Source: Desulfobacterales bacterium (lineage in GTDB: Bacteria; Desulfobacterota; Desulfobacteria; Desulfobacterales; JARGFK01). From it: a DNA stretch of 59,621 nt. A model generated the notes under the pieces. It made no database searches, was not told the origin of the DNA, and worked only from the letters and a program-made list of their open reading frames with translations. Position numbers and translations under genes: made by a program. Shown one piece after another: positions 1 to 59,621 of this stretch (positions are counted from its first letter, which is position 1; the number at the start of each line of letters is the position of its first letter). The DNA lies in the NCBI GenBank assembly GCA_029211065.1, contig JARGFK010000015.1:1-59621 (forward strand), in the 5' to 3' direction.

Positions 1-175
1 CGATCAACATCTTTACGATGATCAAAAACCGCCGCTCGCGATATGCATGAATCTTGAAAAACACCGATTCAACACTGCAGCGTGGGCACGGGGATAAATT
101 GTCAGGGGTGATTTTATCCTTTTCTACTTTTTCCTGATGTGCTTTAATGTCCTCAAGTGTCGCTGTCGGCGGCAT
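1..175 (-). CDS. Transposase-like zinc-knuckle protein, N-terminal part (runs off window)
   Basis: Reading the minus strand from an ATG at 173-175 gives 58 open codons to the window edge. The protein begins [16 protein letters not shown] and has a CPRC zinc-knuckle-like pair at about residues 30-33, then a basic stretch ([10 protein letters not shown]). A strong Shine-Dalgarno (AGGAGGG, minus strand 190-184) sits 8 bases upstream, so this start is well supported. The opening resembles the DUF6431-type proteins I associate with transposases in Desulfobacterota; that is recall, not a search. Its position against a 5'-truncated gene fits an inserted mobile element. Confidence 0.55.
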
Positions 176-178
176 CTG

Positions 179-241
179 GGTATCCCTCCTGTTTAAGGTG
201 TTTTTTTCGTGAAAGGCACGCTCTTTTATGGGAGGGATACC
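179..241. repeat. 11-bp perfect inverted repeat covering the transposase-like gene's RBS
   Basis: GGTATCCCTCC at 179-189 is exactly repeated in inverse as GGAGGGATACC at 231-241, with 41 bases between. The inner arm contains the Shine-Dalgarno of the minus-strand gene that starts at 175. An mRNA entering from outside (transcribed from beyond 241) would fold the arms together and hide that RBS. A transcript starting inside the loop would not. This is a known protective arrangement in several insertion sequences. That it works that way here is inference. Confidence 0.6.
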
Positions 242-354
242 TTATCAAACAGGACGGGATATTTCTTGGTTTTTTTTGGCGGGATAGTTGGGTCACGGGA
301 TGGCGGGTTAAACTACTGCGGGATTTGCGGGGTCACTCATTCTGGGACGTAGCA

Positions 355-3300
355 GTAGACGAGTTGCTTGATTACCTGCGCTCCCGCAAGGATCATGAGC
401 TGATCCTGGATCTGAACTTTCTCAGAGAAATCGGCGAGGTTTGCAAAGACCTGCGCTTTCGTTTCATAGCCGGTATCCAGGAGGCCATCTTCGACAGCCC
501 GAGGTTCTCCTTTGTAGCCGATAGCATCCGCAGAGTGAGGGATCGGTTCGAGCAGATTCTTATCGCCCGCAAAGACGTCAAATTCGTGGTGGCCGAGCGT
601 TTGCTTAAAAAAAACGGCGAGCAGCAGACCAAGATACGTAAATACCTCACGCCATTTGGCAAGTTCTACGGTCACATGAATGAGCGCATGGATGAGTTTG
701 TCCGCCTCTTTCCGGTTCATCCCGACTACGTCGACACATTCGAGAGAGTCACCGTGGTGGAGAAACGCGAAGTGCTGAAGACCTTGTCTTTGGCCATGAA
801 GAAGCTGCTTGGCCAGGAACTGCCGGATGACCGGCCGGGCCTCATCGCTTATGATTCCTATTGGACGAACCTTCGAGAAAACCCGTCATTCCGGGCGGTG
901 CCTGATATCAGAGCGGTCATCGACTGCAGCCAGGTGTTGGAATCACGCATCCAGCAGGTCTTTACGCGTCCGGCATACAAACCCATGGCATTGCGGCTTA
1001 TCCATGCCCTGTCGATTCACCGGCTTACTACCGGCGATATCTATGCCACGTTGGGGGCGACAGCCGAAGAGCTTCGGGACGGGCTATGCCTTTATCAGCC
1101 TGGCATCGAGGATTTAGGCGGCAACCCGGCTGATGATCTGCTCTCCCAGGTGGAAACTGTCCTTCGAGAAATCCATAAAACAGTCAGCGGCCAGTTCATC
1201 TCCTCCAACCCGGATAACCGTCAATTCTACCTTGACTTGAAAAAAACCGACGATTTCGACGCGCTGATCGAAAAGCGCGCTGAGAGTCTCGACACGTCTC
1301 AGCTCGATAGATATTACTACGAGGCTTTAAAGCGAGTCATGGAGTGCACGGACCAAACTTACGTCACCGGCTATAAAATCTGGCAGCAAGAGCTGGAATG
1401 GCTGGAGCGAAAGGCTGCGCGGCAGGGATATCTCTTTTTCGGTGCGCCCAACGAACGATCCACCGCAGTCCCGCCACGGGATTTTTACCTCTATTTTATT
1501 CAACCATTCGATCCGCCCCACTTCAAAGACGAGAAGAAATCCGACGAACTGTTTTTAAGGCTTTCAAATTCAGATGAAGAATTTCGCTCCACCCTAAGCA
1601 ATTATGCCGCTGCTCTTGATTTGGCGTCCACATCATCCGGGCAAGCCAAATCAAACTATGAATCCAAGGCATCTAATTTCCTGCAAGTTCTTGTCAAATG
1701 GCTGCAAAAGAATACGGCAACCGCTTTTGAGGTCACTTACCAGGGGCGCACCCAATCGCTCACCGAATGGGCCAAAGGCAAATCGATTCGCGAACTTTCC
1801 GGTATCGGCGCCCATGAGCGCATCAATTTTCGGGACCTTGTAAACACCATCGCTGGAATTTGCTTGGAGGCTCATTTCCAGGATCAGGCGCCCGAATACC
1901 CTTTTTTTTCGGTACTCATCACCGGAATCAACCGGGAACAGGCCGCACAGGACGCCCTGCGCGCCATTGCCGGACAAAACCGCACCAAACAGGCAACAGC
2001 GGTTTTGGATGCCCTAGAACTGCTCGACGGGGAACGGCTTGATCCTTACAAATCGAAATACGCCAAACATATCATCGCCCTGCTAAAAAAGAAGGGCCAC
2101 GGCCAGGTTGTCAATCGTTCCGAGCTGATCCAGGACGATAAGGGCCTGGAATATCTGAACAAGGACCGGTATCGGCTGGAACCGGAATGGGTGATAGTCA
2201 TTCTGGCGGCGCTGGTCTACTCCGGTGATCTGGTGCTGGCCATCCCTGGGAAAAAATTCGATGCCACCGGGCTTTCCCAGCTTTCAGGATGCAGCGTGGA
2301 CGAATTGACCCAATTCAAGCACATCGAGCGACCCAAAGACTGGAACCTGCCTGCGTTAAAGGCACTGTTCGAACTGCTCGGTCTCACGCCCGGCATGGCC
2401 CAGTTGGTCACGCAGGGAAATCCAGACCCTGTCACCGAGATGCAGACGCGCATCGGCAAACTGGTAGAACGCGTCGTCATGGCCCAGCAGTCCATGCAGC
2501 AAGGCATCGTTTTCTGGGGGAAGAATCTTCTGGACGAATCAGCACTCAGCACCCAGTCCGCAGCACTTGAACGGTTGAAGTATTTTCTTGAAAGCCTTCA
2601 AGCGTTTAATTCGCCCGGTAAGCTCAAGAACTTCCGTTACGACGCCCAGGAGGTGAACAGCCATCGCAGCGGGCTTGATTCCCTGGCAGAGATCGAATCC
2701 CTTCAGGAACTTGTGACAGATCTTGGTTCCAAGGCGTCGTTCCTTTCCACCGCTGAAGCGGTGCTGCCCGCAGAACATGCATGGATAGACAAAGTGAAAA
2801 AGGCTCGTGCGGAAGTACTCGCCCAACTCAGCGAGCCCGACAAGCGCGGTGCACCCGCCTTTCGCCAGCAGACCCAGCGTAAACTGACCGACCTTAAGAA
2901 ATCCTATGTGCAGACTTACTTGGCCCTGCACGCCAAGGCGCGGCTGGGGGTCAATGAAGACAAGCGCAAGACCAGGCTCATGACCGACGAGCGGCTTAAG
3001 GTTTTGCAAAAACTTTCCACCGTTGAGCTGATGCCCAGGCAGCACCTGATCGATTCCCAGAATCGCCTCACCGGTTTGAAAAGCTGTTTTGCTCTCACTG
3101 AGCAGGAATTAAACGCTTCGCCCGTTTGCCCGAATTACAACTTTAAACCCGGTCCGGAACCGCCCGCTGCTCCCGCCGGAACACTCCTGGATGGTATGGA
3201 CGAGGAACTGGACAAGCTGGTGGTAAATTGGACTCAGACGCTCCTGACCAACCTGGAGGACCCGACCACCAAGGGCAACCTGAACCTGCTCAAGCCCGAG

Positions 3301-3555
3301 CCAAAAAAGCTGGTTAATGGCTTTATCAAGAAGCGGGCCTTGCCGGACAAGCTTGACCAGGACTTCATCCACGCTTTGGGCGAGGCGCTTTCCGGTCTCC
3401 AGAAGGTCCCGGTCAGGATCGCCGACCTGCGCGCGGCCTTGCTCTCCGGCGGCTCGTCGGTAACACCGGCGGAGATGAAAAAGCGGTTCGAGGAATATCT
3501 GGACGAACTCACCAAGGGCAAGGAACCCGGCAAGGTGCGGATCGTGCTGGAGTAA
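355..3555 (+). pseudogene. 5'-truncated DUF6079 (PglY/BrxC-like) ATPase gene
   Basis: The frame is open from 157, but recognisable family sequence starts only at about 355 with VDELLDYL, which reads as the Walker B strand of a P-loop ATPase. About 1066 residues then continue uninterrupted to the stop. The Walker A half expected before it is absent. The codons before 355 read like non-coding DNA and overlap the mobile-element end. I recall the rest as the DUF6079 family, related to the large ATPases PglY/BrxC of phage-defence (Pgl/BREX) islands. Without Walker A it should not bind ATP normally, so I treat it as a remnant. A short open frame begins 3 bases after the stop, echoed at the second remnant near 5458. 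Confidence 0.6.
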
Positions 3556-3558
3556 AAA

Positions 3559-3609
3559 ATGAAATCGCTGACAGTGCAAAATGGAGAAATAGGTAAAATA
3601 CCCAATTAA
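3559..3609 (+). pseudogene. 17-codon remnant of the gene after DUF6079
   Basis: An ATG three bases after the DUF6079 stop opens a 16-residue frame (MKSLTVQNGEIGKIPN) that ends in TAA. The decayed second copy of the DUF6079 3' end is followed, after four bases, by a frame starting MQSL. The shared layout suggests both came from the same kind of operon and that this is the stump of its next gene. From 3610 to 3712 I see no gene; the stretch is AT-rich. Confidence 0.3.
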
Positions 3610-3712
3610 TAGGTATTGAACCATTTTCAGTACGTATATAAAGTTAATCTTGGTACGAAACCGCGAATGAACACGAATAAACGCAAATGTGTAAAAGAAG
3701 AACCACTTATGG

Positions 3713-4321
3713 ATGCGGAAGACAGGGATGAAGATTGCGGAACTGAAAAAGCTGCTCAAAGCCGGTGAATTGAGGGACGTCGAGTTCAAGGAGGCGCGCT
3801 CGTCCGTTCCAAAATCCGCCTTCGAAACAGTTTCAGCCTTTTCAAACACCCATGGCGGGTGGCTGGTGTTCGGCGTTTCACAGTCTGGCGAGGAATTCCA
3901 AATTACCGGCGTTGAGAGGCCGGATAAGATGCAAAACGATTTTCTCTCCGTCTTGCATGCCGACAAGAAGGTCAATCATGATGTTGAGGTGACCGAACAA
4001 CGAATGAACATCAGCGGCAAGACGGTCTTGATCTTCCACATCGCGGAGAATCATCGAACCCGCAAGCCGGTGTATCTGGACGGTGACATCCGGCGAACCT
4101 TCCTGCGAAAAGGTGGCGGTGATTACAAGGCCCAGATGCAGGACATTGAACGGTTGCTGCGTGACGCCACCGCCGACCGTTGGGACAGCCAGCCGTTTGA
4201 AAAAGCCCTGCTGAAGGAAGCTTTTCATCCAAGCAGCATTCGCTGGTATCGGGACCGTTTTCATCAGGTCAATGCCGGATTCGATCCCAAGCAACCGGAT
4301 CAGGAGTTTCTCTATCACTGA
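3713..4321 (+). pseudogene. AlbA_2/Schlafen-like domain protein, 3'-truncated
   Basis: The protein (202 aa from 3713, or 196 from the ATG at 3731, which looks more like the family start MKIAELKKLL) is an N-terminal AlbA_2 (divergent AAA-4/Schlafen-like) domain: VEFKEA at the start, then AFSNTHGGWLVFGV, and DIRRTFLRKGG. Full-length relatives continue into a C-terminal half with a winged helix. Here the frame stops right after EFLYH, where relatives continue. The stop codon lies inside a G-rich tandem repeat (from 4322), suggesting that an insertion or deletion cut the gene. Such proteins are common in defence or regulatory islands. The function of this stump is unknown. Confidence 0.6.
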
Positions 4322-4377
4322 GGCAGGTGGGACGTTCTTAAACTATTAAGGCAGGTGGGACGTTCTTAAACTATTAA
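4322..4377. repeat. 28-bp perfect tandem duplication
   Basis: A 28-bp unit beginning GGCAGGTGGGACGTTCTTAA occurs twice in direct tandem (4322-4349 and 4350-4377) with no mismatch. It starts at the stop of the truncated AlbA_2 gene. A related sequence, GGGTAGGGGACGG followed by TTAATGCATTAA, sits at 5766-5797, exactly where the Fic gene is cut. I read these as scars or ends of a mobile element; which kind is unknown. From 4378 to 4522 I see only AT-rich sequence and the lead into the next gene. Confidence 0.75.
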
Positions 4378-4522
4378 ATAACTCATAAGGCGAGGTTAAA
4401 TTTTTAAGTTTCTACGATCAGTGGGGTAGGAGGGTTGCATCTTAAATCTTAATTATTCAATCTCTACAGTAGGAAAAATCGGAACTGGAAAGAATTCGTT
4501 ATTTTTTGAGGGAAGGCCTTTC

Positions 4523-5260
4523 ATGAATGTTGTTTATGAACCCAGGGGAAGGGCGCGGGAGTATTCGGAGCTTGCGTGCAACCTTTATCGAGGGTGCACG
4601 CATGGCTGCCGATATTGCTATGCGCCTGCATGCATGCGGACAACCGGTGAAAAATGGCATGCAAATGCTGAGCCCCGAAAAGATATTTTAAGACTCCTCG
4701 AAAAAGATGCTCAGCGTTTAAAGGGAGATACCCGCTCCATACTGTTTTGTTTTTTAAGCGATCCTTACCAGCCGCTTGAACGAACCGAACGACTGACCAG
4801 GCAAGCTCTTGAAATTGTCTCTAAACACAGTCTGAACAATCAGGTGCTGACCAAAGGATGCGCCGATCTGATCATGGAAGACATAGGGCTGATGAAGACT
4901 GCCCGTACGCAATTGGGCATTACCCTGTGCTTTGCTGATGATGCTACACGCAAGGATTGGGAGCCGAACGCCTCGACCATTGACGACCGGCCGACCATTT
5001 TGAAAGCAGCTCATAAAGCGGGTATTTTTACGTGGGTCAGCCTTGAGCCGGTGATCAGTCCTGATCAGGCCCTTGCGGTAATCCGCATGGCGCACCCGTA
5101 TGTGAATTTCTGGAAGGTGGGTAAGCTGAACCACATGAAAGCATATGAACGGACTGTGGACTGGGGCAAATTTCTCTTCGATGCGGAAACCCTTTTAACG
5201 AAACTTGGCGCAAAATACTATATCAAGAACGACTTGCGATCTTTTACCATGAAGCAATAA
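4523..5260 (+). CDS. SPL-like radical SAM protein
   Basis: A 245-aa protein with the radical-SAM 4Fe-4S motif GCTHGCRYC, with Cys at 25, 29 and 32 (CxxxCxxC). It resembles the stand-alone spore-photoproduct-lyase-like (Rv2578c-type) radical SAM family: N-terminal YEPRGRAREYSELACNLYRG, then FLSDPYQPLE, and WVSLEPVISP in the second half. The substrate is unknown; members of this group cannot be assumed to repair DNA. The gene is intact although everything around it is broken, so it may have arrived with, or outlived, the island. An AAGG-type RBS lies about 7 bases before the ATG. Confidence 0.75.
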   Translation: MNVVYEPRGRAREYSELACNLYRGCTHGCRYCYAPACMRTTGEKWHANAEPRKDILRLLEKDAQRLKGDTRSILFCFLSDPYQPLERTERLTRQALEIVSKHSLNNQVLTKGCADLIMEDIGLMKTARTQLGITLCFADDATRKDWEPNASTIDDRPTILKAAHKAGIFTWVSLEPVISPDQALAVIRMAHPYVNFWKVGKLNHMKAYERTVDWGKFLFDAETLLTKLGAKYYIKNDLRSFTMKQ

Positions 5261-5261
5261 A

Positions 5262-5330
5262 GTCCTCATCGACCAGGAACTTGCCAAAAATTACGGCTAT
5301 ACCGATCTGCCTGTTCTGGAAGTGGAGTAG
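5262..5330 (+). pseudogene. Unidentified 22-residue C-terminal fragment
   Basis: Directly after the radical SAM stop, an open frame without a start reads VLIDQELAKNYGYTDLPVLE and ends VE-stop. It looks like the end of a real protein, not random sequence, but I cannot name it. Together with the DUF6079 relic that follows, it suggests this strip was assembled from broken gene ends. Confidence 0.3.
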
Positions 5331-5340
5331 GCGGGCAAGG

Positions 5341-5453
5341 GACTGGACAAGCTGGTCGTCAATTGGATTCAGACGCTCCTGACAAACCTGGAAGGACTCG
5401 ACCACCAAGGGCAGGTAAAGGAGTCCGGAAAACTAAGTATTATGCTGGAGTAG
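5341..5453 (+). pseudogene. Second, decayed copy of the DUF6079 gene 3' end
   Basis: The DNA closely matches 3205-3280 of the first DUF6079 gene: CTGGACAAGCTGGT and CAGACGCTCCTGAC are shared, and the reading [16 protein letters not shown] is conserved. One inserted base after CTGGAA shifts the frame, and the segment between the lysine-rich linker and the last residues is deleted. The end (ATGCTGGAGTAG) matches the GTGCTGGAGTAA at 3544-3555. It is a dead duplicate from a second, diverged system, since the bases differ at many third positions. Confidence 0.7.
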
Positions 5454-5457
5454 ATAA

Positions 5458-5766
5458 ATGCAATCGTTAAATTCCGAATACCTCAAAAAGCAACCGATTA
5501 CCCATAACCTTCTGCAAACCATCCGCCGAATTGCGGAATATAAGGGAAAACAGGATCTGTACAAGGAACAATCCCCACAGGTTTTGGAAACTCTCAGGCA
5601 GGCCGCAATTATACAAAGTACGGAATCCTCCAACCGCTTGGAAGGGATCACCGCCCCCCTGGAGCGGATTAAGGACCTGGTTGCCAAAAAAACGACCCCT
5701 CAAAATCGTTCTGAGCAGGAAATTGCCGGTTACCGGGATGTCCTAAATACGATCCACGCGAATTAG
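5458..5766 (+). pseudogene. Fic protein N-terminal domain, truncated
   Basis: 102 residues match the N-terminal helical region of stand-alone Fic (AMPylator) proteins. The inhibitory-helix motif (S/T)xxxE(G/N) is visible as SNRLEG at residues 58-63. The frame stops at VLNTIHAN, before the catalytic HPFxxGNGR core, which is missing altogether. The cut coincides with the G-rich motif at 5766. Without the core the fragment cannot transfer AMP. It starts four bases after the DUF6079 relic. Confidence 0.65.
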
Positions 5767-5933
5767 GGTAGGGGACGGTTTTGTTTTAATGCATTAAGGT
5801 TCGAAGAAGGTTAGTAAGGGAATGGCAGACTTTCTATGAGTTGGCCACTACATACCGATTGATTCAACTATTTCCACTTGAGATACCTTTTGGATATCGC
5901 TACCTTAATTAAACCGGTGATAAGAGAGTAATA

Positions 5934-7070
5934 TTAAGACAAGCGGTTGCGGTAGTCTTCGTATCCGAACTTTCGGACGACGCGGATGTTGCTGGCGCTG
6001 TCGGCGACGGCAATGGAGGGGAGGCGGACGCCGTTGAAGGTATTGTTCTTGACCATGGTGTAATGGGCCATATCCTGAAAGATCAGTTTCGAGCCGATTT
6101 TGAGGCGTTCGGGGAAGGCGTAATCGCCAATGATATCTCCGGCCAGGCAGGTTAAGCCCCCCAGGCGATAGGTATGGGGGTATTCTCCCGGATTTCCGGC
6201 GCCCACAATTTCCGGCCGGTAGGGCATTTCCAGCACATCCGGCATGTGGGCTGCAGCCGAGGTGTCCAGGATGGCGATATCCATCTGATTATGGATGATA
6301 TCAAGGACCGATGCCACCAGGACGCCGGCGTTTAAGGCAATGGCTTCGCCCGGCTCCAAATACACCTGGAGCGGATAGCGAGTTTTGAAATCGTTGATCA
6401 GCCGGCATAGAAGCGCCACATCATAATCCTTGCGGGTAATGTGGTGGCCGCCCCCGAAATTGACCCAACGCATAGCACTTAAAAATTCGCCGAACCTTTT
6501 TTCAAAAACAGGCAGGGTCCGCTGCAGCGCATCTGCATTGAGCTCGCAAAGGGTATGAAAGTGCAGTCCGCTGATTCCGGCTAACTCCTGGGGCTTGAAA
6601 TTTGCCCGGGTAATGCCGAGTCGGGAACCGGGTCCGCAGGGGTCGTAGATGGGCACGGCCACTTCAGAATGTTCCGGATTGACGCGAAGGCCGCACTGAA
6701 CTGGTTTTCCGGCCGCTTGTATGATCGGTTTAAACCGATTCCACTGGGAGAAGGAATTAAACACGATATGATCGCTGTACCCCAGCAATTCCTTAAATTC
6801 ATCTTCCCGATAGGCCGGCGCGCAGACATGCACCTCTTTTCCGAACTCCTCGAAACCCAGCCGGGCTTCATCCAAAGAACTTGCCGTTGTCCCCTGGAGG
6901 ACCTTTCGGATAAGGGGAAAAACGCTGAACATGGCAAACCCTTTGAGGGCCATGATGATTTTAGCGCCGGTTTTTTTCTGGACGGAATCCAGGACCGTTA
7001 AGTTGCGTTCAAGGGCCGCCTCATCGCAGACATAACAGGGGGTGGGAATCTTGTGGATATCGAAATTCAT
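5934..7070 (-). CDS. nspC: Carboxynorspermidine/carboxyspermidine decarboxylase
   Basis: A 378-aa PLP enzyme of the alanine-racemase-fold (type III) decarboxylase group. It removes CO2 from carboxyspermidine or carboxynorspermidine, the last step of the alternative polyamine route. Lys43 in ALKGFAMF is the expected PLP Schiff-base lysine. NFGGGHHIT binds the cofactor phosphate, and LEPGEAI and TSAAAHMPD are family signatures around the active site. Its start overlaps the end of the dehydrogenase gene by 4 bases (ATGA), so the pair is translationally coupled and forms a complete two-step pathway. Full family length, no defects. Confidence 0.92.
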   Translation of the reverse strand: MNFDIHKIPTPCYVCDEAALERNLTVLDSVQKKTGAKIIMALKGFAMFSVFPLIRKVLQGTTASSLDEARLGFEEFGKEVHVCAPAYREDEFKELLGYSDHIVFNSFSQWNRFKPIIQAAGKPVQCGLRVNPEHSEVAVPIYDPCGPGSRLGITRANFKPQELAGISGLHFHTLCELNADALQRTLPVFEKRFGEFLSAMRWVNFGGGHHITRKDYDVALLCRLINDFKTRYPLQVYLEPGEAIALNAGVLVASVLDIIHNQMDIAILDTSAAAHMPDVLEMPYRPEIVGAGNPGEYPHTYRLGGLTCLAGDIIGDYAFPERLKIGSKLIFQDMAHYTMVKNNTFNGVRLPSIAVADSASNIRVVRKFGYEDYRNRLS

Positions 7071-8245
7071 TTTAAGAACTTTTCCGTCCAGGGCAGCCCG
7101 TGTTCCCCCAGCTTTTGCATAAACGGGGTGGGGTCGAATTCTTCCACATTGAAAACGCCTTTTCCTTGCCAGGCGCCGGTGAGCATCATCATGGCGCCGA
7201 TCATGGCCGGAACGCCGGTGGTGTAAGAAACCGCCTGGGCCTGTATTTCGTTATAGGCGGCCGCATGGTCGCAGATATTATAAATGTAGTATGTTAAGGG
7301 CTTTCCTGCCTTGGCGCCTTCGATCATGCAGCCGATGTTGGTTTTACCTTTGTAATTTTTTGCAAGAGAAGCGGGGTCCGGCAGGAGCGCTTTTAAGAAT
7401 TTCAAGGGCACGATGTCGCGGCCCTCATATTTTACCGGGTCGATGCGGGTCATGCCGACATTTTCAAGTACCCGCAGATGGGTGAGATAGGCTTCCGAAA
7501 AGGTCATCCAGAAACGGATGCGCTTGAGAGTCGGTATATTTTTGACCAGCGATTCCAGCTCCTCGTGATACATGAGGTACATTTCACGCGGTCCGATTTC
7601 AGGAAAATCAAATGATTTGTGCACCGAAAGGGGTTCGGTTTCAATCCACCGGCCGTTTTCATAATACTTGCCCCGGGCCGATACTTCCCGGATATTGATT
7701 TCGGGATTAAAGTTGGTGGCAAAGGGGTGGCCGTGGTCGCCGGCATTACAATCCATTATGTCAACGGAATGTATTTCATCAAAATGGTTTTTCAGGGCAT
7801 GGGCGCAGAATATATTGGTTACCCCCGGATCAAATCCGCATCCCAGCAGGGCCATTATGCCACGCTGTTTGAATCTGTCCTGGTAATCCCATTGCCACTT
7901 GTAACAGAATTTGGCTTCATCCGGCGGTTCGTAATTGGCCGTATCCAGGTAGTCCACCCCGGTTTCGAGGCAGGCGTCCATGATTGTCAGGTCCTGGTAA
8001 GGCAGCGCCACATTGATGACCAGATCCGGTGAAAATTTGCGAAACAGGGCAACCAGATCGGTCGTATTGTCCGCATCCACCTGGGCAGTGATGATGGGTT
8101 GTTTTATTTGATTTTTTATTTTTTCGCATTTTTCAATGGTGCGGCTGGCGAGAATAATTTCAGAAAAGACTTCAGGTGCCTGGGCACATTTATGGGTTAC
8201 AACGCTCCCTACCCCTCCTGCACCGATGATTAATACCTTGCTCAT
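7067..8245 (-). CDS. Carboxynorspermidine/carboxyspermidine dehydrogenase (saccharopine dehydrogenase family)
   Basis: A 392-aa NADPH-dependent enzyme that condenses aspartate semialdehyde with a diamine (putrescine or diaminopropane) to the carboxy-polyamine. The N-terminal Rossmann fold shows VLIIGAGGVGSVV, followed by the saccharopine-dehydrogenase-like core (GCGFDPGVTN). It is paired with nspC, so the likely product is spermidine made without S-adenosylmethionine decarboxylase. An AAGGATC RBS lies upstream of the ATG, and a promoter with consensus hexamers is at 8286-8312. Which diamine is used cannot be told from sequence. Confidence 0.9.
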   Translation of the reverse strand: MSKVLIIGAGGVGSVVTHKCAQAPEVFSEIILASRTIEKCEKIKNQIKQPIITAQVDADNTTDLVALFRKFSPDLVINVALPYQDLTIMDACLETGVDYLDTANYEPPDEAKFCYKWQWDYQDRFKQRGIMALLGCGFDPGVTNIFCAHALKNHFDEIHSVDIMDCNAGDHGHPFATNFNPEINIREVSARGKYYENGRWIETEPLSVHKSFDFPEIGPREMYLMYHEELESLVKNIPTLKRIRFWMTFSEAYLTHLRVLENVGMTRIDPVKYEGRDIVPLKFLKALLPDPASLAKNYKGKTNIGCMIEGAKAGKPLTYYIYNICDHAAAYNEIQAQAVSYTTGVPAMIGAMMMLTGAWQGKGVFNVEEFDPTPFMQKLGEHGLPWTEKFLK

Positions 8246-8285
8246 TTTTTTGGATCCTTTTTGGGTTGTCGTTATATCAGTGAAA

Positions 8286-8312
8286 ATTATAGAAACTTAT
8301 GGGCTATGTCAA
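8286..8312 (-). promoter_or_regulatory. Sigma-70-type promoter of the polyamine operon
   Basis: On the minus strand, TTGACA (8312-8307) and TATAAT (8291-8286) are both perfect consensus hexamers, separated by 15 bases. The short spacer is the only weakness. The -10 lies about 40 bases from the dehydrogenase start. Confidence 0.5.
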
Positions 8313-8651
8313 TCATGAAAGTTTCCAAAATAAGTAACCATGAACCCGGCGCAGGCGATCCGACCGTAATTTAATGAAAAGTTTTGACAATCCGGTGAAC
8401 CCCGTATAAAAAGATTTATATGAAAGACCTTTGCAAAATGCCCACTTTTGCTCAATTTCGACATGCCCGTTGGTCGGAATTTGTCAACAGGCTCAAATTT
8501 TAATCCTCCAAATACACTAGGTATTCCCGAGATTAATATTTTTGTCTTCCTTGAACTTGAACAAAGCTGAACATTTTTCAAAAGTACTTCGCCCAACAGG
8601 CGGTCAGAGCCTTTAAGCCGATAAAAAAACATTCACTTAGGAGGATGATCA
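8313..8651. other. Intergenic region and leader of glnA
   Basis: About 340 bases separate the polyamine promoter from glnA. A possible plus-strand promoter is TTGACA at 8384-8389 with TATAAA at 8405-8410 (15-base spacer; TAAAAA at 17 bases is an alternative). Between it and the gene lies a small inverted repeat, GCAAAA/TTTTGC, around 8437-8455. The gene's RBS AGGAGG is at 8639-8644. I see no -24/-12 sigma-54 promoter and no recognisable glutamine or other riboswitch. The leader of about 240 bases is long for a simple promoter. Confidence 0.35.
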
Positions 8652-9989
8652 ATGAGTTGCAATAGTTGTATGGCCAGAGAGGAAGTTTTAAAATTTGTCA
8701 GAGATAATAATGTCAGTTTTATCCAGTTCTGGTTTACGGATGTTCTGGGCATGCTCAAAAGCTTTGCGGTGACACCCACCGAACTGGAGAGCGGCATGAT
8801 GGAAGGCATGGGGTTTGACGGCTCTTCCATTGAGGGATTTGCCCGGATAGAGGAAAGCGATATGATCGCCATGCCCGACCCGACCACATTTCAATTGCTG
8901 CCGTGGCGTCCGGAGGACAGACCGGTGGCCAGAATGTTTTGTGACATTATGAACCCGGATATGACCCCATACGAGGGGGACCCCCGCTATGTGCTCAAAC
9001 GGCTGTTAAATAAAATCGCCGAAAAAGGATATAAGATGTACGTCGGGCCGGAATTGGAATATTTTTATTTTAAAAGCGATGAAAACCCGGAAGGAATCGA
9101 TACCGGAGGATATTTTGACAGCCGGCCCCTGGACAAGGCCTCGGATTTGAGGCGCGAAACCATTTTTGCTTTGCAAAAAATGGGGATTCATGTGGAGTAC
9201 AGCCACCACGAGGTGGCGCCGAGTCAGCATGAAATTGACTTAAGGTACGGCGAGGCCCTGCAGATGTCCGACAAGACCATGACCTATCGGATCGTGGTCA
9301 AGGAAATCGCCAGGAAGCACGGCTGTTACGCCACGTTTATGCCCAAGCCGATTTTCGGTGAAAACGGCAGCGGCATGCACGTCCACCAGTCGCTGTTTAA
9401 GGGTGAGAAAAATCTGTTTCATGATGCCAACGACCCCTATCACTTATCCAAGATGGCCAAGGGATATATCGCCGGAATCATGAAACATGCCCGCGAAATT
9501 GTCGCCGTGACCAACCAGTGGGTCAATTCCTACAAACGCCTAGTCCCCGGGTATGAAGCGCCGGTATATATTTCATGGGCGCGGCGAAACCGATCGGCCA
9601 TGATCCGGGTTCCCATGTACAAGCCCGGAAAGGAATTGGCCACCCGGATCGAATTTCGCGCGCCGGATCCTGCCTGTAATCCCTATCTGGCTTTTGCCGT
9701 CATGCTGGCGGCCGGATTAAAAGGGATTGAAAATGAATATGAACTGCCCTCGCCGATTGAAGAAGACATTTACAGCATGAGTGAAAAAGACAAGAAAAAG
9801 AAAAAAATTATAACACTTCCGGGAAATCTTTATGAGGCTATTCTGGAAGTGGAAAAATCAAAAGTTGTCAGCGAGGCGCTGGGCCAGCATATTTTCAACA
9901 AGTTTGTGGAAAACAAGAAAATTGAATGGGATCGGTATCGCACCCATGTCAGCCAGTTTGAGATTGATAAATATCTTTCAATCACCTAA
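8652..9989 (+). CDS. glnA: Glutamine synthetase, type I
   Basis: A 445-aa glutamine synthetase that makes glutamine from glutamate, ammonia and ATP, a dodecamer in the cytoplasm. Signatures in order: FTDVLGMLKSF near the N terminus, MGFDGSSIEGF (beta-grasp end), GPELEYF (metal ligand), NGSGMHVHQSL (ATP site), and RNRSAMIRVP. The length (about 445, not 470) and absence of the NLYDLPPEE adenylylation loop put it in the GSI-alpha group, so control by GlnE adenylylation is not expected. AGGAGG lies 7 bases upstream of ATG. No nitrogen-regulatory gene sits beside it. Confidence 0.95.
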   Translation: MSCNSCMAREEVLKFVRDNNVSFIQFWFTDVLGMLKSFAVTPTELESGMMEGMGFDGSSIEGFARIEESDMIAMPDPTTFQLLPWRPEDRPVARMFCDIMNPDMTPYEGDPRYVLKRLLNKIAEKGYKMYVGPELEYFYFKSDENPEGIDTGGYFDSRPLDKASDLRRETIFALQKMGIHVEYSHHEVAPSQHEIDLRYGEALQMSDKTMTYRIVVKEIARKHGCYATFMPKPIFGENGSGMHVHQSLFKGEKNLFHDANDPYHLSKMAKGYIAGIMKHAREIVAVTNQWVNSYKRLVPGYEAPVYISWARRNRSAMIRVPMYKPGKELATRIEFRAPDPACNPYLAFAVMLAAGLKGIENEYELPSPIEEDIYSMSEKDKKKKKIITLPGNLYEAILEVEKSKVVSEALGQHIFNKFVENKKIEWDRYRTHVSQFEIDKYLSIT

Positions 9990-10021
9990 ACCCTGCAGTT
10001 GCATAAAAAACATGACAAGGT

Positions 10022-10378
10022 ATGAAAAGATTAATGACGAAATCATACAGACAAACAGCAACAAAAATGTCTGCGAAAAAGGAAACAGCGGATAGAAGCG
10101 ACCATTTCCGGCTGAGGGGCTGCATCTTGAAAATGCTTTATGGGATGTTCAGGGAGCACCCCTATGCCCAGGCAGAGCCGGGCCAGATCATGGAATTATG
10201 CCGGACAGATGTAAAGGAACTAAACTGGAACCTGGTTTATTTGGAAAAGTGCGGATACCTGGAACTCGGCCGGTCCTTTGAGAGCCCTCCTTTTATCGCC
10301 TGTTCGGTGGCATTAACGGCGCAGGGGATTGATTTGGTTGAAAATGAGGATGAATATGGCTTGCGCTTTCCTTGCTGA
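10022..10378 (+). CDS. Small protein of unknown function, possibly winged-helix
   Basis: A 118-aa (or 103-aa from the ATG at 10067) basic-then-acidic protein that starts shortly after glnA. The core, FRLRGCILKMLYGMFREHPY, followed by an ELCRTDVKELNWNLVYLEKCGYLELG section, has the helix-turn-helix-then-wing look of a small winged-helix domain. It ends with two cysteine-free acidic stretches and FPC. I do not recognise the family. Position and strand suggest it could be co-transcribed with glnA. Start choice is uncertain: only a weak AAGG precedes 10022. Confidence 0.5.
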   Translation: MKRLMTKSYRQTATKMSAKKETADRSDHFRLRGCILKMLYGMFREHPYAQAEPGQIMELCRTDVKELNWNLVYLEKCGYLELGRSFESPPFIACSVALTAQGIDLVENEDEYGLRFPC

Positions 10379-10468
10379 TGGAAAGGCCGGAGGGTTTTTA
10401 TCACCGATTGACCATTTCCCCCAGTAAGGGCTCCCTGTTTATATCGGTGAATTGAAAAGGATAGTTCG

Positions 10469-10837
10469 TTAACCTTTTTCAAATGGTTTACCGCATTCCT
10501 TGCAGCGGCCGTCCGGTCCGATGACCCCGATACAGCTTTCATCGCTGCAAAGCGTCCGGCTTTCCCAGTCGCTGTCCGGTTGTGAATCAGCCGATTGCGC
10601 CGTAGCAGGTTTTTCCGAAGCATCGGCCGTTTCTTCAGGTTCGGTTTCATCCGGCTCAATATCATCCGGTGGGACGGCTTCCCCATCCGGAACACTTACC
10701 TTAGAGAAATCGCCCTCGAATTTTTTGCCGCATTCCTTACAGCGGCCGTCCGGCCCGATGACGCCGATACAATTCTCGTCACTGCAAAGGGTTCGGTTTT
10801 CCCAGTATTGATCGGTCTGCGAGTTGTCTTTTGCCAT
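10469..10837 (-). CDS. Two-repeat zinc-ribbon-like protein
   Basis: The 122-aa protein has two nearly identical modules: residues 14-40 (NRTLCSDENCIGVIGPDGRC then KECGKKFEG) and 92-119 (SRTLCSDESCIGVIGPDGRC then KECGKPFEK). Each holds four cysteines (C-x4-C, then C-x2-C), a probable treble-clef or ribbon zinc site. An acidic, proline-rich linker of about 50 residues (PPDDIEPDETEPEETAD) joins them. I know of no assigned function; it may be a binding or scaffold protein. It stands alone on the minus strand, with SD-like AGAAGGG upstream of the ATG. The module duplication is also visible in the DNA. Confidence 0.7.
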   Translation of the reverse strand: MAKDNSQTDQYWENRTLCSDENCIGVIGPDGRCKECGKKFEGDFSKVSVPDGEAVPPDDIEPDETEPEETADASEKPATAQSADSQPDSDWESRTLCSDESCIGVIGPDGRCKECGKPFEKG

Positions 10838-11029
10838 GAAGCCCTTCTTTTGTTGATCTCGAATGTAAATGTTGCCGACCTTATAGCTTAAATTTTCAAC
10901 CGTGTCAAAAAAAGGTTGTTTAATTCTGCCGGTGATTGGACAACCCTCAAAAGAACCTGTTTTCCAGCTCCAAATATTCCCGAATATCCTTTAGGGGTAT
11001 TTCAGGCGCCGTTGAAAATGATTTATGGC

Positions 11030-11962
11030 TCAAAGCGCCTGATTGTTCCGAAGCCGCCCGGCAACGGCAACCCATTTTTCCTGGACAGCCGTATCCAGGA
11101 TTTCAAATCCCAGTGTTTCCATTTTCGATAAAATCAGCTCTTTGTTTTCTTCAATTATTCCGGAACAAACGAAAACCCCCCCGTCTTTCAGAATATTGCG
11201 GATCTGATCCAGCAGCCTGATTATTGCTTCGGTCAGGATATTGGCGGCAACAAAGTGAAATTTTTCATGGACGGTTTCCGCCAGATCCCCTGCAAAAACA
11301 TCAAATTTTTCCGGATCGATGTGATTCAGCAACAGATTTTTTCCGGCGATTTCAACGGCAAGGACATCATTGTCAATTCCGATTAACCTTTCAGCCCCCA
11401 GCTTGGCAGCGGCTGCCATTAAAATACCGGATCCGGTTCCGACATCCAGGAATGCGTCCCCCTTTTGCAGATGGGTTTCAATCATCTGTAAACACAGACT
11501 TGTGGTGGGGTGGGTGCCGGTTCCAAATGCCATGCCGGGATCTATTTCTAAGATAATATCATCCGGGTGGGAAACATATTCCCGCCAGCTGGGTTTAATA
11601 ACGATTTTCCGGCCGATTTTTTGGGGCCAGAAGTACGCCTTCCATGATTCAGCCCAGTCTGTTTCATCAATATCCCGGCAAACGATTCGGCTTTGGATAT
11701 GAAATTGACGGGCCAATTCAAGCAGCTTTGTATTTATAAAATCCATGCTGCCGGGTAGGTTTTCTGTTTTTGGCAAATAAGCGCTGACGGCATTCACGCG
11801 GGGTAATGGAAGGTCTCCGGGACCATTTGGGGAAAGGGGCATATCGGCATCTTCCAAGACAACACCCGAGAGGCCGAGGTCATAAAAAATATTTGAAATC
11901 AGGTCGGCTGCGAGTTCCTTGTCTGTGGAATCAAAAATGACTTTTATTTCAGACCATTTCAT
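11030..11962 (-). CDS. prmA: Ribosomal protein L11 methyltransferase
   Basis: A 310-aa SAM-dependent methyltransferase that trimethylates ribosomal protein L11. The N-terminal substrate-binding domain (KWSEIKVIF) is followed by the Rossmann methyltransferase domain with FGTGTHPTTSLCL (PrmA signature), DVGTGSGILM (SAM motif I) and VAANILTEAII (the NxL-type motif IV). Length is typical. The start overlaps the upstream radical SAM gene by 14 bases, so the two are probably translated in a coupled way. Confidence 0.92.
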   Translation of the reverse strand: MKWSEIKVIFDSTDKELAADLISNIFYDLGLSGVVLEDADMPLSPNGPGDLPLPRVNAVSAYLPKTENLPGSMDFINTKLLELARQFHIQSRIVCRDIDETDWAESWKAYFWPQKIGRKIVIKPSWREYVSHPDDIILEIDPGMAFGTGTHPTTSLCLQMIETHLQKGDAFLDVGTGSGILMAAAAKLGAERLIGIDNDVLAVEIAGKNLLLNHIDPEKFDVFAGDLAETVHEKFHFVAANILTEAIIRLLDQIRNILKDGGVFVCSGIIEENKELILSKMETLGFEILDTAVQEKWVAVAGRLRNNQAL

Positions 11963-13265
11963 AGAAAGTCTCTTTGGGGGGATTAAAATACCCGTATTTC
12001 AGTTTCGGAAATTGCGTTTTGATTTTGCCTAACACCATTTTGATGCCGAGCGGATGACTGTTATTAGATATTTTATTCATTAATCTTATATACTTAACCG
12101 GATCTATATTTAAGTTGCGCCACTGAATCAGATCAACAGGATGGCTATTTAAAAAAGAGACCAATGCATGGATTTCCTCGGGCGAATCCGTAAATCCCGG
12201 ACAGTTTAAATAATTTATTGAAACGAACTTTCCCATCCGTTTGGCAAGGTCGATGCTTTCAACGACGTCGGCAAACCGGTACGTTCTCGGTCGAAAATAG
12301 CCCGTATAGCAGTTTTCCCTGACGCTGTTCATGCTGACGCGGACGCTATCAAGCCCGATATTGAATAATTTTAAGAGAGTATCGGGCCGGCTGCCGTTGG
12401 TATTCATGTTAATGGTGCCCTTGTCCGTGCGGGCGCGAATGCTTTGGATGGCCGGCCCGATAACATCTGCGGCCAGTAAGGGGTCGCCTTCGCACCCTTG
12501 CCCGAAACTAAGGATGGGGTGTTTGGCATTGCGGATGTGTTCCAGCGCCAAAGCCGAAATCTCTTCGGGTTGCGGCGTAAACTTTATGCGCTCCTGACAA
12601 TTTGATACAATTCCCTCCCCCTGCAACGATATACAGCCGACACAGCGGGCGTTGCATGTGGTGGCGGTTGGCAGCGGGGCTTCATATCGACCTAAAAAGA
12701 AATTTTTTGCAGCCGGGCATCCATATGTCATGGCACAGTTTTCCAAGTGTTCCCGCAGTCGGTTGGCCGGAAGACGCTGCTGCATCCGGTGTATACCGGC
12801 TTCAACTTTTTGTATCGGCATTAATCTGAGGTCCTGCCTTCTTTCCTTGTCAACACAAATGGCTGCGGATCTGAACCCTTTCTGGTGCCATCCGACAGCA
12901 CCGTAGGAAAACAGGGGGAGCCCGACGGGATTTCTTTGTTCTTTAAAGGCGCTGACATAGGTTATGATGAATCCCGGGGAATTAAAGGCGGCAACCGGAC
13001 AAATCGTTTCCCCGGGCCTGTAAGGATTTTCCGCCAGTGATTCAATCTTACGGGTAAGCAGGTTGTACACAATGGGATTTCTGTCCGGAAGAAACATCAG
13101 TTCGGTGCCATAAGGAAGGGGGACGGTTTCTTCAACAGACAGGGGAACTTGCAGCTTGCCGGCCATGCCGACTGCGGCGTAACCGTCGAGTTCAAAGATT
13201 TCACCTTCTGAATTGGCTACTACGGCAGTCAGAAAGCGGGCCTTTATATTTTCGTATTTTTTCAT
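11949..13265 (-). CDS. Radical SAM protein of unknown substrate
   Basis: A 438-aa radical SAM enzyme. The cluster motif CNARCVGC (Cys 204, 208, 211) lies in the middle of the protein, after a 200-residue N-terminal extension (GYAAVGMAG, PLPYGTELMFLPDR). The TIM-barrel half follows, with SFGQGCEGDPLL and NMNTNGSRPDTL, where a SAM-binding GEP-type motif and a later strand are expected. I recall this architecture from Desulfobacterota genomes without a known reaction. It overlaps prmA by 14 bases, hinting at a role tied to translation or protein modification, but that is only context. Confidence 0.75.
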   Translation of the reverse strand: MKKYENIKARFLTAVVANSEGEIFELDGYAAVGMAGKLQVPLSVEETVPLPYGTELMFLPDRNPIVYNLLTRKIESLAENPYRPGETICPVAAFNSPGFIITYVSAFKEQRNPVGLPLFSYGAVGWHQKGFRSAAICVDKERRQDLRLMPIQKVEAGIHRMQQRLPANRLREHLENCAMTYGCPAAKNFFLGRYEAPLPTATTCNARCVGCISLQGEGIVSNCQERIKFTPQPEEISALALEHIRNAKHPILSFGQGCEGDPLLAADVIGPAIQSIRARTDKGTINMNTNGSRPDTLLKLFNIGLDSVRVSMNSVRENCYTGYFRPRTYRFADVVESIDLAKRMGKFVSINYLNCPGFTDSPEEIHALVSFLNSHPVDLIQWRNLNIDPVKYIRLMNKISNNSHPLGIKMVLGKIKTQFPKLKYGYFNPPKETFYEMV

Positions 13266-13491
13266 TAGTTGAAACAGGTATCATAAATTAGGACGTATTT
13301 AAACAGCCATTCTAAGAAAGTCTTGCAATAACATACCGATCTGAGCTAAAGAAGAGGCGATCATTAACAAATGGCGCCTTTTCCAAAAGGCTATTTCTAT
13401 GTTTCTGTATTTTCAGCGCTGTTTAAAAATGATTCTGAATTTAGAACGGGAAAAAAACTTTATTGATGGGAATACGAGCATACAAACGGGA

Positions 13492-14382
13492 ATGGATATA
13501 AATTTTCAACAAAGGACCCTTGCCCAAAAAGCGGTCTGTTCAGGCATCGGCCTTCATTCGGGTAAAAACGTAAACCTGACGATTAAGCCGGCTCCCGTAA
13601 ACCACGGGATTAAATTCATACGTACGGACCTTCCAGACAGCCCAAGTATTTCAGCCCATTTTAATATGGTTGTCGATACAAGCCTGGCAACGGTCATCGG
13701 CTATAATGGATTCATCGTTTCGACCATTGAGCATTTAATGGCCAGTTTTGCCGGGCTTTCCATAGATAACGCCATTGTTGAGATCGATTCTTATGAAGTC
13801 CCGATAATGGATGGGAGTGCCGAACCATTTACCGCCATGATAAAATCGGGCGGGATTCAAGAGCAGTTCAGCCCCAGGTTTTTCTTTGTGATTAAGGAGC
13901 CGATTGAGCTGAAAGAGGATGGAAAATCAGTCGGCGTCTACCCGGATTCAACATACAAGATCACCTGTACGATTGAGTACAACCACCCATTGATAAAAAA
14001 ACAATCTTTTTCCATCAACCTATCGAACCAGGTTTTTGAAGGTGAGATTTGCAGGGCCAGGACATTCGGCTTTTTAGAAGAACTCGAACATATGCAACGC
14101 TACGGACTTGCCCGGGGCGGATCCCTGGAAAATGCGGTTGTGATAGACAAAGAACATATCATTAACGCGGAGGGGTTGCGTTTCCAGGACGAATTCGTAC
14201 GCCATAAAATCCTGGACTGTATCGGGGACTTTTCTTTATTGGGCATGCCCGTTCTCGGGCATGTGATCGTCAACAAGTCCGGCCATGCCTTCAACCATGC
14301 CTTCCTGAAAGAATTTTTTAATCGAAAACAATCCTGGGAAACCCGAATCATCCGGGACAAGAATGACCTTCCCGCCATTTAA
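13492..14382 (+). CDS. lpxC: UDP-3-O-acyl-N-acetylglucosamine deacetylase
   Basis: A 296-aa zinc amidase, the committed step of lipid A synthesis in the cytoplasm. Signatures: QRTLAQKAVCSGIGLHSG at the start, STIEHLMASFAGL (first zinc His), GGSLENAVV, and HKILDCIGDFSLLG (second His and Asp ligands). The frame is open further up to 13399, but the family starts at about MDINFQQRTL, so I chose the ATG at 13492, giving normal length. It shows that the host builds an LPS outer membrane. It stands alone on the plus strand. Confidence 0.93.
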   Translation: MDINFQQRTLAQKAVCSGIGLHSGKNVNLTIKPAPVNHGIKFIRTDLPDSPSISAHFNMVVDTSLATVIGYNGFIVSTIEHLMASFAGLSIDNAIVEIDSYEVPIMDGSAEPFTAMIKSGGIQEQFSPRFFFVIKEPIELKEDGKSVGVYPDSTYKITCTIEYNHPLIKKQSFSINLSNQVFEGEICRARTFGFLEELEHMQRYGLARGGSLENAVVIDKEHIINAEGLRFQDEFVRHKILDCIGDFSLLGMPVLGHVIVNKSGHAFNHAFLKEFFNRKQSWETRIIRDKNDLPAI

Positions 14383-14519
14383 TCAAAATCGCTTGCCATT
14401 TAAGGGCCTATCAGTTATTAATTATCTGAAAAAATGAAAAATAGGATTGTTGCAGCATAAACAGTTTTGTCCCCTATGAATTAGCTTGTACTGCAACCCA
14501 AACAATACTTATTGATGAT

Positions 14520-15089
14520 ATGATGTCAGGCCTGCGAAAGAAATATTGTGTATTGGTTTTAGTATGTTATATGCTGTTTCCCTGCAATTCTTTCGCACAG
14601 GACGCAGCCTTGACGAATGTCATCGTAACCAATACCCGTGACGATCTTTTGGTTTACCTGACGGTTGAAGGCGCCTTCAGGGAAAAAATGAAAAAAGCGA
14701 TTTTAAGTGGCGTTCCCACCACGTTTTCATTTTTTATTCAACTATACCGTGTTCGTAATTTTTGGACTGATAAAGAGATCGTAGAAATAGACATCACCCA
14801 TACGGTTAAGTATAATAATCTGAAAAAAGAGTTTGTGATAACTCGGTCGTGGGAAAATAATCAGCCTATTGTCACAAAATCGTTTATAGAAGCTCGAAAG
14901 TTAATGTCTGAGATTGACAGCTTGAAGGCCGTACCGCTCAGCCGGTTGGAAAAAGGCAGCCAGTATCAGATCAGGGCAAAAGCTCAACTCAGCAAACTCA
15001 CTCTCCCTTTTTATCTGCATTATGTTCTTTTCTTTGTTTCGTTATGGGACTTTGAGACCGATTGGTATACAATAGAGTTCATTTATTAA
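14520..15089 (+). CDS. DUF4390 exported protein
   Basis: A 189-aa protein with a signal peptide (hydrophobic VLVLVCYMLFPCNSFAQ, cleavage probably after FAQ) and one DUF4390 domain, seen here as TNTRDDLLVYLTVEGAF and the closing FVSLWDFETDWYTIEF. Its function is not known. This family commonly sits directly in front of NtrY-type kinases, as here, with 35 bases to the kinase start, so it may be a periplasmic partner of that sensor. That role is inference from context. Confidence 0.85.
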   Translation: MMSGLRKKYCVLVLVCYMLFPCNSFAQDAALTNVIVTNTRDDLLVYLTVEGAFREKMKKAILSGVPTTFSFFIQLYRVRNFWTDKEIVEIDITHTVKYNNLKKEFVITRSWENNQPIVTKSFIEARKLMSEIDSLKAVPLSRLEKGSQYQIRAKAQLSKLTLPFYLHYVLFFVSLWDFETDWYTIEFIY

Positions 15090-15124
15090 AAGCCAATCAC
15101 TATTTCTTTCTCGCCAAATTTAAG

Positions 15125-17359
15125 ATGAAAAATAACATCGCCGAAAAAACAAAATTAAATATCCCGCAAAGCGAACGCCGGCGGCGAAAACGGGAAAGTA
15201 TTCTCATTGTCGTTATTCTTGTTGTTGTTGCGTTATTGACGTTTGCAGAAAACCGCATCATTCATTTCGGCACAGATATCCCGATTTCAAATACCATTTT
15301 GATGTTCATCCTGATCAATATTAACCTATTGTTACTGATATTGTTAATATTTCTTGTTTTCCGCAATGTGGTAAAGCTCCTCTATGATAGAAAACGGAAG
15401 GTGATGGGGGCCAAGCTCCGGACCCGACTTGTGGTGGCCTTTATCACGCTGACACTGTTGCCGACGATTATACTTTTTTTCTTTTCGATCAATTTTATTA
15501 CCAACAGCATTGAGTTCTGGTTCAATGTCCCGGTTGAGCAGTCTCTGCTGAATTCTTTACAGGTCGGCCGAAGCCTGTACCGGCATATTGAGGAGAACAA
15601 CCAGTTTTTTATAGAAAGAATCGCCTATCAGGTGAATGCAAAAAAACAGTTGGGCGTTCAAAAGAGAAAGGCACTTTCCCGATACATTCAAATTGCCCAG
15701 CGCGCATTCAACCTGGATGCCATTGAGGTGTATTCATCAAATTCCCAGCGCCTTACCTTTGCGATCTCTTCGGATTTGGAAGCAGAGGGCCTGACAGCCA
15801 TTTCAGCGAATGATCTCCAGAAAGACTTTGAATCGGAAAAAAGCAGAACCATTTCTGAAACCCTTGAAATCGGTGAATTGATCCGAACCATCGGCACCAT
15901 ACCGTTTGGTCAGCCGCATCGGGATGCAGAAGGGTTTGTAGTTGTTACTATTTTAATTCCGCCGAACCTCTCGGAAAATATGGATTCAATTGCAAGAGGT
16001 TTTGAAGAGTACCAGCAGATAAAACTCTTAAAAGAACCTATTCAGATAACCTATTATATTACGCTGTCGATTGTTGCACTCCTGGTCCTTTTCTGTGCGG
16101 TTTGGTTCGGTTTTTATTTTGCAAAATCAATAAGTGTACCCATCAAGGAATTGGCAGAAGGAACCCGGCGGGTTGCCGAAGGGGACTTGGGTTTTAGCAT
16201 CGGCCAGGTAGGCGATGATGAAATTGGAAGCCTGGTTGATTCTTTCAATAAAATGACCCGGGATCTGCGAACCAGCAGAGAGCAACTGGAACTGTCGGCC
16301 CGTATGCTTCGCCAGCAGAATATTGAAATTGAAGAGCGGCGGCGCTATATGGAGATTGTTTTAAAAAATGTTTCCACAGGCGTCGTGACCTTGGATTCGC
16401 GCGACTTTATCACGACCATGAACACTTCAGCGGAAAAAATGCTGAATTTAAAGGCCGCAGAAATCCTGAATAAAAATATTAAAACACTCTTAAAGGGTCA
16501 GCACCTGCGCCTTGCGGAGGGAATCCTGCAAAGCCTGAATGACTCGATGGATGACGCCATTGAACTGCCGCTGGGGTTGACGATAGAGGGTCGACCGCGC
16601 AGCTTTATCGTATATGTAAACAGCCTCAAGGACGACGCCGGAAACCCCATTGGCATCGTGATGGTTTTTGATGATCTGACCGAACTGGAAAAAGCCCAGC
16701 GCATGGCTGCCTGGAGGGAGGTCGCCCGTCGAATTGCCCATGAAGTCAAAAATCCGCTGACGCCGATAACGCTGTCAGCCCAGCGGTTGAAAAGAAAATA
16801 TGCCACCCAGTTCAAAGAGCCGGTATTTGATGAATGTATCCGTATGATCATTGATCATGTCGAAATAATACGAAATCTTGTTAATGAGTTTTCATCCTTT
16901 GCAAGGTTTCCGGCAGCAAATCTTCAACCCTGCGAACTGCCGCCTATTATTGAAGAGACGGTTGCTCTCTATAAAGAGGGTCATCAAACGATAAATTTTA
17001 ATCTGACAGTAGCCCCTAAAATCCCAGTGCTCAATATGGATCGTCAGCAAATCAAACGGGCAATGATTAATCTGATTGATAATGCCATCGGGGCGATAAA
17101 AAATTCCGGTGATATTCATATAACTTTAACGTACGAGTCCGGTACTAAAATAGTCCGGCTCGAAGTGGTCGATAATGGAAGCGGTATTTCCGATGAGCAG
17201 AAAGCCCGCCTCTTTGAACCCTATTTTTCCACTAAAAAGGCGGGGATGGGCCTGGGGCTGACAATCGTAAGCTCGATTATTGCTGATCACAATGGCAGGA
17301 TACGGGTAGAGGATAACCAACCCAGAGGGGCAAGGTTTATTATCGAGCTGCCGGCCTGA
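15125..17359 (+). CDS. NtrY-like membrane sensor histidine kinase
   Basis: A 744-aa kinase: two N-terminal membrane helices (about residues 22-40 and 55-80), a third near 105-130, a sensory region, another helix near 320-345, a HAMP domain (ISVPIKELAEGTRRVAEGDL), a PAS domain (about 430-540), HisKA with the phospho-acceptor His in RRIAHEVKNPLTPI, and the ATPase domain (NLIDNAIGAI, DNGSGI, GMGLGLTIV). The frame is open from 15062, but ATG 15125 fits the family. It is the sensor partner of the NtrX-like regulator 57 bases downstream. NtrY proteins respond to nitrogen or redox state in other bacteria; the signal here is unknown. Confidence 0.88.
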   Translation: MKNNIAEKTKLNIPQSERRRRKRESILIVVILVVVALLTFAENRIIHFGTDIPISNTILMFILININLLLLILLIFLVFRNVVKLLYDRKRKVMGAKLRTRLVVAFITLTLLPTIILFFFSINFITNSIEFWFNVPVEQSLLNSLQVGRSLYRHIEENNQFFIERIAYQVNAKKQLGVQKRKALSRYIQIAQRAFNLDAIEVYSSNSQRLTFAISSDLEAEGLTAISANDLQKDFESEKSRTISETLEIGELIRTIGTIPFGQPHRDAEGFVVVTILIPPNLSENMDSIARGFEEYQQIKLLKEPIQITYYITLSIVALLVLFCAVWFGFYFAKSISVPIKELAEGTRRVAEGDLGFSIGQVGDDEIGSLVDSFNKMTRDLRTSREQLELSARMLRQQNIEIEERRRYMEIVLKNVSTGVVTLDSRDFITTMNTSAEKMLNLKAAEILNKNIKTLLKGQHLRLAEGILQSLNDSMDDAIELPLGLTIEGRPRSFIVYVNSLKDDAGNPIGIVMVFDDLTELEKAQRMAAWREVARRIAHEVKNPLTPITLSAQRLKRKYATQFKEPVFDECIRMIIDHVEIIRNLVNEFSSFARFPAANLQPCELPPIIEETVALYKEGHQTINFNLTVAPKIPVLNMDRQQIKRAMINLIDNAIGAIKNSGDIHITLTYESGTKIVRLEVVDNGSGISDEQKARLFEPYFSTKKAGMGLGLTIVSSIIADHNGRIRVEDNQPRGARFIIELPA

Positions 17360-17416
17360 GACCTGCGTAATATTTCGATGCAAAATGCGATCGATTAAGA
17401 AAAGGAATCACAACCT

Positions 17417-18766
17417 ATGTTTCCATCAGTTTTGATTGTGGATGATGAACCCTCCATCCTTCATTCTTTGAGCGGACTCCTTGCCGATGAAGGCTTTGAG
17501 GTGTTGACTGCTTCGAATGGATATGAAGCGCTCAAAGTAATCAGTTCGGATTCCCCCGATCTTGTTTTGCTCGACATATGGATGCCGGGCATCGATGGTA
17601 TTGAAACTTTAAAGGAAATCAAGAAAGACAACCCTAACATTCAAGTGGTCATGATCACCGGGCATGGTACCATTGAAACGGCTGTTGAGGCGACAAAGCT
17701 GGGGGCATTCGGCTTTATCGAAAAACCGTTGTCCATCGACAAGGTCATTGTGAGCATAAACAACGCACTGAATTTTAGACGGCTGGAAGAAGAAAACAGA
17801 TATTTACGAAAAAAAACAATTGAAAAACATTCCATCACCGGCGGCAGCCCTCCCATCCAAGCGTTGAAAAAAGATATCGTTGTTGCAGCGCCAACGGAGT
17901 CCTGGGTACTGATAACCGGAGAGAACGGAACGGGCAAGGAACTGGTTGCCAGAACCATCCATCAGTTGAGCAACCGGGCCGATCATCCGATGATTGTCGT
18001 CAATTGCGCAACTATTCCCGAAGAGTTGATTGAGAGTGAGCTTTTTGGTCATGAAAAGGGCGCATTTACAGAGATGACCAAAAAAAACATCGGCAAGTTT
18101 GAGCTGGCTGCAAACGGCACACTTTTTTTAGATGAAATTGGAGATATGAGCCTAAAAACCCAGGCTAAAATCCTGCGGGTCTTACAGGAGCAGCAATTCA
18201 ACAGGATCGGCGGCAGCAGAACATTAAGCGTTGATGTCCGCATAATAGCCGCTAGTAATAAAGATCTTGAACAGGAGATCGCCATCGGCAATTTCAGGGA
18301 AGACCTCTACTACCGCCTGAATGTGATACCCATTAAAGTTCCTGCGCTGAGGGAGCGTCGCCAGGATATTCCCCAGATGATAGATACTTTTTTAGATGAA
18401 TTCGCCAAACAGACACGAAGTTCCAAAAAGAAGTTGGATCCGGATGCCGTGGAATTGCTCTGTGACTATCCCTGGATGGGAAATGTCCGTGAACTGAAAA
18501 ACCTTATGGAGCGCATTGCCATCATGGATGGAAATGAAATTGTCGCCGGTGATGATTTGCCGGCGCCCTATAATCCTAAATCCAAAAAAAATAAAGGATC
18601 TTCGGAAAATCGATTATTGTCCCTAAAAAATTTAAAAGAGGCGAAAATAAATTTTGAAAAAGAATTTATCCTTCGAAAACTCGAAGAAAACGGTCATGAT
18701 ATTACCCGGACGGCAAAAGCCATCGGTGTCAAGCGAAGTTATCTGTATAAAAAATTAAAAAAATAA
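17417..18766 (+). CDS. NtrX-like response regulator with altered GAFTGA loop
   Basis: A 449-aa three-domain regulator: receiver (phospho-Asp53 in LLDIWMPG), AAA+ domain (Walker A GENGTGKE, Walker B TLFLDEIGDM), and Fis-type HTH (ITRTAKAIGVKRSYLYKKL). The loop that contacts sigma-54, normally GAFTGA, reads GAFTEM at residues 215-220. Loss of the last G and A usually impairs open-complex formation, so this protein may act as a DNA-binding regulator and not as a sigma-54 activator. The ATPase motifs appear intact. It is in an operon with DUF4390 and the kinase; rsmD follows after 37 bases. Confidence 0.87.
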   Translation: MFPSVLIVDDEPSILHSLSGLLADEGFEVLTASNGYEALKVISSDSPDLVLLDIWMPGIDGIETLKEIKKDNPNIQVVMITGHGTIETAVEATKLGAFGFIEKPLSIDKVIVSINNALNFRRLEEENRYLRKKTIEKHSITGGSPPIQALKKDIVVAAPTESWVLITGENGTGKELVARTIHQLSNRADHPMIVVNCATIPEELIESELFGHEKGAFTEMTKKNIGKFELAANGTLFLDEIGDMSLKTQAKILRVLQEQQFNRIGGSRTLSVDVRIIAASNKDLEQEIAIGNFREDLYYRLNVIPIKVPALRERRQDIPQMIDTFLDEFAKQTRSSKKKLDPDAVELLCDYPWMGNVRELKNLMERIAIMDGNEIVAGDDLPAPYNPKSKKNKGSSENRLLSLKNLKEAKINFEKEFILRKLEENGHDITRTAKAIGVKRSYLYKKLKK

Positions 18767-18803
18767 ATACAGCTACTTAGAAATTTATCAGAGGACTTTT
18801 CAA

Positions 18804-19358
18804 TTGAGAATCATCGGAGGCAATTTAAAAGGGAAAAAACTTTTCTCGCCTCAAGGCAAAACAGTAAGACCGACAGCAGATAGGCTTCGGGAGACCATAT
18901 TTAATATCCTTTCTGATAAGGTTCCGGGCGCTGTTGTGCTGGATCTGTTTTCCGGAACGGGCGCTTTCGGTATCGAATCGCTAAGCCGGGAGGCCAAACA
19001 AGCAGTATTTGTCGAAAAATCAAGGGATGCCTTGCACGTAATTCAGCGTAACATCCAGGCCGGCGCTCTTGAAAAGCAGACACAGGTCATCAAATGGGAT
19101 ATTGCAAAAAATCTGAACTGTCTCCGAAGAATACCGTTCAGGTATGATTTGGTATTTATGGATCCGCCCTACGACCGGGATATGGTGCAAAAGGGGCTAA
19201 ATAATCTTTACCTTAGCGGTTGTGTGCACCAAGAGGGCTGCATTGTGATTGAGCACAGCGCTTCAGAGCCAATCCCGGAAAATACTAAGGAATTTGCCAT
19301 TTTCGATCAGCGCAAATACGGAAAAACGCTTGTTACCTTTTTAACCAATGTGCTATAG
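18804..19358 (+). CDS. rsmD: 16S rRNA (guanine-966-N2) methyltransferase
   Basis: A 184-aa methyltransferase beginning RIIGGNLKGKKL, with SAM motif DLFSGTGAFGIES and catalytic FMDPPYD (the NPPY-type N-methylation motif). It methylates G966 of 16S rRNA. The start is TTG at 18804, supported by AGAGGA 8 bases upstream and by the family N terminus. coaD follows after 47 bases, the common rsmD-coaD pairing. Confidence 0.92.
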   Translation: MRIIGGNLKGKKLFSPQGKTVRPTADRLRETIFNILSDKVPGAVVLDLFSGTGAFGIESLSREAKQAVFVEKSRDALHVIQRNIQAGALEKQTQVIKWDIAKNLNCLRRIPFRYDLVFMDPPYDRDMVQKGLNNLYLSGCVHQEGCIVIEHSASEPIPENTKEFAIFDQRKYGKTLVTFLTNVL

Positions 19359-19405
19359 AGACTCTTAAATTTAATACCCTTTACAGGATAGAGGACTTAA
19401 AATCG

Positions 19406-19894
19406 ATGCAAAGAGTTGCGATATATCCCGGATCCTTTGACCCGGTAACAAACGGTCATATCGATATCGTTGAGAGGGGGCTCAAGCTTTTTGATAAAAT
19501 TATAGTGGCTATCCTTCACAATCCCGCCAAGAAATCACTTTTTACCGTTGAAGAGCGGGTCGAATTGCTTACGATATGTCTAAAAAATAATCCAGCCATA
19601 GAAATAGACTCATTTGGCGGTCTCCTGGTGGATTATGCCGCCAGGAGAAATGCCCAAGCCATTCTGCGCGGGCTTCGGGCCGTGTCGGATTTTGAGTATG
19701 AGTTTCAGTTGGCATTGATGAATCGCCGGTTAAACCGGGAAGTTCAGACGGTTTTTTTGATGACCGGGATGCGCTGGATTTTTACAAGCTCTTCGATCAT
19801 AAAGGAGGCAGCGCAATTCGGCGGTAACATAAACGGCATGGTCCCGGCCGAGGTGAATAAAAGACTAAAGGAAAAATTCGAGAAAGCTTCATAA
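19406..19894 (+). CDS. coaD: Pantetheine-phosphate adenylyltransferase
   Basis: A 162-aa nucleotidyltransferase that makes dephospho-CoA from 4'-phosphopantetheine and ATP. The N terminus YPGSFDPVTNGHIDI holds the T/HxGH motif, LRGLRAVSDFEYE follows, and the second ATP motif is FTSSSIIKE. Length and motifs match the family. It forms a pair with rsmD. Confidence 0.95.
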   Translation: MQRVAIYPGSFDPVTNGHIDIVERGLKLFDKIIVAILHNPAKKSLFTVEERVELLTICLKNNPAIEIDSFGGLLVDYAARRNAQAILRGLRAVSDFEYEFQLALMNRRLNREVQTVFLMTGMRWIFTSSSIIKEAAQFGGNINGMVPAEVNKRLKEKFEKAS

Positions 19895-19964
19895 ATATCG
19901 CAGTTTATCACCTTTAGGAAATGCCTTTATCGAACATATCCGAAAGTATTACTGTGAAAATGGG

Positions 19965-20003
19965 GGCCAAACGATCACAAGATCGGGCCGGCTGGACGTC
20001 GGC
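19965..20003 (+). promoter_or_regulatory. Stem-loop in the leader of the ribonucleotide reductase gene
   Basis: GGCC (19965-19968), CGATC (19972-19976), loop ACAA, GATCG (19981-19985) and GGCC (19986-19989) form a nested hairpin with an internal AAA bulge. A second possible hairpin, GCCG/CGGC, overlaps its 3' arm (19987-20003). The two would be mutually exclusive, as in a switch. The sequence sits 46 bases before the gene. I could not match it to the cobalamin riboswitch, which would be the expected control for a B12 enzyme. A regulatory role is a guess. Confidence 0.3.
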
Positions 20004-20049
20004 TAATTAATCCAATGACCACAACAGGAAGAACGAAAAGAAATAAACC

Positions 20050-22221
20050 ATGGCTGTATCCATATCAAAAAATGCTAACATAGTACTGGAAAAACGGTAC
20101 TTAAAAAAAGATGCCGAAGGGAACATTGTCGAGACCCCTGAGGAATTGTTCACCCGGGTTGCCGGGAGTATTGCCGCTGCGGATGCAATTCTTGACCCCT
20201 CCGCCGATGTAAAAAAAACAGAAGAAAAATTTCTGAACATGTTAAGCCGGATGTGGTTTTTGCCGAATTCACCCACGCTGATGAATGCCGGGCGAAGCCT
20301 GGGGCAGCTGGCGGCCTGTTTTGTCCTACCCATCGAAGATTCCATGGAGAGCATTTTTGAAACATTGAAGCACACCGCAATGATTCATAAAAGCGGCGGT
20401 GGAACCGGCTTTTCTTTTTCTAATATCCGGCCGGAACGGGATGTGGTTTCTACAACGGCAGGGGTTTCCAGCGGGCCGATTTCATTTATGTCCGTTTTTG
20501 ACATTGCCACAGAGACCGTAAAGCAGGGGGGAACCCGACGCGGTGCCAACATGGGGGTTCTGAGGGTGGATCACCCGGATATCGAAGCTTTTATTAAATT
20601 CAAAAACGACCTCGGGCGGCTGAATAATTTTAACATTTCGGTGGCCCTCACAAACAAATTTATGGATGCCCTGAACGGGGGCAAGGACTTCGAATTAATC
20701 AACCCCAGAAACGGAAAAACGGCCCGGCTTCTTTCAGCCAAGGATGTTTTCGACAAGATTGTTGATTCCGCCTGGCAGTCGGGTGAACCCGGTGTTATTT
20801 TTATTGATCGAATGAATGAAAGCAATCCGACGCCGCACATCGGGGCCATTGAAGCAACCAACCCGTGCGGCGAACAGCCCTTGTTGCCGTATGAGTCCTG
20901 TACCCTGGGATCCATCAATCTTTCTCAGATGGTAGTGAAAAAGGATTTGAGTGTAAACCGATTGACCCAAACAGTCCAGGCGGCTGTACATTTTCTGGAT
21001 AACGTCATCGAATTAAATAGATATCCCCTTGAGCGTATCGAAAAAATGAGTAAAAGCAACCGTAAAATCGGACTCGGTGTGATGGGATTTGCCGACATGT
21101 TGATAAAACTGGGGATCCCCTATGATTCTGATGAGGCGGTTCTCCAGGCAGAGCGGGTGATGTCAATTATTTTAAAAGAGGCCAGGAATGCCTCGGCTAT
21201 CCGCGCTAAAATGTTCGGGAATTTTCCCTTTTATAAGGGCAGCGTCTTTGATGCCCCCGAAACGCCTTTTATGCGAAACGCCACAACGACGACGATTGCC
21301 CCAACCGGAACCATCAGCATTATCGCCGGGGCTTCCAGCGGCATCGAACCGATTTTTGCCGTGGCACATGTCCGGCGAGTTCTGGACGGTGAATTGCTAC
21401 CGGAGATGCACGCGCTTTTTATTCAGGCTGCGAAAAAACACGGATTTTACAGCAAGGAACTGGCCGCTGAAATTTCAAAGACCGGTTCGGTGCAAGGCGT
21501 TGACGCTGTTCCAAGCCATATTCAGAAAATTTTTAAAACATCCCACGACATTTCTCCCGAGTGGCATATCAAAATTCAGGCGGCTTTTCAGAAATACACC
21601 GATAATGCGGTTTCAAAAACGGTAAATTGTGCTGCAAGCGCCACCCGTGAAGATGTTGCTCAGGTTTATCTTTCAGCATACAAGGCCGGCTGCAAGGGGG
21701 TAACCATATACAGGGATGGAAGCCGTGGACAGCAGGTGTTGAATGTGGGGGCAGTTCTCCATGAAGCCAGTAAAATTGCGCCGCGCGCCAGGCCTGAGCG
21801 CACCACCGGGAGTACCGAACGTATTCGGACCGGATGCGGAAAGCTCTATGTTACGGTAAATTCCGATGATGCCGGCATCTGTGAAGTCTTTGCACAGATG
21901 GGAAAAACCGGCGGGTGTGCCTCTTCGCAAATTGAAGCTGCCGGACGATTGGTATCCCTGGCGTTACGGTCCGGTGTGAAAGCGGATGCAATTGTCAAAC
22001 AGCTTATCGGTATCCGCTGCCCTTCGCCTTCCTGGCAAAACGGCAAGATCGTTCTGTCTTGCCCGGATGCCATGGCGCAGGTCCTCAAAAATATAACCGG
22101 GGTAGATATTTCCGAAAACAGTGATGTCATGATGGGCGTATGCCCGGAATGCAGCAGCGTCATGGTTCATGAGGAGGGGTGTATGGTCTGCCATGCGTGC
22201 GGGTTTTCCAAATGCAGTTAG
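20050..22221 (+). CDS. nrdJ: Adenosylcobalamin-dependent (class II) ribonucleotide reductase
   Basis: A 723-aa enzyme that reduces ribonucleotides using a coenzyme-B12 radical, with no oxygen needed. Landmarks: FLPNSPTLMNAGRSLGQLAA, TVKQGGTRRGANMG, the active-site NPCGEQPLLPYESCTLGSIN (the N-C-E radical and acid residues), the TIAPTGTISIIAG phosphate loop, and a C-terminal zinc-like cluster, CPEC...CMVCHACGFSKC. No N-terminal ATP-cone is present, so the usual overall-activity control by dATP is not expected at that site. It is a stand-alone gene, with no class I or III reductase in the window. Confidence 0.93.
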   Translation: MAVSISKNANIVLEKRYLKKDAEGNIVETPEELFTRVAGSIAAADAILDPSADVKKTEEKFLNMLSRMWFLPNSPTLMNAGRSLGQLAACFVLPIEDSMESIFETLKHTAMIHKSGGGTGFSFSNIRPERDVVSTTAGVSSGPISFMSVFDIATETVKQGGTRRGANMGVLRVDHPDIEAFIKFKNDLGRLNNFNISVALTNKFMDALNGGKDFELINPRNGKTARLLSAKDVFDKIVDSAWQSGEPGVIFIDRMNESNPTPHIGAIEATNPCGEQPLLPYESCTLGSINLSQMVVKKDLSVNRLTQTVQAAVHFLDNVIELNRYPLERIEKMSKSNRKIGLGVMGFADMLIKLGIPYDSDEAVLQAERVMSIILKEARNASAIRAKMFGNFPFYKGSVFDAPETPFMRNATTTTIAPTGTISIIAGASSGIEPIFAVAHVRRVLDGELLPEMHALFIQAAKKHGFYSKELAAEISKTGSVQGVDAVPSHIQKIFKTSHDISPEWHIKIQAAFQKYTDNAVSKTVNCAASATREDVAQVYLSAYKAGCKGVTIYRDGSRGQQVLNVGAVLHEASKIAPRARPERTTGSTERIRTGCGKLYVTVNSDDAGICEVFAQMGKTGGCASSQIEAAGRLVSLALRSGVKADAIVKQLIGIRCPSPSWQNGKIVLSCPDAMAQVLKNITGVDISENSDVMMGVCPECSSVMVHEEGCMVCHACGFSKCS

Positions 22222-22246
22222 AAGCCATTTCAAAAGCGGCTTCACG

Positions 22247-22828
22247 CTACAAGAGATATTTTATTGCAACAAACCCGGCAATCAGCAAGACGGTAAAGAC
22301 AATTGCCAGAATATTGAAATATTTTTCGATAAAAGCTTGAATCTTGGGCCCAAATCGGTAGATCAATCCGCCGACCAAAAAGAAGCGAGCGGACCTCGAA
22401 ACCACAGAGGCAAATAGGAAGACCGGGAAATTGATGCGGAAGGCCCCGGCCGAAATCGTAAACACCTTGTATGGTATCGGGGTAAAACCGGCAACGCCCA
22501 CCGCCCAGGCATCATATGACTGATATAATTGTCTGATATAATTAAATTTATCTCCAAAGTCATAGAACAAAATAATTTTGTTTCCGATTGTCTCCATAAA
22601 CCGCCACCCGATCAAGTAGCCGAAACATCCACCCAGGACAGACCCAATCGAACAGACCAGCGCATACTTGAATGATTTTTTAGGGGCGGCCACTGCCAAG
22701 GCGATTAATAAAATATCCGGCGGGATAGGAAAAAAAGAGGATTCACAAAAAGCAAGCAGAAATAGGGCCCATGTACCGTATGGGGTATCGGCCCAATGCA
22801 GGACCCAGTCATAGAGTCGACGCAACAT
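22247..22828 (-). CDS. YqaA/DedA-like membrane protein (SNARE-associated family)
   Basis: A 193-aa inner-membrane protein with about four or five hydrophobic segments and the family pattern ESSFFPIPPDILLIALA near the N terminus and GWRFMETIGNK after a GSVLGGCFGYLIG segment. The closely related YqaA and DedA proteins are implicated in lipid or drug transport across the membrane. The specific substrate is unknown. It lies 3 bases after pcm on the same strand, so the two form an operon, and converges on nrdJ. Confidence 0.8.
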   Translation of the reverse strand: MLRRLYDWVLHWADTPYGTWALFLLAFCESSFFPIPPDILLIALAVAAPKKSFKYALVCSIGSVLGGCFGYLIGWRFMETIGNKIILFYDFGDKFNYIRQLYQSYDAWAVGVAGFTPIPYKVFTISAGAFRINFPVFLFASVVSRSARFFLVGGLIYRFGPKIQAFIEKYFNILAIVFTVLLIAGFVAIKYLL

Positions 22829-22831
22829 GAA

Positions 22832-23488
22832 TTACGTTCTCCAGCCGTGTTCGCCCATAAGTTTAACAAACCGACAGCCTCCCAGGCTGGTCGTCTGAAT
22901 ACCGCTGGTAGTTTTAGACACTTTCATAAGGTCTTGAGAGGACTGGTTGCCAACCGGAATTACCATCCGACCGCCGATGGCGAGTTGCTTAATCAAGGTT
23001 TCCGGAATACGTGGTGCGCCGGCCGTAACGATGATTGCATCAAAAGGACTTTCGTCAGGCCAGCCGGTTGTACCGTCGGAATATTTGGTAACGATATTGT
23101 GATACTGAAGTTTGTCAAAAAGCTTGCGTGTTTTCACATACAAGGGGTATATTCTTTCTATCGTATAAACACGAAAAACGATCTCGGCAAGAATGGCGGC
23201 CTGGTAGCCCGAACCGGTCCCGATTTCAAGTACCCGATCATCTTTGTGAAGTGCCAACGCTTGGGTCATTTCGGCCACAATGAATGGTTGGGAGATGGTC
23301 TGCTGTTCACCGATCGGCAGCGGAAAATCGCCATAGGATTGGTCCATTAAGGCTTCGCTGACAAATAAATGCCGGGGAATTTTACGAAAGGCGGCCAAAA
23401 CCCGAGGATCGTTAATACCGCGGGCTTCGATTTGATTTTGAACCATCTCGTCGCGCAACCGTTTGTATTTGACAGCAACTCTCTGCAT
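22832..23488 (-). CDS. pcm: Protein-L-isoaspartate O-methyltransferase
   Basis: A 218-aa repair methyltransferase that methylates damaged isoaspartyl residues. VEIGTGSGYQAA-type motif I reads LEIGTGSGYQAAIL here; RVLAAFRKIPRHLFV and GDFPLPIGEQQTISQP are family signatures, and GRMVIPVGN is the C-terminal motif. The start is placed at ATG 23488; an upstream in-frame TTG at 23506 adds six residues. It is divergent from the channel gene, whose start lies 47 bases away, so both promoters must share a very short region or overlap coding DNA. Confidence 0.93.
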   Translation of the reverse strand: MQRVAVKYKRLRDEMVQNQIEARGINDPRVLAAFRKIPRHLFVSEALMDQSYGDFPLPIGEQQTISQPFIVAEMTQALALHKDDRVLEIGTGSGYQAAILAEIVFRVYTIERIYPLYVKTRKLFDKLQYHNIVTKYSDGTTGWPDESPFDAIIVTAGAPRIPETLIKQLAIGGRMVIPVGNQSSQDLMKVSKTTSGIQTTSLGGCRFVKLMGEHGWRT

Positions 23489-23534
23489 AATAAAAATTTC
23501 TATCAAAACTGAAGGGTTAGGTCAAGATATTAGA

Positions 23535-24539
23535 ATGGACAGCACTCGTCATATCATATTGTCTGTATTGATGGCGGCATTGGTCGTCATCATGGGAACC
23601 GTCGGTTACATGCTGTTTGAAGGGTGGGACTTTTTAGATTCCGCCTATATGACGGTCACGACCCTTGCAACAGTGGGATACGGCGAAGTCCACAAAGTGA
23701 GTAGAATCGGCCAGGTCTATACAATGGTGCTGATCATTGTTGGGGTGGGTTTTTTTCTGTATGTCATCGGGGCTGTGGTACAGTTTATGGTTGAGGGACG
23801 CATTCGGACCATATTGGGGAGGAGAAGGTTGGATAAAAAAATCGACAAATTAAAAAATCATTACATCGTATGCGGATATGGGCGTATCGGCATGGTGCTT
23901 TGTAAAAGTTTGCTGACCAACCCGATTGACCTGGTGGTGATTGACAACAAACCGGATCTTGAGACAGAGCTGATGGAAGACGGTTTTGTCTATGTGTCGG
24001 GAGATGCGACGGATGAAGCCATACTGCTTAAAGCCGGGATCAAACGGGCAAAAGGGCTGATTGCCGTTTTGGGCACAGACGCAGAAAATGTGTTTCTGGT
24101 CCTGACAGCCAGGCAATTAAATCCGGATATTTTTATAATGGCCCGGGCAACCTACAGCAAATCCAAATCCAAGCTAAAAGCGGCCGGAGCGGATAAAGTG
24201 GAATCACCTTATGAAATGGGTGCGGTCAATATGGCCCAGCGAATTATTCGGCCAACTGTTACCAGTTTTTTAGACCTGGCTTTTACATACAAAAATAAAG
24301 ATATCCAAATGGAAGAGATCCCCATCAGCGTTTCGTCTAAACTGGCAAATATTGCCTTGAAAGATTCAGGTATCCGCCAACAATTTAACCTGATTATCAT
24401 TGCGATAAAAAAGAGAGATGGGAGCATGCTCTTTAACCCATCCTTTGAAACGGTTATTTGTGGCGGGGATACGGTTATTGCGGTCGGGGAGGAAAATAAC
24501 CTGCAAAAACTCGAGAAGATCTTAAACAGCGACGAATGA
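23535..24539 (+). CDS. Two-helix potassium channel with RCK (TrkA-N/TrkA-C) domains
   Basis: A 334-aa channel: one helix (about 8-28), pore with the K+ selectivity filter TVGYG at 46-50, second helix (about 65-90), then a cytoplasmic RCK domain with the Rossmann motif VCGYGRIG and a TrkA-C domain at about 250-330. RCK rings usually gate such channels with Ca2+ or a nucleotide; which one is unknown. The frame runs up to 23463, but ATG 23535 (MDSTRHIILSV) gives the normal N terminus. A second channel of the same design is at 49986-50993. Confidence 0.9.
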   Translation: MDSTRHIILSVLMAALVVIMGTVGYMLFEGWDFLDSAYMTVTTLATVGYGEVHKVSRIGQVYTMVLIIVGVGFFLYVIGAVVQFMVEGRIRTILGRRRLDKKIDKLKNHYIVCGYGRIGMVLCKSLLTNPIDLVVIDNKPDLETELMEDGFVYVSGDATDEAILLKAGIKRAKGLIAVLGTDAENVFLVLTARQLNPDIFIMARATYSKSKSKLKAAGADKVESPYEMGAVNMAQRIIRPTVTSFLDLAFTYKNKDIQMEEIPISVSSKLANIALKDSGIRQQFNLIIIAIKKRDGSMLFNPSFETVICGGDTVIAVGEENNLQKLEKILNSDE

Positions 24540-24544
24540 TTTTT

Positions 24545-25132
24545 CTATATTTTATAAATAATTCTTTCGTCGGTGATGATAATATCCACATGTTTATCAT
24601 GCGATTCCATTGGGACTTGCAGGGTGAGCTGTTCCTCAAAAGCCAGGGCCACCTTACGGGTGGTAATCGCCAGGTCGGGAATCAATCTGTCATAGTACCC
24701 TTTGCCGGATCCAATTCGGCCGCCTTTTTCGTCGAATGCAATTCCGGGAATTATGGCGATATCAATTTGTTCAATCGGAACCAGCTTGCATCTTGCCGGG
24801 TTTGGTTCCAAAACCCCCCGGGGGCCGGGACGGAGGCTGGAATCAAAGTTGTCGATTTTCATTAATTTCATTCTATAATTATCTTCGGCAAACGTGGGCA
24901 ACACAACAACCTTGTTGTAGTTGAAACATTTTTTTATAATTTCACGGGTTTTGACTTCGTAGCCCAAATCCATATAAAGCAACGAAATTTTTGCTTCCAG
25001 AAAATTAGCGAAATCAAAAAGACGCTCCGTGATAATCTTATTTTTTTTTAGACGGTCGCCATCAGAGAGAGCATCCAGGCGTTTGCCGGTCTCATTTCTT
25101 ATTTCAAGTTTTTTCTCTTGAATTCCTTCCAT
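24545..25132 (-). CDS. 5-formyltetrahydrofolate cyclo-ligase
   Basis: A 195-aa enzyme (MTHFS/YgfA family) that converts 5-formyl-THF to 5,10-methenyl-THF with ATP. N-terminal RNETGKRLDALSD, then IIPGIAFDEKGGRIGSGKGY with the active-site DRLI after it, and a C-terminal MESHDKHVDIIITDE are the family signatures. Length is typical. It converges with the channel gene 5 bases away and points away from serS. Confidence 0.9.
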   Translation of the reverse strand: MEGIQEKKLEIRNETGKRLDALSDGDRLKKNKIITERLFDFANFLEAKISLLYMDLGYEVKTREIIKKCFNYNKVVVLPTFAEDNYRMKLMKIDNFDSSLRPGPRGVLEPNPARCKLVPIEQIDIAIIPGIAFDEKGGRIGSGKGYYDRLIPDLAITTRKVALAFEEQLTLQVPMESHDKHVDIIITDERIIYKI

Positions 25133-25231
25133 GCTTCGTCTCCTGGTCAGGGGGTGTCTATGTGCTGTGAAGCGAATTACTTGATCCTTTAATATACAGA
25201 AACGTCGAATAAAGTCAACTTACAATAATCA

Positions 25232-25260
25232 TTGACTAAATAACCACCTCATGATAAAAA
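25232..25260 (+). promoter_or_regulatory. Sigma-70-type promoter upstream of serS-thrC
   Basis: TTGACT (25232-25237), a 17-base spacer, and TAAAAA (25255-25260). It lies about 150 bases before the serS start. The stretch between is AT-rich; I see no T-box or other amino-acid-responsive leader in it, and no clear terminator. Confidence 0.4.
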
Positions 25261-25408
25261 TTTTATCGTTTTATCTGAAGTTTTCGTTAGAACTACAGGC
25301 GCTTTCAGGTTTTGTTTTTTCCCTTCTTTTTGAAAATCTAATAGCCCATAAGATGATTGCAGCCGGGGTGAAAGTCAATATAACCATCTATAAATATTGG
25401 GAATAATT

Positions 25409-26683
25409 ATGTTGGAGATCAAGTTCGTCAGACAAAATATTGTCCAGGTCCAGGAAGCACTTCTAAACAGGGGTGTTGTTTCAGATTTAGAAATATTTCA
25501 GGGCGTTGAATCCAAACGGCGATCGGTCCTGCTCGACGTTGAAGGGCTTCGTCATCGACGCAATGTGGTATCGGACCAGATTGCTGAAATGAAAAAAAAG
25601 AAAGAAGATTCAACCGACCTTGTCGGCGAGATGCGGGAAGTTTCTGCCCGAATCAAGGAACTCGACACGCTTTTGTCTGAATATGATGAGGAAATTAATC
25701 ACATACTTCTGGGGCTTCCCAACTTGCCCCACGAAACGGTTCCTGTTGGAAAAGACAGCAGCGCCAATCCTGTCGTGAAAAAAGTAGGCACCCCGCCGGT
25801 CTTTGGGTTTGACCCCAAGCCCCATTATGATTTGGGGGAAAGCTTGAAAATCCTTGACTTTGAAAGGGCTTCGAAAATTACCGGGGCACGTTTTCCGCTC
25901 TATTTCGGCGCCGGCGCCAAGTTGGAACGCGCCCTGATTAATTTTATGCTTGATATTCATACCGACGCGCATGGTTATCTGGAGGTTTTGCCGCCTTTCA
26001 TCGTCAACCGTGAAAGTATGATGCATACGGGGCAGTTGCCTAAATTCGAACAAGACCTTTTTAAGCTGGAAGGTTGGGACTATTATATGATACCTACAGC
26101 AGAAGTGCCGGTAACGAATATCCATCAAGGGGAAATTCTGGATGAAGATCGATTGCCGGTATTGTACTGTGCCTATACGCCTTGTTTTCGTTCCGAAGCG
26201 GGCTCATACGGCAAGGATACCCGGGGACTGATTCGTCAGCATCAGTTTAATAAGGTTGAACTGGTAAAATTCACAACACCGGAATCATCGTATGACGAAC
26301 TTGAGAAGCTGCTGCAAAACGCTGAAACCATTTTGTCCCGTCTTGAACTTCCCTACCAAGTGATTTGTCTGTGTACGGGAGATTTGGGGTTTTCGGCCGC
26401 AAAAACTTATGATTTAGAGGTTTGGATGCCGTCCCAGAATGTTTACCGCGAGATATCGTCCTGCAGCAATTTTGAAGATTTTCAGGCCAGGCGCGGAAAT
26501 ATCAAATTAAAGCGCAGTGGTAAAAAGGGGACCGAGTTTGTACATACCTTGAATGGGTCCGGGCTGGCGGTCGGGCGAACGGTCGCTGCCATACTTGAAA
26601 ACAATCAGCAGGCGGACGGCTCTGTTGTCATACCCAAAGCGCTTCGGTCCTATATGAACGGAAAGGACGTTATCAGACCGTGA
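25409..26683 (+). CDS. serS: Seryl-tRNA synthetase
   Basis: A 424-aa class II synthetase that charges tRNA-Ser. The N-terminal long coiled-coil arm (about 25-100, rich in KKKK/E) is followed by the catalytic domain with motif 2 [20 protein letters not shown] and motif 3 [15 protein letters not shown]. The ATG at 25409 ([10 protein letters not shown]) matches the family; a TTG at 25397 would add four residues. It overlaps thrC by four bases. Confidence 0.95.
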
Positions 26684-28179
26684 AGCTTGAAAAGATTCCC
26701 GAAGAAATTCGCCCCCACATCATACCGAAACAGGGAGGTCGACTGATCTACCGCTGCCTGGGTTGTGAGGCTGAATATGATATCAACCGGTTATTATACA
26801 CCTGTCCGGCGTGCGGACAGGTATTATTAATTGAAGATGCGGGGTTCGGTCGGTTGGCAGAAATTCCAGCCGATAAATGGCATCAGATTTTTGATTATCG
26901 TAAAATGCTGAATGTCCTTGCATTGAAGGGTATTTTTCTTTTCTATGAATTTATCGGACCGGTCATGCCTCTGGATGCGATTATATATTTGGGAGAGGGG
27001 CATACGCCGATGGTCGAGGCCAATTCGGGTTTGGAAGACAAGGTCGGTCTCAGGTTTTATTTTAAGAATGATGGCCAGAATCCCAGCGCTTCCTTTAAAG
27101 ATCGGGGGATGGCAAGTGCTTTTAGTTATATCAACCATATGGTCCAAAGTGGGTCTCTTTCGGAGGTGCTGGCAGTTTGTGCTTCCACCGGAGATACTTC
27201 TGCCGCTGCAGCCTTATATGCATCCTATCTGAAGCCCCACGTTAAATCGGCGGTATTGCTTCCCCATAAAAAGGTTACCCCCCAGCAGCTCTCTCAACCG
27301 CTCGGCAGCGGCGCAGCGGTATTTGAAATCCCGGGGGTGTTTGATGATTGTATGAAAATTGTCGAGGATTTATCGGAAAAATACAATGTCGCCCTGCTGA
27401 ATTCGAAAAATGCCTGGCGAATACTGGGGCAGGAGTCGTATGCGTATGAAATAGCGCAATATTTTGAGTATGATCTGACACATAAAGTGGTGGTGGTTCC
27501 CATTGGAAATGCAGGCAATATAACGGCAGTGATGAACGGGTTTTTAAAATTTTTCAGGGCCGGCATCATTCAAACCCTGCCAAAAATTATCGGCGTGCAG
27601 TCAATCCATGCCAACCCGGTTTTTCAGTATTACCAGGAGCCGGATGCCGGCAAGCGTAAATTTAGACCCATGAACGTTAAACCCAGTGTGGCCCAGGCCG
27701 CCATGATCGGAAATCCGGTATCCATGCCGCGGGTCATCCATTTGGTCGACCGTTACAATGCAGCGGTCGGTATGCAGAAAGTTTTCATGGTTGAAGTAGC
27801 GGAGCAGGCCATCATGGACTGGCAGCTTCAAGCCAATCGGAATGGCCATATTGCCTGTACCCATGGGGGCGAATCGTTGGCCGGACTTTTGGATGCGAAA
27901 CAGCGGGGGATTTTAGAAAAAGATGATATAGCCGTCCTGGATTCGACTGCGCATGCGCTTAAATTTTCAGTTTTTCAAGAGATGTATTTTGACAATTCAT
28001 TTCCGGGTGAATACGAAATCGAACCCCAAAAAGCGTTCGCCAACGCGCCCCAATTGATTTGTCCAAGGGATATAGAACTACCGGCTCCCGGCAAACCACT
28101 GCAAGGGGAAGCCCTTAAACGGTTTGTTGAACGCGAGAGCGATGAAATTGCAAAGATACTGGATCTAAAAAAGTTATAA
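26680..28179 (+). CDS. thrC: Threonine synthase
   Basis: A 499-aa PLP enzyme converting O-phosphohomoserine to threonine. It starts with a zinc-ribbon-like CLGC...CPAC segment (about residues 24-48), then SFKDRGM with the PLP lysine and [10 protein letters not shown] with the phosphate loop; [13 protein letters not shown] is the family signature. The N-terminal ribbon is an extension seen in some threonine synthases. The start is a GTG that overlaps the serS TGA (GTGA), so translation is coupled. Confidence 0.9.
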
Positions 28180-28229
28180 AGAAAATATAATAGTGATGCC
28201 AACTGACTTTCAATGACGAGGTAAAAAAG

Positions 28230-29015
28230 ATGAAAAGGGGTTACTGTAGTTTTTTACTATTAGTATTTCTTATAACTGCCTGTGCCGCCGATCTGAAGAT
28301 GCAAAAGCGGATGGCGGAGGATAAGCGAAATATAGCAGGCGCCTATATCGGTCAGAAAAATTACACCGAAGCGCTCAGGGAGCTTCTTGAAGCCGAAAAG
28401 CTTTATGCCGATGATCCCTTTCTGCAGAATGACCTGGGGTTTGTCTACATGGAAAAGGAAAAACCGGGCCAGGCCATTCAACACTTTAAAAGGGCGCTGG
28501 CGTTAAAATCCGATTATTCCGCTGCCAAAAACAACCTAGGCGTGGCTTATATGAAAAATGAGCAATGGGAAGAGGCCATTGACTGTTTTAAAGATCTCAT
28601 CGAAAATCTGCTGTACACCACCCCCCAAAATCCTTTGGTGAATATGGGACTGGCCTATTACCACAAGAAAGACTATGCCCAATCTGAAAAGTATTATAAT
28701 AGGGCCCTCGCCTTATTCGACGACGGACTGAACAAGGATGCGGTTTATATCAAGACGCTTCACGGGCTTGGCCTAAACTATATGGCGACGGGGCGAAGCC
28801 GGGAGGCGATTGCCATCTTGGAAAAAACGGTTCAGTTTGCTCCCCGAATTGGCGAGCTTCACTTTGACCTGGGCCGGGCATATACACTTGCCAAAGAGTA
28901 TCCAAAAGCTGTTAAAGCATACAATAAAGTGATAGAACTCATACCCGATCGATCCCTGGCCCGGGAAGCCGCCAAGGCCGCTGAAGAAATTAAGCGAAAC
29001 GCTAATTTGAAATAA
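28230..29015 (+). CDS. TPR lipoprotein (PilF/PilW-like)
   Basis: A 261-aa protein with a lipoprotein signal (lipobox LITAC, Cys18) and about five tetratricopeptide repeats, e.g. YTEALRELLEAEKLYADDPF and PEYPKAVKAYNKVIELIP-like units at the end. This is the build of PilF/PilW pilotins, which help the PilQ secretin reach the outer membrane. It lies beside pilQ but on the opposite strand, so its link to pili is an inference. Starts with GAGG about 11 bases upstream of the ATG. Confidence 0.75.
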   Translation: MKRGYCSFLLLVFLITACAADLKMQKRMAEDKRNIAGAYIGQKNYTEALRELLEAEKLYADDPFLQNDLGFVYMEKEKPGQAIQHFKRALALKSDYSAAKNNLGVAYMKNEQWEEAIDCFKDLIENLLYTTPQNPLVNMGLAYYHKKDYAQSEKYYNRALALFDDGLNKDAVYIKTLHGLGLNYMATGRSREAIAILEKTVQFAPRIGELHFDLGRAYTLAKEYPKAVKAYNKVIELIPDRSLAREAAKAAEEIKRNANLK

Positions 29016-29199
29016 GGTAAGTGAACCGTATTAGCGAGCACATATAAAAAACAGATTAAGAGTCCTTACGGTCGAATCCCGCTACAGCGGGACTACAGGG
29101 TTCTTCAATCATCAATAGGCGCGGTGCGAATTTCAAGAAGATTGATTCTCATGGGAGCGATGGATCGCATCCCCTTGACGATGAAATAAGGAGGGGTAG

Positions 29200-29239
29200 A
29201 AAAAAAATAGCCGGGTGCACAACTCACAGTACACCCGGC
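29200..29239 (-). terminator. Rho-independent terminator of the pil operon
   Basis: On the minus strand, GCCGGGTGTAC and GTGCACCCGGC (positions 29239-29229 and 29220-29210) form an 11-bp stem with one T-G mismatch or wobble and an 8-base loop, followed by TATTTTTTTT (29209-29200). It sits about 25 bases after pilQ. The gap 29016-29199 before it also carries a small CCCGCT/AGCGGG hairpin at about 29078-29095 without a T-run. Confidence 0.85.
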
Positions 29240-29263
29240 AGGATAAGTTAATAATAGAATGGA

Positions 29264-32257
29264 TCAGCCGCCACGTTGTTCCAATTGAACTATCTGGGGT
29301 GTAATAAATATCAGCAACTCTTCCTTGTTGTCGGTGATTCCTTTGGACTTAAACAACCAGCCAAGGACCGGGATATCCTTCATGACCGGAACACCGGAAA
29401 CATCATTTCTTTTGGTGGTCTTTCGAATGCCGCCGATTACGATCGTCTCGCCGTCATTCACCAGCAGCTCCGTTTCAGCTTCTTTTGTGGTAAATGACTG
29501 CTGATTATTGACGATGGTGCCCAGTTCGTTGTTGGTCACTCTCAATTTCATGGCGATGCGCTGATCAGGGGTTACCAGCGGTTCAACTTCCAGCAGCAGG
29601 TCAACATTAATGAACTCAGTGGTGGTTTCGCCATCCACCAGCTTGTTATAGGGATATTTAACCCCCTGTTTGATGGTCGCCTTTTTGTTGTTCAGGGTCA
29701 AAATTTTGGGCGCTGAAATAATGTTCAGATCGCCTTCGGTTTCAGACGCCGATATGCGGGCGTTGACCAACGAAAACGGTGTGCCCAGCAATCGGGTGAA
29801 ATTAATGCCGAGTGTTCCAAGGCTTGAGGTAGGCGGATTGGTGGCTGACATATCATATCTGAGTCCGCCGGGGGATTGTCCGCCGAGAGAATTTGTCAAG
29901 TCTTCATTGCCTTCACCGGTCACGCCCCACTGGGTGCCGATCGCCCGGGTAAAGGTATTGGTTGCTTCAACGATTCTGGCCTCGATCAGGACCTGCGGTG
30001 TGACCCGGTCGATTTTTTTAACGATATCCCTGATCCGGTCGATGATGCCGGCCACATCGTTAACGATAAGCTGGTTGTTGCGGTCATCGACGCTGATTGA
30101 ACCGCGGTCTTTTGTGATAATCGGTTTCACTTTAGGTAGAATTTCGGATGTTGCGTTGGCATAGTTCACCGAAATGTATTCGGTAACCAGCGGCTCTAAT
30201 TCTTTTTCCACTTTCAGCTCTTCACGCTTGGCTTTTCGTTCGGCCGCCATTTTTTGCTGCAGAGCCGTTTGTTCTTTTTCTATGGTTTCCAGCTTGGCAA
30301 TCCGAATGATATCGCCTTCGTATGTCATGCCGAGCCCGTTCATTTTCAAGATTAAATCCAGCACCTGGTCCCATGGGACCGGTTGTTCCAACGTCAAAGT
30401 GACTTTTCCCGCAACTCCCTTGTCGATGGCAAAGTTTTTACGGCTGACTTCCCTGAGGATACGAAATACGTTTTTAATGTCCGTATCGTAAAAATCCAGG
30501 GCGATTTTTTCACCGGTATACTCTTTGGTAGTACCGCTAAGGGGCTCTTCAACTATCACTGCGGACTCTTTAGGCGCCGCCATGGCGGGGGTGGCGGCCG
30601 GCTGCTGCCCGGTCGGCTTTTCAGGTTCAGCCGCTGCCAGTGTCGTCTGGGTCATTACCGCTTGCCAGTCAGGCAACTTGGTTTCATCAAGCGGCCTGGG
30701 CGGAACCGTAGACGCTTCGAAATGCACCAGGAGCAGGTTGTCGGTCTGCTCAACAGCATAGGGGACTGTCTCCCGGAGTTCAATTGCAAACAATGAAGTG
30801 TTTTTTAAGGCCGGCGCATCAAAGGGTAATATTCGATCGACGGCACTTTGAAAACGGGTGGTAATCAATGGTCGCTTTCGATAATCGGGAAGATTGGTGT
30901 CAAAAAGCTTAAGCTGGATTCTTTTATCGGTTTCTTTTTTAATGTCATATTGAATCGGTCGGGTAGTACCAATAATCAGCGTTGATTTTCCGGCCGGTTC
31001 GCTGGAGAAATCAATACGATTTACCCAGGCAGGTGAAGAGGGCTGGCCCGGATTTTTTTTAGCCGCCGGCAGGGGAGCAGGCTCAGCTGCCGTAATGGAA
31101 GTTGCCTTGGCGGGCTCGTCGGTTTTATTTGCAGTGGCCGGGGGTTCAACTTTGACAGGCTGGGGGGCTGCCGCCGCAACCGTTATGGGTGTTTCTTTGG
31201 CCGGTTCAGCACCAGTAGGCTGGGGAGGTATATCAGTAACCGTTATGGATGCTGCCTTGGCCGGTTCGCCGGTTTTCTTTTCAGCAGCCGAAGATGCCGG
31301 GTTTGCCTGGAGAGGGGCTGCCTCAGATTTTTCTTTATTAGTTGCCGCCGCCATCATCACATCGGAACCCACTTGAATCATAAGGCCGTTTTCTGCCGGC
31401 GCAGCTGAAAATGAGGTTAGATAGGGTTTTGAAGTATCGATAACAAGGCGGAGCTTGTCCGGATAGCTGAAATAGCGGACACTCTTTACCCATTCGGTAT
31501 TGACGGGAATCAGCAGTTCCTTTTTTTGCTGCTGGGCATGCTGCAGTTTGAATATATCAAAAACGATTCGGGCCGGACTGGCAATGGTAAAGGATTTATA
31601 ATTTTTGATGACGCCGTCCGCCATTATTTTAATTTTTATGCTTTTATCGGATTGAACGGTATAGATTGATTCCAGTTGTGACGCTGGGGGCAAGCCGGTT
31701 AAATCTATCGCCTTTTGTTCTTCCTCCTCTTCCGCTTCTTTTTTTTGCTGAATCTGGATGTTATCTTGTTTGCCAGTTTCTTTCTTTTCAAGCATGGCAA
31801 CCATAGCCGGTTTTGTAAAAGCGATTTTTATCCCGTCCCCTGCGCGGACAACTGAATAAGTCACATCCTTTTTTAATTGAATTTGAATACGAGAGGCGCT
31901 GCCCTTTTCCGTCAGCACGGATGCTTTAATACCCTCGACCATACCGTTTTTAACGGTATAATCAGTCTGAATGGCGTCAAGGGCGGTTTCAGGAAAATAG
32001 AAAATAACCCCCAATGGCGATACCTGTTTGACGGAGGTATAAGTCAGGGGCTGGTTTGACTCGACCGTCACATAAAAAAACCCGGAATCTTCCCCCGTTG
32101 TTATATTGGTAATCAGTTTTACCGCATCTGCGGCCGGCGAAGTTTCGGCCTGGGGACTCATGGATGTGGAGGCACAGCCGGTGAAACCTAACATCAAAGC
32201 CATAAGAAAGATTGCAACGGCGCAGATTTTTGACAATTCCATTTTTTTGTATTTCAT
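29264..32257 (-). CDS. pilQ: Type IV pilus secretin PilQ
   Basis: A 997-aa outer-membrane secretin through which the pilus fibre exits. It has a lipoprotein-like signal (FTGC, Cys28), two AMIN domains (about 45-150 and 195-290), a proline/alanine/lysine-rich linker with imperfect repeats (EPAK...IT...PQP) at about 310-400, an STN domain (about 585-655, DIKNVFRILREVSRKNF), secretin N domain, and the secretin barrel (about 750-990, TPQVLIEARIVEATN and LLIFITPQIV near the end). It is longer than typical PilQ because of the linker. Last gene of the HTH-pilMNOPQ operon; a terminator follows. Confidence 0.95.
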   Translation of the reverse strand: MKYKKMELSKICAVAIFLMALMLGFTGCASTSMSPQAETSPAADAVKLITNITTGEDSGFFYVTVESNQPLTYTSVKQVSPLGVIFYFPETALDAIQTDYTVKNGMVEGIKASVLTEKGSASRIQIQLKKDVTYSVVRAGDGIKIAFTKPAMVAMLEKKETGKQDNIQIQQKKEAEEEEEQKAIDLTGLPPASQLESIYTVQSDKSIKIKIMADGVIKNYKSFTIASPARIVFDIFKLQHAQQQKKELLIPVNTEWVKSVRYFSYPDKLRLVIDTSKPYLTSFSAAPAENGLMIQVGSDVMMAAATNKEKSEAAPLQANPASSAAEKKTGEPAKAASITVTDIPPQPTGAEPAKETPITVAAAAPQPVKVEPPATANKTDEPAKATSITAAEPAPLPAAKKNPGQPSSPAWVNRIDFSSEPAGKSTLIIGTTRPIQYDIKKETDKRIQLKLFDTNLPDYRKRPLITTRFQSAVDRILPFDAPALKNTSLFAIELRETVPYAVEQTDNLLLVHFEASTVPPRPLDETKLPDWQAVMTQTTLAAAEPEKPTGQQPAATPAMAAPKESAVIVEEPLSGTTKEYTGEKIALDFYDTDIKNVFRILREVSRKNFAIDKGVAGKVTLTLEQPVPWDQVLDLILKMNGLGMTYEGDIIRIAKLETIEKEQTALQQKMAAERKAKREELKVEKELEPLVTEYISVNYANATSEILPKVKPIITKDRGSISVDDRNNQLIVNDVAGIIDRIRDIVKKIDRVTPQVLIEARIVEATNTFTRAIGTQWGVTGEGNEDLTNSLGGQSPGGLRYDMSATNPPTSSLGTLGINFTRLLGTPFSLVNARISASETEGDLNIISAPKILTLNNKKATIKQGVKYPYNKLVDGETTTEFINVDLLLEVEPLVTPDQRIAMKLRVTNNELGTIVNNQQSFTTKEAETELLVNDGETIVIGGIRKTTKRNDVSGVPVMKDIPVLGWLFKSKGITDNKEELLIFITPQIVQLEQRGG

Positions 32258-32258
32258 A

Positions 32259-33194
32259 TTAAAATTCTCCGGGAGGTTTTTGTAGTTTTAGTTCTTTTTT
32301 CTCCAGCGTAAACTGACCTAAAACATTTTCAACCTCTTCTTCTACAACAACTTGATCTTTTTGTATTTCTAAAACACGACCTGCATGAATTCCGATAAAA
32401 GCTCCCTTTTTAATAATGTATCCCTTGCCGGAAGCCTCTTCAACCAGCGCCTTATTTCCACTTGGGGCCTGGATGATGCCGACGAGCTTCAACTGGCTCA
32501 GGTCTACCCGCTCTAACGGTGTTAATGGCATCCGACGTTTTTTCTTTTGCTTTTCAGCATCTCCAGCGTCTTCCGGAACAACCGGTTTTTCTTCGAATAG
32601 AGGCAGAAAGGGATCAACCTTTCCTGCCGGGCTATAGCTTCCGACTGCATCTGCTGCCAGTTTTTCAAGATCGGTTTCAGCAGCCGGGGCATCAACATCT
32701 TGGCCGCTAGTTTCTGCGGATTTTGGAGCTCCCGCTATAGTGTCGGGCTCGGATTTGTCCGCAGCCTTATCAGCTTTTTGGTCTTGGGGGGGAGGTGGTG
32801 GCACTCCTTTTTTCGCCGTTTCTTCATAAACGGCGGCTGTTTGTTCTGCTTTTTTCGGAACTGAAGCAGGGACTGGTTGGGCCGCTGCAATCGTTTTCCC
32901 TGGCACCGATAGTGGCTTTTCCGCTACTGGGACCGGTTGAATTGTTTTTGAGAGAGTCTCCGGTTTCGCCGAAGGGGGTGTTTTTTGGGCCGGTCCCGGC
33001 TGCTGTTGGGGAGCAGGCGGTGGTTGTGTAGGCGGTTTTTGAGGCGCTATCTGTGTAGGGGTGCCAACCGCAATTTTTTGAGTAATTACCTTTGGCGCCT
33101 GGGGCGGTTCGGTTTGGTTGTCACAACCAAAAATAAATACCGCAAAAAAGAATAAACAGGCAATTTTAGTAGTAATTAGAATAGATTTATACAT
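32259..33194 (-). CDS. pilP: Type IV pilus assembly lipoprotein PilP
   Basis: A 311-aa lipoprotein (lipobox IFGC, Cys24) of the inner-membrane alignment complex that links PilN/PilO to PilQ. The recognisable PilP beta-sandwich is only at the C terminus (about 215-305: PLTPLERVDLSQLKLVGII, then GNKALVEEASGKGYI). Between lie about 180 residues rich in Pro, Gln, Ala and Lys. Usual PilP is near 175 aa, so this is a greatly lengthened tether. It is one base before pilQ. Confidence 0.93.
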   Translation of the reverse strand: MYKSILITTKIACLFFFAVFIFGCDNQTEPPQAPKVITQKIAVGTPTQIAPQKPPTQPPPAPQQQPGPAQKTPPSAKPETLSKTIQPVPVAEKPLSVPGKTIAAAQPVPASVPKKAEQTAAVYEETAKKGVPPPPPQDQKADKAADKSEPDTIAGAPKSAETSGQDVDAPAAETDLEKLAADAVGSYSPAGKVDPFLPLFEEKPVVPEDAGDAEKQKKKRRMPLTPLERVDLSQLKLVGIIQAPSGNKALVEEASGKGYIIKKGAFIGIHAGRVLEIQKDQVVVEEEVENVLGQFTLEKKELKLQKPPGEF

Positions 33195-33221
33195 AGCGAT
33201 AACATAATTTTTTCCTGAATA

Positions 33222-33854
33222 TTATTTTTTTGCTCCTCTCTTTTTGGGGGGAGCTGCTTTTGGCTTTGCCTCGATGAATCTGTAAGTAATGGCCGTGCAA
33301 GTTATATTCAGTTTGTCTGCCTTTGCAGGGGCTGTTAGCTGAATATTATCGACATTGACAAGTCGCGGCAACATTGAAACCCTATCAAAAAAGGCCGCAA
33401 GGTCATGATATCTACCCGTAACATTTATAGAGACGGGTATTTCTGCATAAAATTCCTTCGGAATTTCATTTTGCGGTTTAAAAAGTAAAAATTCAAGCCC
33501 GGCCGCCTGTCCTGATTCTGAAATGCTGGCCAGCAGCGAGGGAATTTCTTTGGTTTGGGGCAAAGCTCTTTTGGCAATGTTGAAGCTCGCCGCCGCCTGC
33601 TTTTCCTTGTCACGCCAGGCTTGTAACTGAGCGGCCTGACGCCGTGTTGAAACGAGTTGGGCGTCGAGGGACGCGGATTCCTTGGTCAATTGGTCAATTT
33701 TTTGTAATTTGGGCAAATATGAAAAATATACAATTGGGCCGATGAGAAGCACAAAGGACCCCACATAAATCAGGATTCTCTGGATTTTGCTGATTTTTTC
33801 AACCTTCTCGAAGAAGGGTTCCATTGATATTGTGGGGAGGCTGATATTTTTCAT
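33222..33854 (-). CDS. pilO: Type IV pilus assembly protein PilO
   Basis: A 210-aa bitopic inner-membrane protein: short cytoplasmic tail, one helix (about 28-48), a coiled coil (about 50-100), and a periplasmic ferredoxin-like domain (FLLFKPQNEIPKEFYAEIPV, then VTGRYHDLAAFFDRVSMLPR). It pairs with PilN in the alignment complex. A lysine-rich tail (KAAPPKKRGAKK) ends the protein. 12 bases separate it from pilN. Confidence 0.93.
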   Translation of the reverse strand: MKNISLPTISMEPFFEKVEKISKIQRILIYVGSFVLLIGPIVYFSYLPKLQKIDQLTKESASLDAQLVSTRRQAAQLQAWRDKEKQAAASFNIAKRALPQTKEIPSLLASISESGQAAGLEFLLFKPQNEIPKEFYAEIPVSINVTGRYHDLAAFFDRVSMLPRLVNVDNIQLTAPAKADKLNITCTAITYRFIEAKPKAAPPKKRGAKK

Positions 33855-33866
33855 TATTTTTTGGCC

Positions 33867-34436
33867 TTACTTTTTTGCAGCCGTTGTCTGTTGGGGAGCT
33901 GCCTTTTGACAACTGATATCAAAACTCTTAAGATTATATTTTAAAATGGTTTGCTGGTTCACGGTTTGTAAATTTATATTCGTATATAATTTTGATTTTT
34001 CCAGCCGGGTCATAAAATCGGCAACGGTCTTGTTGTCCAGGGCAATCCCTTTTATGCTGACACTGCGACCGGTCAAACGAAGGTTGGTAAGCCACATCCG
34101 TTTTTCAATGATCAACTCGTTAATGGAGTCAAGAAAACTTAACGGCACTTCCCGGTTTACGTTTAACTGGTTGATGATTCGCGTCTTGTTTTGGAGATCT
34201 TCCAGACGCTTTTTGATTTGCTGTATTTCTTGTATGTCTTTTTTGTAAGTTGCCAGCTCCCTTTTTTTTGCTTCAATTTCGGTTTCGAGAGTTGTGAGTT
34301 TGTCGTTTAAGGTCCCATTATAGTAGACTAAGGTCACGGCCGTAAAAGCAAACATCAAAACAAAAATGGACAACTGGCGACGGATGTTTTCTTTCTTGCG
34401 TGCGGCCCGAAATGGCAATAGGTTAATTCGTATCAT
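33867..34436 (-). CDS. pilN: Type IV pilus assembly protein PilN
   Basis: A 189-aa bitopic protein starting MIRINLLPFR, the segment that binds PilM in the cytoplasm. One membrane helix (about 24-43), a coiled coil (about 45-95) and a periplasmic domain (SFLDSINELIIEKRMWLTNL) follow. It overlaps pilM by 4 bases (ATGA). Confidence 0.94.
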   Translation of the reverse strand: MIRINLLPFRAARKKENIRRQLSIFVLMFAFTAVTLVYYNGTLNDKLTTLETEIEAKKRELATYKKDIQEIQQIKKRLEDLQNKTRIINQLNVNREVPLSFLDSINELIIEKRMWLTNLRLTGRSVSIKGIALDNKTVADFMTRLEKSKLYTNINLQTVNQQTILKYNLKSFDISCQKAAPQQTTAAKK

Positions 34437-35488
34437 TTGTCATCAGCTCTTCTGATTGCCAGGCCCATGCAGATAGCAGCCTGGGGGGCAATTTGTTCAA
34501 GATATGATGCATCCAACTTCTTATTATCAATAATTAAGTTTTTAAATGGGTCAATCGTTTCAACTTCAGTAGAAGTTTCAACGGCCAGCAGTTCTTGAAA
34601 TTCTTTAATGTTGGCGCCGCCTCCGCTGAGAATAACCCGTTTAATCTGTTCATCCGGATAGGTCGAGTAAAAAAAGTCTAAAGCCCTTCTAATTTCGGCA
34701 CACCAATCGCTTACAACGGCCGAAGTAATTTCAGACAGGTCATCTTTGGATATCTTATCTGTTTTTTCATTAAATTTGATGTCTTCGGCGTCTTCTGCCG
34801 AACAATTAGCGAGAGACATGATTTTCTGATTGATTTGGCTGCACCCCAAGGAGACATCGCGCATAAAAACGGAAAAAGATCCCTTCAGAATATTCAGTGA
34901 AGTTTTACTGGCGCCAATATCAATTAAGGCAATACTTTCTTCTTCACCTTCATAGTTCAGTTCAAATATATTTTGCAGGGCAAAGGCATCAACATCAAGT
35001 ATGAGGGGGTTTAATCCGGCCAGTTGAACAACATTCAGATAATCTTCGACCATTTCTTTTTTTGCCGCTACGAGGATCACGTTCATTTGATTGGGGTTGT
35101 TTTCATTTTCTCCAATAATTTGAAAATCTAAATTGACATCGCTGATATCAAACGGGATGTACTGTTCTGCTTCAAGCTGGATGGTTTCTTGAAGTTCTGC
35201 TTCTGTCATTGTTTGGACGGTTATATTTTTGACGATGATAGAAAATCCGCCTATCGATATGGCGACGTTTTGTTCCTTGATCCCGGCAGTTTTAAACAAT
35301 TCATGAATTTTTTGTGCCGCAATATCGGGTTCTCGAATGGTCCCTTCTTCAATAACGCCTGGGGGAATATCCAGCATTGAGAAGTTTTTCAGGCTGCGTC
35401 CTTTCTTTGAGTCAACGATTTCACCGACTTTGAAAGTGCAGGAACCAATGTCTAAGCCAACCAGGTTATATTTTTTTCCAAATAGCAT
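34433..35488 (-). CDS. pilM: Type IV pilus assembly ATPase-like protein PilM
   Basis: A 351-aa actin-fold cytoplasmic protein that anchors the alignment complex through PilN. LVGLDIGSCTFKVGEI is the phosphate-1 motif of the actin fold, ALIDIGASKTSLNIL phosphate-2, and VILSGGGANIKEF the adenosine motif. Length is typical. First structural gene of the operon, preceded by 8 bases by an HTH gene. Confidence 0.94.
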   Translation of the reverse strand: MLFGKKYNLVGLDIGSCTFKVGEIVDSKKGRSLKNFSMLDIPPGVIEEGTIREPDIAAQKIHELFKTAGIKEQNVAISIGGFSIIVKNITVQTMTEAELQETIQLEAEQYIPFDISDVNLDFQIIGENENNPNQMNVILVAAKKEMVEDYLNVVQLAGLNPLILDVDAFALQNIFELNYEGEEESIALIDIGASKTSLNILKGSFSVFMRDVSLGCSQINQKIMSLANCSAEDAEDIKFNEKTDKISKDDLSEITSAVVSDWCAEIRRALDFFYSTYPDEQIKRVILSGGGANIKEFQELLAVETSTEVETIDPFKNLIIDNKKLDASYLEQIAPQAAICMGLAIRRADDK

Positions 35489-35496
35489 AGCTGCTC

Positions 35497-35694
35497 TTAA
35501 TCACCGAAAATCTTGTTTTTGTCTGAAAGCTTATACCCTAACGCCAGAATGATCTTGCGCTTCGTTTCCATCCGGCAATCCAACCCTTTTTCGATGCGTG
35601 AAATCGTTATAGGTGAAACATTTGCCTTTCTGGAAAGTTCAGCCTTGCTCATCATTAAAGATTCTCTAATTTTCTTTACTGAATTCTTAGTCAT
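35497..35694 (-). CDS. Small XRE-type HTH regulator at the head of the pil operon
   Basis: A 65-aa protein consisting of a single helix-turn-helix: KIRESLMMSKAELSRKANVS then PITISRIEKGLDCRMETKRK. It has no other domain. Sitting 8 bases before pilM, it is co-transcribed with the pilus genes, so it may repress its own operon. I infer this; no operator was identified. Similar small HTH genes precede pilM in some other Deltaproteobacteria, as I recall. Confidence 0.85.
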   Translation of the reverse strand: MTKNSVKKIRESLMMSKAELSRKANVSPITISRIEKGLDCRMETKRKIILALGYKLSDKNKIFGD

Positions 35695-35801
35695 TTTAGA
35701 TTTGAAGCGTTATTGTTATTAGCAAATTTTAAGTTCAGAACCATGGCACTTAGTAGAACAGAAGAAAAGTCAACACTACAGCATTTATTATTTTTGATAA
35801 G

Positions 35802-35831
35802 ATTATGTGTTTGAAGAACCTGTTTTGTCAA
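35802..35831 (-). promoter_or_regulatory. Promoter of the HTH-pilMNOPQ operon
   Basis: On the minus strand, TTGACA (35831-35826), an 18-base spacer, and CATAAT (35807-35802; five of six bases). It lies about 108 bases before the HTH start. It is the best -35/-10 match in this AT-rich gap. Confidence 0.55.
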
Positions 35832-36222
35832 GAAAAATTATTTAGATTTATATATAAATTATATATAACTTATATGAAGTTACATTATGTTGTGTTTTAT
35901 TAATTGCCACAACAAGATATTGTGGAGAAAAGAATAAAAAAAAATTCCAAAAAAAGTAAAGCGTTGATTGAAACCTGTTTTGGTACCCGCAGGAATAATT
36001 TCAAAGAGAACTTTCCAAGGGTGACCCCGATTCTCTTTATTCCTTATTTAATATCTTGGGTTCAAAAACAGTATGATGACGTGTCGGGGAAAGAAAATTT
36101 TGCTAAAAAAAGGTATTGGTCAGTGAAATTATAATCGAAGCTGAAAGGGTAATAAGAGGGTGTTTCGCATCGGCAATTTAACTTTCAACATAACATACTA
36201 TCAATAAAAATAAAGGTTTATC
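35832..36222. other. AT-rich intergenic region between the pil and two-component operons
   Basis: No convincing gene lies here. 35840-35890 is almost pure A/T with nested palindromes (TTTATATATAAA, TTATATATAA), and CCACAA/TTGTGG form an inverted repeat at 35908-35926. A 76-codon frame at 35904-36134 starts with TTG, has no RBS and no recognisable domain. The extreme A/T content and short palindromes would suit binding of a regulator or a nucleoid protein. Confidence 0.5.
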
Positions 36223-36251
36223 TTGACTTTGACGGAGAGTTTCAATATTAG
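36223..36251 (+). promoter_or_regulatory. Promoter of the kinase/regulator operon
   Basis: TTGACT (36223-36228), a 17-base spacer, and TATTAG (36246-36251). It lies about 50 bases before the kinase start and diverges from the pil promoter. Confidence 0.5.
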
Positions 36252-36300
36252 AATGTAGTCCATAATAGTCTTTATGGCAAAAAAATAAAAAGTGCTTTGA

Positions 36301-37746
36301 ATGTATTTTACAGTTATCACAATGCCGATTCTCCAAACTACAGAAGAAAAAATAAAGCCGTTTAGGTTGGTCAAGTATTTTACTTTTACCAGCCTAATTG
36401 TAATTTTTTTGGGAACCGTCGTTCTGTCGGCACTCAACACCCACTGGGCCAGGATGCTGCAGCTTAAAAAAAGTGAGGACTATGCCCTTGTTTTGGTTGA
36501 AAACCTGAATCATCAGATTTTTACGCAATTTCTTATCCCCGTCTTGATCCGATACGGCAAAATACAGCTTCGCGAAGAGGAGCAGTTTAAGCGGATGGAC
36601 AAGGTTGTTCGAAGCACGCTCCACAGTTTCAAGGTCGACCAGGTGAACATTTACGATATGGGAAATACGGTGTCCTACAGCTTCAATAAGAGTATTATCG
36701 GTCAAAAAGATATCGGCGGGACAGGCTACCAAAATGCGATTGAGGGACAGTCTACCTCAAGACTGATTCAAAGGGGAAATTTTTGGGAGATTCTTCTGGG
36801 AATACCCAAGGAGAGCAAAATCGTGACCTTTGCGCCGCTACGTGTGGAACGACCGATGTCGACATTATCGGGACCGGTTCTGGGTGTTGTTGAGATTGTT
36901 CAGGATTTGTCTGAAGAATATCAGGCAATATTCAAGTTCCAAATTATAGTCATTCTGACATACGCCATTGTCATGGGGGTTTTATTCCTGGTTCTTCTAT
37001 TTGTTGTTAAACGGGGTGAAAGTATCAGCGAACAACGGGCCCAGGAAAGACTGGAACTTAAGGAACAGTTAAGCCGGGCCGAGCGGTTGTCATCTTTGGG
37101 AGAAATGACGGCAGGGATTTCACATGAAATACGCAATCCCTTAGGTATTATCAGGAGTTCCGCCGAACTGCTCAGGAAAAAAATGACGGTGCTGGATCCC
37201 GCCAATACGATCCCGAACGTTATCGTTGAGGAAACCAATCGGCTCAATGACATCATTACCGGTTTTATCAGCTTTGCAAAGCCTAAAAAACCGAACCTGA
37301 TTCCCTGCCGGATTGAAGATGTCATTGAAAAAAACATCAAGTTCCTTGAATCCCAGATGCAGGAACAGGGCTATCAGGTCCTCCGGCATTATGAAAACAG
37401 TTCGCCTGAAATAATGGCGGACTTCGCCATGATGTACCAGGCGTTTTTGAATATTCTGATCAATGCGATGCAGGCAATGCCGCAGGGTGGAAATATTCAC
37501 ATTGGTGTCGGGGTCAATGAACAGTTCGTTAATATTAATTTTGAAGATGAGGGCGAGGGGATTAAAGAGAGTGTTCTTGGAAAAATTTGGGAGCCTTTTT
37601 TTACCACAAAGGATACGGGGTCGGGACTCGGCCTGGGTATCGTGAAAAATATCGTCGAATCACACGGGGGAAATATCCACATTGAACAGAGAACCCCCAA
37701 GGGAACGCGCGTTGTTGTTAACCTGCCGCTGACCCGTGAGGGATGA
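36301..37746 (+). CDS. Membrane sensor histidine kinase (ZraS/PilS-like)
   Basis: A 481-aa sensor kinase: first membrane helix at about 28-50, a periplasmic sensory region of about 150 residues (VLENLNHQIF... GRVIPVLIRYGK-like, KIVTFAPLRVERP), second helix at about 212-235, a short linker, HisKA with phospho-acceptor His in AGISHEIRNPLGII, and ATPase motifs NILINAMQAM, DEGEGI and GSGLGLGIVKN. The sensory domain has no named fold I can see. It overlaps the regulator gene by 4 bases (ATGA), so they are a pair, and it likely feeds the sigma-54 module downstream. Confidence 0.85.
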   Translation: MYFTVITMPILQTTEEKIKPFRLVKYFTFTSLIVIFLGTVVLSALNTHWARMLQLKKSEDYALVLVENLNHQIFTQFLIPVLIRYGKIQLREEEQFKRMDKVVRSTLHSFKVDQVNIYDMGNTVSYSFNKSIIGQKDIGGTGYQNAIEGQSTSRLIQRGNFWEILLGIPKESKIVTFAPLRVERPMSTLSGPVLGVVEIVQDLSEEYQAIFKFQIIVILTYAIVMGVLFLVLLFVVKRGESISEQRAQERLELKEQLSRAERLSSLGEMTAGISHEIRNPLGIIRSSAELLRKKMTVLDPANTIPNVIVEETNRLNDIITGFISFAKPKKPNLIPCRIEDVIEKNIKFLESQMQEQGYQVLRHYENSSPEIMADFAMMYQAFLNILINAMQAMPQGGNIHIGVGVNEQFVNINFEDEGEGIKESVLGKIWEPFFTTKDTGSGLGLGIVKNIVESHGGNIHIEQRTPKGTRVVVNLPLTREG

Positions 37747-39131
37747 ACATGGAAACAATATTGATCGTTGATGATGAAAAAAATTATCCTCCTGTTTTAA
37801 GCGCTGTATTGGAGGACGCAGGATTTGAAACCTTAATGGCCTATGGCGGACCGGAAGCGTTGGCAGTTTTGGAAGATTCCGATGTGGATCTGGTCCTTAC
37901 CGATATGAAAATGCCCGGCATGGATGGTATTGAACTGCTTGAGCGCATTAAGGCAAGGGACCCTGAACTTCCGGTTATCATGATGACCGCGCATGGAACC
38001 ATTGAAAAGGCGGTCGAGGCAATGCAAAAAGGCGCTTACAGCTACCTGCTGAAGCCTTTCGACAACGAGCAGCTGATTCTATATGTGAACAAGGCCAACG
38101 CCATGTTCAGGGTGGTCAAAGAGAACCGGCATCTTCGGAGCGCAGTCGAAACCCGCTACAGTTTCGGGAACATTATCGGAAAAAGCAAACCGATGTCAGA
38201 GATATTTGAAATGATCCGGAAAGTCGCACCCACCAGTGCAACGGTGATGATCGAAGGGGAAAGCGGCACCGGCAAAGAACTGGTGGCGAAATCGATTCAT
38301 TTCAACAGCCCCAGAAGAGAGAAGCCTTTCGTGGCGGTCAGTTGCAGCGCCCTGGCCGAAACCCTTTTGGAGAGTGAATTATTCGGCCATGAAAGGGGCG
38401 CATTTACCGGTGCGGTGGCGACCAAGAAAGGTCGTTTTGAGTTGGCGGACGGCGGCACCCTGTTTCTGGATGAAATCGGCGAACTATCCCCTGTTTTGCA
38501 GGTTAAGTTGCTGCGGGTTTTGCAGGAAAAGGTGTTTGAAAGGGTCGGCGGGGTTAAGCCGATATCCGTTGACATTCGAATTATTGCGGCCACCAATAAA
38601 AAATTGAGACAGGAGGTTATAAAAGGACATTTCCGTGAAGACCTTTATTTTCGCCTTAATGTGGTTCACATCGTATTGCCGCCATTGCGGGAACGTCCCG
38701 AAGATATCCGCCTTTTAATTAATCACTTTATTCAAAAATATTCCCAAGAACTCAAACCGGATGTCCCGGTCAAGGGGGTCGAGAAAGAAGCCGAGCGTCT
38801 TTTCTATGAATACGGCTGGCCGGGAAATATACGTGAACTTGAGAATGTCATTGAAAGGGGTATCATTCTCTGCTCAGGCGATCATATTGAAGTGTCGGAT
38901 TTGCCTAAAGATTTTAAGGAGAATCTCGATAATGCGCAGTCACTCGAGTGGATACCGGCTAATGCAAAGCTGTATGATACCGTCTCAGCTATAGAAAAGA
39001 AAATGTTAGAAAGGGCATTGTTGTTGACAAATCATGTGCAGACAGATGCTGCCGAACTGCTGGGAATTGGACGAAGCGGATTTAACAAAAAAATTAAAAA
39101 ATACGGAATCCCTATTAGAGATAACAAATAA
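37743..39131 (+). CDS. Sigma-54-dependent response regulator (bEBP)
   Basis: A 462-aa activator: receiver with phospho-Asp54 in LTDMKMPGMDG, AAA+ domain with Walker A GESGTGKE, intact sigma-54 loop GAFTGA, Walker B TLFLDEIGEL and arginine-finger region, then a C-terminal Fis-type HTH (TDAAELLGIGRSGFNKKIKK). With the intact GAFTGA it should activate sigma-54 promoters on phosphorylation. The one visible sigma-54 promoter nearby is 39362-39378, just after this gene, with palindromes between. That makes the small RNA there its most likely target. Contrast with the NtrX-like protein at 17417, whose loop is altered. Confidence 0.88.
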   Translation: MNMETILIVDDEKNYPPVLSAVLEDAGFETLMAYGGPEALAVLEDSDVDLVLTDMKMPGMDGIELLERIKARDPELPVIMMTAHGTIEKAVEAMQKGAYSYLLKPFDNEQLILYVNKANAMFRVVKENRHLRSAVETRYSFGNIIGKSKPMSEIFEMIRKVAPTSATVMIEGESGTGKELVAKSIHFNSPRREKPFVAVSCSALAETLLESELFGHERGAFTGAVATKKGRFELADGGTLFLDEIGELSPVLQVKLLRVLQEKVFERVGGVKPISVDIRIIAATNKKLRQEVIKGHFREDLYFRLNVVHIVLPPLRERPEDIRLLINHFIQKYSQELKPDVPVKGVEKEAERLFYEYGWPGNIRELENVIERGIILCSGDHIEVSDLPKDFKENLDNAQSLEWIPANAKLYDTVSAIEKKMLERALLLTNHVQTDAAELLGIGRSGFNKKIKKYGIPIRDNK

Positions 39132-39197
39132 AATCTATTTTTTGGGAACCGGGTACTGATTAAATTGAAATTGTTTTTATAGATGTAAGCTATGGCA

Positions 39198-39235
39198 ATT
39201 TCCATTTGGAAACCGGCTTGTTTCCAAATGGAAAC
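39198..39235 (+). promoter_or_regulatory. Two phased palindromes, probable activator binding sites (UAS)
   Basis: Site 1, ATTTCCATTTGGAAAC (39198-39213), and site 2, GTTTCCAAATGGAAAC (39220-39235), are both near-perfect palindromes of the same TTTCCA(A/T)(A/T)TGGAAA type. Their centres are 22 bases apart, about two helical turns, so both face the same side of the DNA. They lie about 160 and 183 bases upstream of the predicted sigma-54 start, the usual range for enhancer sites. A weak IHF-like match (AATCAAATTTATA, 39290-39302) lies between them and the promoter. Confidence 0.7.
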
Positions 39236-39361
39236 AGAATAACGGGTTTTAAGTTTACAGCAAAAGTCGTCATGTAATAAAACTATACCAATCAAATTTA
39301 TAACATGCTGATAATTAATGAAATAATATTAATTTTTAAAAAATATAATTTAAAGGCGGAA

Positions 39362-39378
39362 TTGGCAAGTATTTTGCA
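39362..39378 (+). promoter_or_regulatory. Sigma-54 (-24/-12) promoter
   Basis: TTGGCAAGTATTTTGCA matches the sigma-54 consensus TGGCAcr-N4-TTGCw. The GG (39364-39365) and GC (39376-39377) are exactly 12 bases apart, start to start, as required. Transcription should begin near 39389. No coding gene follows before a terminator at 39426-39462. Confidence 0.8.
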
Positions 39379-39388
39379 GTGATATAGA

Positions 39389-39462
39389 ATCAAACCTAAA
39401 CCTTAATTCTGTTTTCCTCCTTTTTATGGCGAGTCAGGATGTTCCTGACTCGCCATTTTTTT
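39389..39462 (+). ncRNA. Candidate sigma-54-dependent small RNA (about 74 nt)
   Basis: The predicted transcript runs from the sigma-54 start to the end of the terminator T-run. It has an unpaired, C/U-rich 5' part of about 37 nt containing UUUUCCUCCUUUUU (39412-39425), complementary to the Shine-Dalgarno core GGAGG, and then a perfect terminator hairpin with seven U's, an Hfq-type 3' end. No ORF with an RBS fits inside. The target is unknown; the anti-SD tract suggests that it blocks ribosome binding on mRNAs. The alternative is that the hairpin simply ends the regulator mRNA and the -24/-12 match is a coincidence. Confidence 0.6.
39426..39462 (+). terminator. Strong rho-independent terminator
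   Basis: ATGGCGAGTCAGGA (39426-39439), loop TGT, and TCCTGACTCGCCAT (39443-39456) form a perfect 14-bp stem, followed by seven T's (39456-39462). On the minus strand the stem is followed by AAAAAGGAGG, with no T-run, so it works only for plus-strand transcripts. Confidence 0.9.
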
Positions 39463-39522
39463 GTCTGGTACTTTAAATATAAAAACAGACTCGCTCTTGA
39501 TTCTGAAAAAAAAGCTTTGTAT

Positions 39523-40209
39523 TTATCCAGCCAGTTTGTCCTTGGCAAGTTCCATGTAGATTGAATCCGGATGATCGGAAACAATCTTCTCATAGGACGC
39601 TTTGCTTTTTTCAGGATTTCCGAGGATATGATAAATGCGCCCCAGATTAAAAAGGGATTCGTCTTTCATGATGGATTCCGGCCCTGAAGATATCTTTTGA
39701 AAATATGTTGCCGCTTCCTGATACGCCTGCTTGGCGGCATAGGAATAGCCAAGCCCGCTCAAGACAAGATATTTCACAGGCTGATGATCGCCGAGAGTCT
39801 CAAGAGATTCGCGGTATAAAGAAATGGCCTTGTCATATTCACCGGCCTTGTAGCAGATGTCGGCATAGGATACCCGGGCCAGTTTCCCCCCCTCTTTACT
39901 TGAATATTTTTTTAAAATGAATTCAAAATCCGCATTTACTTCCTGGTAGGCTTTTGCCGTCCCAATCGTTTGCGAAAGTGTTTTATATTTTGCTAATCCC
40001 TGCTGCATCAATGAAAAGGCCTTTTCTTCCGACTTTTTTGAAAAATATACAAGCCCGGAAAGGAGTATCAATACCGCACAAACCAATCCAACACCCGCTA
40101 AAAGCCGCGTTTTATATTTGAGCGCAAACTGAAAAAGCCGGGCAGAGAAAGTTATGAACTCATCAGGCTCTTTAAGAAGTTGCTTGCGGGTTACCTTTTT
40201 AGCTGCCAT
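39523..40209 (-). CDS. TPR membrane-anchored protein (YfgM-like)
   Basis: A 228-aa protein with a basic cytoplasmic start (MAAKKVTRKQLLKEPDEF), one membrane helix (about 36-54, LLAGVGLVCAVLILLSGLVY) and about four TPR units outside (EYDKAISLYRESLETLGD, AYQEAATYFQKISSG, NPEKSKASYEKIVSDHP). This is the layout of YfgM-type proteins that work with the Sec translocon chaperones, but function here is not shown. It converges with the small-RNA module and has AGGTGG upstream of its ATG. Confidence 0.75.
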   Translation of the reverse strand: MAAKKVTRKQLLKEPDEFITFSARLFQFALKYKTRLLAGVGLVCAVLILLSGLVYFSKKSEEKAFSLMQQGLAKYKTLSQTIGTAKAYQEVNADFEFILKKYSSKEGGKLARVSYADICYKAGEYDKAISLYRESLETLGDHQPVKYLVLSGLGYSYAAKQAYQEAATYFQKISSGPESIMKDESLFNLGRIYHILGNPEKSKASYEKIVSDHPDSIYMELAKDKLAG

Positions 40210-40268
40210 ATTTATCCTCCACCTCGTCTATTGTTGTTTAAGAGTTATTATCGTTCGTAGGGGGTTTT

Positions 40269-41264
40269 TCATAAGTATTTTTTTATCCTGTGCCAGCCCT
40301 TATCGGGGATTGCCGCCCCCACCACCTGGCATACTTCACTACCGCAGACGGAACCCAGGACGCCGCATTTTTCAAGGGGAAGATTGTGGACCAGTCCAAA
40401 CAGGAAACCGGAAGCCCATAGATCCCCGGCGCCGGTGGTGTCAACTGCTTTTCCGGCGCCAATGGGGGCGATGGAAATTGTTTGATTGTCGTGAAAAACA
40501 AAGCTTCCCCGCTTTCCTACTTTAAGAACGGCAATGGTTACGTTTTCAGCCAGTTTTTTAAGGGCTTTGCGTTCGTCGTCTATACCCGTAAAGGCTAACG
40601 ATTCATCTTCGTTTGCAATCAGGATGTCGATATACTCCGGTACAATTTCGTTTAGAAACTTTTTCGTTTCTCTGACAACCGTAAAACTGGCAAGGTCAAG
40701 TGAAATCACAGCACCGGCATTTTTAGCGGCTTTTAGTGCTGCCAATATCAGGTTTCGATTAAAGAGAAGATACCCCTCAATATGAACAACGGCCGCACCC
40801 GCCAGGGAAGCGTCGCTGAGTTCCTCCGGCAGTGTTTCAGCAGATGCGCCAAGGAAAGTCAACATGGAACGCTGGGCATCCGGTGTGATGACCGAAAGAA
40901 CCCTGCCGGTCGGGAGGTGAGATCTAAAAAGAATCGATTCCACATGATTTTTTTGGAGCCCGTCGCTAAAAAGCCTCCCCAAGTCGTCTTCTCCTAATTT
41001 GCCGATGAAGCGGGCATTTCCCCCCAGCCGGGCAATCCCGATTGCAGTGTTGCAGGCCGAACCGCCCGGAACAATATGCGGTGTATCCTTTGCCAGCAAA
41101 AGGGTCTGCTGGATATATACATGGTCCACCAGTGTCATGCCCCCCTTGGGGACGCATGTTTGCCCAAGGAATTTATCATCTTCGCGAATAAGGATATCCA
41201 CGAGAGCTGAACCGATGCTGACGATCAACTTTTTTTTTGGATCTATTATTCCCATTCCTGGCAT
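40269..41264 (-). CDS. PfkB/ribokinase-family sugar or nucleoside kinase
   Basis: A 331-aa kinase. N-terminal substrate motif GGSACNTAIGIARLGG, and C-terminal DTTGAGDLWASGFLFG with the catalytic Asp of the GAGD anion hole. The family phosphorylates ribose, fructose, adenosine and relatives; I cannot tell the substrate, although the adenosine-kinase-like subgroup is possible. Start: an upstream frame extends to ATG 41264 (MPGMGIIDPKKK); M4 at 41255 is possible too. Alone on the minus strand. In 41265-41418 I see no gene. Confidence 0.88.
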   Translation of the reverse strand: MPGMGIIDPKKKLIVSIGSALVDILIREDDKFLGQTCVPKGGMTLVDHVYIQQTLLLAKDTPHIVPGGSACNTAIGIARLGGNARFIGKLGEDDLGRLFSDGLQKNHVESILFRSHLPTGRVLSVITPDAQRSMLTFLGASAETLPEELSDASLAGAAVVHIEGYLLFNRNLILAALKAAKNAGAVISLDLASFTVVRETKKFLNEIVPEYIDILIANEDESLAFTGIDDERKALKKLAENVTIAVLKVGKRGSFVFHDNQTISIAPIGAGKAVDTTGAGDLWASGFLFGLVHNLPLEKCGVLGSVCGSEVCQVVGAAIPDKGWHRIKKYL

Positions 41265-41418
41265 ATGAAACGTCCATTGGAGTTGTTGTCACAAATATGT
41301 TCCAGTTGATGGATCTCCATATATCTGCTACGCCATCCGGCGGCTGAATCGGAATGTATTTTTGACAACCGCTATAACAAGGGGGCTGAACAATGTTCAA
41401 AATATTATTCAGGACCCT

Positions 41419-41892
41419 TTACCATATCAAAGATTGATGAATCCAGCCTTTATCTCCGTCGGCGTGTTGAACATGGAACCAGTTTCCTTTCCGTTCCAGC
41501 ACCTTGAAGGGAATGCCTTTTCCAACCGTAAATAGAACGGGAAAAGAGGTCCCCGGACCGGATCGGATATTGCACTCATCCTGGATGGTAATCAGGGAAG
41601 GAATTTTCTGAACCAGAGACGAATGGATCCAGCCTTCGTCACCTTCAAAGTCTCGGAAATAGTACCAGTTGCCGGATGTTTTTAAAATCTGTATCGGGTG
41701 AAATTTTTCAACTTGCCAAAGAATGTCGGCGGTAGTTCCAGGGCCGGACCGGATGTTGGCTAAAGGTGCTGAGACGGTCAGCCGTTCGGCTGAAACAACA
41801 GAAACTGCTGAAAAAAACACGGTCAGTCCGATGAGAAATCCGATATGATTTTTAACGATTGAACAACGCCGATATTGTTTTTTAAGAACCAT
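41419..41892 (-). CDS. Exported double SH3 (bacterial SH3b) protein
   Basis: About 157 residues from ATG 41892 (an upstream in-frame ATG at 41922 adds ten). A signal peptide (HIGFLIGLTVFFSAVSVVSA) is followed by two SH3b repeats: ANIRSGPGTTADILWQVEKF and CNIRSGPGTSFPVLFTVGKG, each ending in a WIHxSL motif (DEGWIHSSLV, KGWIHQSLIW). Such domains bind cell-wall peptides or structural partners. It follows the radical SAM gene and may be part of the feo transcription unit, although a role in iron uptake is not evident. Confidence 0.8.
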   Translation of the reverse strand: MVLKKQYRRCSIVKNHIGFLIGLTVFFSAVSVVSAERLTVSAPLANIRSGPGTTADILWQVEKFHPIQILKTSGNWYYFRDFEGDEGWIHSSLVQKIPSLITIQDECNIRSGPGTSFPVLFTVGKGIPFKVLERKGNWFHVQHADGDKGWIHQSLIW

Positions 41893-41941
41893 GACAAAAT
41901 GCTCACTTATGTTTGAACCCAAAAATTGGGTCCGGTTGGGG

Positions 41942-42877
41942 CTACCCTATCATAAACACCCGCCGGGGTTTATCCAGCCGATTAATACCTTCATCCCGGG
42001 CAGACTGGAGCGCCTGTCTAAATTCATGTTGAGATAAAGAAGCGACCAGCGCTTTGATTTCTCCCGCCCGCCCGCAGGGACGGTATTGCGACATGATGTT
42101 GACATAGCTGTTCCGGGAGATTTTACGAGCAATGAACCGCATGATTTCCCGGGTTCCGGCCATATCCTGGGGCAGCACCAGATGTCGTATCAAAAGGCCG
42201 CGTCGGGCGATGCCGGTCTCATCCAAGGCCAGGTCACCGCACTGACGATGCATTTCCAGCAGGGCCTGCCGGGCGACGGCCGGATAATCTGCGGCGTTAC
42301 AGGTCATTTCGGCAACGGCCGTGTCCCAGAATTTAAAATCCGGCATGTATATATCAAAAACGCCATCAAGCAGCCTTAAGGTGTCCACTTGATCGTATCC
42401 GCTGGAATTATAGACAAGCGGAATCGACAAACCGTCTTTAATGGCAATTTCAATGGCGGAAAGGATCTGGGGAACCACATGAGACGGTGTGACAAAATTG
42501 ATATTGTGGCAGCCCCTTTTTTGCAGTTGCAGCATTATTGCAGCCAGCTGCCCACTTGAAACCGGCTGACCGTCTCCTTCATGGCTGATGCTGTAATTTT
42601 GACAAAAATTGCACAATAAATTGCAATGGGTAAAGAAAATGGTCCCGGAACCTCTTTTCCCCACCAGCGGTGCCTCTTCACCAAAATGCGCATTATAACT
42701 GGAAACAACCGCATCTTTGCCTGTTTTACAAATACCGGTCCTTTCCGAATTTCGATCAACCCCACATGCCCTGGGGCAAAGCCGGCAGCTGTCCAGGATG
42801 CGGCAGGCGGTCTCTATTTTTTCCCGCAAAAGCCCCTTTTTAAAAGTGTCAATATAGGTGGGTTCAACAGGGGACAT
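41942..42877 (-). CDS. Radical SAM protein, PflA-like (AmmeMemoRadiSam-type)
   Basis: A 311-aa radical SAM enzyme starting MSPVEPTYID. Cluster motif CNLLCNFC (Cys 85, 89, 92) with FFTHCNLLCNFCQNYSISHE around it, and an N-terminal second Cys set, CRLCPRACGV plus GICKTG (Cys 31, 34, 38, 50), that may bind an auxiliary cluster or zinc. The second half (VYNSSGYDQVDTLRLLDGVF, DIYMPDFKFWD) is typical of pyruvate-formate-lyase-activase-like proteins. The frame opens further up inside feoB, but the start at 42877 avoids that overlap. It lies 17 bases after feoB; whether it acts on iron proteins is unknown. Confidence 0.8.
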   Translation of the reverse strand: MSPVEPTYIDTFKKGLLREKIETACRILDSCRLCPRACGVDRNSERTGICKTGKDAVVSSYNAHFGEEAPLVGKRGSGTIFFTHCNLLCNFCQNYSISHEGDGQPVSSGQLAAIMLQLQKRGCHNINFVTPSHVVPQILSAIEIAIKDGLSIPLVYNSSGYDQVDTLRLLDGVFDIYMPDFKFWDTAVAEMTCNAADYPAVARQALLEMHRQCGDLALDETGIARRGLLIRHLVLPQDMAGTREIMRFIARKISRNSYVNIMSQYRPCGRAGEIKALVASLSQHEFRQALQSARDEGINRLDKPRRVFMIG

Positions 42878-42894
42878 AGTATTCAAATGTGATG

Positions 42895-45075
42895 TTAGCT
42901 TAAACCAATTAATCTGCCGCCCTGGTAAACGATAAACGCCAGCACCCAGGCTGCCAGGGTGCTGTATACAATACTGACAATGGTCCACTTGGCGGATCCG
43001 GTTTCCCTCCTGATTGCTGCGACAGTGGCCAGGCAAGGGACATATAATAGCACAAAGGCCATCATTGCAAAAGCGCCCAGCGGCGTCATTCCTGAGGATA
43101 ATAGCGCGTTCTGAAGCGCTTCGGGTTCTTCGCCGGCAACGTAAAGAATACCCAGGGTGCTGACAACAATTTCTTTGGCAAAAAAACCGGTTAGGAGTGC
43201 CACGCTCCCGCGCCAGTCGATTCCTAAAGGGGCAAAAACAGGTGCGACAACCTTTCCGATCCGGCCCATGTAGGATCTTTCGGCCTGTTCGGCCTTGCTG
43301 GCCTTTAAAAGTATGGACAGGGCGGCATCACGTTCCAGCAGAAGTTGTTTTTTTTCGCTGTCAGTGGCGGTATTTATCCGGCTGCTGTAAGATGTTTTAA
43401 GGGATTGGATTTCAGCCGTATAGTCGCGTGAATAGGTTAAGTTGCGGGGGAAGGCTGAAAGGGTCCAGACAACAATGGAGCCGATCAAAATGACACCGGT
43501 CATTCTTTTGAGAAACATCTTGCTGCGGTCCCACATATGAATAATCAGGCTTTTCAACATGGGCGCCCGGTATGGCGGAAGTTCCATCACAAAAGGGGCG
43601 TCGGCTCCTTTCAGGATCGTTGAGCGAAAAAGGCGGCCGGTAATGATAGAGAGCAAAATTCCGATAAGGTAGATTGAAAAAATGACGGTGCCGGCCTTGC
43701 CGGCAAAAAAAGCGCCGGCAAGAATGATGTACACCGGCAGTTTGGCGGAGCAGGACATAAAAGGTGTAATGAGAATCGTCAATACACGGTCTTTTTCACT
43801 TTCAAGGGTGCGGGTGGCCATGATTGCCGGCACATTACAGCCGAACCCCATGAGCATGGGAATAAAGGATTTACCGTGAAGCCCAATCAAGTGCATGATT
43901 TTGTCCATTAAAAAAGCGGCTCTGGCCATGTAGCCGGTGTCTTCAAAAATGGCGATACAGAAAAAAAGGATCAGGATATTGGGCAGGAAAATAATGACAC
44001 TGCCGACACCGGCAATGATTCCGTTAACAATTAAATCCTTAAACAGACTGTCCGGCAAAAGCGTTGCGATAAAAGCGCCTGTCCAATTGACGCCGCTGTC
44101 GATCCAATCCATGGGATAAGCGCCCAGTGAAAACGTCAACTGAAACATGGCCCAGATGAAGAAAATAAATATCGGAAATCCGAGGAATCGGTTTGTTAAA
44201 ACCAAGTCGATGTTTCTTGATAGATCGATTCGTTGTTTGGCCGAAGTTGTAAGAACTTCTTTTATGATGCCGGAGATAAAACCGTAGCGTTCCCCGGTCA
44301 TGATGATTTCCGGATCATCGTCATACAGGTTCGATAAGTTCTTTCGCAGCAGCTGCGTCTCAGCAAGAAGCGTTTGACAATGATCCGGTACTTTTTGACA
44401 AATGCGGTCTTTAATTATTTTGTCGTCTTCCAGAAGCTTAACTGCGGTCCAGCGGGTATTGTATGGAAATGATTCGGGTATTTTGTCCTGAAGGATGGAT
44501 TGCAGCTTTGCGATGGCCCCTTCGATATCTTTGCTGTATTTAACCCGGCGTCGTTTGGGTTTTTCCCGGTCGGACGCCGCCAGTTCAATCGCTTTTTTCA
44601 AAAGGGCATCAATGCCTTCATTTTTGTTTCCCACCGTAAAAACAACCGGAACATCTAAAAGTTCCATCATCTTTGGGGCATCAATTTTTATGCCGCGCGC
44701 CAGGGCGACATCTTCCATGTTCAGGGCGAACAGCACATTACAGTCCAGCTCTCTTAACTGGGTTGCCAGATAAAGACTGCGTTCCAGGTTGGAAGAATCA
44801 ATAATATCGATGACCACATCGGGACGGTCATCCAGGATATAATTACGGGCAATAATTTCTTCGATGGAAAAAGGGGTCAGGCTGTAGGTGCCGGGAAGAT
44901 CAACGATTTTGAGATCATGGCCGAACTTGTGAACATTTCCCTCTTTTTTGGCCACAGTGACTCCCGGCCAGTTACCCACTTTCTGCCGGGTTCCGGTGAT
45001 ATCATTAAAGATGGTGGTCTTTCCTGAATTGGGATTGCCGGCAAGGGCGATGGTGATGGGTCCTATCTGCGTCAT
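42895..45075 (-). CDS. feoB: Ferrous iron transporter FeoB
   Basis: A 726-aa Fe(II) transporter: an N-terminal GTPase domain (G1 GNPNSGKTT, G3 DLPGTYS, G4 LNMED), a helical GDI region, then about 8-10 membrane helices with the Gate domains (PAIMATRTLE, MSCSAKLPVYI, FFAKEIVVSTLG). Length and motifs match FeoB. It is preceded 7 bases earlier by feoA. GTP hydrolysis is thought to control Fe2+ passage. Confidence 0.95.
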   Translation of the reverse strand: MTQIGPITIALAGNPNSGKTTIFNDITGTRQKVGNWPGVTVAKKEGNVHKFGHDLKIVDLPGTYSLTPFSIEEIIARNYILDDRPDVVIDIIDSSNLERSLYLATQLRELDCNVLFALNMEDVALARGIKIDAPKMMELLDVPVVFTVGNKNEGIDALLKKAIELAASDREKPKRRRVKYSKDIEGAIAKLQSILQDKIPESFPYNTRWTAVKLLEDDKIIKDRICQKVPDHCQTLLAETQLLRKNLSNLYDDDPEIIMTGERYGFISGIIKEVLTTSAKQRIDLSRNIDLVLTNRFLGFPIFIFFIWAMFQLTFSLGAYPMDWIDSGVNWTGAFIATLLPDSLFKDLIVNGIIAGVGSVIIFLPNILILFFCIAIFEDTGYMARAAFLMDKIMHLIGLHGKSFIPMLMGFGCNVPAIMATRTLESEKDRVLTILITPFMSCSAKLPVYIILAGAFFAGKAGTVIFSIYLIGILLSIITGRLFRSTILKGADAPFVMELPPYRAPMLKSLIIHMWDRSKMFLKRMTGVILIGSIVVWTLSAFPRNLTYSRDYTAEIQSLKTSYSSRINTATDSEKKQLLLERDAALSILLKASKAEQAERSYMGRIGKVVAPVFAPLGIDWRGSVALLTGFFAKEIVVSTLGILYVAGEEPEALQNALLSSGMTPLGAFAMMAFVLLYVPCLATVAAIRRETGSAKWTIVSIVYSTLAAWVLAFIVYQGGRLIGLS

Positions 45076-45082
45076 AACATTC

Positions 45083-45310
45083 CTATTTTACCTGCTCGAC
45101 CGTTATCTGGGCCGCTTCTTCGACCCGCAGGGAAACATGATAGCCTTTTACGATCAATTCCACCGGGTCTTTCAAGGGAGCGTATTTTTCAATATACAGC
45201 TCGGCTCCTTTGGTAATTCCCATTTCAAGAATTCGGCGGCGCAATGCGCTGATGCCGCCGACGTGCAGGACCTTTCCGGTCTGACCCTCTTTCAATTCAC
45301 TCAGTTGCAT
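45083..45310 (-). CDS. feoA: FeoA
   Basis: A 75-aa SH3-like cytoplasmic protein (MQLSELKEGQTGKVLHVGGI, RRRILEMGITKGAEL) that assists FeoB. The frame is open up to 45409, but the family begins at the ATG at 45310. It lies 7 bases from both neighbours and follows a Fur-FeoA fusion gene, so this operon carries two FeoA domains. Confidence 0.93.
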   Translation of the reverse strand: MQLSELKEGQTGKVLHVGGISALRRRILEMGITKGAELYIEKYAPLKDPVELIVKGYHVSLRVEEAAQITVEQVK

Positions 45311-45317
45311 AGCCCCT

Positions 45318-46007
45318 CTATCCGATGTTCTTTTCGGCCGGTTGAACCAGTATCTTCTGTGACAGCCCGCGCCCGAGAACAAAGCGTTTACCCTCAACTG
45401 CAACCACAAGCTGACCCTTGCTGATGTTGGTAACGATGTCTATTTGATCGCCCTGGCGCAGCCCCATGGTCAACAATCGCATGCGGACGCCGGCTCCACC
45501 CAAAATGTCTTTTATGATCAGCTTTTCTCCCTGTTTGGCTGTGTCAAGGGGCAATACCCGAACACGTTCTTTCAGACACGCGGCACAAATTCCGTATATT
45601 TCCATTTTATGCTGCAGCATATGAAAGCCATACGTTGCGGCAATTTTTACCTGCAGATCCTCCAGTTGTTCATTTTTAAATTCGAAGATACCCCGACATT
45701 TGGTGCAGACCATATGATCATGGTGCTGGCCGAGATGCCGATGCTCATAGCGCACTTCCCCGTTGCGAAATCGGTTTTTCTGGGCAAATCCATAACGGCA
45801 CATCAGTTTGAGGGTTTCGCGTACAAGCCCCGGTTCCAACGGGTGGCCTCTATCATTCAGGATTTGAACGAGTTCAGTGCTGGTCACATGCTGTTCGGTT
45901 TGAAGGAAGGCCTCAAGGACTTTGAATCTATCTTCAATGTTATCCGTATGTTCATGGGTAAAAAGCTTTTTGAACTGTTCATGTTCCTGGCGGTGGATGT
46001 ATTTCAT
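45318..46007 (-). CDS. Fur-like regulator fused to a FeoA domain
   Basis: A 229-aa protein with two parts. Residues 1-145 are Fur-like: HTH at about 40-80 (HVTSTELVQILNDRGHPLEP), then metal ligands HHDH (95-98), CTKC (101-104) and CAAC (141-144). Residues 150-225 are a FeoA SH3-like domain (ILGGAGVRMRLLTMGLRQGD). DtxR-type iron regulators also carry a C-terminal SH3-like domain, so this Fur copies that design. As the first gene of the operon it probably senses Fe2+ and represses feoAB, with its own promoter below. Whether the tail interacts with FeoB is unknown. Confidence 0.88.
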   Translation of the reverse strand: MKYIHRQEHEQFKKLFTHEHTDNIEDRFKVLEAFLQTEQHVTSTELVQILNDRGHPLEPGLVRETLKLMCRYGFAQKNRFRNGEVRYEHRHLGQHHDHMVCTKCRGIFEFKNEQLEDLQVKIAATYGFHMLQHKMEIYGICAACLKERVRVLPLDTAKQGEKLIIKDILGGAGVRMRLLTMGLRQGDQIDIVTNISKGQLVVAVEGKRFVLGRGLSQKILVQPAEKNIG

Positions 46008-46036
46008 CAGTAATCCCTGTTGGTAATATTTTTTTG

Positions 46037-46073
46037 AACATAGTGCTCAAGCCCGATAATGTCAATATATTGA
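46037..46073 (-). promoter_or_regulatory. Feo operon promoter overlapped by a palindrome (candidate Fur operator)
   Basis: On the minus strand, TTGACA (46065-46060), a 17-base spacer, and TATGTT (46042-46037), about 30 bases before the fur-feoA start. The palindrome TCAATATATTGA (46062-46073) overlaps the -35 box, a position where a repressor would block RNA polymerase. It is not the classic GATAATGATAATCATTATC Fur box but is AT-rich in the same style. Confidence 0.55.
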
Positions 46074-46170
46074 AAATTCATCGTTTTCAAGGACTATGAT
46101 TTGTTTCCGGGGGTATAAAAAAAGAAACGGGGTCGGTCATTGGTGGCCTGGGAATTAAAGCGGTATGTTA

Positions 46171-46416
46171 CTACTTGCCTGGTCCAGGGATATCATAGGT
46201 TGTGCAGGAGCCGCCGGGGCAGGTTCTGGCCTGGGAAGTCGCGCCTGAACGCTGCCCGGAACCACTGCCGATGGTGTAACCGGTTGTGCTAAGAACCCGC
46301 TCAAGGTTATCGGAGTCGCATTTGGGGCACTGAAGTTTAAGCGATCGACTTTTTTTTATCAGCAGCAATTCAAAAATATCGTTGCATTTTAAACATTTAA
46401 ATTCATATATCGGCAT
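46171..46416 (-). CDS. FmdB-family zinc-ribbon protein
   Basis: An 81-aa protein starting MPIYEFKCLKCNDIFE. It carries a Cys4 zinc ribbon (C8, C11, C30, C33: FKCLKC and LQCPKC) and a low-complexity Gly/Ser-rich tail (GSGSGQRSGATSQARTCPGG) with two more cysteines. FmdB-type proteins are regulatory or metal-linked, with no precise function. It sits alone, 82 bases after recN's end, on the same strand. Confidence 0.85.
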   Translation of the reverse strand: MPIYEFKCLKCNDIFELLLIKKSRSLKLQCPKCDSDNLERVLSTTGYTIGSGSGQRSGATSQARTCPGGSCTTYDIPGPGK

Positions 46417-46498
46417 TACTTTCTCCAGTGACTTGAATTGATTAAAAACACAATATCTTTATGATGTTTTAACTTTGTTTGTCAAGGGGAACGGTTCT

Positions 46499-48199
46499 TT
46501 ATCGGTCTTGCAGCATTTCGCTGGCATGTTCAAGCGCGGTTTTTGTGATCGTTGCACCACCCAGCATCCGGGCAATTTCTTTGATGCGGTCATTTTTGTC
46601 AAGGGGCTGGATCATTGTCACGGTTCTACCGCCGGAAACCTGCTTTGATATCCTGAAATGATGCTTTCCGAATTTAGCGATCTGGGGCAAGTGGGTGATG
46701 CAGACGACCTGGTGAAAACGGGCCAGGTCCGCCAGTTTTTTTCCGACAACCTCCGCCACGCCGCCGCCGATGCCGGCATCAACCTCGTCGAAGATGATCG
46801 TTTCGACCGAATCCGTTCCCGCCAGAATGGCTTTAAGGGCCAGCACCACCCTGGACAGTTCACCCCCGGAAGCAATATTGGCAAGGGGTTTGAGTTCCTC
46901 GCCCACATTGGGGGCAATCATCAGGGTAATCCGGTCGATACCGGTTTCGCCCATAACAGCGTCCGCTAGGGTGAGGTTCGGATCCGTATGGGCATCTTTT
47001 GCTGTTTTTCGAAAAGACACCTCAAACCGGGTGTGACCCATTTTTAGAAAGCCAAGTTCCTTTTCCACCATTTTAGCTAATTTTAGAGAGGCCCCCCCTC
47101 TTTTTTGAGAAAGTTGACGGGACAGCCCGGCCAGTTTTTCGTGCAAGCGGCCGATGTCCGCTTTTGTTGTTTTAATTTTTTTCGATAGATTTTCTATTTC
47201 GGACAACTCATAATGAATATTTTCAAGATGAGAAATTACGCTTTCGAGGGTCCCTCCATATTTTCGTTTTAGTTTTTGGAGTTTGTCCAGGCGGGATTCG
47301 ACTTCTTCGAGTCGGTTTTCATCAAAGTATATGGTTTTCAGATAGCCGCGAAGGTTTTCCACAAGGTCTTCTATCTGGAAGGAAACGTCATTCATTCCCT
47401 TTGCAGCCGGCAGCAGCTCCGGGTCGAGCTGGCCGGCTTTATCCAGCTGTTTTTTCACGGCCGCAAGATGTTCGATCACGGCGCCCTGGCCGCTGTATAG
47501 CGCCTCGATGCCGTCAAAAACAACCTGGTAGAGCGTTTCGCTGTTTTTAAGGCGAATTTTTTCCTGTTCAAGAGACTTGTCTTCATCCGGAACAACAGCG
47601 GCATCGCTGATCTCTTTTTTTTGAAATTTCAACAGTTCAATATGTTCATCCTGACGATTTTTTTTCAGATTCAGTTTGTTCAGTTTTGCAATGGCCGGCA
47701 GGATCTCCTGATAGCAGGCATAAACCTCAGCCCGCAGTGGGAGAAGGCCGCCGAACCGGTCAAGGATCAACAGCTGCTGGTCTTCTTTTAAAAGCCCTTG
47801 ATGGGCATGCTGGCCGGAGATACTGGCAAGATTTTCGGTTAGCGTGTTGAGCAGCTGGATAGTGGCCAGACGGTCATTGATATAGATGCGGTGACGCTCA
47901 TTACGGGAAATAATTCGCCGGACCAGCAGGCTGTCGGCGGTATCGTAACCATGCTCGGATAGAATGGCATTCATTTGACTGTCGGGAGAGAAAACAAATA
48001 AAGCTTCAAGCTCGGCGGTTTCAGACCCGGATCGAATCAGGCCGGCGGAAGCTCTGGTTCCCAGCAACAAATTGACGGCATTGATGATTACTGATTTTCC
48101 GGCCCCGGTTTCGCCGCTCAGTACGGTCAGGCCATCTGAAAAATGGATGTGCAGATCGTCAATGATGGCAAAGTTGCGTATGCTGAGTTCTTGAAGCAT
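46499..48199 (-). CDS. recN: DNA repair protein RecN
   Basis: A 566-aa SMC-like ATPase for double-strand-break repair. Walker A GETGAGKSVIINA near residue 30, a short coiled-coil arm (about 150-340), LASGGELSRVVLALKAIL (ABC signature), and Walker B TIIFDEVDAGIGG. The recN order of domains and the length are standard. No SOS box was examined closely. The gene starts with ATG 48199 (MLQELSIRNFAIIDDLHI). Confidence 0.94.
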   Translation of the reverse strand: MLQELSIRNFAIIDDLHIHFSDGLTVLSGETGAGKSVIINAVNLLLGTRASAGLIRSGSETAELEALFVFSPDSQMNAILSEHGYDTADSLLVRRIISRNERHRIYINDRLATIQLLNTLTENLASISGQHAHQGLLKEDQQLLILDRFGGLLPLRAEVYACYQEILPAIAKLNKLNLKKNRQDEHIELLKFQKKEISDAAVVPDEDKSLEQEKIRLKNSETLYQVVFDGIEALYSGQGAVIEHLAAVKKQLDKAGQLDPELLPAAKGMNDVSFQIEDLVENLRGYLKTIYFDENRLEEVESRLDKLQKLKRKYGGTLESVISHLENIHYELSEIENLSKKIKTTKADIGRLHEKLAGLSRQLSQKRGGASLKLAKMVEKELGFLKMGHTRFEVSFRKTAKDAHTDPNLTLADAVMGETGIDRITLMIAPNVGEELKPLANIASGGELSRVVLALKAILAGTDSVETIIFDEVDAGIGGGVAEVVGKKLADLARFHQVVCITHLPQIAKFGKHHFRISKQVSGGRTVTMIQPLDKNDRIKEIARMLGGATITKTALEHASEMLQDR

Positions 48200-48614
48200 A
48201 TAAAAAAATGTTACTTAAATTAATCTGTTCCGAATTAGACAGGGGGGACCCTCCATGAACAAAATCCTGATGAGTTCCTTTCTGAAAAGGGCACCCGGAT
48301 AAAAATTAATATTGCATAAGCATTCATGTTTGTAAAGGTACTTGTGAGTCCTCGGCATGGGTTGAAAGTCGCTATAAAATTTCGGTTATTTAAATCAAAA
48401 AAGGCATCCTTAATCCAGGGCAAAGCGTTCGATGATTTGGTTAAGCCGACATTTTTTTGGCTCTAATCTTTATTTTGCAAAAAAATGCATTAATATTTAG
48501 ATGTCCGTTGTTCAACCAGAAAAGCGTCAATTGCATCCGGTGTGCTTCCAAATTGTTGCGACCCCATTAATGTCAAAAGAAATCAAAGGTGAACCCAAAC
48601 TTTCAGGAGGGATT
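48200..48614. other. Intergenic region before the porin gene
   Basis: No gene is supported. A short frame (48501-48728) reads into the porin signal peptide but has no RBS of its own. AT-rich blocks occur at 48340-48410 and 48470-48500. A possible weak promoter is TTGCAA with TAGATG, 17 bases apart, at about 48474-48503. The porin RBS AGGAGG is at 48605-48610. Confidence 0.35.
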
Positions 48615-49902
48615 ATGAAGCGAAATTATTCAGGATATTATATTTGTATAGTGGCTATCATTTTTCTGTTGGTATCGACCTGGAGCAGCCGTGTGCAGGC
48701 CCAACCGGTCGATGCCCGGACCCTTTGAAAAGATGCAGCGTCTGATCGAGCAGCAGCAATCCCAGCTGGATGCCCAGGCCAAGGCGATTGAAGACATGAA
48801 AAAACAGCTCCAGGCCCTTTCCAAGGCGGGGCAGCCTTCAACGGCAACCGCTGAAAAACTTCCGTCCCTGCAAAACATTGTAAAACCCGGCAGCGACAAG
48901 GTGGAGGTGCAGTTATACGGCCAGGTAAACCGGGGTGTCATGTATGCGGACGACGGCAATGACAGCGATTTTTACCATGTGGACAACGATACATCCTCCA
49001 CCCGGCTGGGTATAAATGCCAAAACCCGAACCGGCGGCGATCTGGAAGTCGGCGCGCGCTTCGAGGTCCAGTACGAATCGAACTCTTCGGCTTCGGTCAG
49101 CCAGACAAGCAATTCGACCGGTCCCGATAATTTTACCCAGCGGCACCTCGATTTATTTATAGAATCAAAGCGCTTCGGCAAACTGTCAATCGGCCAAGGG
49201 AACACTGCCTCCAATGAAACCTCTGAAGTGGATCTGTCTGGAACAGCCCTTGTAGGCTATTCTGATATCAGTACCGTGGGGGGCGGCATATTATTCTTTG
49301 ATAAGACCGCCAACAGCCTGTCAGACACGGACATCGGAGATGTTTTCAATAACATGGACGGACTCAGCCGTAGGGACCGCCTGCGCTATGACACCCCCGA
49401 ATTTTTCGGCTTTGTCTTGTCGGGATCGGCTATTGAAAATAATGCCGAGGATATTGCCCTCTGGTATAACCGGAAATTTTCGGGATTTAAACTTGCCGGC
49501 GCGGCTGCCTATGCCAATCCGGGCAATACATCGTTGGACAATCAGTTGGATGGATCCGTCTCCATTCTGCTGGACGGTGGCTTTAATGCCACCTTTGCCG
49601 CCGGCAATCAATACATGCGGGCATCCGGTCAGGATGACGCGACCTTTTACTACGCAAAAATAGGGTTTGTCCGGAAGTATTTTGATATCGGTCCCACGGC
49701 GCTTTCGGTGGATTATGGCCGTTACAACGACGTGGACAGGAATGACGATGAGGCTGACGCCATCGGGTTTCAGTTTGTGCAGAACCTGACGGATTGGCGC
49801 ACGGAGCTGTATATGGGTTACCGCCACGCCAGTCTCGACCGGACAGGTAATGACTTTGAAGATATCAATGTTGTTCTGGGGGGCGGGAGAATCAAATTCT
49901 AG
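48615..49902 (+). CDS. Outer-membrane porin with a +1 frame break after the signal peptide
   Basis: Start ATG 48615 has AGGAGG (48605-48610) upstream. The first 37 codons give a signal peptide (MKRNYSGYYICIVAIIFLLV, cleaved probably after VQA) and then run into TGA at 48726-48728, in the context CTT TGA (48723-48728). The rest of the porin continues in the +1 frame from GAA 48727: a coiled-coil EKMQRLIEQQQSQLDAQAK, then porin strands (VEVQLYGQVNRGVMYADDGN, GARFEVQYESNSS, ALSVDYGRYN) to a C-terminal VVLGGGRIKF. Dropping one T restores the frame as TLEKMQRL. Read together it is about 428 aa, a general-porin size. Either a programmed +1 shift, a mutation, or a sequence error. Confidence 0.8.
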
Positions 49903-49985
49903 CAAGATAGCGGTCTGAAGCAATGGTGCTTTAACATGACAACGGAACGGGGATGATTGCGGATCGTTGCGATGTGGACGTGCAC

Positions 49986-50993
49986 TTAGAAGATTTTTCT
50001 GGCTCTGGCAATATCGTCGACGTCGCCCATGACGATGAGCGTCATCCCCTTTTCAAGCTGCTGTTCGGGGGAAGGATTAAATTCTATTTCACCCATGTCT
50101 TGTCTGGCGCCCAGGACAAGGAGATTGTATTTATCATTCAAGGCGCAAGTGCTCAGTTTTTTGCCTTCTACGGTGGAGTTTTCAGTAACGGTAATCTGGT
50201 GTATCCGTAGGTTGCCCTGGCTGCTTCGCAGCATGCTGTCAAGAAAGCTGACAACGGTAGGGCGAAGCATTTCAGAAGCCATGCGCAGACCGCCGATGTA
50301 GTTGGGTGAAACCACCTGGTTTGCGCCTGCTTTTCTGAGCTTGGGCTCTAAACTGGGATCGATCATCCGGCTGATGATGCGTGCCTGCTTATTCAGCATT
50401 CTGGCGGTCATGGTGACATAAAGGCTGTCTTTATCAGAGGGAAGCGTAATCACAATTCCGGAGGCCTTTTCGATGCCGGCTGTCAACAGATTCTGGTCAT
50501 CGGTGGCATCCCCTTTGATATAGAGTAAATCTCCGATGCTTTTACAGCGTTCAATATTTTCTTCACTTTGTTCGATGAGGACAACCTGTTCTCTATTTTT
50601 CAGCAGCTCCGTCACAACATGGCGACCGGTCTCGCCACCGCCGCAGACAACATAATGGTTACTGAGTTTTGCGATCTGTTTTTCCATTTTGTTTTTCCTC
50701 AAGACCCCTGATAGCTCTCCTTCAATGATCATGGCTGTTAACGAGCTTATTCCATAAAGAATAATCCCCATTCCGAAGGTGATAAGGATCATGGTAAATA
50801 TTTCAACGGGGATATTTCCTCTGATTTCAAGAATTTCTCCATATCCGACCGTCGTCAAAGAAATTACCGTCATATAGATACAGTCCATAAACCTGGGTTT
50901 GCCGCCAAGGAGGATAAAGTAGCCGAGACTTCCCGCCAGAACCACGAAAAAAACGGCCAGCAGCGCAAAAAGGAGACGTTTCTTAATATGCAT
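49986..50993 (-). CDS. Second TrkA-N potassium channel
   Basis: A 335-aa channel of the same design as the one at 23535: helix (about 8-28), filter TVGYG at 48-52, second helix (about 62-85), then RCK with VCGGGETGRHV and TrkA-C. The filter is intact, so it should conduct K+. The middle glycine-rich loop reads GGGETG instead of the GYGRIG of the other channel. It converges on the porin gene. Function could differ in the ligand that gates it. Confidence 0.88.
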   Translation of the reverse strand: MHIKKRLLFALLAVFFVVLAGSLGYFILLGGKPRFMDCIYMTVISLTTVGYGEILEIRGNIPVEIFTMILITFGMGIILYGISSLTAMIIEGELSGVLRKNKMEKQIAKLSNHYVVCGGGETGRHVVTELLKNREQVVLIEQSEENIERCKSIGDLLYIKGDATDDQNLLTAGIEKASGIVITLPSDKDSLYVTMTARMLNKQARIISRMIDPSLEPKLRKAGANQVVSPNYIGGLRMASEMLRPTVVSFLDSMLRSSQGNLRIHQITVTENSTVEGKKLSTCALNDKYNLLVLGARQDMGEIEFNPSPEQQLEKGMTLIVMGDVDDIARARKIF

Positions 50994-51357
50994 CGTTTAG
51001 TATGAAAAGGTCGGTTAAGATATGGAAACCACTATAGTGACTGTGATAGACTCATACACCAGTATGCGTTTTAGTGTAAAGGTTTTTCTGCAAACAATCC
51101 CGTAACCGATAAAGGTTCTATCAACTTTTTAGGCAAGGCCGGCCGGTGAAAAATCTTTACAAAGGAACGAGCATGCTTTATAAATTTGGATCACCTCCAA
51201 AAGAGTTGGTGATCCAGGATTCAAGGGTTCAAGGGGTCCGGGGTTCAAGTGAAGTGCAAATAGGCTATAAAGCTGGGAGGCTGGGAAGCCGGGAGGTTAG
51301 AAAGTTGGAAAGCTTTATTACAAGTGGATTTATCCTGAAAACAGAGAAAATTGCCTG
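50994..51357. other. Intergenic region with a hairpin and 8-bp periodic repeats
   Basis: No gene is supported; a 70-codon frame (51146-51358) is an accident of the repeats. TGGATCACC/GGTGATCCA (51187-51195 and 51208-51216) form a perfect 9-bp stem with a 12-base loop. Next come repeated GGTTCAAG/GGGTTCAAG units around 51220-51250. Then comes a run of six degenerate 8-bp units starting GCTATAAA, GCTGGGAG, GCTGGGAA (51264-51311). The period is not a multiple of three. Confidence 0.55.
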
Positions 51358-52008
51358 ATGCGGCCGATACTGACGATCGTCATTGCTTCTCGAAACAAAG
51401 GGAAAAAAGTCGAAATACAGGAGCTGCTAAACGATTTTCCTGTTAATATCAAAACGCTTGATGATTTTGGCCCTGTTCCGGAGATAGCAGAAAATGGGAC
51501 AACTTTTGAAGAAAATGCATACCAAAAGGCAAGTTCAATCGCAAGAATTCTGGGGTTGCCGGCATTGGCAGATGATTCAGGTCTTGTGGTAGAGGTTTTG
51601 GACGGAAGACCCGGCGTCTATTCGGCCCGATATGCTGGTGAAGATGCCACCGATCGACAGCGGTGTCTAAAGCTGCTCGAAGAAATGGAAGGCCAGGCCA
51701 ACCGCAGCGCTGTTTTTGAATGCGTCGTATCCATTGCCGTTCCTTCCGGCTCCGCGCTGACATATGAAGGAAAGTGCGAGGGTCTTATTGCCCAGACAAC
51801 GTCCGGCTCGGGCGGGTTCGGTTATGACCCGGTATTTTTTTATCCGCCGGCCGGAAAAACCTTTGCTGAAATGACCGCAGAAGAAAAAAACAGCGTCAGT
51901 CATAGGGGTAAGGCATTAAGAGATTTATGTGCCGAATTTGAAAAGGCGCTGATTTGGATCAGGCAGCACATGCCGTTGCCGGAACCCGGCAATTGTAAGG
52001 GCGATTAA
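51358..52008 (+). CDS. rdgB: XTP/dITP pyrophosphatase (RdgB/HAM1 family)
   Basis: A 216-aa house-cleaning enzyme that hydrolyses non-canonical purine triphosphates. The N-terminal SRNKGKKVEIQELL phosphate-binding motif, ADDSGLVVEVLDGRPGVYSA and GFGYDPVFF are all family hallmarks, and the closing SHRGKAL is present. The start is ATG 51358 (MRPILTIVIASRN). Confidence 0.93.
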   Translation: MRPILTIVIASRNKGKKVEIQELLNDFPVNIKTLDDFGPVPEIAENGTTFEENAYQKASSIARILGLPALADDSGLVVEVLDGRPGVYSARYAGEDATDRQRCLKLLEEMEGQANRSAVFECVVSIAVPSGSALTYEGKCEGLIAQTTSGSGGFGYDPVFFYPPAGKTFAEMTAEEKNSVSHRGKALRDLCAEFEKALIWIRQHMPLPEPGNCKGD

Positions 52009-52088
52009 CAACGGCTTTACCCTTTACGGAGAGGCGCATCCCCATCAAAAATAGCGGGCAGACACGCAATCAGGATTCTCTTTTCACT

Positions 52089-53303
52089 TTGATTTTCAGC
52101 CGGCGTATGCTGGTGGCTCTAGTGATGGGGTTCGCCTGCGGGCTGCCGCTTCTCTTGACCATCACAGTCTTACAGGCATGGATGAAAGAAGAGGGGGTGG
52201 ACCTGGCCGTTATCGGCATGATGGCGTTGGTGGGGCTCCCCTATACCCTTAAATTTATTTGGGCGCCGGTATTGGATCGGTTCACATTACCTTTCTTGGG
52301 GCGGCGCAGGGGCTGGCTGTTGATTGTCCAAATCGCGCTGATTTTTTCCATCGCTGCTTTAGGGACCACCGACCCCAAAAACAGTCCGTGGCTGTTGGCC
52401 TCGGTTGCCTTTCTGGTCACTTTTTTTAGTGCGACCCAGGACATTATCGTCGATGCTTACCGTCGCGAGGACCTTTCCGATGCCGAGCTCGGACTGGGGT
52501 CTTCTCTCTATATCAACGGGTATCGCGTCGGGATGCTGCTGGCCTCCGGCGGCGGGCTGATTATGGCGGATTTTTTGCCGTTTTCTCTGGTGTATGTTAT
52601 TCTGGCCGCCTGCTTGCTGCCGGGTGTGGCGACCACCCTTTTGGCGCCGGAACCGGTCGTTTTTTCAGACCCTCCCAAAAGCATGCGGGAAGCGGTGCTG
52701 GCCCCCCTGATCGAATATTTCAACCGACCGGAAGCGTTATGGATTCTGGCGTTCATACTTTGCTACAAAATCGGTGATACCATGGCCAGCGCCATGACGA
52801 CCCCTTTTTATCTGGATATCGGTTTTTCAAAGACTGAAATCGGCGCTGTTGTTAAACTGTTCGGTTTCTGGGCGACACTCCTTGGCGCCCTGGTCGGTGG
52901 GATCATCATGCTGCGCCTTGGCATCAAACGAAGCCTTTGGGTTTTTGGTCTTCTACAGGCGCTATCCACAGCCGGCTTCGTCTTTCTGGCCCGAATGGGG
53001 CACAGCATACCGGCTTTGTCTGCGGTAATCGGTTTTGAGAATCTTAGCAGCGGCATGGGGACCGCCGCTTATGCCGCCTATATGGCCAGTATCACCAATA
53101 AAAAATTTACTGCTACTCAATACGCCCTGTTAAGCAGCCTGATGGGGATTCCGCGGGTAATGGCGTCGGCGCCGACAGGGTTAATTGCCAAGTTTTTGGG
53201 ATGGGAAATCTTTTTTGTCATTTGCACCTTAATCGCGATTCCGGGAATGCTGTTGCTTCTGAAGGTTGCTCCATGGAAGCCGACTGCCAGATTGCAGAAT
53301 TAA
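52089..53303 (+). CDS. AmpG-like major facilitator permease
   Basis: A 404-aa protein with about 12 membrane helices. The AmpG signature is visible: GFACGLPLLLTITVLQAWM, then LKFIWAPVLDRFTLP and FSATQDIIVDAYRRE. AmpG imports cell-wall muropeptides (GlcNAc-anhydroMurNAc peptides) for recycling. The start is uncertain: TTG 52089 (IFSRRMLVAL) or ATG 52107; no clear RBS is seen. Located 80 bases after rdgB on the same strand. Confidence 0.85.
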   Translation: MIFSRRMLVALVMGFACGLPLLLTITVLQAWMKEEGVDLAVIGMMALVGLPYTLKFIWAPVLDRFTLPFLGRRRGWLLIVQIALIFSIAALGTTDPKNSPWLLASVAFLVTFFSATQDIIVDAYRREDLSDAELGLGSSLYINGYRVGMLLASGGGLIMADFLPFSLVYVILAACLLPGVATTLLAPEPVVFSDPPKSMREAVLAPLIEYFNRPEALWILAFILCYKIGDTMASAMTTPFYLDIGFSKTEIGAVVKLFGFWATLLGALVGGIIMLRLGIKRSLWVFGLLQALSTAGFVFLARMGHSIPALSAVIGFENLSSGMGTAAYAAYMASITNKKFTATQYALLSSLMGIPRVMASAPTGLIAKFLGWEIFFVICTLIAIPGMLLLLKVAPWKPTARLQN

Positions 53304-53405
53304 AGCATATGTTAAGATGAGGTAATAGAAGTAAGTGCCGGCGGAATACTCCTGGAAATGGCTGGAACAACTTGGGTTAAAATGACCGCAAATGGGAATT
53401 TTACG

Positions 53406-55145
53406 ATGAATGAAGATATTCAAAATAAATCCGTCATTGTTTCCGAGGAAAACTATCTTAAAGAAAGGGAAAAACTTCTTTCCCTTCCGCCCGAGAAGAT
53501 CCGGGACTATATTCTGGATCACCCCCGGCCGGCTGAACTGGTTCAATCTTTTCCGGAAGAAGACTTTTATTTTTTGATCCATGATATCGGTCCGGAAGAT
53601 TCACTGGCGCTCTTTTCGATGGCCTCTCCGGCGCAGTGGGAATATATCATTGATTTGGAATCCTGGCAGCGGGATGGCATGGATATTTCTGCTCTGACCA
53701 AATGGTTCGGGCTGCTGCTGCAGGCCAATCCCGGCCGCCTGGTGGAATGGCTTTTAAAGGATAAACCCGAACTGTTTGAATACTATCTGTTCAAAAATAT
53801 CGAAGTGATCGTCCGGGAGCATGATCAGGACCCATCGGATTTCGGCAAAGGATTTTTCACCTTTGACGATGTCTATTATATGAGAATTATGGACGATCAA
53901 GTGGATGAAAATTCGCAAAACCAGGACGAAAAGCCGCGCGGCCATGTTCTGCCGGTATTGCTGGAGCGACTGGCCGAGTTTGATCATATTCAATTTCAAC
54001 AGATGCTCTTTAGTGCCCGCTGCGTTATTCCGGCTGAAGCAGAAGAGGAAGCTTATCGCTTGAGAAATGTTCGCCTTGGGGAAAAAGGATTTTTACCCTT
54101 TGATGAAGCCGTGGGCGTTTATCAATACTTAGATCGCGGCGTTTTGCAAAATCAGCAAGACAAGGTCATTGCCGGTGAGTCCGAACAGCGAAATAATCTG
54201 CCGATACCGCTCTATCCTTCACGGATGATAAAAGAGGAAAGTTTGTTTTCAACATCACTTCAGGTAATCGAAGGCTTTGAGCTGCTGCAGCAGATTCAGT
54301 TGGAATTTGTTGCTTTATGTAACCGGATTGTGACGGCGGATCAGGAAAAAATCCGTGACAGGGAATCGCTGAAAGATGTAGTCAAAAAAGCCTGCGGATA
54401 TCTGAGCATCGGGCTGGGGCGTCTGCATGACTTAAAGACGCTGCCTCCTGAACAACAAAAACAATCTTCCGCCGTCGACCTGACAAGGTTTCCGCTTTTG
54501 GAGATATTTCGGGTCGGCTACGGTTCGGCGCTGGAGTTGAAATGGCGGGCAGAAAAATGGCTTAAAAACAGCTGGTTTAAAAAGGCGGGACTGCCTTTGA
54601 GTTTTTGGGGTGAATCATGGCTGGGGGTTTTAGGGGGGCTTTTGGTCAAACGGCCGCTTTTTTTCGATAACTACAAAACAGGTGTGCTCTACAGAGAATT
54701 CAGTTCCAACGAGGATATTGCTCAAACCGAAAGGGCGCTGGATGCGATCGTGGCTTTTGACGAGTTGTTGTCGCTGATGACCCGAACGATCAAACCCGTT
54801 TCCGCCAACACATCATTGAACCATAAAAATCTTGTATTGACCCTCTGGGCCAGAGATTATCTGGGCCTTTCAAAAGATTTCCGGCCATTGACACGGGGTG
54901 AATTCAAAAGCCTCTTTAAAGCCTTATGGATCGATGAGAATACTCCCCGAAAAATACAACAGCCGGTAAAAACGTTTTTTATAAACTGGCTGGCGGAAGA
55001 AACCGGGTTCAGCACCGATGAAATTGCATTTCGACTCGGCGACACATTCGAAAAGCTTTTTAATGAAATTGAAAGCGAATACGGCTCTGTTTCAGAAGCG
55101 GACTTAGATCCGAAATATATTCATCTGTTTCTGCTTTCACCTTAA
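53406..55145 (+). CDS. DUF6178 protein
   Basis: A 579-aa protein starting MNEDIQNKSVIV. The DUF6178 family name is from recall. It has no signal peptide and no membrane segment; helical motifs include LPPEKIRDYILDHPRPAELV and FPEEDFYFLIHDIG near the N terminus, and RLHDLKTLPPEQQKQSS in the middle. It looks like a cytoplasmic helical protein. Function is unknown. The frame also opens at 53358, but the ATG at 53406 gives a natural start. Confidence 0.7.
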   Translation: MNEDIQNKSVIVSEENYLKEREKLLSLPPEKIRDYILDHPRPAELVQSFPEEDFYFLIHDIGPEDSLALFSMASPAQWEYIIDLESWQRDGMDISALTKWFGLLLQANPGRLVEWLLKDKPELFEYYLFKNIEVIVREHDQDPSDFGKGFFTFDDVYYMRIMDDQVDENSQNQDEKPRGHVLPVLLERLAEFDHIQFQQMLFSARCVIPAEAEEEAYRLRNVRLGEKGFLPFDEAVGVYQYLDRGVLQNQQDKVIAGESEQRNNLPIPLYPSRMIKEESLFSTSLQVIEGFELLQQIQLEFVALCNRIVTADQEKIRDRESLKDVVKKACGYLSIGLGRLHDLKTLPPEQQKQSSAVDLTRFPLLEIFRVGYGSALELKWRAEKWLKNSWFKKAGLPLSFWGESWLGVLGGLLVKRPLFFDNYKTGVLYREFSSNEDIAQTERALDAIVAFDELLSLMTRTIKPVSANTSLNHKNLVLTLWARDYLGLSKDFRPLTRGEFKSLFKALWIDENTPRKIQQPVKTFFINWLAEETGFSTDEIAFRLGDTFEKLFNEIESEYGSVSEADLDPKYIHLFLLSP

Positions 55146-55194
55146 TAGAAGGTTTTATAAAACTTAATTTAATTCTCTTTTAGGTCCAATTCCA

Positions 55195-55470
55195 CGCGGC
55201 TTGCCGCGAGTCGTCATTCCGGCGAAAGGGGCTTTGTCGTAATTGTTAAAATGGATCCTTTTTTTTCCACGTCATGCCGGACCTGGTCCGGCATCCAGAT
55301 GGACATCCCCGCGAAAATATTCTGGATTCCGGGTCAAGCCCGGAATGACGAAAATTCTTGGAACGCTGGATTTTATAATTGCGACACAGTCTCGAAAGCC
55401 GGAATCCAGAAACATAAACTGGATGCCCCCGTATCAAGTACGGGGCAGGCTTATCAAGTCCGGCATGACA
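55195..55470. repeat. Cluster of interspersed palindromic repeats
   Basis: At least four hairpins occur in 276 bases: CGCGGC/GCCGCG (55195-55208), ATGCCGGAC/GTCCGGCAT (55274-55294), ATTCCGGG/CCCGGAAT with TCAAG loop (55326-55346), and CCCCGTA/TACGGGG with TCAAG loop (55427-55445). The pattern GTCATTCCGGCGAAA / GGATTCCGGGTCAAG is the sort of dispersed palindromic unit found between genes in many Proteobacteria. No T-runs follow, so they are not simple terminators. The rest of 55146-55555 holds no gene I can support. Confidence 0.65.
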
Positions 55471-55555
55471 TTTGATACCCAGTAGCTTACTACGGGGTAG
55501 TTCATTAACCTTATAAAAATGAGAATTCTCAGTTTGGTTCAAAGAAAGATGCGTC

Positions 55556-56374
55556 GTGAATGTTACCCCCATAAAAACAGCCGATGCAATGGAACCGACA
55601 GAAGCGCTTTGTTTCGCCTTTAGGGACAATGAACTGCTTGTCAAACAGGGTGGGGGGGCAGTTGAAATTCCGCGGATCGAAGAAATCGCACCCTTACATC
55701 CAAAATCTGTGGCCCGGCGCTATGTGGGCGCATTTGATGAGCGCCCTTGCTTTTCCGTGGCGTTGTCGGATGATTTTACATTGCCGCCCGGTATGGAATT
55801 GACAGGGCTGCGGCGATTGTTTGGTCTGTTGAAAGACGAGTTGTTTGTACTTGCGGGGCGTTCTTTTCAGATGATTCAGTTTGAGCAGCGCCATCGGTTT
55901 TGCGGGCAATGCGGAGCCCCTACGGAATTTAAAAAAGACGAATATGCCAAAATCTGTCTTGATTGCAATCTTGTAAGGTATCCGGGCGTCTTTCCGGCGA
56001 TTATCGTCGCGGTGATAAAGGATGGTCAAATACTGCTGGCCCGATCCCAGCGCTTCCCGCAAGGGCGATACAGCGTTCTGGCCGGTTTTGTTGAGCCCGG
56101 AGAAACGCTGGAGGCGTGTGTCCGGCGGGAAGTCAGAGAAGAAGTCAGATTGGAAGTAAAAAATATACGGTATTTCGGCAGCCAACCCTGGCCCTTCCCG
56201 AATTCGCTCATGATCGGCTTTACCGCGGAACATGCCGGCGGGGATATCGTTATTGATAATCATGAAATAGTTGATGCAAACTGGTTCGCAGCATCATCCC
56301 TGCCGGATGTGCCCGGAAGACCGACCATTGCCCGGCAGCTGATCGACTGGTTTGTTCAAAACAATAAGGCGTGA
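55556..56374 (+). CDS. nudC: NAD+ diphosphatase (NudC, Nudix hydrolase)
   Basis: A 272-aa enzyme that cleaves NADH or the NAD cap of RNAs. Zinc-ribbon CGQCGAP / CLDCN at about 118-140, followed by the Nudix box GFVEPGETLEACVRREVREE and the NudC signature SQPWPFPNSLM. In the Nudix box the usual glycine after EE-V (REEVG) is arginine (REEVRLEV), a minor change from consensus. The start is GTG 55556. It is followed 7 bases on by an unknown gene. Confidence 0.9.
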   Translation: MNVTPIKTADAMEPTEALCFAFRDNELLVKQGGGAVEIPRIEEIAPLHPKSVARRYVGAFDERPCFSVALSDDFTLPPGMELTGLRRLFGLLKDELFVLAGRSFQMIQFEQRHRFCGQCGAPTEFKKDEYAKICLDCNLVRYPGVFPAIIVAVIKDGQILLARSQRFPQGRYSVLAGFVEPGETLEACVRREVREEVRLEVKNIRYFGSQPWPFPNSLMIGFTAEHAGGDIVIDNHEIVDANWFAASSLPDVPGRPTIARQLIDWFVQNNKA

Positions 56375-56381
56375 ATAATTT

Positions 56382-56717
56382 ATGGAACAGGACAAGTGGG
56401 GCCGGGACCCGGCGGTTCAACAAATGCGAAGGATTTTTACCGGGATGGAACAAATCCAAAAGACCCTGCTGGATCAGGTGCGGATTTCACCCTTTGATGG
56501 ACGCCTGCGATCCGTCCGGGAGACCGCCCTGAATTTGTTTGATAAAGCTGTGGCTCGCGCGGCCGGCAAGGGAATACGGCTGACCGATACCGCCATGAAG
56601 GACATATTTACAGGATGTTTGCATCAAGCGATGAGGACATCTGGAATGGCGATATCGCAGGATCTATTGCCTGATGACAGGAATGTGCGTGAACTGCTTC
56701 GCGAGGTGTCGCGATGA
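56382..56717 (+). CDS. Small protein of unknown function
   Basis: A 111-aa protein, charged, mainly helical by eye: QMRRIFTGMEQIQKTLLDQV, then RSVRETALNLFDKAVARAAG. No signal peptide, no membrane helix, no cysteine cluster except one Cys. I do not recognise it. It lies 7 bases after nudC and overlaps the next gene by 4 bases (ATGA), so the three are probably one operon. Confidence 0.6.
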   Translation: MEQDKWGRDPAVQQMRRIFTGMEQIQKTLLDQVRISPFDGRLRSVRETALNLFDKAVARAAGKGIRLTDTAMKDIFTGCLHQAMRTSGMAISQDLLPDDRNVRELLREVSR

Positions 56718-57049
56718 TCCGGTTAAGGTTGTTCGGGCGCTGCCGCATATACCACGATCCGGTGAGTCCGGTGTTGCGGGCGCCGGCACAGATCGGCTGG
56801 GAAGCATGGTTCCGTCGCATCGACCTGGTAACCCCAAGACGCTTAAAAGGAAAAGAACTGTTGATGCGGACCCGGGGCTGGTGGACGGTGGAGCCCACTG
56901 AAGTCGCCGAGATTGTGGAGGCGCACGGACGGCTGACGGTGGGGGACCAGGGTGAGCTGCAGATGGAACTGGAAGACCATGAAGCGGTCGATACCCTTGC
57001 AAAGGCTTTGTCAGAGCGGTTTGGCGACCAGGTGATGCTGGCCCCATAG
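56714..57049 (+). CDS. Second small protein of unknown function
   Basis: A 111-aa protein starting MIRLRLFGRCRIY. It is tryptophan-rich in the middle (WEAWFRRIDLV, RGWWTVEP) and ends in an acidic helix (VGDQGELQMELEDHEAVDTL). The start overlaps the previous gene (ATGA). I see no known domain. The equal length of the pair and the overlap suggest they work together, but that is a guess. Confidence 0.55.
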   Translation: MIRLRLFGRCRIYHDPVSPVLRAPAQIGWEAWFRRIDLVTPRRLKGKELLMRTRGWWTVEPTEVAEIVEAHGRLTVGDQGELQMELEDHEAVDTLAKALSERFGDQVMLAP

Positions 57050-57138
57050 ATGGATCATATTTCAAAGGTCTCCCCATTTGAAAAAGGGGGCCGGGGGGAT
57101 TTGAAAGAATATATCCTATTTTATGCAATACTCAGGGC

Positions 57139-57480
57139 TCACCGCACCGGTGAAGCCACCACCAGTATGAGAAGGTCCTTTTCCCCGTTGTTCAGCAGGC
57201 TGTGGGATGCGCCGGTGGGAATCCAGGTGGCGTCACCGGGTTTGACCTGCCGGGACTCATCATCGACCCGCATTTCTCCGGTCCCGCTCAAGACAAAGTA
57301 GATTTCTTCCATGGGATCGACATGGGCTTCAATTTCCTTTCCGGGGGCCAGATTGGCAATCGCTAAAAATCCGATTTCTTTTAACGTGCGCCCATCCAGA
57401 AACATCTGGGCAACGGCGCCGCCATGGGCGAGGTAAGTGGTATCCAGGACTTCCTTGTCATTCAAATTTCGGACGATCAT
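57139..57480 (-). CDS. Cupin-domain protein
   Basis: A 113-aa single-cupin protein. The metal-binding cupin motif 1 is NLAPGKEIEAHVDPMEEIYFV, with H and two E ligands, and motif 2 PTGASHSLLNNG, with the last His. Such proteins bind a divalent metal and act as small dioxygenases, isomerases or sensors. The substrate is unknown. It stands alone on the minus strand. Confidence 0.85.
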   Translation of the reverse strand: MIVRNLNDKEVLDTTYLAHGGAVAQMFLDGRTLKEIGFLAIANLAPGKEIEAHVDPMEEIYFVLSGTGEMRVDDESRQVKPGDATWIPTGASHSLLNNGEKDLLILVVASPVR

Positions 57481-57560
57481 GCGTTAAACTCCTTACGGTC
57501 AGTGTGATGGATCACGTCATTCATTAAGGGTACAAGCCTTGATGGACGCGAATACAATAT

Positions 57561-58331
57561 TTAAGGGGACAGTCTGTGTTTGTCCAGAAAAATATCCCAT
57601 ATCCTTTTAAAGGTGCTGGGTCGATGTCCGCCGGCAATAATAATGACCCTGTCTTCGGGGAGGCTTTCGGCCAGCAGTTTTTGGGCGTCGTAATAGCGGT
57701 CGTGATTGCCGATGCCAAGGTAAACCGGGGCTTGCCCGGCCGGATTTGCGCCATTCTGTTTTAACCAATCCCAGATCAGTCGCTGCCAGTCTGTCTCGCC
57801 GTCGTAGGGCCCCGGGTCCCAAGGCTTTAGGCCGCCGGCTTTTGAGATTTCAGCCGCAATGGAAGCGTCTCCCAAATAGGGTCCCAGCAGCAGGACGCCG
57901 TCGATATTTTCCGGATGTTTTATGAGGTAAAGAATAGCGCCCAATCCGCCCATGGAAACACCTGCCAGCCAGATTTTTTCATATCCGTTTGCCTTGGCCG
58001 GCCGGATCACATCTTCCGTCAGCCGTTTTTCCAAGGTGCGATCTTTGTAGTATCCGAAATGGGTGTTGGGGGCGATCATATCAAAAGGGATCTTTCTTTT
58101 CTGAACCGCTTCGACAAATCCTTCCGTTTCAAAGCATTTGTGCGGTTTCCAAAGACAACGCCAGGTCCCTCCCAGTCCCCGCAAAAAAATGATCAGGTGC
58201 TTGTTTCTGACCGGCTCGGCGGTATAGGTAAGCGTTTCAAGGGGCTTATGGCCGTTTCCGACACAGCCGCCAATAAAGAAAGCAATCAGAGCAGTCGCCA
58301 CCCTGAGAAAGCTATGGGTCATTTTCATCAT
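57561..58331 (-). CDS. Alpha/beta-hydrolase lipoprotein
   Basis: A 256-aa protein with a lipoprotein signal (ATALIAFFIGGC, Cys23). The hydrolase fold is shown by FLRGLGGTW (oxyanion strand and loop), the nucleophile elbow GVSMGG with its Ser, and a late IGNHDRYYD (Asp) and GGHRPSTF (His) triad. It resembles a serine esterase exported to the envelope. I thought of AcvB/VirJ-like proteins; the match is weak. Substrate unknown. Confidence 0.8.
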   Translation of the reverse strand: MMKMTHSFLRVATALIAFFIGGCVGNGHKPLETLTYTAEPVRNKHLIIFLRGLGGTWRCLWKPHKCFETEGFVEAVQKRKIPFDMIAPNTHFGYYKDRTLEKRLTEDVIRPAKANGYEKIWLAGVSMGGLGAILYLIKHPENIDGVLLLGPYLGDASIAAEISKAGGLKPWDPGPYDGETDWQRLIWDWLKQNGANPAGQAPVYLGIGNHDRYYDAQKLLAESLPEDRVIIIAGGHRPSTFKRIWDIFLDKHRLSP

Positions 58332-58449
58332 GAATTTCCATTCTCATGAAAAGATTGTTTGATCAAGGGTTGCTTTGCGCTTCCGCCAGTCCGGTTGACA
58401 ACGGATTAAAAGAAAATAAAAAGCTTTTTATCGTAATTAGTGCACAAAA

Positions 58450-59529
58450 TCAGGTTGTTAAATCGAATAGTTCGGTTGCCTGTTGGACGACTTCCAGCGG
58501 AAACATACGTAGTTCGGAAGCATCAAACCGATACTGCGGCAAATGTTCTACGAGCAGCCTCCCCACGGCTATCGCTTGTCCGTGGTCACGTTGTTTCTTG
58601 ATCGGTTCACGATCGTCTTGGCTGCCTAACCAGAATTTGTGCAGCGCGAAGGCGCGAGGGTCAGGAACGATTATTGGTGCGGGCATGCCGTCATCCCCGA
58701 TGACAATTTGCGCAAATTTCGGTGAAGAGATCAACCAATGCAAATTCCGGATTTCAACCGCTTCCAGGTCGCCGGGGCCACCGAACCGCATGGGCTCTTT
58801 TTGTACGATTTTTTTCGGCATGGGCTTGATTAGATCGACCATATATCCGTCCCGGTTCACCGCCCGAAATCCTCCGGAACGAACAGCCTCAAAAGACCTG
58901 TCAGCTTTGCGAATGATATCGAGCAGTCCGTCTGGTTTACCGGCTGAATCCATTGCCAGCGTAAGTTTGCGCCGTATATCCCATAAAATGTCCATATCTT
59001 TGGTCGACATCATGGAACTGTCGAAGAAAACACCTGCTGCGGCTTCATAGGCATACATTGCGTTAGTCCCGACGACGATTACATTGCGACCGAAGATATT
59101 GTGCTGGTCCAGCACCCTTAAAATGCCGGCTACAGTCCTGGGGACCCTTTGGATCATGGCCGCCTTACAGAATCGAGCCTGTTCCTTAAGACGATCTTGC
59201 AAGGCAGACAAACGGTTTTTGGCCTGCTGCTTGGCCAGCCGAAAATCAGCCAGGATTTTTTCCGTTTCCGGTGAACGTAGCCCCAAGCTTTTTCCATATC
59301 CAAAGCGATCATGCGATTTGAAGAGATATTCCCGGTCTTTTGCCTTTTTCCAATGCATGCCGCCTTTGTAAGATCGATCTTTTTTAAGTGCGGCTCCAAA
59401 GGCATCGTATAGCTGAATTGTATCAATAAAAATGCGTCGTTGGTTGTCGTTCATCTCACTGTAATACATGATATTTTCCATCAAAAAGCTTATGGTTGGT
59501 TGTTGAAGGAAAACCGACAACATGCTCAT
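58450..59529 (-). CDS. Nucleotidyltransferase-like protein (NTP_transf_8-type)
   Basis: A 359-aa protein (or 343 from ATG 59481). The second half carries a nucleotidyltransferase pattern: VVGTNAMYAYEAAAG and STKDMDILWD, with the DxD metal pair in DMD. The N-terminal 130 residues form a charged helical region (FRLAKQQAKNRLSALQDRLK). I assign it to the NTP_transf_8 group from memory; some related nucleotidyltransferases belong to toxin-antitoxin or defence systems, but no partner gene is seen here. From 59530 to the window end at 59621 I see no feature. Confidence 0.6.
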   Translation of the reverse strand: MSMLSVFLQQPTISFLMENIMYYSEMNDNQRRIFIDTIQLYDAFGAALKKDRSYKGGMHWKKAKDREYLFKSHDRFGYGKSLGLRSPETEKILADFRLAKQQAKNRLSALQDRLKEQARFCKAAMIQRVPRTVAGILRVLDQHNIFGRNVIVVGTNAMYAYEAAAGVFFDSSMMSTKDMDILWDIRRKLTLAMDSAGKPDGLLDIIRKADRSFEAVRSGGFRAVNRDGYMVDLIKPMPKKIVQKEPMRFGGPGDLEAVEIRNLHWLISSPKFAQIVIGDDGMPAPIIVPDPRAFALHKFWLGSQDDREPIKKQRDHGQAIAVGRLLVEHLPQYRFDASELRMFPLEVVQQATELFDLTT

Positions 59530-59621
59530 TCGGTATTTTATTTAACTGGGTATGCAGTTAACTCAACCGCCCACTATATGTAGAGGGTTACCTCCAATAA
59601 TCATTTGGCGCGACACAGGCG

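Follow-up and report, generated by a model that had tools for sequence, protein, structure and literature searches.

Genetic organization of the locus

The analyzed window, a stretch of 59,621 nucleotides from a Desulfobacterales bacterium (contig JARGFK010000015.1), carries the genes of a two-component system and, 3' of the regulator gene, a putative sRNA gene with the following features.

36301..37746, plus strand: membrane sensor histidine kinase with AtoS/ZraS-like kinase domain (Pfam HisKA and HATPase_c)
37743..39131, plus strand: NtrC-type sigma54-activating response regulator (Response_reg, Sigma54_activat and HTH_8)
39198..39213, no strand assigned: predicted response-regulator site 1, ATTTCCATTTGGAAAC, one of two palindromes 22 bp apart
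39220..39235, no strand assigned: predicted response-regulator site 2, GTTTCCAAATGGAAAC, palindrome
~39362/39363..39377, plus strand: predicted sigma54 promoter (-24/-12), TTGGCA-N6-TTGC, read from the sequence by its GG-N10-GC spacing
39389..39463, plus strand: putative sRNA of ~75 nt, matched by covariance model R1 at E 2.4e-13
39391..39407, plus strand: predicted 5' pairing seed, divergent in the window (consensus AACCUAAUAAUUU), complementary to boxes in porin mRNA UTRs
39408..39422, plus strand: predicted second seed UCUGUUUUCCUCCUU, containing the anti-Shine-Dalgarno (anti-SD) tract, perfect complement of AAGGAGGAAAACAGA
39426-39463 (hairpin 39426-39456), plus strand: predicted intrinsic terminator, 14-bp stem and T7, from fold and covariation

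The 5'-end of the sRNA was derived from the promoter and the 3'-end from the T-run. The first-pass annotation had placed an anti-SD tract in unpaired RNA before a terminator, and both position and fold bear this out: the tract TTTTCCTCCTTTTT is found at exactly 39412-39425, immediately 5' of the terminator hairpin. The latter is a perfect stem of 14 bp followed by T7 (fold z-score -7.4), and apart from it the RNA is predicted to be single-stranded. The downstream neighbor is encoded on the opposite strand and no same-strand gene follows; therefore, the predicted transcript carries no ORF. The tract sits in a real sRNA gene with a sigma54 promoter, a length of about 75 nt and a covarying terminator; the gene is probably transcribed in cells.

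Conservation and distribution of the sRNA family

Just 3' of the regulator orthologues, 14 of 29 loci showed the same promoter and single-stranded segment combined with a different, equally strong hairpin; this count takes the sRNA of one locus (L030) from a separate reading. A covariance model built from 14 regulator-adjacent loci was searched against 389 genomes of the order and detected the element in 276 of them, with E-values down to 1e-20. In some cases 2-4 copies were found per genome, often distant from the regulator gene. Stretches with 2-3 tandem copies and partly differing terminators were also observed (L294, L296, L119, L287).

In an alignment of 72 homologues the -24 and -12 core columns of the promoter were 97-100% conserved. 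All 12 modelled terminator pairs showed compensatory double changes, with 96.6% of cells paired and 166 covarying cells versus 32 after shuffling. The 35-nt single-stranded part (consensus AACCUAAUAAUUUYUUCAUCUGUUUUCCUCCUUAA) was about 90% identical overall, with 93% for AACCUAAUAAUUU, 91% for CAUCUG and 87% for UCCUCCUUAA, whose individual columns ranged from 76 to 100%; the sequence separating the -12 element from the RNA reached only 47% identity. An exact CCUCC was present in 53 of 75 homologues. The anti-SD tract is thus retained alongside hairpin and promoter. A short pyrimidine tract by itself could be due to chance; its conservation, as judged from the alignment, is not. CCUCC appears to be only a part of the active sequence. 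Searching Rfam 15 yielded no family above the gathering threshold (best weak match 18.7 bits versus a threshold of 50), and no description of this sRNA was found in the open literature, subscription journals being outside the coverage.

Association with the response regulator

The best NCBIfam matches of the kinase were AtoS and ZraS, all under the cut-off. A pilM gene is located upstream of the kinase gene in divergent orientation (window 34433-35488). Orthologues of the regulator, 60-76% identical, were found in most of 58 genomes sampled as one per family of the order.

In the window's own genome, site 2 is the sole exact match of its palindrome, and predicted tandem regulator sites occur only at the sRNA promoter. 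Across genomes, two classes of predicted upstream sites track the recognition helix of the regulator. GTTTCCANNTGGAAAC sites, in two copies 22 bp apart, go with helices of the type SG(F/L)[NS]KK or similar (SGFNKK, SGFSKK and GGLSKK, in six genomes including that of the window), and GGTTCAANNNNTTGAACC sites, in up to three copies about 78 bp apart, go with SGLN[QWM]K (7 adjacent and 8 unlinked loci). By our own arithmetic, which assumes independent lineages, the chance of so clean a match is about 2 in 100,000. Regulator and sRNA tended to occur or to be missing jointly across genomes (Fisher p 3.5e-4), and four genomes had the regulator without a detected sRNA. The site correlation and the co-occurrence support the earlier proposal of a kinase-controlled sRNA, and it is very likely that the adjacent response regulator drives the gene, probably as an activator rather than by binding only.

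Complementarity to porin translation starts

In porin mRNAs, the sRNA consensus is antisense to the region of ribosome site and start codon, AAGGAGGAAAACAGAUGAAGAAA. Read as its reverse complement, the conserved segment gives TTAAGGAGGAAAACAGATGAARAAATTATTAGGTT, i.e. a ribosome site with start codon. Such a sequence might instead belong to a short minus-strand ORF (SD, ATG, MKKLLG...), as it reads as a good RBS followed by MKKLLG. The minus-strand frames stop after only about 6-12 codons and at differing places, the window has ATT where this ORF needs ATG, and it is the plus strand that the sigma54 promoter, the T-run and the regulator sites serve. This explanation was rejected as highly improbable.

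In the own genome, the complement of the 15-nt core has one exact copy beyond the sRNA, namely the start AAGGAGGAAAACAGA of a porin gene on another contig (G000:C71:5627; Porin_4 match, E 1.9e-11). This translation initiation region (TIR) ranked 1 of 373 sampled genes, with a duplex energy of -26.9 kcal/mol versus a mean of -13.5 (sd 4.0); the sample was drawn from about 460 kb of the own genome, and the contig of the porin was included because it holds the match. Extended complementarity to porin starts, of the MicA/RybB type, was found elsewhere as well. Two divergently placed porin genes in G021 carry the long complement CATTAAGGAGGAAAACAGATGAAG, and porin genes of G023 and G057 carry AAGGAGAAAAACAGATGAAAAA, though no sRNA was found in G057. 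One porin gene with the full TIR complement has AGG in place of the expected ATG (L161, G008:C163:40769-40790).

Pairing in the own genome is limited to 15 nt because the 5' seed has drifted and the start-codon part has been lost. sRNAs of other genomes were predicted to bind the own porin better, the own sRNA ranking 27 of 31. Thus, the window's sRNA with its divergent seed version may be a weaker or retuned member of the family.

Two genes of the window, glnA and a porin gene, had been pointed out for their strong matching RBSs. These exist: AGGAGG precedes the glnA ORF (8652-9989) and likewise the porin gene near 48618. Their duplexes of -15.3 and -16.1 kcal/mol are near the gene mean and do not single them out; the best predicted target is the different porin on the other contig. 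The window porin gene (48618-49902) appears to be frameshifted a short way past its signal peptide.

Boxes in porin 5'-UTRs and their co-evolution with the sRNA

The 5' half of the sRNA is complementary to UUAUUAGGU boxes in porin 5'-UTRs, which are often repeated. Among porins collected by protein profile, independently of the sRNA, the UTRs carry up to five TTATTAGGT boxes each, complementary to the 5' seed. The 47 UTRs of sRNA-bearing genomes contained 32 strict boxes versus 0.8 expected from shuffles, and the opposite strand of the same UTRs contained none. Whether or not an sRNA had been detected in a genome made no significant difference to box presence (p=0.29); divergent sRNA copies escaping the model may be the reason. 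Several sRNA-bearing genomes have porins without a box, and some porins pair weakly. In family f69 (L243, L250, L256, L257; genomes G068, G109, G140), arrays of GGTTAGGTT replace TTATTAGGT, and the sRNA seed of this family is predicted to be AACCUAACC. In 37 of 66 UTRs (e.g. L185, L187, L189, L260), a second SD resembling GAAAGGAGGTG was seen 79-167 nt upstream of the porin start; it is reminiscent of STAB-SD mRNA stabilizers and is possibly an extra pairing site. A decoy RNA sharing the motif with its targets was rejected, as the boxes are the complement of the sRNA instead of resembling it.

In divergent lineages, sRNA seed and porin UTR have changed together. The seed CCUGAUAAUUU goes with AAATTATCAGG in the UTR (G170, G014), CCUGAUAAGUUU with TTATCAGGTTT (G112), CCUUAGAUGAA with TTCATCTAAGG (G055) and, imperfectly, AGCAAACUUAAUGAUUUUU with AAAAATTATTAACTTTGCTT (G015); CAUCAUC goes with a doubled ATGATG start (G033), and UCUCC in the sRNA with GGAGA at the porin (G023, G170). 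When partners were swapped among 31 genomes, the summed duplex energy rose from -974 for own pairs to -875, the best of 20,000 permutations reaching -935 (p<=5e-5). With the RBS region removed and only the 5' seed considered, the summed perfect-match length was 329 versus 270+-9 for all genomes and 141 versus 102+-6 for the 14 divergent genomes alone (each p<=5e-5). All these p-values ignore relatedness among the genomes.

A broader role, the silencing of many strong-SD mRNAs by CCUCC, had been envisaged in the first-pass annotation. The wide conservation of CCUCC is in line with a general anti-SD RNA of this kind, as is the own-genome dnaK start, where the sRNA complement recurs with one mismatch as AAGGAGGAAAACACATG (L065, G000:C29:2175-2189, minus strand). 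In contrast, conservation of the spacer, the start-codon parts and the 5' seed equals or exceeds that of CCUCC, the change of CCUCC to UCUCC is matched at the porin, and the duplexes predicted for glnA and the window porin are of average strength. We regard general silencing as quite unlikely; pairing specificity seems to come instead from duplexes of 15-26 nt with porin initiation regions and from the UTR boxes.

The annotation had also seen an Hfq-binding layout in the U-rich flanks. A search for the Hfq family gave no match in any of 58 genomes of the order, the own genome included, while controls from E. coli, B. subtilis and others were positive. Therefore, the Hfq reading was rejected, which suggests a mechanism that is chaperone-free or uses another chaperone. 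What stands of the earlier reading is a kinase-controlled sRNA with a conserved anti-SD tract apparently able to block translation; the Hfq layout, the broad silencing and a special role of glnA and the window porin were given up.

Proposed mechanism

With a probability of roughly 0.8, we favor a pathway leading from the kinase via the regulator and sigma54 to the sRNA and to porin repression without Hfq. Gene anatomy, conservation, complementarity, sRNA-UTR co-evolution, regulator-site correlation and Hfq non-detection were computed for this reading. The two-component system would sense a signal, presumably on the envelope side, and the regulator, once bound to both palindromes ahead of the sRNA gene, would activate the sigma54 promoter. 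The 3' seed of the sRNA (CAUCUGUUUUCCUCCUU in the consensus) would pair with SD and start codon of the porin mRNA, and the 5' seed AACCUAAUAAUUU with the UUAUUAGGU box or boxes of the 5'-UTR. Such a duplex would block ribosome loading, and porin synthesis would drop while the kinase is active. Hfq would play no role, and long, sometimes repeated pairing may substitute for it.

The outcome is probably repression. Pairing at UTR boxes away from the RBS would also fit activation or stabilization of the mRNA, and several boxes per UTR could make the porin mRNA a sponge titrating the sRNA. Since the second seed directly covers SD and start codon in many genomes, the classical repressive position, we consider these outcomes unlikely. 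Beyond the repression pathway, it appears reasonably probable that an sRNA family spanning the order and working without Hfq, with a kinase and regulator of its own, controls fast-evolving porins via arrays of short boxes, RNA and boxes co-evolving in each lineage.

Such a family would provide this environmental, probably sulfate-reducing order with a conserved envelope-control circuit that is absent from the searched open literature. It would suggest that porins came under the control of trans-acting sRNAs without Hfq, and would illustrate how long duplexes and repeated boxes can maintain pairing. The lineage-specific seed changes offer a natural experiment on sRNA-target co-evolution and the two regulator-site classes a second one on activator-site co-evolution.

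Comparison with known systems

The enterobacterial sRNAs MicA, RybB, MicC and MicF use Hfq and repress porins. The putative sRNA described here resembles them as a trans-acting RNA predicted to pair at the SD/start region of porins in envelope control, and it differs in its promoter class, the UTR box arrays and the lack of an Rfam match; in addition, no Hfq was found here. In the CbrAB-CrcZ, LuxO-Qrr and GlrR-GlmY systems an NtrC-type regulator drives an sRNA from a sigma54 promoter, a control logic matching the circuit proposed here, and crcZ is located downstream of cbrB, similar to the position of our sRNA gene 3' of the regulator gene. In contrast to a porin-pairing sRNA, CrcZ is a protein decoy, and Qrr and GlmY, which depend on Hfq or RapZ, act on other targets.

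The nearest report, by its arrangement, concerns another sulfate reducer. In D. vulgaris the response regulator DVU0679 targets Dv_sRNA2 downstream of its own gene; the function of this sRNA is not known, and orthologues were found in some Desulfovibrio, Desulfotomaculum and Symbiobacterium, none being named in the compared Desulfobacterales (PMC3333781). LhrC of Listeria, a multicopy sRNA under an envelope-stress two-component system (PMC4132741), is by its description alike in copy number and control, and differs in its Gram-positive host and its targets.
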